A DNA stretch of 29,026 nt from a virus. The notes beneath the pieces were generated by a model. It saw only the letters and a program-made list of their open reading frames with translations. It had not been told where the DNA came from and made no database searches. The stretch's first letter is position 1. The number at the start of each line of letters is the position of its first letter. The stretch lies in the IMG/VR virus record IMGVR_UViG_3300008117_000763, positions 1 through 29,026 of that record. One strand, 5' to 3'. Below, piece after piece: positions 1 through 29,026 of this stretch. The translations under genes were made by a program, and so were the position numbers.

Positions 1-106
1 CTGCATATGCAGTTGTCTTTCCTGTTTTAGGCTTTGAATAAATCACAAGTCTTTTTGGATTTACTCTAGCCGCTTTTACTTTTGTAGTTGGCAATACTAT
101 GCTCAT
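1..106 (-). CDS. P-loop ATPase, Sak4-like (5' part; runs off the left edge)
   Basis: Only the first 35 codons lie in the window. The reading begins MSIVLPTTKV and reaches VIYSKPKTGKTTAYA, a Walker A motif (SKPKTGKT, with Ser in place of the usual first Gly) about 23 residues after the start. A short N-terminus leading straight into a P-loop with KPKxGKT is typical of phage Sak4-type RecA-like ATPases, which take part in single-strand annealing and recombination. The ATG overlaps the stop of the preceding gene (ATGA), so the two are translationally coupled. Family choice is inference, because the rest of the protein is outside the window; another AAA-type ATPase is possible. Confidence 0.75.
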   Translation of the reverse strand, partial: MSIVLPTTKVKAARVNPKRLVIYSKPKTGKTTAYA

Positions 107-765
107 AATTCATTTTTTGATTGTTTAATTAACTCATTTAACCATGGTCTATTACTTACAGGTTTCATTAACATAATTGCTGCAAAATCTTTAATAGTAA
201 TTTCTGACAATGGTACATCTTCATAGTTTTCAGAAATCTCTGCTTCTGCTTTAGGAGCAAATTCTTCTTCAAAATCAGGAAATAAAGACAAAGTTTTTTG
301 TAATCTAGGTAATTCACTCATAGATTTTTTAGCTTCTGCCTCTGCTTTCCTTTTTTCATAAAGAGCATAAGTTATTTCAGATCCATCTTTAAGAACAGCC
401 AATAATTCTGATACTGGTACTGTATAAGTATGATATGTTTCACCTTTAGAGTTAACATTTTCTTTTTGTTCATACTCTTCAGAAAAATACCTATTGTATT
501 TGTACCTGAATAAAGGTCTATCCTCATGCATAGGAACTATATCTAAATCATTTCCATTAGAATCTTTTACATTCTCATAGAATTCAATAAAGATATCTTC
601 CTCTTTAGATAATTCAGACTCAAAAAATTGAACTTGTCTCCCATATTTACCTTTTTGAAAAAAGGCTGTTTTAATAACAAAAAATGGGTCATTTAATTGT
701 AGAGCTCTAAATGTTTCCATGTGGTTAACAAAAAACTCTCTTTCTTTTTCTTTTCTAATACTCAT
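103..765 (-). CDS. Unknown 220-aa protein of the replication operon
   Basis: I do not recognise a family. The protein is charged, with a mixed first half and a long Ala/Lys/Glu helix near residues 135-155 (YEKRKAEAEAKKS). An acidic stretch follows (FPDFEEEF, about 162-169), then a short compact C-terminus. It has no signal peptide, membrane segment or visible catalytic motif. It lies between the DnaB-type helicase and a Sak4-like ATPase, with 6 bases between it and the helicase and an ATGA overlap with the ATPase. A role in replication or recombination is therefore a guess from position only. A second in-frame ATG at residue 16 (METFRAL) is an alternative start. Confidence 0.8.
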   Translation of the reverse strand: MSIRKEKEREFFVNHMETFRALQLNDPFFVIKTAFFQKGKYGRQVQFFESELSKEEDIFIEFYENVKDSNGNDLDIVPMHEDRPLFRYKYNRYFSEEYEQKENVNSKGETYHTYTVPVSELLAVLKDGSEITYALYEKRKAEAEAKKSMSELPRLQKTLSLFPDFEEEFAPKAEAEISENYEDVPLSEITIKDFAAIMLMKPVSNRPWLNELIKQSKNEL

Positions 766-771
766 AAATTT

Positions 772-1779
772 TTAATTTTTACTTACACTTACTTTGTCAA
801 CGGCTTGAGGCGGAGTAGGTATCTCAACTATTCTCATGTTTCTTCTATCAAGCTTGAAAAAAGCAATAGCTGTAAGTCCATTTCTAGATTTTAAGAAATG
901 AAATACCAGTATGTCTTCATCAGCAATGATAAACTTTTCTGGGCCATATTGTCTAATCTTCCTTACAGAAGGTTTATTTATACCTAGAACTACATCAGCA
1001 TGTTGTAATAATGCATCCGCACCAAATAAATCAGAATCTAGTACATAATTACCATAAACACCATTAAGTTGTCTTTTGGGATCATCTATGTTTCTATTAA
1101 GTTGGCTTAAAACTAAAAAGGCAATTGGATACTTTTTCTTCATCAAAGTCAAAGCTTCTCCTAAAGCATACAGCATCTCAAATTTATCTTTCTGTCCTTT
1201 ACCATTTTTAAATAATGCTGCGTGATCTATTGTAACTAGCATATTCATGTATGCACCATCTGAATTCTTGTATCTTTCCATTTCATAATGAATGGTAGCA
1301 CACATTTCATCCACAGTACATGGATCATATACCACATTAATAATATCTTTCTCCGCAGTTTTATTATAGTACTCAACGCACTTATAGTAAACATCCTCAT
1401 CAACTGGTTCATTTTTACTCATCAGAGTGTTATAATCAGCACCTGTACTCAGACTCAATTTTCTTATACCACTAGTTTCATCTAGCATTTCCATTTGGAA
1501 CTTTAATACTCTAAACTTATGATCTAGATTCTTTTCTATGATATCAGTTATTAACTGTTCCATAAATAAAGTTTTTCCAGTTCCAGGTCTAGCACCAACT
1601 ACGGTAATAGTTCTCCATTCTAATCCATCACAAAAGGCATCATTAAATTTGGGCCATGCACTCTTCAGTGATTTTAACTGTCCTTTTCTTCTTAATTTCA
1701 TTTTTACAAGACCCTTTCCTAAAGCATCTCTTTCACTTACAGGCATGAGCGGTTTAGCTCCATTAAATAAATCTGACAT
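772..1779 (-). CDS. dnaB: Replicative DNA helicase, DnaB C-terminal (RecA-like) type
   Basis: This is a hexameric 5'-3' replicative helicase core that would unwind the fork for phage DNA synthesis. Walker A is GARPGTGKT (about residues 62-70). The Walker B strand MLVTIDHAALF lies near 181-191, the SQLNR motif near 226-230, the DnaB-type segment DLFGADALLQHADVVLG near 251-267, and the late basic motif KSRNG near 298-302. At 335 residues it lacks the separate N-terminal primase-interacting domain of bacterial DnaB, as many phage versions do. It sits between a possible helicase-partner gene (1805-2392) and the Sak4-like ATPase region. DnaB-family assignment is strong. Whether it needs a loader cannot be told. 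Confidence 0.93.
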   Translation of the reverse strand: MSDLFNGAKPLMPVSERDALGKGLVKMKLRRKGQLKSLKSAWPKFNDAFCDGLEWRTITVVGARPGTGKTLFMEQLITDIIEKNLDHKFRVLKFQMEMLDETSGIRKLSLSTGADYNTLMSKNEPVDEDVYYKCVEYYNKTAEKDIINVVYDPCTVDEMCATIHYEMERYKNSDGAYMNMLVTIDHAALFKNGKGQKDKFEMLYALGEALTLMKKKYPIAFLVLSQLNRNIDDPKRQLNGVYGNYVLDSDLFGADALLQHADVVLGINKPSVRKIRQYGPEKFIIADEDILVFHFLKSRNGLTAIAFFKLDRRNMRIVEIPTPPQAVDKVSVSKN

Positions 1780-1804
1780 TTTGTAGAATTAATTGGTTAA
1801 ACAT

Positions 1805-2392
1805 TTATAGTATTCTTTCTTTAAAGTATACTATTTCATCATCTGGATTATTAATCACCAACTCACAATATGTTGCCAAATCTGATTCAAAAGACTTATC
1901 TATATTTTGCTTCCTAATGAAGTATTGAGCAGTCCTCATAAACTCATAATCTCTGACCTCATATTCATTAACATATTTGTTTGTTGCTTGCAGAATAATA
2001 TCCCAGCTATAATCATAGGTTTCAAAAAACCATTTAAAAGGAGCTTCAAGATTTTTAGGGTTAACTCTTGCATATTTTCCAGAGGACAGTTTCCTATTAG
2101 GAAATATTTCAACATATTCCTTTATGTTTAACAAAAAGTCTTTACCCATTAAATCTTTGGCTGCTTTCTTCTTTGTTCTTTTGAAATAACCATTGATTTC
2201 TTCCATAAAGATAATACTTTTACTTGTAAGTTGCAAATTTTCATCAAGCCATGCATTACTTTGCAGTCTTTTGCTTTCTATTTCTTTATTTACTAATGTA
2301 GAAGGAACAATTTTTTCTTTTATACAATGTAAAACATAGTAAGTATTTGGACTTATGTTTTCATCCATAAGCCTCTTAAATATTTCATCCAT
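1805..2392 (-). CDS. Unknown 195-aa protein, possible replication initiator or helicase partner
   Basis: Start taken at the ATG at 2392, which overlaps the UDG stop by one base (TGATG). In-frame GTG and TTG codons lie 3 and 6 bases further upstream. The sequence is mostly alpha-helical and basic in the middle (KRTKKKAAKDL, residues 71-81). Its C-terminal segment (YEFMRTAQYFIRKQ) has the look of helical domains in phage replisome-organiser or helicase-loader proteins. I see no diagnostic motif, so this is only a suggestion backed by its position directly upstream of the DnaB-type helicase gene. It ends 25 bases before the helicase start. Confidence 0.8.
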   Translation of the reverse strand: MDEIFKRLMDENISPNTYYVLHCIKEKIVPSTLVNKEIESKRLQSNAWLDENLQLTSKSIIFMEEINGYFKRTKKKAAKDLMGKDFLLNIKEYVEIFPNRKLSSGKYARVNPKNLEAPFKWFFETYDYSWDIILQATNKYVNEYEVRDYEFMRTAQYFIRKQNIDKSFESDLATYCELVINNPDDEIVYFKERIL

Positions 2393-3105
2393 CACCAAAT
2401 TATTTTTTGATTATACACTTTTTCAACTATCTCATTTGTCTTATTAAAAACATCTTGAGAATCCCAAGATCTAAACTTTTGATAAGCTGCACTTGCTGGA
2501 TGACTGGCAAATAACTTATAGTTATTATCATTTACACAATCAGACCAGTCTTTAGCTTCTTTACCTAAGTATATATAAACTAGACCGTTTTGATTCCAAG
2601 TAAGATAATCAAATAAAAATGCAGTAAATGGCTTCCAAATATGATAATGCTGACCACTTTTTCCTACAGTTGTTGTAAGAGCTGTATTAAGCATTAAAAT
2701 ACCTTGATTAGACCATCTAGTTAAATTTACATCTAAACATCCAGGATGCCCTTTATAAACTGTTCTGTTTATTTCATCAAAGATATAACTTAAACTAGGT
2801 TGTAATTCATTTGTATTGCTGCAACTAAATGATATTCCATCTGCTACACCAAACTGTGGATATGGATCCTGACCCACTATAACAACTTTTAATTTATCTA
2901 TAGGACATTCTTCAAATGCTCTAAAGATATGTTTCAGAGGAGGAGTAAATCTTTTACCATCTTTTGCTAAAGCAGCTAACTGTGATATAATCTTATCAAA
3001 ATCACCACTAAATATAAAAGATTTAAGAACTTTACTCCATCCGCTAGGTTGAAGTTTATCAAACATTTTTTGTTTAATTTCTTCAATATCTAATTTTTCT
3101 TTCAT
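2392..3105 (-). CDS. ung: Uracil-DNA glycosylase, family 1 (Ung-like)
   Basis: Removes uracil from DNA as the first step of base-excision repair. The water-activating motif is GQDPYP at residues 78-83 (catalytic Asp about 80; Pro replaces the usual His after PY). Next come ADGISFSC (88-95), WSNQGILMLNTALT (131-144, with the uracil-recognising Asn at 140) and the C-terminal His motif HPASAAY at 202-208, a variant of HPSPLS. The 237-residue length fits the family. The ATG at 3105 is preferred: a longer in-frame extension begins only with TTG and would run into the opposing gene at 3139. UDG next to replication genes is common in crAss-like phages. Confidence 0.95.
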   Translation of the reverse strand: MKEKLDIEEIKQKMFDKLQPSGWSKVLKSFIFSGDFDKIISQLAALAKDGKRFTPPLKHIFRAFEECPIDKLKVVIVGQDPYPQFGVADGISFSCSNTNELQPSLSYIFDEINRTVYKGHPGCLDVNLTRWSNQGILMLNTALTTTVGKSGQHYHIWKPFTAFLFDYLTWNQNGLVYIYLGKEAKDWSDCVNDNNYKLFASHPASAAYQKFRSWDSQDVFNKTNEIVEKVYNQKIIW

Positions 3106-3114
3106 AAAATTTTT

Positions 3115-3122
3115 TATTTTTG
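3115..3122 (+). promoter_or_regulatory. Bacteroidota-type -7 box (TATTTTTG) for the lone plus-strand gene
   Basis: The octamer matches the TAnnTTTG -7 consensus of Bacteroidota primary-sigma promoters. It ends 16 bases before the ATG at 3139, which would leave a leader of roughly 10 nt. No good TTTG -33 element is visible at the usual distance. It lies in the 33-base gap between divergently starting genes. Confidence 0.5.
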
Positions 3123-3138
3123 TTACAAATAAATAAAA

Positions 3139-3450
3139 ATGGGACTTAAAGTTAAAGAAATTCAAGATGATGCAATCATTGAAATAAAAGTAAATAAAAA
3201 CTTTTATCTAATGATTAAAGGTGCGCTATTCTATGTGTTCAAACAAGAACCTGATAACCAAAAGAAAGAAGAGATGGTTAAAAAAGTTCTTGATTCTAAC
3301 ATGAAAGAATTTACTGAAATTGAATTAGCATTTAAAACTCTTTCTCTTTTAGTTGCAGAAATTGAAAGAGTAGCAACTGTAGAAAATAAAATGGTAGACA
3401 AAGAAATTGACTTACCAAATCCTCCTACAGATACTACTCCGGAAAGCTAA
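3139..3450 (+). CDS. Unknown 103-aa protein, lone plus-strand gene inside the minus-strand operon
   Basis: Codes MGLKVKEIQD and onward, a Lys/Glu-rich helical protein with one moderately hydrophobic stretch (NFYLMIKGALFYVF, residues 21-34) and a short Pro/Thr tail. No known domain is recognised. It starts 33 bases from the divergent UDG start and its end overlaps the end of the converging NinB-like gene by 17 bases. Both opposing neighbours avoid the body of this ORF, and it has its own -7 box, so it is very likely a real gene that is independently transcribed. Function unknown; the position suggests separate timing from the surrounding operon. Confidence 0.85.
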   Translation: MGLKVKEIQDDAIIEIKVNKNFYLMIKGALFYVFKQEPDNQKKEEMVKKVLDSNMKEFTEIELAFKTLSLLVAEIERVATVENKMVDKEIDLPNPPTDTTPES

Positions 3451-3811
3451 TATTATATAAGTTACCGATTTCAATACAAGCTGTAATAGCTAAACTTAAT
3501 TCATCTTTGCTGCATTCAGCAAATGATTTGTAATTTTTCATCATACCTTCTTTATAAGCTAGGCCTGCTTGATCTTTTACAAGACATTTCATTTCATCAA
3601 AAGTGTACCCAGACTCTTTTGCTAATTCTCTAATACAAGCATGAACTTTTGCAAGTTGTGCTTTACTGTGTTCAATACCTGACACATCAACATACATATC
3701 TACCTTTTGTCCTTCAGCTAGTTTATCTAGAAAAATCTGATAACCTAACTTTGACTTTCCATCAACAAAACTAAGTTTGCCATTTCTTTTAATTAATTTA
3801 CCATTAAACAT
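3434..3811 (-). CDS. NinB/Orf-like recombination mediator (tentative)
   Basis: A 125-residue protein from the ATG at 3811, two bases after the upstream stop; an upstream TTG is ignored. A helical core SKAQLAKVHACIRELAKESG (residues about 49-68) is followed by FDEMKCLVKDQAGL and a last segment KSFAECSKDELSLAITACIE. This arrangement, with a lysine-rich helix, a conserved turn and a terminal helix announced by S/T..ELS, resembles phage lambda NinB (Orf), which binds ssDNA and helps RecA-type recombination. The resemblance is by eye and modest. Its placement in a replication/recombination operon fits. Confidence 0.8.
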   Translation of the reverse strand: MFNGKLIKRNGKLSFVDGKSKLGYQIFLDKLAEGQKVDMYVDVSGIEHSKAQLAKVHACIRELAKESGYTFDEMKCLVKDQAGLAYKEGMMKNYKSFAECSKDELSLAITACIEIGNLYNISFPE

Positions 3812-3813
3812 AA

Positions 3814-4065
3814 TTAACAAGTTATATTATTCATTATTTCTAAAAACTGATCATAATGAACTCTGTCTCTAATATTTAATGCTGGAATTTCAAATGATTT
3901 CAAAACCCATTTATCATCTTTAACATCAATATTATCTGTACTATGTAAAAGTACTCCAGAACACAGCTCTTTATGATAATAGTAGTAATCATATCCATTT
4001 TGGCTTTCATCATCAAGTATATCCACTCTTTCAAAGCCAAGATCTATTAATTCTTGTTCTGTCAT
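3814..4065 (-). CDS. Unknown small protein (83 aa)
   Basis: Begins MTEQELIDLGFERVDI and contains a tyrosine run (YDYYYYHK) and a short terminal Cys. It belongs with several small genes in this operon (also 5910-6188 and 6193-6477) that open with a helix carrying a '(L/I)...GF/GW' step and then aromatic beta-strands. These may be a divergent paralogous set of small phage proteins, but I base this only on pattern. Starts at ATG 4065, 4 bases after the end of the sigma/alpha-CTD-like gene. No function can be named. Confidence 0.75.
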   Translation of the reverse strand: MTEQELIDLGFERVDILDDESQNGYDYYYYHKELCSGVLLHSTDNIDVKDDKWVLKSFEIPALNIRDRVHYDQFLEIMNNITC

Positions 4066-4069
4066 GTCA

Positions 4070-4969
4070 TTAATTCTTAATTTTTAATTTCCAATTATAA
4101 GTATCTTCTAACCAATCACAAATTTCTCTTATAGTCTTATCACCCATATTCCTTATACAATAAAGATCATGTTTACTATAAGATAGCAAGTCTTCAAGCT
4201 TTTCAATCTCTATACTTTTTAACCCATTAAGAGCTCTTACAGATAAATCAAAATCTATAATAGATTTATCCAAGTCTTTAAGATCATATCCATATTTAAT
4301 AAAATGTTGAACAGCATCTTGAGACAAATAATCTTTAGCTTCTTTGTTTTCTTTATTTCTTAAAAACTTATGGTATAATTCTGTATTTTGTTTTTTAAGT
4401 AACTCATTTTCAGTTTTATAAGCTAGTTCATTAGGCCATTCAGCAAACATTTTTTTAAGACTATAAATCTTACTAAGTACTCTTCTATGAGCTTTATTAA
4501 TCATATCATTTGCTCTAACAACACCTACACCTTCTTCATAAGCAATTTCTTCTACTGATAGATTTTGTACAAGCAACATTTCTAATAATCTGGATTCTCT
4601 ATTTGTACAAAACTCCTTAGATAAATCTACCATTAGCTTATTAAATATGTTATGCTTAAATACTAATGATTTGTTATACTTAATATTGTATCCAAATATT
4701 TCTTGAACTTCATCTACAAAATAATAAGCTTTAGATCCCCTACTACTTTTGTTTAATTCACCTGTAGTACAGAAATAAGATATTTTATTTTTTTGTTTCA
4801 GATTTCTTAAATGGCTCTGAGGAATTTGATATTCCTCCACCAACTGTTTTTCAGATATTACATCTCTTTTTGCAATTTCTTCAGACAGTTCTTTATTTGC
4901 TAGTATTTGCTTAACAGTTCTTATGTTAGCAATATTCAATTTTTTAAGTAATACTTCTGTAGTTACCAT
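4070..4969 (-). CDS. Putative transcription factor: MerR-like HTH, sigma-region-4-like HTH and RNA polymerase alpha-CTD-like domain
   Basis: A 299-residue protein from the ATG at 4969; the frame stays open upstream only to a TTG. Residues about 37-92 resemble a MerR/HTH_17-type DNA-binding domain ending YYFVDEVQEIFG. Residues about 124-168 match sigma region 4 (RESRLLEMLLVQNLSVEEIA, then a recognition-helix-like segment and HRRVLSKI). Residues about 238-290 match the C-terminal domain of the RNA polymerase alpha subunit: DLSVRALNGLKSIEIEKLEDLL and IRNMGDKTIREI. The Arg and Asn of VRALN (245, 248) and the G.K of GDKT (276, 278) correspond to alpha-CTD UP-element-binding residues. Role inferred: a phage regulator that binds promoter DNA and/or host polymerase. 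It has no sigma region 2. Confidence 0.85.
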   Translation of the reverse strand: MVTTEVLLKKLNIANIRTVKQILANKELSEEIAKRDVISEKQLVEEYQIPQSHLRNLKQKNKISYFCTTGELNKSSRGSKAYYFVDEVQEIFGYNIKYNKSLVFKHNIFNKLMVDLSKEFCTNRESRLLEMLLVQNLSVEEIAYEEGVGVVRANDMINKAHRRVLSKIYSLKKMFAEWPNELAYKTENELLKKQNTELYHKFLRNKENKEAKDYLSQDAVQHFIKYGYDLKDLDKSIIDFDLSVRALNGLKSIEIEKLEDLLSYSKHDLYCIRNMGDKTIREICDWLEDTYNWKLKIKN

Positions 4970-5019
4970 ATTAATCAATATTTCTATAAATAATACTGAT
5001 GATGACTGTATAAATACAA

Positions 5020-5115
5020 TCAATCATCCCAGCCATGATAGTCTTCATCTCTTAATTTATAAATTATTAAACCTGCAATTACAATTACTATAACTGCTCC
5101 TATTAAAAATTCCAT
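5020..5115 (-). CDS. Very small membrane protein (31 aa)
   Basis: Reads MEFLIGAVIVIVIAGLIIYK and then a charged tail LRDEDYHGWDD. It is one transmembrane helix (residues about 3-19) with an acidic cytoplasmic-looking end. The ATG overlaps the preceding stop by one base (TAATG), the coupling used throughout this operon, which supports reality despite the length. Function unknown. Small single-pass phage proteins often act on host membrane proteins, but nothing here shows that. Confidence 0.65.
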   Translation of the reverse strand: MEFLIGAVIVIVIAGLIIYKLRDEDYHGWDD

Positions 5116-5297
5116 TACTTATCTTTTTTAGGTAAATACTTTTTCTCAAACTTTTCCCAGCCTCTTTTATCAAACTGAGCTACCATAAGATCCATCATAA
5201 TCTCATCTGTATGCTCTGCACACATTCCTATACCCTTGATATCAAGATCAGGACTATATCTTTTAGTTGCTGGAGCTCCGCATTTTATACAAGTCAT
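5115..5297 (-). CDS. Small zinc-ribbon-like protein (60 aa)
   Basis: Carries CIKC at residues 3-6 and C..H at about 26-29 (GMCAEH), a spacing that suits a single structural zinc site. The rest is a helical tail rich in Lys and Trp. Starts ATG 5297 with an ATGA overlap to the upstream stop. No enzymatic motif is present. Such one-knuckle proteins in phage operons usually bind nucleic acid or protein, but the target here is unknown. Confidence 0.8.
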   Translation of the reverse strand: MTCIKCGAPATKRYSPDLDIKGIGMCAEHTDEIMMDLMVAQFDKRGWEKFEKKYLPKKDK

Positions 5298-5518
5298 GAT
5301 TCTATATTTAGGTTATCATCATTTAAAATCTCCCGGATCTTATCTCTAACAGCTTCATAAGCATCATATCTTTCTTCAGATAATTTTTCATTATACTTTA
5401 TCTCACTTCTAAGCCATTGATCAAGATCCCACATAGAATGTTTCCATTTCCAACCATCTAATGCTGTTCTAGCATCTTCAAGTTCATCTTCTTTGAATTT
5501 TAAAATTATTTCTGCCAT
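5294..5518 (-). CDS. Small conserved phage protein with a GWKWKHSMWDLDQWLR signature (74 aa)
   Basis: The core LDGWKWKHSMWDLDQWLRSE (residues about 20-39), followed by a helix ending YEAVRDKIREIL, is a pattern I recall from small uncharacterised proteins of many T4-like and other tailed phages. The N-terminal strand (AEIILKFKEDE) and two tryptophan-rich helices suggest a compact alpha/beta fold. It overlaps the upstream gene by 13 bases and the downstream zinc-ribbon gene by ATGA. Function unknown. Confidence 0.85.
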   Translation of the reverse strand: MAEIILKFKEDELEDARTALDGWKWKHSMWDLDQWLRSEIKYNEKLSEERYDAYEAVRDKIREILNDDNLNIES

Positions 5519-5913
5519 TGGTTCATAAATATTTCAGTGTTAATAACATCTCTAATATAATCAATTTCTTTGTACTTTTCATTATCTGGAGTCCATAATC
5601 CTAAAGCCTCTATTCTACTTTTTCTTAATGTAAGTATAGAATATGCAAGTACATGAGCATTATCTTCATCCTTACTAAACAACATTTTTAACATGTTTTG
5701 CTTTTCATCTTCAGTAATATAACCTGTTTTAACAAGTAAATTTAATTCTGATAGAAAAATAAATGGTCTAAATGTTCCTGCTTTGGTACCTGCTGCATAC
5801 ATGTACCATAGATATCCAATATTGCTATCATTGGATTTTGCAACTGGCCAATGTTCCTTACAAATATCCCTGATCATTGCTGTAATTTTGGGATCACTAA
5901 AATTCTTTATCAT
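5506..5913 (-). CDS. Unknown 135-aa protein
   Basis: Starts at ATG 5913 overlapping the upstream stop (ATGA). Soluble, mixed composition, with an aromatic patch GYLWYMYAAGTKAGTFRPF (residues about 33-51) and a predicted helix pair after it. There is no signal peptide, membrane helix or known motif. The 3' end overlaps the next gene by 13 bases. I cannot assign a family. Confidence 0.78.
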   Translation of the reverse strand: MIKNFSDPKITAMIRDICKEHWPVAKSNDSNIGYLWYMYAAGTKAGTFRPFIFLSELNLLVKTGYITEDEKQNMLKMLFSKDEDNAHVLAYSILTLRKSRIEALGLWTPDNEKYKEIDYIRDVINTEIFMNQWQK

Positions 5914-6188
5914 GATCTTAAAAATTTAAACATTGCTTGTAATTTCTTATGTTCTTCTACTAACCACTCTGGAGTAAATATAGCTTGATGACCTCTAAAG
6001 TCAACTATAGTATGTATATCTATTTCATGAGTTATTAAAGCACTCCATACAATACCTTTCATTTTAAAATGAATTGTTACAAATCCATCAAGCACTTTAC
6101 CTCTATAATATTGATGATCTGTATTAGATCTGTAGAACCCATACTTTACAAGCTTCTTACCTATAAGTTCTGTATCTCTGAGTGTCAT
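5910..6188 (-). CDS. Unknown small protein (92 aa)
   Basis: Opens MTLRDTELIGKKLVKYGFYR, then an aromatic beta-rich middle (DHQYYRGKVLDGFVTIHFK) and a C-terminal helix (PEWLVEEHKKLQAMFKFL). The layout resembles the genes at 3814-4065 and 6193-6477 (N-terminal helix with GF/GW, beta middle, helix end), so a local paralogous family is possible. Starts at ATG 6188, 4 bases after the preceding stop. Function unknown. Confidence 0.75.
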   Translation of the reverse strand: MTLRDTELIGKKLVKYGFYRSNTDHQYYRGKVLDGFVTIHFKMKGIVWSALITHEIDIHTIVDFRGHQAIFTPEWLVEEHKKLQAMFKFLRS

Positions 6189-6192
6189 ACAT

Positions 6193-6477
6193 TTAAAGAT
6201 AATTTCTCATGACATCTTTTATTACATCCAAAGCAGTAGCTCTGTGAAACAAATATTGTAATGATTCCAAATCTCTCATTGTTAAACAGTTTATCCTTAT
6301 TGAAGGAGAATGGTCACTCAAATCTTGTTGAAGCTTTATAAAATAATTACCATCTACTCCATAATTATGGGATAGAAACAATCTATATTTTGATCCAGCC
6401 CAATCTCTAGAGTAACTAATACCCTCATTAATCCAACCATCTTGAATTAATGTTTCATTTGTTATTTTTTCTTCCAT
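6193..6477 (-). CDS. Unknown small protein (94 aa)
   Basis: Begins MEEKITNETLIQDGWINEGI, followed by strands (YRLFLSHNYG, YFIKLQQDL, IRINCLTM) and a helical end (LESLQYLFHRATAL). Similar in plan to 5910-6188 and 3814-4065. Starts at ATG 6477, 11 bases after the stop of the radical SAM gene. No catalytic motif or membrane segment. Function unknown. Confidence 0.75.
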   Translation of the reverse strand: MEEKITNETLIQDGWINEGISYSRDWAGSKYRLFLSHNYGVDGNYFIKLQQDLSDHSPSIRINCLTMRDLESLQYLFHRATALDVIKDVMRNYL

Positions 6478-6488
6478 CTTATTCTGAT

Positions 6489-7355
6489 TTAAAAAATATA
6501 TCTAATTGTATTCCAAGGAATATGCTCATCATGTAATTCAGTCCACTGTTTAATATAATCTGTTTTCCTGTTGTGTTCATACCTGATATTCTTACCACCA
6601 TACTGAGAAGTTTTAGTTTCTTGTATTTTGGGTACCCAAAGTAACTCTTCTCCTGGAAGTTTATGCTCTAGATTATACAGATGTTTCTGCTCATTATGAG
6701 TAAGAAATATTACTTCAGCTTTGACAGCATCATTATTCCAACTATTAAAATGAGCATGTCTATTAATCAAATGAAATAAAAACTCATATTCAGTTAACCA
6801 ATTGTCATGAACTATAACGGGACTAAAGTTAAGATGCACTTCATAACCAGCATCAATAAATCTTGGTACAGCATTTAATCTTAAATCAATTGGACTAGTA
6901 TTAGGTTCAAGTATTTTTCTCCATTTCTCCGGCATTAGACTAAATCTTATTCTAATTTTACCTTCTGGATTAAGTTCAAGCAAATCTGCATTTACATACT
7001 TAGTAGCAAATGAACCCATAGCAAGAGGATGTTCTCTAAAAAACTTAAAGATTGTCTTCCAGTCATGATACTTAGCATGCAGAGCAAAGTCTTCATTACA
7101 GGAAATATCATAAGTTACATACTCTCCTGTCTGATTTGGTTTCTCTACTGTAGAAAAATAAGCATGTGAGTTAATTTCTGTTAGGATATCCATAGTATTT
7201 GTAGCTACAGATAATCCTTCCGGCTTATGTCTTTTCATATAACAGTAAGAACAGTTATACAAACAGCCATGACCAAAGGAGGGACTGATAAAATCAGTAC
7301 TCCTCCCACTTGGTCTAATGATCATAGATTTTCTAGTAACTTTCTCAATTACCAT
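6489..7355 (-). CDS. Radical SAM enzyme, spore photoproduct lyase (SPL) family
   Basis: A 288-residue protein whose [4Fe-4S] motif is CLYNCSYCY (C31, C35, C38) inside FISPSFGHGCLYNCSYCYMK, the characteristic SPS..hGC...C.YCY opening of the SPL family. Further family-like features are the TYDISCNEDFALHA segment (about 91-104) and the conserved beta-barrel strand regions. SPL enzymes use S-adenosylmethionine to reverse the spore photoproduct thymine lesion. In a phage the role could be repair of UV damage or another DNA or small-molecule reaction. The start is ATG 7355, two codons inside a GTG-initiated extension; either overlaps the upstream stop. The family call is good; the substrate is unknown. 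Confidence 0.85.
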   Translation of the reverse strand: MVIEKVTRKSMIIRPSGRSTDFISPSFGHGCLYNCSYCYMKRHKPEGLSVATNTMDILTEINSHAYFSTVEKPNQTGEYVTYDISCNEDFALHAKYHDWKTIFKFFREHPLAMGSFATKYVNADLLELNPEGKIRIRFSLMPEKWRKILEPNTSPIDLRLNAVPRFIDAGYEVHLNFSPVIVHDNWLTEYEFLFHLINRHAHFNSWNNDAVKAEVIFLTHNEQKHLYNLEHKLPGEELLWVPKIQETKTSQYGGKNIRYEHNRKTDYIKQWTELHDEHIPWNTIRYIF

Positions 7356-7747
7356 AACCACTCTATCACTTCAGGATGAAAATGTGCAAAGAAAAGATAT
7401 ACAATCAATCCTATAGATATAATACTATCTAATCTTTTAAATTCTACTAATAATGTCCAATAGTGTTTTCTTCTAAGATATCTATTAATAGGAGACTGAA
7501 TTAATGAAAATATAAATATTATTAAATAAATATACCATAAATCACTAATAGCCATACCAAGAAGTAAAAAGACTAAATAGATTATACCAAAACAACCCAC
7601 AGAAAAGGAAATAGCTTTATCATTATCTGATCTATCATCCTTTTTAATTCTATACATAGCCCTAACATAAGACTTTGCTTTTATACATGTAATAAATTCA
7701 TAAATAAATGCTGCACCTAACATAAGTGCTAATAATACTTCTTTCAT
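7349..7747 (-). CDS. Four-helix integral membrane protein (132 aa)
   Basis: Hydrophobic segments lie near residues 4-20, 48-66, 71-88 and 108-124, separated by a basic-acidic loop (RIKKDDRSDNDK). This predicts a polytopic inner-membrane protein. Its ATG overlaps the stop of another small membrane protein (ATGA), and it runs directly into the radical SAM gene. No transporter motif is visible. Immunity to superinfection or membrane remodelling are possible roles, but neither is shown. Confidence 0.82.
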   Translation of the reverse strand: MKEVLLALMLGAAFIYEFITCIKAKSYVRAMYRIKKDDRSDNDKAISFSVGCFGIIYLVFLLLGMAISDLWYIYLIIFIFSLIQSPINRYLRRKHYWTLLVEFKRLDSIISIGLIVYLFFAHFHPEVIEWLW

Positions 7748-7938
7748 GATTTCTTCTTTTGTTCTAAATAATCAATAATGAATCCAGCAGCAACTAGTAT
7801 ATTCATACCAAATGATGCTAATATCTCATAGATGTCCTCATAGACGTTTACAGATAGGTGGACATGGCCCACCATCCAAAATGGTACAGATAAGTTTTGG
7901 CTTATCCATACCACTAAATATTTAATAAAGTGTAGCAT
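7744..7938 (-). CDS. Small membrane protein (64 aa), partner of the next gene
   Basis: Two hydrophobic stretches (IKYLVVWISQNLSVPFWMVG near 5-24 and ILASFGMNILVAAGFIIDYL near 39-58) and a basic C-terminus EQKKKS. Starts at ATG 7938, 15 bases after the preceding stop. It is coupled by ATGA to the four-helix membrane protein, so the two may act together. It could be a small phage membrane effector or holin-like protein; no family is recognised. Confidence 0.75.
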   Translation of the reverse strand: MLHFIKYLVVWISQNLSVPFWMVGHVHLSVNVYEDIYEILASFGMNILVAAGFIIDYLEQKKKS

Positions 7939-7953
7939 TAATCACCTTCTTCA

Positions 7954-8202
7954 TTATTGATCCCCTTTTTCTTTTCTTGCTTCACCATAGTGCGAGGAGA
8001 ACTTTTTGGAGACTTGTTCAGTCTTTCCAATCTCTCCTGTATTTTCTTGTTGATACTGTTGTAGTCTGATTCTTTCTTGGTGTTTTTCATATTCTTCCCA
8101 ATTATACATTTCTAATTCTTTCATTCTAGCAACATCTGCTACGGTCATACCTTCTGGTATTCCCCCATTTTCTTCCATAATCTGAATACAGACTTCTTTC
8201 AT
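7954..8202 (-). CDS. Unknown charged protein (82 aa)
   Basis: From the ATG at 8202 (ATGA overlap with the upstream stop) it reads MKEVCIQIMEENGGIPEGMT and onward. A second ATG nine bases upstream (8211, adding MGR) is equally in frame. The sequence is helical, rich in Glu, Gln and Lys, with a Gln-rich stretch (RLQQYQQEN) and a disordered C-terminus. No motif recognised. Confidence 0.75.
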   Translation of the reverse strand: MKEVCIQIMEENGGIPEGMTVADVARMKELEMYNWEEYEKHQERIRLQQYQQENTGEIGKTEQVSKKFSSHYGEARKEKGDQ

Positions 8203-8639
8203 TCTTCCCATATCTTAATACTTTTTTCTAAGAATAATTTAATTGTGGTTCTAATATCATCATGACCTTTTATATTTCCAATTGCTTTTAATTTATTATA
8301 AAACTTTCTGTCAAGATCAAGTTCAATTCTTTTTGACCTATGACTACCAATTTCATTAGGTTCAATTACACTAAAATCAAATGGAAACATTTGAGCATAG
8401 ACATAAACATTTTGCATATAAGACTTATCAGCATGTAGCTGTAATGCAAGTTTTTTGTTGTAGTTTACTTTATCTCTCTTAAAACCAGTAAGACCAGCAA
8501 TAGTGTTTTCAGTTAATAGGAATCTATAAGCTAAAATAGCTACTAAATAACTTCTTTGATCAACTAATACTCTATGTCTTGACTTATTAGGAATTTTTAA
8601 AAGAGCTTGTAACACATCATCTTTAGTGTACTCTTCCAT
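8199..8639 (-). CDS. DNA-binding protein: DnaA-domain-IV-like HTH plus RHH-like C-terminus
   Basis: Residues about 29-70 (RSYLVAILAYRFLLTENTIA, then GLTGFKRDKVNYNKKLAL) match the plan of DnaA domain IV / TrpR-like helix-turn-helix: an Arg-Ser-Tyr helix, an acidic turn with 'T..TIA', then a FKRDKV recognition segment like the GRDHSTV signature. Residues about 103-142 (KRIELDLDRKFYNKLKAI, then an FLEKSI helix) have the strand-helix-helix look of ribbon-helix-helix domains. Combined, this is probably a sequence-specific DNA-binding protein, either an origin-binding or a transcription factor. It begins a tightly overlapped set (ATGA into 7954-8202). The assignment is by eye. Confidence 0.8.
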   Translation of the reverse strand: MEEYTKDDVLQALLKIPNKSRHRVLVDQRSYLVAILAYRFLLTENTIAGLTGFKRDKVNYNKKLALQLHADKSYMQNVYVYAQMFPFDFSVIEPNEIGSHRSKRIELDLDRKFYNKLKAIGNIKGHDDIRTTIKLFLEKSIKIWEE

Positions 8640-8651
8640 AAATATTTTGAA

Positions 8652-8927
8652 TTAAACTAATTCTAAATCTGCAGGAATCTCTTCTGATTTTAATTCTTCA
8701 GCAACTTGTACTAATGTTTCTATTGGTAAAAATCTTTCAGCATTATAATATTCATATGGAAAAGACTGTTCTGATAGTTGTACTTCTTTAAGTCTATATC
8801 CTAGTTTGTTATTCTGAAGATTCATTTTAGCAATCTCAACTACAGTATATACTTGACCTTCAGCAATCCACTCCATTGGAGAAATTCTTTTTGGTTTGTT
8901 ACTGTCATCAATACATATCACCTGCAT
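8652..8927 (-). CDS. Small conserved phage protein with a CID...EGxxYTV motif (91 aa)
   Basis: Reads QVICIDDSNKPKR, WIAEGQVYTVVEI, LGYRLKEV and AERFLPI in order. This set of short beta strands (V.CID, EG..YTV, GY.L.E, RF.PI) recurs in small uncharacterised proteins across phages, probably an SH3-like or small beta-barrel fold. An acidic tail (EELKSEEIPADLELV) ends it. It overlaps the ClpS-like gene by 20 bases. Function unknown. Confidence 0.85.
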   Translation of the reverse strand: MQVICIDDSNKPKRISPMEWIAEGQVYTVVEIAKMNLQNNKLGYRLKEVQLSEQSFPYEYYNAERFLPIETLVQVAEELKSEEIPADLELV

Positions 8928-9162
8928 ATTCTTTAATTTCTGATTTTATATCTAGATCATCAAATGTACCTTTTATCTCAAACATTTCCATGTAATCTCC
9001 TGATTTTACAGTACATTTTCCGTTATTATGAGCTACAATAGCACACTGCTCAGCTTGTAATCTTTCATGATTACAAATTCTAATCAAGCATGCCATTATA
9101 TAATCATAAGAATTTACATCATCATTATAAATGACTAGCTTATGTGTTTTGTAATCTTCCAT
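8908..9162 (-). CDS. clpS: ClpS-like Clp protease adaptor (phage N-degron adaptor)
   Basis: An 84-residue ClpS core from the ATG at 9162; a TTG-initiated extension is rejected. The signature HKLVIYNDDVNSYDYIMACL (residues 7-26) contains NDD (13-15), which in ClpS binds the N-terminal amino group of N-degrons. AEQCAIVAHNNGKCTVKSG follows, with the second amino-contacting His (45). The gatekeeper position (Met in E. coli) is Tyr 19. ClpS delivers proteins with Leu, Phe, Tyr or Trp N-termini to ClpAP, and Bacteroidota ClpS proteins carry very similar motifs. The phage copy could steer host ClpA(C)P toward or away from chosen substrates. The gene is 4 bases after the SF2 helicase. Family strong; role inferred. 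Confidence 0.9.
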   Translation of the reverse strand: MEDYKTHKLVIYNDDVNSYDYIMACLIRICNHERLQAEQCAIVAHNNGKCTVKSGDYMEMFEIKGTFDDLDIKSEIKEYAGDMY

Positions 9163-9166
9163 ACTA

Positions 9167-10261
9167 CTAATATAATGAAATATTAAAATCTTTCCAAATA
9201 ATTTTACTTTGGTCAAAGCTCTCTAGTGCTTCTTTTACCCATTTCTCATCTACTGTATCCATATAACATAGTATGTGAACAATAGCTTTATCATCTGGAT
9301 TTAACCTTAATAATCTACCAATTCTTTGACTTGCTTTTCTCTCATTACCATATGCATGCATAATAATACCTTGTTTAAGATTAGGAATATTTACACCTTC
9401 ATTCAACTGTAGTACAGTTGATAGTTGTGTAATCTCACCATCTTTAAACTTTCTTAGATTCTCTTCAGAATCTGGATTATTACTATGATAACTATGAGAG
9501 CATAACTTATCAGCTTGCTTTTGAGTATTAGCAAATATGATACATTTGGAGTTAATACTTTTCATCAGTAAAGTTGTATACTTTTCTTTTGTAGGGTACT
9601 CCATTAATGCTTTCATTCTCATAACTCTGAGCATGTGAACACTTCCAGATCCTACATCCAATCTTCTAGACCAATAGGTATAATTGTCATATTCTGAAGT
9701 AACAAAAGACTTACCTCTCATTTCAGCAACATAACCTTTATCTCTATTGAGCTCTAACTGATGGACAATGATCTGATAATCATTTAGTATTCCATTTTCT
9801 ATAGCATCATCTGCTTTGAATGTATAAACTACTGGACAAAACTCATGCACTAATCTACCTTTCTCTGAATTACTATATTTAGGAGGAGTCCCGGTTAAAC
9901 CAAGAATCCTCCCATTATATAGTTCTAAAAATGATCTATGAGAATCAAGTAAACTATGCATTTCATCCAAGTAGATAACATCATAATCATTAGGATTGTG
10001 CTTATTTAAACTAAGATAAGTTGTAAACACCATTCTTTCTAATAAAGCATCTTTACCAAACTTTACAGATTCATCTTTCCATGATTGAATAATAGCTTTT
10101 TTTGGTGCTACTATAAGAACTTTCATTAATGGTGTAGTATTCTTTTCCATATGTATAAGACCAACTAAAGTTTTACCTACACCTGTACCAAGAACTACAC
10201 TACATCTGCTCTTATTCTCTGTAGCTTTTAACGCTTCTGCTTGGATTTCATCTTTTGTCAT
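9167..10261 (-). CDS. SF2 DNA helicase (UvsW-like/type III restriction-like)
   Basis: A 364-residue superfamily 2 helicase. Motif I is GTGVGKT (25-31), motif Ia is VLIVAPKKAI (48-57), motif II is DEMH (99-102), motif III is LTGTPP (122-127), and motif VI is QRIGRLLR (312-319) after a QLNEGVNIP segment. It is compact, with no extra domains. Phage enzymes of this kind remodel branched DNA or R-loops during replication and recombination. It starts ATG 10261 with ATGA overlap to the upstream 59-aa gene. The family is secure; UvsW-like function is inference. Confidence 0.92.
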   Translation of the reverse strand: MTKDEIQAEALKATENKSRCSVVLGTGVGKTLVGLIHMEKNTTPLMKVLIVAPKKAIIQSWKDESVKFGKDALLERMVFTTYLSLNKHNPNDYDVIYLDEMHSLLDSHRSFLELYNGRILGLTGTPPKYSNSEKGRLVHEFCPVVYTFKADDAIENGILNDYQIIVHQLELNRDKGYVAEMRGKSFVTSEYDNYTYWSRRLDVGSGSVHMLRVMRMKALMEYPTKEKYTTLLMKSINSKCIIFANTQKQADKLCSHSYHSNNPDSEENLRKFKDGEITQLSTVLQLNEGVNIPNLKQGIIMHAYGNERKASQRIGRLLRLNPDDKAIVHILCYMDTVDEKWVKEALESFDQSKIIWKDFNISLY

Positions 10262-10437
10262 AATTTTTCTGCTTTGATCAATAAACTGTTAGCATACAGT
10301 GTATTTCTAAATGCTGCAATTGAAACTTTTGCTGTTTCAAGTTTTTTATTTTTCTTGTATTCATCATACAGTGTGTTACCAACATCTTCTGATTTGTCAG
10401 CAACATCTTTAATTTGTTTTTTATCAGCTTCATTCAT
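10258..10437 (-). CDS. Unknown small protein (59 aa)
   Basis: Reads MNEADKKQIKDVADKSEDVG and then NTLYDEYKKNKKLETAKVSI and a second NTLY-containing helix (AAFRNTLYANSLLIKAEKL). It is all-helical and lysine-rich, with NTLY occurring twice (residues 21-24 and 46-49). It joins the upstream and downstream genes by ATGA overlaps on both sides, which is strong evidence that it is translated. No function recognised. Confidence 0.8.
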   Translation of the reverse strand: MNEADKKQIKDVADKSEDVGNTLYDEYKKNKKLETAKVSIAAFRNTLYANSLLIKAEKL

Positions 10438-10727
10438 GCTATTTGTCTTTGAAGTTCTTTTTTCTTTCTAGTAATTTCAATCAACTCTGGATACTTTTTA
10501 AGTTCTTTATACTTAATTCCTAATGTCTGAACTAAATCATACTTAGGAAGCATATAATCTCTACTTAAAATCTCATTAAGCTCCTCCATCCTAAGTTTTA
10601 TTTTTCTTCTGGTTGGAAAGCAACAGCATGTTTTTAACTGTTCTTTAAGTGTATTAAATTCACGCCTTCTTTCTAAATTATACCGAAGTATTGTCTGTAC
10701 AATAACTATATTTGATTTAGGTCCCAT
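10434..10727 (-). CDS. Unknown helical basic protein (97 aa)
   Basis: Basic, alpha-helical, with a CCC cluster (about residues 34-36) inside LKTCCCFPTRRKIKLRMEEL and a C-terminal coiled-coil-like helix (ITRKKKELQRQIA). A DNA- or RNA-binding role would fit the charge but is not demonstrated. Starts at ATG 10727, 6 bases after the HNH gene. Confidence 0.78.
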   Translation of the reverse strand: MGPKSNIVIVQTILRYNLERRREFNTLKEQLKTCCCFPTRRKIKLRMEELNEILSRDYMLPKYDLVQTLGIKYKELKKYPELIEITRKKKELQRQIA

Positions 10728-10733
10728 AATTAA

Positions 10734-11138
10734 TCATTTTAACCAATTCATAACTCTAGCCTCTGCTGGGTTTGCATGAATCCAATCATGACAATTCCTA
10801 CAGACTGCTAACCACGTAGATTGCACCAAATAAAAAGCATCTCTATTGGCTCCTGCATAGGTATGGTGAATATCAGTAGCATTATGACTACATCCATTCA
10901 CCTTTACCTGACACAGGTTATTCACCAATAAATGCTTTTCTCTTAGTTTAAGATACTCTTGATCTTTCTTTTTACGTTTAGAAGAAACCTGAGGGATTTT
11001 ATAATCAGTTGGTTTCTGTGAACTGTCACTATTAATGGCTTTTTGGCAACTCCAGCAATATTTACAGTATTTAAATCCCTCATGGTTCTTCCAGATCACT
11101 GTCTCTTTATGACAGCCGTCACAAACTTTTAACTTCAT
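10734..11138 (-). CDS. HNH endonuclease-like protein with N-terminal zinc ribbon
   Basis: 134 residues. The N-terminal ribbon uses C6, C9, C25 and C28 (CDGC ... CKYC). The HNH part has C76, C83, the paired HH at 91-92 (ATDIHHTYAG), then the terminal CRNCHDWIH (C113, C116, H117, H121). The HH, CxxCH and H spacing is that of beta-beta-alpha-metal nucleases that nick or cut DNA. Its place in the replication operon suggests a resolvase or recombination role rather than a homing one, because it sits in register with the operon and overlaps the upstream gene by 20 bases. Confidence 0.85.
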   Translation of the reverse strand: MKLKVCDGCHKETVIWKNHEGFKYCKYCWSCQKAINSDSSQKPTDYKIPQVSSKRKKKDQEYLKLREKHLLVNNLCQVKVNGCSHNATDIHHTYAGANRDAFYLVQSTWLAVCRNCHDWIHANPAEARVMNWLK

Positions 11139-11619
11139 GTTTTAATCTTGGTAATTGAGAAGGTGATCCTTCTAAACTTAAAAAGTTTTTAGGCAAGATT
11201 CCTTCTGCTATAAAGATACTAACAATTTGATTTTTATCAATTTTTAAATCTTTGAAAGTTAAAGTATTTTTAAATTTTTCATCAGTTTCATTTAAAGATT
11301 CTAACTCTTTAGTTAAATCTGATTTTGGAAAAAATGTTTTAAAAAGAACATTAGTATAATGAATAGTAATCTTTTGCTTTTCAATATTCAGTACACTTTG
11401 TGCCCTCTTATAGACATTGATTATTCTTTGTTTTTTCTTACTGCACATAGCAGATAATTCCTGTTCAGTTAGAGCATCTAGACCATATAATGCTCTTTTA
11501 TAAAGATAATTTTGGTATTGACTATACCCATCAACTTCATACTGCATGTACATTTTACCTGCAGATAATTGATAATCTCTTACATTCTGTTTTAACTTTT
11601 CCATTTTTTTCATATACAT
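11119..11619 (-). CDS. Unknown 166-aa protein at the head of the replication operon
   Basis: Begins MYMKKMEKLKQNVRDYQLSA; the ATG two codons later is equally possible. Rich in Tyr, Gln and Lys in the first half (YMQYEVDGYSQYQNYLYKRA) and Lys/Leu in the second. There is no catalytic motif. It is the first gene after the terminator at 11631-11669, so a promoter or readthrough must serve it; its leader is only about 20-50 nt long. Function unknown. Confidence 0.8.
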   Translation of the reverse strand: MYMKKMEKLKQNVRDYQLSAGKMYMQYEVDGYSQYQNYLYKRALYGLDALTEQELSAMCSKKKQRIINVYKRAQSVLNIEKQKITIHYTNVLFKTFFPKSDLTKELESLNETDEKFKNTLTFKDLKIDKNQIVSIFIAEGILPKNFLSLEGSPSQLPRLKHEVKSL

Positions 11620-11630
11620 TTTTTTTAATC

Positions 11631-11669
11631 ATAAATAAAAAGAGAGAGCATCACTAATGACACTCTCTC
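11631..11669 (-). terminator. Intrinsic terminator after the 11690-12172 gene
   Basis: On the minus strand GAGAGAG...CTCTCTC forms a 7-bp stem, extended by TCA/TGA inner pairs around an imperfect middle, and is followed by CTTTTTATTTAT. It lies about 20 bases past the stop at 11690. Confidence 0.8.
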
Positions 11670-11689
11670 ATATAAATTAACTTAGACTA

Positions 11690-12172
11690 TTAAATATTAA
11701 AGTCTTCAGTTGGGCGTGCATTTTCTATACCGCTTGTATTTGCTTTCTGTGCTGAATAAGCAGCTCTAAGCTCTTGAACATTATCATGCTTAATATAAGT
11801 ATCTTCTGCATTTACATCAAAAGTAAATTTTGTTCTTCTATAGATAGGAAGACCATTCCAAGTACATACTATACCTGTAGAACCAGCAATCTTAAGATCA
11901 CGCTCAGGTGTTTTAGCATTAAATGGTTCAAGTGATTCTTCAATCACAATTTTACCTGTTAATGCTTGACCTTCAGATAGGTTCATTGCTTTTAAGTCTT
12001 CAACAAGAGCTGGTAATAACGCATTTACAGGCTTTCTTCTTAGAAACCCATTGTCATCAATGACATTTCTTATTTGTTGTAATTTAACATATCCATATTC
12101 TGTTCTATTTTCAGAAATGTTAATTACTGCTTTTGTAGCTTGATCAGCCAATACAATTACTTTAGAGTCCAT
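11690..12172 (-). CDS. Candidate single-stranded DNA-binding protein (160 aa)
   Basis: Sole gene in a unit bounded by terminators on both sides (12458-12482 upstream, 11631-11669 downstream), which suggests separately controlled, probably high expression. The middle is beta-rich (ALTGKIVIEESL, LKIAGSTGIVCTWNGLPIYR, TKFTFDV) as in an OB fold. The C-terminus is flexible and ends TEDFNI, resembling the acidic-hydrophobic tips (DDxPF) of SSB proteins. I infer an SSB role from context and these features. No diagnostic motif proves it. Confidence 0.75.
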   Translation of the reverse strand: MDSKVIVLADQATKAVINISENRTEYGYVKLQQIRNVIDDNGFLRRKPVNALLPALVEDLKAMNLSEGQALTGKIVIEESLEPFNAKTPERDLKIAGSTGIVCTWNGLPIYRRTKFTFDVNAEDTYIKHDNVQELRAAYSAQKANTSGIENARPTEDFNI

Positions 12173-12457
12173 GACTTTAAAATTTAAAAGATTAATAAAT
12201 AAATAATTAGATTGTTTTGAGTAGATACTATATCTTCAGTTACTCATTCTGAGATAAGTGTTAAGACATCAGTCTTAAAAATCCAAGGAATCATTAAGAT
12301 CAATGATATCATCAAATGGTTCATCATCTGACAATACATCATTTTCATTTTCATCATCTGCTAGATAATCGCATAATAAATATGCAGATAAATATATAGC
12401 ATTTATACAGAAGTTAGTAGTTTAAACTAATAATATTTAGCAATATATAGCTAACAA
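12173..12457. other. Intergenic control region of the SSB-like gene
   Basis: About 285 bases with no standard ORF. Next to the gene it holds the 15-mer ATAAATAAATAATTA (12195-12209, plus-strand reading), which recurs before another terminator-bounded gene at 16502-16516. Further upstream is an open minus-strand frame without ATG that encodes an acidic peptide (12275-12421). No TAnnTTTG box is seen in either orientation. Confidence 0.6.
12195..12209 (-). promoter_or_regulatory. Leader element, copy 1 of an identical 15-mer
   Basis: On the minus strand this reads TAATTATTTATTTAT and ends 22 bases before the ATG at 12172. The same 15-mer lies 16 bases before the ATG at 16485. It is either a shared promoter part or a translation-enhancing AT-rich leader; chance is possible in AT-rich DNA. 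Confidence 0.35.
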
Positions 12458-12482
12458 TGAAAAGGGGAGATTTCTCTCCCCA
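12458..12482 (-). terminator. Intrinsic terminator after the 12523-12942 gene
   Basis: Perfect 7-bp stem GGGGAGA/TCTCCCC (12464-12470 with 12475-12481) and a 4-base loop. On the minus strand it is followed by TTTTCATT, a short U tract. It lies about 40 bases past the stop at 12523. Confidence 0.75.
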
Positions 12483-12522
12483 TTCATTTGGTCAGGAAAA
12501 GCATATCAACAGATATACTATT

Positions 12523-12942
12523 TTAAAATTCCTCAATAACTTCTAAATCTTTTGCTTGTACATAAGTAGTATCTAGTCTAGTTAAACCAGCTGCTGTAAT
12601 TACCATACATTCAACAGTATAAGAGCTATACTCATGATAACCTCTAAATTCTTTTATGACAACAGTAATATTCTCATCTTGATCAGCAAAGTTATCCCTA
12701 GTAGCTTCTTTATCCACACCATAACCAAGATTACTATAATGCATTTTACACAAAGTACCATTTGGTATGATATCAGGTAGTTTATTACCAAGCATAAGCT
12801 TAAAGAAGTGATCACATGTCTGAGAACTATTACAAATCATAGGAGTAAATAACTTAACAAACTCTTCAGAATTAGAATCTTTGATGATTTTACTGAGAGC
12901 TTTTGCTACATCAGTATCATCGTAATTAACACTTATTCTCAT
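12523..12942 (-). CDS. Unknown 139-aa protein
   Basis: Starts MRISVNYDDTDVAKALSKII. A helical first half contains CNSSQTCDHFFKLMLG (residues about 37-52), followed by beta strands (ENITVVIKEFRGYHEYSSYT, MVITAAGLTRLDTTYV) and an acidic end. Last gene before a strong hairpin terminator and 2 bases after the preceding stop. No family recognised. Confidence 0.78.
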   Translation of the reverse strand: MRISVNYDDTDVAKALSKIIKDSNSEEFVKLFTPMICNSSQTCDHFFKLMLGNKLPDIIPNGTLCKMHYSNLGYGVDKEATRDNFADQDENITVVIKEFRGYHEYSSYTVECMVITAAGLTRLDTTYVQAKDLEVIEEF

Positions 12943-12944
12943 AA

Positions 12945-13163
12945 TTAATCAGTTAATCTTCTATGTTGTCTTATTTTACTTAACAAGTCTTCATTAAAGT
13001 GTGTAAAGAAACTTCTATCAAATACTTTAGCTGTAATCTTCTCTGGAATCTTACTTGGTATAACAGATTTTTTTACACCTCTACTAATAATATTACCATC
13101 TTTGTCTGTCACGTCTACATTCAAATCAAATCCTAATACAGACTCAATTGTGAATTTATCCAC
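12945..13163 (-). CDS. Unknown 72-aa protein, probable GTG start
   Basis: I choose the GTG at 13163 (VDKFTIESVLGFDLNVDVTD) because it overlaps the preceding stop by only 8 bases (GTGGATAA). The next in-frame ATG upstream (13211) would need a 56-base overlap with the body of the neighbour and gives an odd hydrophobic start. The protein has beta strands (LNVDVTDKDGNIISRGV) and a basic end (SKIRQHRRL). Function unknown. Confidence 0.7.
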   Translation of the reverse strand: MDKFTIESVLGFDLNVDVTDKDGNIISRGVKKSVIPSKIPEKITAKVFDRSFFTHFNEDLLSKIRQHRRLTD

Positions 13164-13485
13164 GGCCAAACATATTTTTAAGCAAATTATGAATTCTATC
13201 TTGAGATTCATTTTTCTCAATTATTTTTGCCATCATAAGTGTAGCAAATACTATTTCATTTGTGTGTTTACACTCATTTACAACATTTTCCATTGCTATA
13301 TGGACTCTGTTAGTATTTTCAAATGCATTTACACAACATTGTAATAATTCATCAGCTCTTGGTGTTACAATTCCTAAATTGTGATGCAAAAGTTCTGCTT
13401 CATCATCAATTATTAATAGTTTATACTGACTATCAGTATTATAACCTTTTTTCTTTTTTTTGAACATTTTTCCTAACCAGTTCAT
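13156..13485 (-). CDS. Unknown 109-aa protein
   Basis: Begins MNWLGKMFKKKKKGYN, an amphipathic basic N-terminus that could touch membrane or nucleic acid. A mostly helical body follows (EAELLHHNLGIVTPRADELL, VVNECKHTNEIVFATLMMAK). No motif recognised. It follows the tRNA gene by about 30 bases and overlaps the next gene. Function unknown. Confidence 0.78.
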   Translation of the reverse strand: MNWLGKMFKKKKKGYNTDSQYKLLIIDDEAELLHHNLGIVTPRADELLQCCVNAFENTNRVHIAMENVVNECKHTNEIVFATLMMAKIIEKNESQDRIHNLLKNMFGRG

Positions 13486-13517
13486 AATTATAAATTTAAA
13501 TTAAACAATAAAACTAG

Positions 13518-13591
13518 TAGTCCTGCTTGGATTCGAACCAAGGACCTACTGCTTAGAAGGCAGTTGCTCTATCCACCTGAGCTACAGGACT
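13518..13591 (-). tRNA. tRNA-Arg (anticodon UCU)
   Basis: Folds fully: acceptor AGTCCTG/CAGGACT, D stem GCTC/GAGC, anticodon stem ACTGC/GCAGT with loop CTTCTAA (anticodon TCT), a 5-base variable loop, T stem CTTGG/CCAAG with TTCGAAT, and discriminator A. No CCA is encoded. It reads AGA codons, which are the dominant Arg codon in this AT-rich phage, so it probably supplements the host pool. It sits in the minus operon between protein genes, so it may be processed from the mRNA. Confidence 0.97.
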
Positions 13592-13604
13592 AACATGTAA
13601 CAAG

Positions 13605-13919
13605 TTACAACAAATTTTCCACAATCCATTTAAGACCAGGTTTAACCCAGCTATTAGTTTTCCTAATACATAAGTTATTGGCCTTTGGATAATAATCTAC
13701 AACACCAAAAGTTTTACCTCCCATTTCTGTATCAATAGTATATCTGAACATCTCATCATCTTGAGCAATGTCAAATCCCATCTTCAGTAATTGAGGTAAG
13801 TAAGTTTCAGTAAACCTTTCTAGTCTACCTTCTCTTAAGCTCCCAGTCATAAGACCAAGAGCTTTAAGATCATTTTCCTCTGCAGCAGCAGCTTTCTTTA
13901 ATTCTTCAGATTTCTTCAT
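13605..13919 (-). CDS. Unknown 104-aa protein
   Basis: N-terminal helix MKKSEELKKAAAAEENDLKA, then a charged helix (LERFTETYLPQLLKMGFDIA) and a beta-rich half (MFRYTIDTEMGGKTFGVVDY, NNLCIRKTNSWV). The GF step followed by aromatic strands recalls the small proteins at 3814-6477. It ends 13 bases before the tRNA. No function recognised. Confidence 0.78.
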   Translation of the reverse strand: MKKSEELKKAAAAEENDLKALGLMTGSLREGRLERFTETYLPQLLKMGFDIAQDDEMFRYTIDTEMGGKTFGVVDYYPKANNLCIRKTNSWVKPGLKWIVENLL

Positions 13920-13936
13920 AGGACATTAATTTATTT

Positions 13937-14209
13937 TTAGAACTCTCTTCCTAAAGATAACCAATCTTCATCTTCTAAGATCCACATTTCATCAATATAC
14001 CCATCTTTTAGAGTATACATAGTATTATAAAACTCTAATACTATAACATCATCAGTTCTCTTAGTTATATTAACCAAAACATCATTTGTAATTTCAATCA
14101 CATTTTTGACATATCTTTTCTCTGACCTTGTTAAATTCTTTGGTAATTCAACTTGTGAGTAACCAACTCCGGCAATCATAAGTGCCACAATTATAAATAA
14201 CTTTTTCAT
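13937..14209 (-). CDS. Small secreted or periplasmic protein (90 aa, Sec signal peptide)
   Basis: The first 19 residues (MKKLFIIVALMIAGVGYSQ) form a clear signal peptide: KK, a hydrophobic core, then a polar end at GYSQ, the SQ/AQ ending common in flavobacteria. The mature part of about 70 residues is charged and acidic at the end (DEMWILEDEDWLSLGREF). Export of a leftward-arm phage protein suggests an action on the cell envelope, for example superinfection exclusion; that is inference. No lipobox cysteine is present. Confidence 0.8.
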   Translation of the reverse strand: MKKLFIIVALMIAGVGYSQVELPKNLTRSEKRYVKNVIEITNDVLVNITKRTDDVIVLEFYNTMYTLKDGYIDEMWILEDEDWLSLGREF

Positions 14210-14218
14210 TTCTTTTTT

Positions 14219-14461
14219 TTATTTACTAACAACATAAGCCCATACTAACATAGCACAAGCAACTACAATAAACCCATATAACATATATTTAAGAGGAGCC
14301 ATTTTCTGCTCTATTTCAATTGCTTCTTGAACACAAACAATCTGATATTCAATCTCATTTCTCTTCATTAAATATACATCAGGACTTGGTTCTCCATGAT
14401 GTAAATCATAGAGCTCTTCAAATAATTGTTTTTCTCTTTGTTTTAATTTTTTAATTGACAT
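14219..14461 (-). CDS. Tail-anchored coiled-coil membrane protein (80 aa)
   Basis: From ATG 14461 (a TTG extension is rejected): MSIKKLKQREKQLFEELYDL, a helical charged region, and a single C-terminal membrane helix (about residues 58-78, MLYGFIVVACAMLVWAYVVS). The N-terminus would face the cytoplasm. It overlaps the upstream gene by 11 bases and precedes the signal-peptide gene by 9, so two membrane or export genes stand together. Function unknown. Confidence 0.78.
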   Translation of the reverse strand: MSIKKLKQREKQLFEELYDLHHGEPSPDVYLMKRNEIEYQIVCVQEAIEIEQKMAPLKYMLYGFIVVACAMLVWAYVVSK

Positions 14462-15230
14462 CTTCAATATTTTTATAAATTTCAATATTCTTTGCTACTT
14501 GTATTTTTAACTCATCATGTAATTCAGTTGCTTTTTTGTGAGACATATTAACATCAATTTTAATGTCTAACATTCTTGCAACAGTAGCTAAATTGAATAT
14601 AGGATCATTATGTATGTAAGCTTTACACACATATTGGTCTAAATATTTTATAGCATCATTAATATTACTTGCACTGAGTAAAATATCTTTAAATGATTTA
14701 ACAGAATGGTAAGCATCACGCTGATTAAATACTTTGTGAAATAGTTTAATATCCACATCCATATTTTTATACGGACTAGTTTTTAAATAAGCTTCTACAA
14801 GTTCTGTACTATTCTTTATCTTACCACCTACAATTTTAGAGAATATGGTATTATTAATTAATGATTGAACACTATGACTGATTTTATTAAGAACCCATGG
14901 TGCAAGCATTATTAGACAATCATCCCTTAATGAAATAGGTAATTGATTATAATGCTGACCAAACCAAATTTTGGCAGTCTTTTTCTTTTTATCATATGTT
15001 ATACCACTAGTAGCCTGCCTAGTATAAAAGAACTTTTCATTCTCAAACCTTGGCTTTCTGTCTACTGTAGACCAATATATATGAGTATCAGTTTCTTTTC
15101 TGTTCTCATATACAAATCTTGGTGTTAGATTTCTATAATAATAAATTCTCTGTAATTCAGGTGGATAGCTTAATATACTTAAATGTTGAATATAAGTTTC
15201 TTTGTTACTTATAATTGTTAATTTATCCAT
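14451..15230 (-). CDS. Unknown 259-aa protein
   Basis: Start taken at ATG 15230 (MDKLTIISNKETYIQHLSIL). The frame stays open for 249 more bases upstream through TTTG-repeat DNA, including ATGs at about 15354 and 15324 that would add a hydrophobic N-terminus; I regard that as less likely. The body has basic and aromatic strands (RIYYYRNLTPRFVYENRKET, KTAKIWFGQHYNQLP) followed by helices. No known domain is recognised. It stands behind a long leader and a terminator, so it has its own promoter region. Confidence 0.75.
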   Translation of the reverse strand: MDKLTIISNKETYIQHLSILSYPPELQRIYYYRNLTPRFVYENRKETDTHIYWSTVDRKPRFENEKFFYTRQATSGITYDKKKKTAKIWFGQHYNQLPISLRDDCLIMLAPWVLNKISHSVQSLINNTIFSKIVGGKIKNSTELVEAYLKTSPYKNMDVDIKLFHKVFNQRDAYHSVKSFKDILLSASNINDAIKYLDQYVCKAYIHNDPIFNLATVARMLDIKIDVNMSHKKATELHDELKIQVAKNIEIYKNIEDVN

Positions 15231-15515
15231 TTCAATTTTGTTAATGTATAAATTATTAGTCACCAAGTAACAGGAATATATAGCTAAAATCAAATACAAA
15301 TACAAAGTCAAAGACCTTCTCTTCATGCAAAGACAAATACAAATACTAAGTCTCATTGTTATCAGCCAATTGCATATTTTGCTTTTATGCATAACCTGTC
15401 TGATGATGAGTTCTATCTCAGTTTTATAATTTGAAGAGAAGCGGTATATACTTTCATGTATTAGTATAATGGTTATCAACCATCTAATTTTAATTGTTCT
15501 AAATTCCTGTTACTA
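15231..15515. other. Leader and control region with TTTG repeats
   Basis: About 285 bases before the 14451-15230 gene. On the minus strand it holds two clusters of TTTG steps (15288-15310 and 15324-15347), each built on TTTGTATTTG, separated by about 14 bases. No exact TAnnTTTG box is seen. The reading frame of the downstream gene is open through it, so an N-terminal extension is a competing explanation. Confidence 0.45.
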
Positions 15516-15558
15516 GGTATAAAGAGTAAGAGAATCAGCTTGTGCTTATCTCTTACTC
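15516..15558 (-). terminator. Intrinsic terminator after the 15574-16485 gene
   Basis: Perfect 10-bp inverted repeat GAGTAAGAGA/TCTCTTACTC (15524-15533 with 15549-15558), with a small inner AGC/GCT hairpin. On the minus strand it is followed by TTTATACC. It lies 16 bases past the stop. Confidence 0.85.
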
Positions 15559-15573
15559 ACCTAATTAGAGTTC

Positions 15574-16485
15574 CTATTTCTCTTCTGCAATAAACATGTT
15601 TATTACATCTTGAAATCTAGGATCAACATTAATTCTTAATGCTGCAGCAGATTTAATATCCAACTCACGTTGGCTATTAAATTCCATGGTTAATCTCAGT
15701 ATCTCACCTTGATATGCATCCATTGCAATCTGATACTCTTCCATCAACTGTTTTTCAAGTTTTAGGAACTCAGCTGCTTTGTCTGCATTTACTTTCTGAA
15801 TACGTGCATTCTCATCACTTACCAAGTTCTTTACTTTAGCCTTAAAGTAATTAACTCTTTGCTCATATTGTCTATGAGCATCAGCAATGTCTTCATGAAT
15901 ACCCAATAAGGCACTTGACACATGGTGTTTGGTAACTTTGACCGGAGTCTTTTTACCTTCTTCCACTTCAAACCACTCAATACTTGGAGTATTAGGTAGG
16001 CTTTTTCTCAATTCAGATAGTTTACCATTCTTATGGATAAACTGACCTAAATGAGAAGCTAGTGCTTCTGCTTGTAAGTATTCAGAATACTCAGCATCTG
16101 ATAATTGAGCCCAACCCCAAGATTCAAATACATCATACAATATATCATAATCTGGTAGTGTTGGTCTCTCAGGTGCTGTAAGATGAGAGAAATCAGGTCT
16201 TGTATCCTTAATTCTTTCTATTTCAGCCTCTTTAGACTTAATAGCTTCCATTAAGAATGCCTGACATGCATGAAGATTACCCTTGATTTTTAATTTATCA
16301 AGGATATCTCCTGGTATAGGAGAACCTTCCTGTAGATTATATACTTGTCCACCAATATTAATGGACTTACTACAGTTGTTATAACTGTCCAGTTCTCTCT
16401 GGATTTCTAATGCATTTTGATTGCATAGGTTACTAATTGATTGTGCTTGACTCATTGACAATCCTTTGCTTGCTAAATTTCTCAT
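15574..16485 (-). CDS. Unknown 303-aa coiled-coil protein in its own transcription unit
   Basis: Begins MRNLASKGLSMSQAQSISNL. Long helices cover residues about 75-95 (FLMEAIKSKEAEIERIKD) and 205-280 (Gln/Lys/Glu-rich, YFKAKVKNLVSDENARIQKV onward). There is a Pro-rich link (APERPTLPDYD) near 103-113. No enzymatic motif or membrane segment. Terminators flank it (16543-16568 upstream, 15516-15558 downstream) and it shares a 15-mer leader with the SSB-like gene, which suggests a well-expressed stand-alone product. A scaffold or nucleoid-type role is a guess. Confidence 0.82.
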   Translation of the reverse strand: MRNLASKGLSMSQAQSISNLCNQNALEIQRELDSYNNCSKSINIGGQVYNLQEGSPIPGDILDKLKIKGNLHACQAFLMEAIKSKEAEIERIKDTRPDFSHLTAPERPTLPDYDILYDVFESWGWAQLSDAEYSEYLQAEALASHLGQFIHKNGKLSELRKSLPNTPSIEWFEVEEGKKTPVKVTKHHVSSALLGIHEDIADAHRQYEQRVNYFKAKVKNLVSDENARIQKVNADKAAEFLKLEKQLMEEYQIAMDAYQGEILRLTMEFNSQRELDIKSAAALRINVDPRFQDVINMFIAEEK

Positions 16486-16501
16486 GATTTCTTTTTTAGA
16501 G

Positions 16502-16516
16502 ATAAATAAATAATTA
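16502..16516 (-). promoter_or_regulatory. Leader element, copy 2 of an identical 15-mer
   Basis: On the minus strand this is TAATTATTTATTTAT, ending 16 bases before the ATG at 16485, identical to 12195-12209. Both copies lie just before genes that are isolated by terminators. It may be a promoter or a translation leader. Confidence 0.35.
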
Positions 16517-16537
16517 ATTAAGTTTCTTTTTAAGTTT

Positions 16538-16568
16538 AAAATGGAGCTTCACTGTCATTCACAGCTCC
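16538..16568 (-). terminator. Terminator-like hairpin after the 16584-17387 gene
   Basis: GGAGCT/AGCTCC arms (16543-16548 with 16563-16568) with an inner CTGT/ACAG pairing. On the minus strand they are followed by ATTTTAAAC, a weak U tract. It sits 15 bases past the stop. Confidence 0.6.
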
Positions 16569-16583
16569 GGACAGACCTTTTTA

Positions 16584-17387
16584 TTAGGAATTTTCTTCTT
16601 CTACACAGATATTATCTTTGGCATACTCATACTCTTCCATAACAGACTTAAAATGATAGTTATCACCAAATTTAGTCTTACGGTCATTGTACCAGTAATA
16701 CTTAATCTTAAGAATTTCATCTAATGTATCTAGATAGTATTTTTTAGTACCATCTAGACCATCTATCTTAAGATATTGTTGACCAAAACCGTAATGATTT
16801 CTATCTTGAGTAATATCTACATTATATCCATAGGATAATGCTGTTCTGACTTCTTTCTCAAACAAATAAAAGTATTCTTGATACTTCTCTTTATACTGAT
16901 TAATGAAGTCATGGAACATTCTATAGTCATAATCAGCTAGTATACCTTCAGTTAAACTCTTATATTCAGTAAATAAATCAGAGAATTGAGTATACACACC
17001 GTGTAACCAATATTGATTATGTACTAAAAAGTAATATTTAGCTGTCTCCACATAACCATCACCATCACCATCATAATCATAATGATGCTCATCAACAGTA
17101 TATACTCCAAGAGTAAGTCTGAGTACAGTTTCATTATATCTATCTGATATGATAGTTATTTCATCTGTGTATTTGATATCATGATCAGGATATGCAAGTA
17201 CTATTGCTCTTTCATCCTCAATCTTTTGCCAATCTGCACTACCTGGTCTATATTCATTAGGATATCTCCTATCAATATTCCTCTTTTCATAATGTTGCTG
17301 AATAATCTCTCTGATATTTCTAGGTTGTGATCTGCTGATTATATTATGTAATACAGCAATGTCTTTAAGTTTAATTTTACGATCCAT
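16584..17387 (-). CDS. Unknown 267-aa protein with a DGDGDG acidic motif
   Basis: Starts MDRKIKLKDIAVLHNIISRS. Rich in Tyr, Asp and His, with an acidic segment YDYDGDGDGY (residues about 103-112) that resembles calcium-binding loops (DxDxDG). Flanks are beta-rich (VLRLTLGVYTV, TAKYYFLVHNQYW) and the C-terminal half is helical and aromatic (YKEKYQEYFYLFEKEVRTAL). No signal peptide. Single-gene unit with hairpins on both sides. A metal-binding role is only a suggestion. Confidence 0.8.
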   Translation of the reverse strand: MDRKIKLKDIAVLHNIISRSQPRNIREIIQQHYEKRNIDRRYPNEYRPGSADWQKIEDERAIVLAYPDHDIKYTDEITIISDRYNETVLRLTLGVYTVDEHHYDYDGDGDGYVETAKYYFLVHNQYWLHGVYTQFSDLFTEYKSLTEGILADYDYRMFHDFINQYKEKYQEYFYLFEKEVRTALSYGYNVDITQDRNHYGFGQQYLKIDGLDGTKKYYLDTLDEILKIKYYWYNDRKTKFGDNYHFKSVMEEYEYAKDNICVEEENS

Positions 17388-17428
17388 TTTGAATTTATTT
17401 ATAAGTTATTAATTAATTTTCTATAAGT

Positions 17429-17460
17429 TTAAAAAATGAGCAGTTTGTCTACATGCTCAG
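17429..17460 (-). terminator. Intrinsic terminator ending the 17597-18302 unit
   Basis: TGAGCA/TGCTCA stem (17437-17442 with 17454-17459), followed on the minus strand by six T residues and AAAC. It lies about 137 bases past the stop at 17597, leaving an unusually long 3' untranslated stretch. Confidence 0.8.
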
Positions 17461-17596
17461 GTATACAACGCATATCACGTTCTTTCTATTGGTACTCTCA
17501 CAAGGTTGCAACCCTTAATATACATGCCAGCACACGACCATCATAAGGTTCTCTGGTATTGTATAACATCCTGCAATTGGATGAGAGTAATGTAAA
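17461..17596 (-). other. Long 3' untranslated stretch with tiny ORFs
   Basis: A 136-base stretch, richer in GC than its surroundings, between the stop at 17597 and the terminator. It holds a palindromic GGTTGCAACC and two minus-strand mini-ORFs: MLYNTREPYDGRVLACILRV plus ATL (23 codons) and MRCIPEHVDKLLIF (17429-17473, ending inside the terminator). It may be a stable 3' RNA or decayed coding sequence. Confidence 0.4.
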
Positions 17597-17830
17597 TTAA
17601 TACAAGTCAGCTAAATCAGGTTCTTTTATATATTTAACCTCAAACTTGTAGTGATCTAAAAGCCATATTTTATCATAGATATCCATGGCTTTTAATTCAT
17701 TAATTTCTTTTGTTGACAATCTTTTCCCGAAGAATTGTTCTGCATACTTGATAAGACTATTATTAATCTTAGCTTCTGCTATATGTAGTTGTTCTACATA
17801 TTCTCTGTGTTCAATCATAGTTGGAATCAT
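17597..17830 (-). CDS. Unknown helical protein (77 aa)
   Basis: Opens MIPTMIEHREYVEQLHIAEA. It is all-helical and charged, with LSTKEINELKAMDIYDKIWL near 38-57. No motif recognised. It begins 11 bases after the preceding stop; its short leader is AT-rich (TATTTAT-like), as for the neighbouring early genes. Function unknown. Confidence 0.78.
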   Translation of the reverse strand: MIPTMIEHREYVEQLHIAEAKINNSLIKYAEQFFGKRLSTKEINELKAMDIYDKIWLLDHYKFEVKYIKEPDLADLY

Positions 17831-17841
17831 ATATTTATTAT

Positions 17842-18111
17842 TTATTGGTTATCAATTGTTATTAAAGAATCTAATTGAGTATATGTACCACCATATACTC
17901 TATGGCTTGATACATTCTCAACCCAAATACTATCTTCGCTCACTTCAAGATAGTATTCAATATCTATATTGCCTCCTACATTTTTCCAATCTTGTGATTG
18001 TTTCCCGGGAACCCTTGATGCTGAATAAGCATAATTAACAATAACTGTAATTAAACAGAATGCTACAGCACCTACTAGGATGCCTACTACAAATGAATCT
18101 CTTGTCTTCAT
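17842..18111 (-). CDS. Small membrane-anchored protein (89 aa)
   Basis: N-terminal hydrophobic segment (residues about 7-29, SFVVGILVGAVAFCLITVIV) after MKTRD gives a signal-anchor topology with a C-terminal domain of about 60 residues outside the cytoplasm (IDIEYYLEVSEDSIWVENVS). Cleavage near YSA is possible but the anchor is more likely. An early-region membrane protein could act in exclusion or host takeover. No family recognised. Confidence 0.78.
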   Translation of the reverse strand: MKTRDSFVVGILVGAVAFCLITVIVNYAYSASRVPGKQSQDWKNVGGNIDIEYYLEVSEDSIWVENVSSHRVYGGTYTQLDSLITIDNQ

Positions 18112-18122
18112 ATATTTATTAT

Positions 18123-18302
18123 TTAATAGTTTACAAATTCATAAGTCACTAGATGCAGTTTACCTTTTAAATCATCAAGAGGATGGTATTCTGTAATAAC
18201 AGCATCTTTCCGGAATAAGGTATTCCCACATATATAGTGAGTATCATTCTCTCCTGTAATAAGTAGGAAAGTATTCAAGCAATCAGAAATAAATTGTTTC
18301 AT
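18123..18302 (-). CDS. Unknown small protein (59 aa)
   Basis: Reads MKQFISDCLNTFLLITGEND and then a beta-rich half (THYICGNTLFRKDAVITEYH, GKLHLVTYEFVNY). The composition is normal for this phage and the spacing to the next gene (11 bases) matches the unit. It is shorter than 60 codons, so length alone is weak evidence, but position and codon use support it. No family recognised. Confidence 0.65.
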   Translation of the reverse strand: MKQFISDCLNTFLLITGENDTHYICGNTLFRKDAVITEYHPLDDLKGKLHLVTYEFVNY

Positions 18303-18496
18303 ATGTTTATGTATTAGTTTAGCTATATAAAATAAGTATGTATATATATGTATATAATATTATGAGTAGATATATATACCCATAGATAGATAGGTAGGAG
18401 TTATACTAAACACAAGTTAATACATAGAAATATACTTAAACTACTATGGTATAAGTAGAACTAAGTACAGATTTCCCGGATTGTCCTACAGATATC
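18303..18496. other. AT-rich spacer with alternating TA tracts
   Basis: About 194 bases of alternating purine-pyrimidine sequence (for example GTATATATATGTATATAATA near 18338-18358) and a GATAGATAGGTAGG stretch. No ORF is convincing. It lies upstream of the 17597-18302 genes and downstream of leftward element copy D, so it is probably an untranslated leader or melting region. Confidence 0.5.
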
Positions 18497-18706
18497 TTAA
18501 TTATCTAAGTTATAATCTATACATACAGTCGCATAGTCATAGGGATAAGTACCTGTATGTACATATGTACCTATTGTTATCCTAGTCCATGCAAGTTGTT
18601 TTAAGGGTTGGCAAAAAAAAGGATACTTTGTACAGTAGTCTACAGTAGTATTACTAGCTACTGTAGACTCTGTAGTTACATTTGTAATGAGCAACTTTAG
18701 CTCCAT
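18497..18706 (-). CDS. Doubtful ORF (69 aa), Thr/Tyr-rich
   Basis: An ATG-started frame reading MELKLLITNVTTESTVASNT. It is low in complexity and threonine-rich, and its middle is formed by the leftward regulatory element copy D (CCTTTTTTTT then GCCAACCC), which elsewhere lies outside genes. That argues against coding. It is listed because the frame is full length and otherwise unexplained. The alternative is a non-coding leader containing the tiny ORF 18517-18564. Confidence 0.3.
   Translation of the reverse strand: MELKLLITNVTTESTVASNTTVDYCTKYPFFCQPLKQLAWTRITIGTYVHTGTYPYDYATVCIDYNLDN
18599..18623 (-). promoter_or_regulatory. Leftward early element, copy D
   Basis: On the minus strand a CC-(T)8-GCCAACCCTTAAAA motif, matching copies B and C closely. 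39 bases beyond its AGGGTTGG core is an ATG (18564) opening a 15-codon ORF. It may drive the 17597-18302 genes through a long leader. Confidence 0.5.
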
Positions 18707-18722
18707 GTAATTTCAGTAAATG

Positions 18723-18754
18723 TAATGGGACTAGTTGTTACATTAGTCCCATTA
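18723..18754 (-). terminator. Perfect 11-bp inverted repeat, terminator-like
   Basis: TAATGGGACTA/TAGTCCCATTA (18723-18733 with 18744-18754), 10-base loop. On the minus strand it follows the stop at 18777 by about 22 bases, but only CATTTACTG follows it, so the U tract is poor. A second 9-bp hairpin CCTAGGAGA/TCTCCTAGG (18768-18792) overlaps the stop codon. Confidence 0.55.
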
Positions 18755-18776
18755 GTTAGGGTAGTACCCTAGGAGA

Positions 18777-19241
18777 TTAGTTCTCTCCTAGGTCATCTGT
18801 TTCAGATGTACTTGGTATTGCTTTTAGCTTGTCCATTAGAGCATTAGTAGCTGGTGCCACGTAAATGCTTACTAGAGAGTTAGCTATTGCTTGTCCCAAG
18901 TTACCTCCTGCTGCTTCGACAATTGCCTTATGTTTCCTGAATTCTGCTGAATCTAGTCCCCATTTGCCCGCATTAGTACCTCCTAGATTTTTGCGCATTG
19001 CACAAAAGTCAGTGGCCGCAGGAGTTGTTGCAAAGAACAATGGTTCTCCTGCATCATTAGTGCGGTAGTTGTCTCCTTGGCTAGCTCTATAGTCAGCTAG
19101 TCCTTCTGCATCTCCGGTTACTTTGTATACAAAGACCGTGTAGACAATTGGTTTACCTTGTTCATCTCGAACTGGTTCTCCTGTGATTTTGTCCTTTTTC
19201 ACTTTAGGATAATTGGACTGGTAAGTTGCATTTAGTTTCAT
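18777..19241 (-). CDS. Unknown 154-aa protein, GC-richer than its neighbours; possible ssDNA-binding OB-fold
   Basis: Begins MKLNATYQSNYPKVKKDKIT. A beta-rich first half (PIVYTVFVYKVTGDAEGLAD, then YRTNDAGEPLFFATTPA) is followed by a helical, Ala/Gly-rich end (AAGGNLGQAIANSLVSIYVA) and an acidic tail (ETDDLGEN). The 'YxVxVYKVTG..E.LA.Y...QG.NYR....G.PLFF' pattern reminds me of small proteins in phage and plasmid elements, perhaps nucleic-acid binding, but I cannot name the family. GC content and CTAG use stand out from the AT-rich genome, hinting at recent acquisition. The leader carries leftward element copy C. Confidence 0.8.
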   Translation of the reverse strand: MKLNATYQSNYPKVKKDKITGEPVRDEQGKPIVYTVFVYKVTGDAEGLADYRASQGDNYRTNDAGEPLFFATTPAATDFCAMRKNLGGTNAGKWGLDSAEFRKHKAIVEAAGGNLGQAIANSLVSIYVAPATNALMDKLKAIPSTSETDDLGEN

Positions 19242-19286
19242 TTTGTTTTTTTTGTTAAGTTAGTACTCTACTAGTTGCAATTGTTA

Positions 19287-19308
19287 TTTAGGGTTGGCAA
19301 AAAAAGGA
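19287..19308 (-). promoter_or_regulatory. Leftward early element, copy C
   Basis: On the minus strand TCC-(T)7-GCCAACCCTAAA. Its core (AGGGTTGG on plus, 19290-19297) ends 48 bases before the ATG at 19241. It is the closest match to the consensus of the four copies. Confidence 0.6.
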
Positions 19309-19442
19309 TTTCCTAGTACTCTAGAACCTAGTAGTTACTAGGCTCTGTAGTACTGTTGAATCATTAGTTCCTTAGCTACTGTGCTTCTTCTGTACTCTTG
19401 GTGACACCTCGTTCACTTGGTTTCTGAGCATACAGTTAGTGT

Positions 19443-19664
19443 TCACAAGTTATTTAGGCTTGCTAGTACAGTAGTATCAGGAGTATCTTCGGGATCTAGT
19501 TCTAGTATATGTAATACTTGTACTATGTCCTCTGGTATACCGGTTAATAGATCTAGTTTCCTAGTTACTATTTTCTTTAGTTTCAAATAGTGAACATGTT
19601 GTAGTAGTATACTTGTTCCTTCTTGTACAATTCGTTCTGTTGTTATTGCTACATCTTGTATCAT
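19443..19664 (-). CDS. Unknown small early protein (73 aa)
   Basis: Reads MIQDVAITTERIVQEGTSIL, then LLQHVHYLKLKKIVTRKLDL and an acidic C-terminus (LDPEDTPDTTV). Helical, no membrane segment, no motif. Preceded at 36 bases by leftward element copy B. Codon use includes many CTA/ACT words typical of this CTAG-rich patch. Function unknown. Confidence 0.7.
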   Translation of the reverse strand: MIQDVAITTERIVQEGTSILLQHVHYLKLKKIVTRKLDLLTGIPEDIVQVLHILELDPEDTPDTTVLASLNNL

Positions 19665-19681
19665 AGTTTCTTTAGTTTTAA

Positions 19682-19981
19682 TTAGTTACAATGGTAATTT
19701 AGGGTTGGCAGGAAAAGGACATAGTCCCTTGTTATCAATAGTAATGTGTCAAGTACAGCGGCCACTTTGTGGTCGGTGAACTTGCCGCACTTTGACGGTT
19801 TACTGTAATAGTCAATTATGTACCCTGTGTCATATTTGAGTTTTACAGTAAAGCTGCTTATGTATGCTTTGTGAAGTGAGAAAGTCTCAATCGGAGATTT
19901 AGACTTTATTACTTTACAGCGTACATAGTCAGACTGTTTGGGATTTGAGTACTCTTGTACGAAAATTGCAATAGTTTCCAT
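19682..19981 (-). CDS. Unknown 99-aa protein, first gene of the leftward arm
   Basis: Starts METIAIFVQEYSNPKQSDYV. Beta-rich (YVRCKVIKSKSP, FTVKLKYDTGYIIDYYSKPS) with a terminal hydrophobic strand (VLDTLLLITRDYVLFL). As the gene nearest the divergent control region it is probably among the first expressed after infection. Its last 20 or so bases overlap leftward element copy B, which serves the next gene. Leader element copy A lies 33 bases before its ATG. No family recognised. Confidence 0.75.
   Translation of the reverse strand: METIAIFVQEYSNPKQSDYVRCKVIKSKSPIETFSLHKAYISSFTVKLKYDTGYIIDYYSKPSKCGKFTDHKVAAVLDTLLLITRDYVLFLPTLNYHCN
19698..19719 (-). promoter_or_regulatory. Leftward early element, copy B
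   Basis: On the minus strand TCCTTTTCCTGCCAACCCTA followed by AA. Its core ends 36 bases before the ATG at 19664. It lies in the last codons of the 19682-19981 gene, so each early gene seems to carry its own copy. Confidence 0.6.
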
Positions 19982-20011
19982 TGTTAATTATTTTTAATGA
20001 TTCAATGGAAT

Positions 20012-20022
20012 TCTAGGGTTGG
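20012..20022 (-). promoter_or_regulatory. Leftward early element, copy A (core only)
   Basis: On the minus strand CCAACCCTAGAA; the T-rich half seen in the other copies is missing here. It ends 33 bases before the ATG at 19981. Confidence 0.45.
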
Positions 20023-20039
20023 TAGCTACAGCATGTAAG

Positions 20040-20071
20040 AAAAACTTTTTTTTGGCTGAAAAAAAGTTTTT
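20040..20071. repeat. 13-bp perfect inverted repeat of A/T tracts
   Basis: AAAAACTTTTTTT (20040-20052) and AAAAAAAGTTTTT (20059-20071) around TGGCTG. It could act as a bidirectional terminator insulating the two arms, or as a melting or protein-binding site. Confidence 0.7.
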
Positions 20072-20097
20072 GTGTGGTGGATGTGTGCAAAGGCAAG

Positions 20098-20132
20098 AGC
20101 TGCAAAGACCAGGGGGTACCCCCTTTGCAGCT
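20098..20132. repeat. Nested GC-rich palindrome
   Basis: Outer arms AGCTGCAAAG/CTTTGCAGCT (20098-20107 with 20123-20132) enclose the palindrome GGGGGTACCCCC (20112-20123). It is the most GC-rich spot in the region, between both arms. It may be an origin or operator site; either would fit. Confidence 0.7.
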
Positions 20133-20192
20133 GCGGGCCGGGGTGGCTGTAGTACATACCCCATCACAACCTCTAATATAGTTCAAAAAAAA

Positions 20193-20223
20193 TTTGGTAG
20201 AAAAAAAATTTTGTATACCTTTG
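20193..20223 (+). promoter_or_regulatory. Bacteroidota-type promoter P0 (-33 TTTG, -7 TACCTTTG)
   Basis: TTTG at 20193-20196, 19-base spacer, TACCTTTG at 20216-20223, which is the full consensus architecture of host primary-sigma promoters. Transcription would start near 20230 and run into the terminators at 20229-20300 before any gene. Confidence 0.7.
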
Positions 20224-20228
20224 TTAGG

Positions 20229-20258
20229 ATTCTTCTTTGTTCATAAGAATGTTTTTTT
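20229..20258 (+). terminator. Weak intrinsic terminator
   Basis: ATTCTT/AAGAAT (20229-20234 with 20245-20250) followed by seven T residues. The stem is AT-rich and weak; it lies immediately after promoter P0, so it might act as an attenuator instead. Confidence 0.45.
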
Positions 20259-20268
20259 AAATTATGCT

Positions 20269-20300
20269 AAAAAGCCCCAGAAAAAATTCTTGGGCTTTTT
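20269..20300 (+). terminator. Strong intrinsic terminator before the first rightward gene
   Basis: AAAAAGCCC/GGGCTTTTT arms (20269-20277 with 20292-20300) with inner AGAA/TTCT pairing. It has T tracts on both strands, so it may work in both directions. No complete gene precedes it on the plus strand. Confidence 0.85.
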
Positions 20301-20318
20301 AGTTTAGCCAAAAAATTT

Positions 20319-20326
20319 TATATTTG
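20319..20326 (+). promoter_or_regulatory. -7 box TATATTTG, promoter P1
   Basis: Matches TAnnTTTG and sits in the shared block AGTTTA-N(12)-TATATTTG right after a terminator. It ends 4 bases before the ATG at 20331, so the transcript would be leaderless or nearly so. The -33 element overlaps the terminator T tract and is poor. Confidence 0.6.
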
Positions 20327-20330
20327 TTCC

Positions 20331-20774
20331 ATGAAAAAGTTTGACATGGATAAGTATGTTCTCTTAGTAGGTGATAATGCTACAGAGATCTTTGATTACT
20401 ATGATGTGGATGAGATGCACGGGTTGAATCTAAAGGATGCCAAGGCAGAAGAGGTTGATAAGACTGTAGGTAATGGGGTTTATATTTATGGGTGGACTAA
20501 CTATGACCCGGCAGATAAGAAGTTGACTGCAAAGGCTCCATTAAAACCTTTCCTATTTATAAATCTAGGTGCATTTAAAAAGTATAGCTTGACTGAGAAA
20601 TGTACTGCAGTTATGCATGAGACTATGCACATGAGTATTCTACTTAACAACTGGAAGATTACTGATAAGGAAGAAGAGGTGATTGGCTTTGCTGAAGATG
20701 AAGCTAATAAGATTATAGAGAAATTAGGATTTAATAAAAAAGAAGAACCAAAAAAAGGATTTTTTAAAAAATAG
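20331..20774 (+). CDS. HExxH metallopeptidase-like protein, first rightward gene (147 aa)
   Basis: Contains VMHETMHMSILL with the zinc-binding HETMH at residues 96-100. A later acidic helix EEEVIGFAEDEANKI (about 114-128) could supply the third, glutamate, ligand, as in ImmA/IrrE-type or other gluzincin proteases. The N-terminal half (about 50-82) has beta strands. No signal peptide, so cytoplasmic. The C-terminus is Lys-rich (KKEEPKKGFFKK). As the first right-arm gene it is a candidate for cleaving a host factor early in infection. The motif is clear; the substrate is unknown. Confidence 0.85.
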   Translation: MKKFDMDKYVLLVGDNATEIFDYYDVDEMHGLNLKDAKAEEVDKTVGNGVYIYGWTNYDPADKKLTAKAPLKPFLFINLGAFKKYSLTEKCTAVMHETMHMSILLNNWKITDKEEEVIGFAEDEANKIIEKLGFNKKEEPKKGFFKK

Positions 20775-20777
20775 TTT

Positions 20778-20785
20778 TATATTTG
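20778..20785 (+). promoter_or_regulatory. -7 box TATATTTG, promoter P3
   Basis: TAnnTTTG match that starts 4 bases past the stop at 20774. The next 80 bases contain no ORF and end in a terminator at 20834-20863, so this promoter would make a short RNA unless readthrough occurs. No -33 element is visible. Confidence 0.5.
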
Positions 20786-20863
20786 TAGTGTTCATTTTTA
20801 CAATTAAAAATTAACTTACTTGATTGATTGCTAGAAACCCTGGAATTTTTTTCCGGGGTTTTT
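20786..20863 (+). ncRNA. Putative small RNA between promoter P3 and a terminator
   Basis: About 70 bases bounded by a -7 box and an intrinsic terminator and holding no ORF. It resembles the interval after P0 (20224-20300): both have a TTCAT near the start, a GCTA before the hairpin and AGTTTA after the T tract. This supports a duplicated cassette. No transcript evidence is available. Confidence 0.35.
20834..20863 (+). terminator. Intrinsic terminator
   Basis: AAACCCTGG/CCGGGGTTT (20835-20843 with 20853-20861, one G-T pair) followed by TTTTAGT. It is immediately followed by the promoter P2 block. Confidence 0.85.
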
Positions 20864-20884
20864 AGTTTAAACAAAAAAAGTTTT

Positions 20885-20892
20885 TATATTTG
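20885..20892 (+). promoter_or_regulatory. -7 box TATATTTG, promoter P2
   Basis: TAnnTTTG match within TTTTTAGTTTA-N(14)-TATATTTGTT, almost the same block as P1. It ends 25 bases before the ATG at 20918. Confidence 0.65.
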
Positions 20893-20917
20893 TTGCTCAC
20901 TAAGTTTATTATATGAG

Positions 20918-21220
20918 ATGACCTACCAACAAAAAAAGTTATGGCTACTTGTTGCAGAAAAAGCAGAGTCTAACTTAGAGGCTAGGATAATTTATGATGA
21001 ACTAATTAAAAAATTAAATATGTCAGAAGAAACAGTTATTTTGTCCCTTATGGAAACGGAGAATGGGATAGAAGTTCATGTGAGTGAAAAAGCTTATGAT
21101 AACTTTGCAGTTATTGGATTGATTGAAAGGATTAAGTTGGACTTGTTGAATAGACCAGAACTACCTATTCAGGATCTTAGAACTAAGGGGAAAGAAAGTT
21201 CTCAAAAGTATGATGCGTAA
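20918..21220 (+). CDS. Unknown small helical protein (100 aa)
   Basis: Start at ATG 20918 (MTYQQKKLWLLVAEKAESNL); an in-frame TTG 90 bases upstream would place the N-terminus inside the terminator and promoter, so it is rejected. Helical first half and short strands (ENGIEVHVSEKAYD), then a polar tail. No motif. It follows promoter P2 with a leader of about 20 nt and precedes the GroES-like gene by 18 bases. Function unknown. Confidence 0.78.
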   Translation: MTYQQKKLWLLVAEKAESNLEARIIYDELIKKLNMSEETVILSLMETENGIEVHVSEKAYDNFAVIGLIERIKLDLLNRPELPIQDLRTKGKESSQKYDA

Positions 21221-21238
21221 ATTTTTAAAACCAACAAT

Positions 21239-21532
21239 ATGAAACCATTTAAACAATTAAGAGGTAGAACTATTCTACTAAGTGTACCTGAAAGAAAAAA
21301 GTCAGGTCTAGAATTATCTGCTAAAGATGAACAAGCAATAATGCAAGAAGCTGCTAAGCTATGGAGTAGACTTAGTGTTTATGCCATAGGAGATAAAGTA
21401 GAAGATGTGTCTGTAGGTGATGAAGTATATGTAAGAACTTCTGCACTTAATATGGAGACAGTAGAAAGAATTGACATTGATGGTGAGATCAAGTTAGTTC
21501 TTAATGAAGGTGATGTAATTATAGTATGGTAA
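21239..21532 (+). CDS. GroES-like co-chaperonin (97 aa)
   Basis: The pattern LRGRTILLSVPERKKSGLEL (residues 7-26), a variable mobile-loop region (about 18-40), LSVYAIGDKVEDVSVGDEVY (45-64) and the final strand EIKLVLNEGDVIIVW follow the GroES fold. The 'V.avG..v..v.vGDeV' block is the signature. SGLEL in the mobile loop stands where GroES carries the GroEL-binding IVL. Like T4 gp31, such a protein would pair with host GroEL, often to fold the capsid protein. The loop is less like bacterial GroES than the rest, so chaperonin binding is inferred. Confidence 0.82.
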   Translation: MKPFKQLRGRTILLSVPERKKSGLELSAKDEQAIMQEAAKLWSRLSVYAIGDKVEDVSVGDEVYVRTSALNMETVERIDIDGEIKLVLNEGDVIIVW

Positions 21533-21535
21533 GTC

Positions 21536-21907
21536 ATGGCTGAAAGAAATTATAACACATATAAACCAAGTCCAGGTGATACATACTCTCCATATAAAGA
21601 TATGGTGGATGGAGTTTATGGAAAAGATACTTATATTAATAGACCAGCTTCTCCTTTAGCAACAGAAATAGACTGGCAGAAAAGAGTTGTAAACTTAGAT
21701 GAAGGGCCAAGGCCTGACTATTATGGTGGTAAGGATAATACATATGAAGTATTCCAAGTATTAGAAGCTTGGGGACTTGATAAAGACTTCTATCTAGGTA
21801 ATGTAATTAAGTATGTAGCTAGAGCTGGTAAGAAAAATAAATTAACCCAAAAGGAAGATTTAAAAAAAGCTTTAGTATATTTACAAAAAAGAATTAACTC
21901 ATTATGA
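21536..21907 (+). CDS. DUF3310 family protein (phage nucleotide-kinase-like)
   Basis: Residues about 60-121 match DUF3310: PDYYGGKDNTYEVFQVLEAW, FYLGNVIKYVARAGKKNK, then a KEDLKKALVYLQKRI helix. Family members such as those related to T7 gp1.7 are annotated as phage nucleotide kinases, so a role in nucleotide metabolism is plausible, though the small size makes this uncertain. The N-terminal 55 residues are low in structure and rich in Tyr, Pro and Gly. It overlaps the next gene by ATGA and starts 3 bases after the GroES-like gene. Confidence 0.88.
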   Translation: MAERNYNTYKPSPGDTYSPYKDMVDGVYGKDTYINRPASPLATEIDWQKRVVNLDEGPRPDYYGGKDNTYEVFQVLEAWGLDKDFYLGNVIKYVARAGKKNKLTQKEDLKKALVYLQKRINSL

Positions 21908-22101
21908 TACTTAAAGGATTATTGTTTATAGTTGGTATATTAGTATTAGGATTCTTATTCCTAGTTAATAATGCTATGAGTAGACCTTTATATAATAAAA
22001 TGCACAATGTCTGGGAAGAAGATCCGGAAGGAAAAAAATATGCTAACATAACCCTTGTGTTTATGCTATTGATATCATTCCTCCTAGGGATAATGTTTTA
22101 A
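21904..22101 (+). CDS. Two-helix small membrane protein (65 aa)
   Basis: Hydrophobic segments MILKGLLFIVGILVLGFLFL (1-20) and ITLVFMLLISFLLGIMF (about 49-65), with a polar loop (YNKMHNVWEEDPEGKKY). Overlaps the upstream stop by ATGA and ends about 28 bases before a strong terminator, so it closes this early transcription unit. Holin-like or membrane-effector roles are possible; nothing decides. Confidence 0.8.
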   Translation: MILKGLLFIVGILVLGFLFLVNNAMSRPLYNKMHNVWEEDPEGKKYANITLVFMLLISFLLGIMF

Positions 22102-22128
22102 CATACAACTCTCCAATCAAACAAAAAG

Positions 22129-22160
22129 ATCCTCAGAAATTTATCTGAGGATTTTTTTTA
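22129..22160 (+). terminator. Strong intrinsic terminator between the early and structural blocks
   Basis: Perfect 9-bp stem ATCCTCAGA/TCTGAGGAT (22129-22137 with 22144-22152), 6-base loop, eight T residues. It separates the 20918-22101 unit from the structural and lysis genes. Confidence 0.92.
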
Positions 22161-22166
22161 TTCAAA

Positions 22167-22175
22167 TATTTTTTG
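22167..22175 (+). promoter_or_regulatory. Weak candidate promoter of the structural unit
   Basis: TATTTTTTG resembles TAnnTTTG with one extra base. It ends 30 bases before the ATG at 22206. The lack of a full match may mean that the structural genes use a different, late promoter class. Confidence 0.25.
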
Positions 22176-22205
22176 TATATTATAGTGTAATTAAAATTTT
22201 ATATC

Positions 22206-22457
22206 ATGGGAGCTTTACCAGAATTTGAAAATGTAGATAATGCTAGATCTACGATGCCTGAGTATAAATCTAAACTTACTCAGATGTACCAGTACCTAAA
22301 CAGGTCGGTAAATAAGTTTTTCTTTGATTGGGGTTACAAACTTGCAACACAGAGAGTATATGCCAATAATGCTGCTGCAATTGCTGCAGGATTGAAACAA
22401 GGAGATTGGTATGTTACTAACTCGGGTGGTGACTTATTTGTAAAGATTGTTCAATAA
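22206..22457 (+). CDS. Unknown small structural-type protein (83 aa)
   Basis: Reads MGALPEFENVDNARSTMPEY, then a helical middle and the end AAAIAAGLKQGDWYVTNSGG DLFVKIVQ (split here for length), a beta turn motif often seen at the ends of phage tail or fibre accessory proteins. It opens the structural unit right after the strong terminator. The match is by general appearance only. Virion attachment is inferred from position. Confidence 0.75.
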   Translation: MGALPEFENVDNARSTMPEYKSKLTQMYQYLNRSVNKFFFDWGYKLATQRVYANNAAAIAAGLKQGDWYVTNSGGDLFVKIVQ

Positions 22458-22473
22458 TTAAAACCTAGAAATC

Positions 22474-22827
22474 ATGGCAGATTTAACAAGTGGCTTAACA
22501 ATAACCAATGTATCTGGTGCAGTTTATAGAACGTCTAGATTAGCTTTAAATGACGGAAATGTTAAAGCTAGAGAATTAACTAACCTATTACAAAAATTAA
22601 TTAGTGTTGGTATTTATGAATCATTAGATGAAGCTATTTCAAATAGAGTTCCTGCTGGAACATTCATAATTATAGATGATCCTAATACTGACATAAGAGA
22701 ATTTGTTATTGAAATGATTCCTCCATATGTTGTAGATTCAGAAGAACTTAAAAGAGAAGAAGCTGAATATCTAAAAAAACTTGAAGCAGAAAAAAACGCT
22801 CAATTTAAAGCTGATCCTTCTGTATAA
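22474..22827 (+). CDS. Unknown 117-aa protein of the structural unit
   Basis: MADLTSGLTITNVSGAVYRT and a mixed middle lead to an acidic helical tail (SEELKREEAEYLKKLEAEKN). The start is 16 bases after the preceding stop and the gene ends 11 bases before a hairpin terminator. No family recognised. It probably works with the fibre proteins downstream. Confidence 0.75.
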   Translation: MADLTSGLTITNVSGAVYRTSRLALNDGNVKARELTNLLQKLISVGIYESLDEAISNRVPAGTFIIIDDPNTDIREFVIEMIPPYVVDSEELKREEAEYLKKLEAEKNAQFKADPSV

Positions 22828-22838
22828 GTATTAATTTG

Positions 22839-22866
22839 TGCAGCCCCTAGAGGGCTGTACTTTTAA
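22839..22866 (+). terminator. Hairpin with weak U tract (partial terminator)
   Basis: CAGCCC/GGGCTG stem (22841-22846 with 22852-22857) and a 5-base loop, followed by TACTTTTAAAA. It lies between two structural genes and could allow partial readthrough so that the fibre genes are less expressed. Confidence 0.65.
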
Positions 22867-22877
22867 AAATTAAAACT

Positions 22878-24404
22878 ATGTCAAATAGTATAGGTGATTT
22901 AAGAAATAGTGGCCTACAAGGTAATAACTGGCCATGGCAATATAAAGTCCTACTAGGACTTGATGGTATCATCAATGCCTTAAATAACAACGGTGAAGAC
23001 ATTGAAACTGCTTATGTGGTTGAAAAATGTCCTGGACCACCTCCAACTGAAAGAGTTTTACTTGAGGTTAGAATATGGGATACTGTTACAAATACTTGGG
23101 GAACAATTAGATATTATGTACCTGGAAGTAACACACCGGTTCCAGCACCAGTACCTGCACCAGGTTGTACTTTAGAATATGTTGATGCATCTAACATTAG
23201 ACCTTTAACATGTACTGATGAAATTACAGTATGTGGTACATCATTTACCACTATATTAGGTAATAGTGCTCTTAATGTTAATGTTGTAAATCCAATTCCA
23301 TTAGAAGTACTTATTAATCAAGCAAATGATAGTATTCTTGTTTATGGTTTTGATGGTGCAGCTAATCAACCAATATCTGTTACATCTGGTGGTGCAGTAA
23401 ACATTAGACCATTGACGTGTACTGATGTAGTATCATTATGTTTTGATAATGCAGGAACTCCTACACAAGTAAGTGATACTAATCCACTTCCTGTAAATGC
23501 AATAGTAACAGTACCAAGTGCATTAGATACAGCTTTGTTTGCATTTGATATTACTTCAGGAGTAAATGAAGCTTTAACTACAACTGAAACATCACCCGGA
23601 ACTCATGCATTAGATGTTAATCTAACAACTCGTTTAGATTGTACTACAGATAATGTTGCAATATGTGATGGTGCAGGTAATGCATTAGCAATTGATTCTT
23701 ATGGTAGTATCAATTCTAATTTATATGCAATAGATTCATTAAGTGGAGTACCAACATTTGTAACACTTACAGGTTTAGGTACAGCTAATGCATTAGATGT
23801 TTATCTTCAAGGACCTAGAGGAGTACAAGCAAATTGTGCAGATGCAATATCTACAGCTTTATGTCAAACACAAGAAAATATTCTTACAGACATAAAAACT
23901 GCTGTACAAGGAACATTAGCAGCTAATACTGATGGTGTAGGAATATTTGGAACAGAAGATGGTGTTAACTGGAATGCAGTTGAAGTAGATAGTAATGGAC
24001 ATGTTACTACAAATGCTACTATTGTAGGTCCAATAGGTAGTCAAGCATGTACTACATCAGTTAGTGTAGCTTTATGTACTGATCAAGCCAATAATTTAGC
24101 AGATATTAAGACTGCTGTACAACCAATAACTACAATTACTCCAAACATTCAAATATCAAGTGGAGATGCTGCTACACCCATTGCAATAGCAATATACTCA
24201 GTAACATTTTTTAATAATGGTTCTGTAGATGTATTAGTATCGTTTAGTGGTGGAGGTGTAGGTACATATGTAAACATTCCTGCTGGAACATCTATTAGTA
24301 TGGATGCTGGTGGTATTAATAATCAATATCCAGCAAATACTTTTTATTATGATACAGTTACTGTAGATCCTTCAGGTTCATTAATAGTAACATATAACTC
24401 TTAA
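22878..24404 (+). CDS. Fibre-like structural protein with Cys-pair repeats (508 aa)
   Basis: N-terminal NWPWQYKVLLGLDGIINAL (about 17-35) looks like a virion-anchoring segment. A Pro-rich linker (PVPAPVPAPG, about 86-95) follows. The rest is beta-rich with repeated cysteine pairs: CTDEITVC, CTDVVSLC, CTTDNVAIC, CADAISTALC, CTTSVSVALC. Two copies begin NIRPLTCTD at residues 106 and 175, and two later copies carry DIKTAVQ. The C-terminal ~70 residues (NGSVDVLVSFSGGGVGTYVN) form a beta domain. Intracellular phage proteins with many cysteines are rare, so metal binding or disulfides outside the cell are possible. Start at 22878 follows a terminator. Confidence 0.85.
   Translation: MSNSIGDLRNSGLQGNNWPWQYKVLLGLDGIINALNNNGEDIETAYVVEKCPGPPPTERVLLEVRIWDTVTNTWGTIRYYVPGSNTPVPAPVPAPGCTLEYVDASNIRPLTCTDEITVCGTSFTTILGNSALNVNVVNPIPLEVLINQANDSILVYGFDGAANQPISVTSGGAVNIRPLTCTDVVSLCFDNAGTPTQVSDTNPLPVNAIVTVPSALDTALFAFDITSGVNEALTTTETSPGTHALDVNLTTRLDCTTDNVAICDGAGNALAIDSYGSINSNLYAIDSLSGVPTFVTLTGLGTANALDVYLQGPRGVQANCADAISTALCQTQENILTDIKTAVQGTLAANTDGVGIFGTEDGVNWNAVEVDSNGHVTTNATIVGPIGSQACTTSVSVALCTDQANNLADIKTAVQPITTITPNIQISSGDAATPIAIAIYSVTFFNNGSVDVLVSFSGGGVGTYVNIPAGTSISMDAGGINNQYPANTFYYDTVTVDPSGSLIVTYNS
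23193..23427 (+). repeat. Two 28-bp near-identical repeats in the fibre gene
   Basis: Copies at 23193-23220 and 23400-23427 differ at three positions and both encode the start of the NIRPLTCTD unit, 69 codons apart. They mark a duplicated fibre repeat. Confidence 0.85.
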
Positions 24405-24407
24405 GAA

Positions 24408-27086
24408 ATGAGCACATTTATAAATAGAGACTTACCAAATGATGAATACCAAGCAGCAGTTGGTGCTAATAACCCTTCAAGTGCAAATGTCTTTGCCACA
24501 ATGGCTGATATTTTAGCTGGTACTGGTGATGCAGAAAGATTAATTTTTAATGTAAAAATCAGTCAAATTGGTGGTATTAATAAAGGTCAAGCAGTTTATG
24601 TCAGTGGAGCAAATGGTACTAATATACTTGTTAGTAAAGCAGATTATTCAACAGAAGCAACATCATCTAAGACATTAGGTCTTCTTGTTGCTTCAGGTGC
24701 AGATAATGCATTCGGACAAGTTATTGCAAATGGTATTTTAAAAGGTACTGGTTCAGCTCCATTAGATACAAGTGCTGCTGGAGCAGGTGATCCTGTATGG
24801 TTAGGAGATGATGGTAATTTGATCTATGGTCTTGCTAATAAACCATATGCACCAAATCATCTTGTATTTCTTGGTATTGTTGTAGAATCTAATCCAACAG
24901 TAGGAGAAATTTTTGTCAAAGTACAAAATGGTTTTGAACTTAAAGAGATTCACGATGTTGATTTAATTTCAACTCCTCCTCAAAATGCTGATGTGCTTAC
25001 TTTTAATTCAGTTACTGGATTATGGGAATCTAAACCAATACCTGGAGTTTCAAGTGGTGGTACACAACTTTTAAGTGGTGGTGCATCTTGGTCAGATACA
25101 GGAATGATATTTAATGTATCAGCTCTTACATATACTATTGATGGAGATTATTATTCTTCTGCTCCACAAAATGTTACATTAGCTGCAGGAGATCCTAGTA
25201 ATCCAAGATTTGATGCTATTGTTGTTGATGCTACTGGAACTGTTTCTGTAATTACAGGAGCACCTTCTGCTAATCCAATTGTACCAAGTATACCAGGTAC
25301 ACAGGTATTAGTACAATATGTACTTGTTGCAGCTGGAGCTACTACACCTTCAATAACAAATGAGTTTGTTTATAGAGAAGGAGCAACTCCTGACTGGACT
25401 CAACTTTTTGTGGCTGGTGGTGGAACTTACCCACTTCAAGTAGATTATTCAAGTACGTCACCAGTTCCATTTTTAGGTCTAACATGTGCTTCAGTAAAAG
25501 CACCAACATATGCAAGTAAGTATATCTATTTAACAAAACCAAGCGGTTCAATATCAAGAGCAGCTTTTCCATTTTTATCATTTAGAGTTAATTTACCTGT
25601 AGCATTACCTTCAAGAAATATAATTGTTAGATTATTTAATGGAACCAGTTATATTGGTTTAACATATGCTTCATCTTATGGATTTAATCCATCATCTGCT
25701 GGATCTTGGCAATTAGTAGTAATACCAGTATCAGTATTTGGAAATCCAGCTCAGTTAAATATAACAAGAGTTGAGTTTTGGTTTACTGGTGCTACACTTA
25801 ATACATTTGGTGTAGGTCGCGATGTATTTGCATTTGATGATATCAAGTTCCAATCAGGATATGGAGGACAAACATCAGTAGCTACTATAGATATATTAGA
25901 TAGTGGAGTAGTTGTTGGTCCAACAGCAAAACTTAACTTTATTGATGGTACAAATACAACAGCAGTTGTTACACAAGATATAGCAAACAATAGGATTGAT
26001 GTTAAAATTGATTCAGCTACAGCAGCTAATATTTATAATTCAGATGGTGCATTAACAGCAAATAGAACTTTAACAGGAGGGAACTTTGATCTTCTTTTTG
26101 ATGCATTAAGATTATTTGGAGTAAATTTAGTACCTGGTGGTGGTATAAACGGATATACAATTAATGTTGATACCAATGGAATGTCTGGTTCTCTTCTTAC
26201 TAGAATTTTTAAAATTGAAGATACTTTTACAGGAACTCAAAGATTTGGTATTAACAGAAATGGAAATGTTATATTTAATAATAGTTTTGAATTTCCATTA
26301 GGTGATGGTTTAGTAGGTCAAACATTAATTACTAACGGTGCAGGAACTGTAGAATGGACTTTTCCTGTTACTACTAAGTCTTTCTTTGATCAGTTTATGG
26401 TAAATCAATATTCTTATTTTTTACCATCTGATAACTCAGCATTGTTTGATACTCTAAGAGCTGGTGGTAGTTTAACATCTGTTGGTACAACATCTTCTCT
26501 TACAGAAAATCCAATGGGTGTATTATTTACTACACCTACTGCTGTTAGTTCTGTAGCTGCACTATTTGGAAATACATTTGGAGGAAGTATTTTAGGAGTA
26601 AATTTTCAATTTGAAACATATAGAAGGTTTAGAATAAATACAGCAAATCCAGCTCAAAGACTATTTATTGGAATATCATCTTTATATAGTGCTGCTACAC
26701 CTACTAATATAGATCCTATTTCTCAAATTAATAGTATTGGTGTGTGTAAAACATCAACTAGTAATAATTTATTTTTAATGTGGAATGATGCAACTGGTAC
26801 AGCATCAAGTTTAGATACAGGATTTACTGGAATTAGTAATTCATTTACATACACTTTGAGAATATTTAAAACTTTTGGTGTTGCATCAGTAACAATTGAG
26901 TTAACTCAAATAACAAACAGTACTGGTGCAACAACTATATTTTCAACAACAATCACATCTGACTATAATACAGGAGTAAATTATTTTCCTGTAGCATGGA
27001 TGGGTAATTCAACAACCTCAACTGGTGCAGTTTCTTATAAAGACTATGGTTGTACAATGACTAAACGTAATATAATAACAGCATAA
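24408..27086 (+). CDS. Large tail-fibre or adhesin-like protein (892 aa)
   Basis: N-terminal part (about 1-190) includes GQAVYVSGANGTNILVSKAD, a type of anchoring beta domain found in phage tail fibres. A central region (about 345-490; LSFRVNLPVALPSRNIIVRL, then RVEFWFTG and DVFAFDDIKF) has the look of a galactose-binding or carbohydrate-binding beta-sandwich ending in AFDDI. C-terminal third (about 660-890) is another beta-rich domain with Ser/Thr-rich strands. No chaperone-type autocleavage site was seen. It starts 3 bases after the preceding stop. Likely recognises host surface glycans. The domain calls are by eye. Confidence 0.82.
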   Translation: MSTFINRDLPNDEYQAAVGANNPSSANVFATMADILAGTGDAERLIFNVKISQIGGINKGQAVYVSGANGTNILVSKADYSTEATSSKTLGLLVASGADNAFGQVIANGILKGTGSAPLDTSAAGAGDPVWLGDDGNLIYGLANKPYAPNHLVFLGIVVESNPTVGEIFVKVQNGFELKEIHDVDLISTPPQNADVLTFNSVTGLWESKPIPGVSSGGTQLLSGGASWSDTGMIFNVSALTYTIDGDYYSSAPQNVTLAAGDPSNPRFDAIVVDATGTVSVITGAPSANPIVPSIPGTQVLVQYVLVAAGATTPSITNEFVYREGATPDWTQLFVAGGGTYPLQVDYSSTSPVPFLGLTCASVKAPTYASKYIYLTKPSGSISRAAFPFLSFRVNLPVALPSRNIIVRLFNGTSYIGLTYASSYGFNPSSAGSWQLVVIPVSVFGNPAQLNITRVEFWFTGATLNTFGVGRDVFAFDDIKFQSGYGGQTSVATIDILDSGVVVGPTAKLNFIDGTNTTAVVTQDIANNRIDVKIDSATAANIYNSDGALTANRTLTGGNFDLLFDALRLFGVNLVPGGGINGYTINVDTNGMSGSLLTRIFKIEDTFTGTQRFGINRNGNVIFNNSFEFPLGDGLVGQTLITNGAGTVEWTFPVTTKSFFDQFMVNQYSYFLPSDNSALFDTLRAGGSLTSVGTTSSLTENPMGVLFTTPTAVSSVAALFGNTFGGSILGVNFQFETYRRFRINTANPAQRLFIGISSLYSAATPTNIDPISQINSIGVCKTSTSNNLFLMWNDATGTASSLDTGFTGISNSFTYTLRIFKTFGVASVTIELTQITNSTGATTIFSTTITSDYNTGVNYFPVAWMGNSTTSTGAVSYKDYGCTMTKRNIITA

Positions 27087-27277
27087 TGGAAGATATTTAT
27101 ACAATAGATCACAATGGACAAATTGTTCTTAATGACACAACTGTTGTGGTAATGCAAGAAAATGATCCTACATATATTGCATATGTACAGTTTCTTGAAA
27201 ACGGTGGTACTGTAACTCAGTTAGATGAGCCAGAAATTATAGAAGAATTTACAGGAATTAGATCAGCTAAAAAATAA
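27086..27277 (+). CDS. Unknown small protein (63 aa)
   Basis: Starts at the ATG that overlaps the fibre stop by one base (TAATG). Beta strands (QIVLNDTTVVVMQENDPTYI) and an acidic end (LDEPEIIEEFTGIRS). No known family. It may be a small fibre accessory or chaperone-like product because it is coupled to the fibre gene. Confidence 0.75.
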   Translation: MEDIYTIDHNGQIVLNDTTVVVMQENDPTYIAYVQFLENGGTVTQLDEPEIIEEFTGIRSAKK

Positions 27278-27281
27278 GAAA

Positions 27282-27617
27282 ATGGAGACTTGGATGCTTA
27301 CAGTAATACTTTTTGTAACAGGAACAATTCTAACAATTATAGGATTCTTTTTAAGAAGTGCTTATAGTACAATCAATAAACAAATAGAAATATTAACTTT
27401 GGAGAATCAAAAAAGAATTGAGGATCAAGGAAAGTTAAAAGGTAAGTTTGAGTTGTTAGAACAAGAGAATAGATTGAAACTCCAACATATTGAAGAAAAC
27501 ACTCAACATGAAATCAGAGTAATGGCTACTAAAATAGGTGATTTATCTGATACTGTAGGAGAGTTAGTAAGGATTCAAATGAATGGAACAACTAGAAGAA
27601 GAAATACTAATAATTAA
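27282..27617 (+). CDS. Membrane-anchored coiled-coil protein, possible i-spanin or holin-like (111 aa)
   Basis: One N-terminal membrane helix (about 5-24, MLTVILFVTGTILTIIGFFL) followed by a long coiled coil (about 32-98) and a basic tail (RRRNTNN). The topology, with the coiled coil outside the membrane, resembles an inner-membrane spanin. It stands 4 bases after the small gene and in front of a holin-like gene and an amidase, which favours a lysis role. No overlapping o-spanin gene is obvious. Confidence 0.7.
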   Translation: METWMLTVILFVTGTILTIIGFFLRSAYSTINKQIEILTLENQKRIEDQGKLKGKFELLEQENRLKLQHIEENTQHEIRVMATKIGDLSDTVGELVRIQMNGTTRRRNTNN

Positions 27618-27620
27618 ATT

Positions 27621-27857
27621 ATGTCACTAAAGAAAAGATGGAATGCTCAAACTCCAAAGTTTTGGAAAAAGGTGCAAAAGATTGCAATTGCAGCAGGAGC
27701 TGTAGCAGGAGTTATTATTGCTGCTCCAATTGCATTACCAGCTGCAGTAGTTACAGCAGCAACATATGTAGTAACAGCTGGCACAGTAGCTGCTACATTA
27801 GCACAACTTACAGTAGATGATGCTGAAGTTAAAAAAGTAGAAACCCCTAATATATAA
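27621..27857 (+). CDS. Small Ala/Val-rich membrane protein, holin candidate (78 aa)
   Basis: After a basic start (MSLKKRWNAQTPKFWKKVQK), residues about 21-65 form hydrophobic helices rich in Ala, Val and Ile (IAAGAVAGVIIAAPIALPAA, then TYVVTAGTVAATLAQ), with a Pro-containing turn between two possible membrane segments. A short acidic tail follows. Size, two segments and position next to the amidase suit a holin, but the family is unproven. Confidence 0.7.
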   Translation: MSLKKRWNAQTPKFWKKVQKIAIAAGAVAGVIIAAPIALPAAVVTAATYVVTAGTVAATLAQLTVDDAEVKKVETPNI

Positions 27858-27860
27858 CCA

Positions 27861-28166
27861 ATGGCAAAGAAAGCTAAAAAAGTAGAAGACTTTGAAGTAG
27901 AAGTAAAGACTAAAAAAGTAAAAGTCAAAGCAAAAAAAGAAGGTAAGAAAGTTAACGTATCAGTTGACACACCTAAAGTAGATGTTGAACTCAACAAAGA
28001 TGAAGAGAAAAAAGAGTTTGTACTTGACAGTAAAAAACTAGATGTTAATGTTGTAAAGACAGATAAAGGAACTGAAATTACTGTTGATGCAGAAACTTCA
28101 GCACTTAAAAGAGTTGGAACATGGCTTGCAAAATTTTATGCTAAAAAATTTAATAAGAAAAAATGA
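27861..28166 (+). CDS. Lys/Val/Glu-rich repetitive protein (101 aa)
   Basis: Very high Lys content with alternating Val (KKVKVKAKKEGKKVNVSVDT, PKVDVELNKDEEKKEFVLD, LDVNVVKTDKGTEITVDAE), suggesting simple beta-strand repeats, and a helical C-terminus (GTWLAKFYAKKFNKKK). No family recognised. It sits between the holin candidate and the amidase, with a 4-base overlap with the amidase start (ATGA). Confidence 0.75.
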   Translation: MAKKAKKVEDFEVEVKTKKVKVKAKKEGKKVNVSVDTPKVDVELNKDEEKKEFVLDSKKLDVNVVKTDKGTEITVDAETSALKRVGTWLAKFYAKKFNKKK

Positions 28167-28849
28167 GTATCTTAGATTTATCAAAGATTAAACAGGTACC
28201 TCTTTCTGAAGGACAGTATGTAAATGAGGAGACCAAAAAACTACAAATAGTACTGCATCATACTGCAGGTAATTCATCTGCACCAGCAACAATTAAAATG
28301 TGGGATGCTGATGATAGAGGAAGAATTGCCACATGTGTAGTTATATCTGGTAAAGGATTATCACAAGATACTTTTGATGGACAAATTGCTCAAGCATTCT
28401 CATCTAAGAAATGGGCATATCATTTAGGTATTAAACCAGATGTGTTTAGAGCTAATGCATTACCTTATAGATTATTAGATCCACTTGCAATTGGTATTGA
28501 AATTTGCAACTGGGGACCTTTAACAAAAAAAGGTAACAAGTTCTATAACTATGTTAATAGAGAAGTTCCTGCAGATCAAGTATGTACATTAGACAAACCT
28601 TACAAAGGTTATACACATTATCATGCGTATACAGATGCACAGATTGAATCAGTAAGACAATTACTTGTTTACTGGAATAAGATACATGGCATTCCTCTTA
28701 CATATAATGATAAAGATATGTGGGAAGTTTCTAAAAATGCATTGTCTGCAGTACCAGGAGTATATACTCATAACTCATATAGAAGAGATAAAAGTGATAT
28801 ATCTCCACAACCAAAAATGATAGCAATGCTTAAATCTCTTGTAAAATGA
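28163..28849 (+). CDS. N-acetylmuramoyl-L-alanine amidase (Amidase_2 type endolysin)
   Basis: Cleaves the bond between muramic acid and the peptide in peptidoglycan. Motifs are QIVLHHTAG (residues 28-36, zinc His among 32-33), AYHLG (85-89), IGIEICNWG (110-118, catalytic Glu 113), and GVYTHNSYRRDKSDISPQ (199-216, zinc His 203 and Asp 212 candidates), in the order expected for the family. At 228 residues it is a single-domain endolysin without a wall-binding domain. No signal peptide, so a holin is needed for exit. Confidence 0.94.
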   Translation: MSILDLSKIKQVPLSEGQYVNEETKKLQIVLHHTAGNSSAPATIKMWDADDRGRIATCVVISGKGLSQDTFDGQIAQAFSSKKWAYHLGIKPDVFRANALPYRLLDPLAIGIEICNWGPLTKKGNKFYNYVNREVPADQVCTLDKPYKGYTHYHAYTDAQIESVRQLLVYWNKIHGIPLTYNDKDMWEVSKNALSAVPGVYTHNSYRRDKSDISPQPKMIAMLKSLVK

Positions 28850-29004
28850 AATTTAGGAATAACTGGAATACCTCAAAAAAGCAGTGGGATAAGTTGATGA
28901 TAAGATTGAGAGTATCTAGTTTAGACTTATTTTCACTAGAACTAGATTTATCAAGAGAATTTTACCTACTTACTATTTTAAATTTTACAATTAAAAATAG
29001 ATAA
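28846..29004 (+). CDS. Small phage protein (52 aa) after the amidase
   Basis: Reads MKFRNNWNTSKKQWDKLMIR, then a strand-like segment LDLFSLELDLSREFYLLTIL, ending NFTIKNR. The ATG overlaps the amidase stop by ATGA. The LELDLSREFY..TILNF pattern is one I recall from other phage proteins of similar length, without a name. Codon use matches its neighbours. Function unknown. Confidence 0.7.
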   Translation: MKFRNNWNTSKKQWDKLMIRLRVSSLDLFSLELDLSREFYLLTILNFTIKNR

Positions 29005-29026
29005 ACACATCCTAACTACTATAATC

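Follow-up and report, generated by a model that had tools for sequence, protein, structure and literature searches.

The stretch of DNA analyzed here (the window) comes from a linear virus record of 29 kb (29,026 nucleotides), which represents a fragment. On its minus strand, an SF2 helicase gene (9167..10261; ResIII/Helicase_C, phrog_16), a homologue of gp067 of Cellulophaga phage phi14:2, is located 5′ of a clpS gene (8908..9162) with a gap of 4 nt. The clpS gene is followed on its 3′ side by a gene for a 91-aa protein with no assigned function (8652..8927, minus strand), and then by a gene for a 146-aa protein (8199..8639, minus strand) that is often conserved in the cluster. A tRNA-Arg(TCT) gene was also located on the minus strand (13517-13591). 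The clpS ORF starts with ATG and encodes 84 aa followed by a stop, at exactly the coordinates given in the original prediction. Its last 20 nt (8908..8927, minus strand), encoding the tail ...EYAGDMY, overlap the start of the 91-aa gene, which is probably translationally coupled to clpS. A longer ORF with a TTG start at 9216 (102 aa) was rejected, as it lies inside the helicase gene, is not conserved, and is interrupted by stops in relatives; an in-frame stop was found just 5′ of the clpS ATG in the relative L012. The model of the 91-aa protein was all-β with a C-terminal helix and gave weak SH3-like matches only. The conserved acidic end of this protein, ADLELV or ADLELI, comes after a variable linker and resembles a partner-binding C-terminal tip.

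The single Pfam match of the 84-aa protein was PF02617 (ClpS), with an E-value of 3.5e-14 and a score of 52.8 bits, where the curated cut-off is 23, indicating that the likeness to ClpS did not arise by chance. An AlphaFold (AF2) model of the window ClpS was obtained with a pLDDT of 90.4, and ranks 1–38 of a Foldseek search of the PDB with this protein were all ClpS structures. VIA-align against the PDB gave Z values of 13–15 for ClpS, 9.8 for the ClpS-like domain of Ubr1, and 9.5 for the C-terminal domain of L7/L12, of which the latter two are structural cousins of ClpS. Since the nearest PDB entries are all ClpS, the searches did not reveal another fold, the outcome that would have spoken against the original prediction. 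The residues N13-D14-D15 and H45 were aligned with N34-D35-D36 and H66 of E. coli ClpS, in agreement with the complete core, containing an NDD motif and a later His, that had been read from the sequence. The window gene was thus confirmed to encode a phage ClpS. Pairwise dN/dS values of 0.05–0.24 against 13 relatives indicate purifying selection on this gene.

The first 20 phage relatives were gathered by homology before a motif scan. For the latter, the motif QAEQC-x4-H-x2-GKC was used identically for bacterial and viral collections, which gave at least about 120 matches each; it fixes the His equivalent to H66 in these large sets and is neutral as to the N-terminus. A scan of genome contigs with alignment A1 gave no match, while the motif scan found matches. 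The cellular reference was composed of 113 intact ClpS among the matches listed, sampled with a Bacteroidota-like motif. The viral ClpS among the matches listed showed a bimodal distribution, consisting of 68 loci with 7–12 residues before the Asn of NDD (63 of them with exactly 12), hereafter called the short type, and 44 loci with 23–38. The short type comprised 53 distinct proteins, and 65 entered the site comparison. The alignments were short (72 columns), and the N-terminal extension (NTE) and docking contacts were assigned on them from E. coli. The locus L163, from a record named "Acinetobacter phage MD-2021a", has the order argC-clpS-clpA and looks like bacterial DNA.

The residues known from ClpS to bind the α-amino group of the N-degron were retained. 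All 20 phage proteins of the homology-based first set carried equivalents of N34, D35, and H66, and N13, D14, and H45 were invariant in alignment A2. The gatekeeper position, which is M40 in E. coli and Phe in Bacteroidota ClpS, is occupied by Tyr19 (codon 9106..9108, minus strand). This Tyr, on which the original prediction had focused, is indeed present, but it does not distinguish the protein, as the short clade possesses Tyr in 34, Phe in 28, His in 2, and Val in 1 of the 65 proteins among the matches listed, and Leptospira ClpS1 has a natural Tyr gatekeeper (PMC12493166). It was therefore discarded as a defining trait. Phe was found at this position in 113/113 Bacteroidota cellular ClpS and in all NTE-keeping phage proteins among the matches listed. 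Beside the H66-equivalent His, the position of V65 was changed to Ala (Ala44-His45, codons 9028..9033, minus strand). Ala occurred here in 20/20 proteins of the first phage set, compared with Val or Ile in 112 of the 113 cellular ClpS among the matches listed. The change was not regarded as fixed, because the larger short set among the matches listed contained Ala in 46, Thr in 10, and Val in 9 proteins. Judged from these residues, the pocket is kept but reshaped.

The main feature of the protein is instead the loss of the NTE together with a rebuilt helix α3, both of which had been missed. The codon of Asn13 (9124..9126, minus strand), which corresponds to E. coli N34 and is the first residue of the α-amino-binding NDD motif, is preceded by 12 residues, compared with 24–77 (median 26) in 113/113 cellular ClpS among the matches listed. 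Six cellular N-termini that seemed short were explained by the end of a contig, stretches of N, a different start codon, or a stop in frame upstream. Among the matches listed, the reading frame of 37/53 distinct short proteins runs into an upstream stop before a length of 23 codons is attained, and 23 codons are unreachable with any ATG, GTG, or TTG start in 38/53. Structural alignment with 3o1f placed phage residue 5 on E. coli residue 26, leaving approximately 4 NTE residues versus 25. The window ClpS hence has no disordered NTE for delivery. In E. coli, the pore loops of ClpA grip the NTE and pull ClpS, which releases the substrate, and ClpS-assisted degradation by E. coli ClpA is inhibited when entry of the NTE is blocked (PMC9663308). 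The NTE of Bacteroidota cellular ClpS, about 18 residues by alignment, is already shorter than that of E. coli; the need for the NTE is known from E. coli ClpA, and a Bacteroidota partner may tolerate a shorter one. NTE-truncated ClpS, in the work of Hou in 2008, Roman-Hernandez in 2011, and Rivera-Rivera in 2014, reportedly binds but does not deliver. E. coli ClpS with a truncated NTE, a laboratory construct, has the same anatomy as the phage protein, namely a core without NTE, and the phage protein resembles a natural counterpart of this construct; the latter differs in being engineered and in having its E. coli pocket and docking residues intact.

The second altered element, helix α3 (residues 57–69; 8956..8994, minus strand; secondary structure taken from the model), is the helix that docks ClpS to ClpA or ClpC. 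E79, E82, and K84 of E. coli ClpS contact ClpA (PMC12493166). The corresponding positions are M58, F61, and I63 in the window ClpS, and L/M, F/L, and I/L across the clade among the matches listed. The charged α3 contacts with the ClpA N-domain are accordingly absent from the window ClpS, in which a displaced E59/E62/K64 triad that may still allow docking is present. A one-residue register shift of α3 that would keep E-x-x-E-x-K was disfavoured, because the buried positions (44, 47, and 54 counted from the Asn) align without a gap. Compared with cellular ClpS and with the phage ClpS that keep the NTE, this helix is among the parts most changed; at the docking positions, the NTE-keeping phage ClpS are intermediate. 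The altered α3 could dock by new contacts, or the protein could no longer meet ClpC at all. The C-terminal tail, EY(A/E)(G/S)xM(Y/H), was also considered as a gained functional element. This reading was set aside because the tail coincides with the 20-nt overlap in most relatives (about 41 of 53 distinct ones among the matches listed) and because the tail is short in some relatives whose overlap differs; in L225, L273, and L188, the tail is kept without an adjacent overlap, which leaves some probability for such a role.

Relatives of 112 and 120 kb were found to have homologues of the major capsid protein (MCP), portal, terminase, primase, polymerase, UDG, and SF2 helicase in common with Cellulophaga phage phi14:2, which belongs to Steigviridae of Crassvirales. 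Compared with phi14:2, the relatives G002 and G007 exhibited the features of Crassvirales, namely MCP, portal, terminase, RNAP-region protein, primase, and UDG homologues, together with replication and structural arms. The window, a fragment without the MCP region, has 25 ORFs in common with G002, and UDG and SF2 in common with phi14:2. The homologues common with phi14:2 and the 25 ORFs matching G002 point to an environmental crAss-like (Crassvirales) lineage for the window, of which the host is presumably Bacteroidota. In phi14:2, a gene for dATP/dGTP diphosphohydrolase follows the helicase. No ClpS was detected by tblastn (E ≤ 10) in cr- and Cellulophaga phage records, nor in any annotated crAss-like record, and no paper combining ClpS with crAss-like phages was found among the openly accessible papers searched.

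The SF2 helicase gene was located 5′ of clpS in 53/54 short-type viral loci with enough upstream sequence among the matches listed. ClpS homologues thus stand beside SF2 helicases in other phages, as had been proposed for checking, and the predicted setting is supported in that clpS adjoins this helicase within the genome half devoted to replication. The 91-aa gene was located 3′ of clpS in 64/68 of the short-type loci listed. The identities of ClpS and helicase to those of the window were 95% and 80% for L004, and 59% and 86% for L021. Such mosaic histories, as read from these identities, suggest recombination between the adjacent genes. The ClpS of L219 (G007) is only about 50% identical to the window ClpS, while the capsid protein of G007 is 94% identical to that of G002, which indicates that clpS diverges, by evolution or by exchange, far more quickly than the gene for the capsid protein.

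A tree including cellular ClpS gathered the 20 first-found phage relatives in one clade (100/98) with a stem of 0.7. When the NTE and tail columns were removed, 42/43 short proteins from among the matches listed again formed one clade (100/98), which was nested in NTE-bearing crAss-like ClpS (95/82) and apart from cellular ClpS (97/91). The closest cellular sequences sampled, with a Bacteroidota-like motif, were those of Bacteroidota, and the phage ClpS formed a group of their own. A recent acquisition from the host, which such a tree was meant to examine, is contradicted by this single phage clade with its stem and by its nesting among NTE-bearing phage ClpS. The NTE-keeping ClpS are also found behind this SF2 helicase in 16/34 loci with room among the matches listed, and only 2–3 changes of NTE state are needed on the helicase tree. 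The capsid proteins of two NTE-keeping phages, G020 and G024 (with the ClpS L252 and L238), are 77–78% identical to that of the short-type phage G002. The simplest history would be that a full-length ClpS was acquired long ago and later lost its NTE in one main event, and these observations are best explained by a full-length ancestor already linked to the phage SF2 helicase. L226 and Vibrio phage 2.275.O look like separate NTE losses, the Vibrio case by annotated sequence. The ClpS of this Vibrio phage (L158), which lies outside Crassvirales, has 12 residues before NDD in that annotated sequence.

Comparison with known systems delimits what is new here. Bacteroidota cellular ClpS (the type of Flavobacteriia, Cytophagia, and Chitinophagia, with QAEQCxxxxHxxGKC) shares with the phage protein the N/D/H residues, an aromatic gatekeeper, and the QAEQC and GKC motifs, at about 32–44% identity. 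It differs in having an NTE (at least 24 residues before the Asn), a Phe gatekeeper, charged or polar α3 docking positions, and no C-terminal tail. The NTE-keeping crAss-like ClpS (for example L252, L238, and L201) lie 3′ of the same SF2 helicase as the short type, but have 23–32 residues before the Asn, a Phe gatekeeper, and a more host-like α3. Leptospira ClpS1 resembles the window ClpS in its Tyr gatekeeper and in an aliphatic residue at the K84 contact, while it is a cellular protein with a 22-residue NTE and no pocket His (PMC12493166). A phage-encoded ClpS as such, as predicted, is real but is no novelty, as ClpS has been described in jumbo phages and taken to feed host ClpAP (PMC7824862, PMC6102473). 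The ClpS domains encoded by jumbo phages (PA5oct, Atu_ph07, SCTP-2, Phosso, and uncultured phages of ~640 kb) have a long NTE, with about 25–29 residues before the motif, and these phages are not crAss-like; most jumbo-phage ClpS examined keep the NTE. The jumbo phage Atu_ph07 encodes its own Clp partners (PMC6102473). The proteins named "ClpS" in L160 (GAP32) and L161 (Kaldavass) are about 180 aa long and have a ClpS-like C-terminal part without NDD. New are the occurrence of ClpS in a crAss-like lineage and the natural loss, throughout a clade, of the element used for delivery, together with altered docking residues. Until now, phage ClpS had been regarded as one more adaptor that supplies host ClpAP. 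A clade that has the pocket without the delivery element, beside close kin that keep the NTE, constitutes a natural experiment that can tell which ClpS parts are useful to a phage. It makes testable whether the N-degron pathway of bacteria is shut down by phages, and which proteins with processed N-termini are important in infection.

Clp_N, ClpP, and Aat were found in none of the seven phage records examined, which are mostly fragments. In the Bacteroidota genomes with this ClpS type, Clp_N and ClpP were present in 10/10 and Aat in 7/10. As far as the phage records show, ClpS must therefore act on host machinery or outside it. The interference with the host N-degron pathway suggested originally is plausible in general terms, but ordinary delivery to ClpA/ClpC becomes less likely, and antagonism more likely, given the lost NTE and the rebuilt α3. 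We speculate, with a probability of about 0.5, that this protein is an N-recognin uncoupled from delivery that acts as a decoy or shield in the host pathway. It would bind proteins with bulky hydrophobic N-termini via the conserved N/D/H pocket, and, with no NTE for the unfoldase pore to pull and an altered docking helix, would not pass them on. If the core binds N-degrons while offering nothing to pull on, it should retain its substrates and compete, so that the phage ClpS may shield N-degron proteins as a decoy or competitor and possibly occupy the N-domain of the unfoldase. The host ClpS–ClpC(A)P pathway would then be damped during infection, presumably to the benefit of the phage. If ClpC is not met, the occupancy half of this model is weakened, while the shielding half stays intact.

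The decoy or shield is favoured over two other functional readings. The phage ClpS could still be an active adaptor that delivers to host ClpC(A)P by an NTE-independent route with a specificity shifted by the Tyr gatekeeper and the V65-to-Ala change, so that chosen host proteins are degraded faster during infection. This role was proposed for jumbo-phage ClpS (PMC7824862), and is consistent with a pocket that is kept with changed lining residues and with the host machine present in Bacteroidota; we nevertheless regard it as doubtful, because the protein lacks the NTE, which the pore engages in E. coli, and has hydrophobic residues in place of the known docking charges, and because retention of the NTE was possible, as seen from the related phages that have it. 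Ranked below it, and in our judgment unlikely, is a re-purposed N-recognin core, in which the new hydrophobic face of α3 binds another partner, such as the helicase, a host factor, or the 91-aa protein translated along with ClpS, and proteins with exposed N-degrons are brought to this partner by the pocket without involvement of ClpC. This idea fits the extensive change of α3 noted above, the conserved SF2 neighbour, and the fact that clpS overlaps the 91-aa gene by 20 nt in most relatives, but overlap and neighbourhood are also expected from compact phage genomes, and the mosaic clpS/helicase histories of L004 and L021 argue against tight co-evolution with the helicase. That the small gene, having lost its extension, is a degenerate or neutral relic of a host gene is highly improbable in view of the purifying selection, its maintenance in a clade that comprises 53 or more distinct proteins, the invariant pocket residues, and the confidently modeled fold.

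Two further genes of the window were noticed. A 317-aa protein encoded at 4070-5023 (minus strand) matches PF03118, the RNA polymerase alpha C-terminal domain, with 60 bits; this domain is preceded by a weak sigma-factor-like stretch, and the protein is a putative phage alpha-CTD fusion. The gene at 6489-7361 (minus strand) encodes a radical-SAM protein that matches the spore photoproduct lyase family (TIGR03886) with 302 bits, short of the cut-off of 438; it is found in many relatives and is possibly a UV-repair enzyme.
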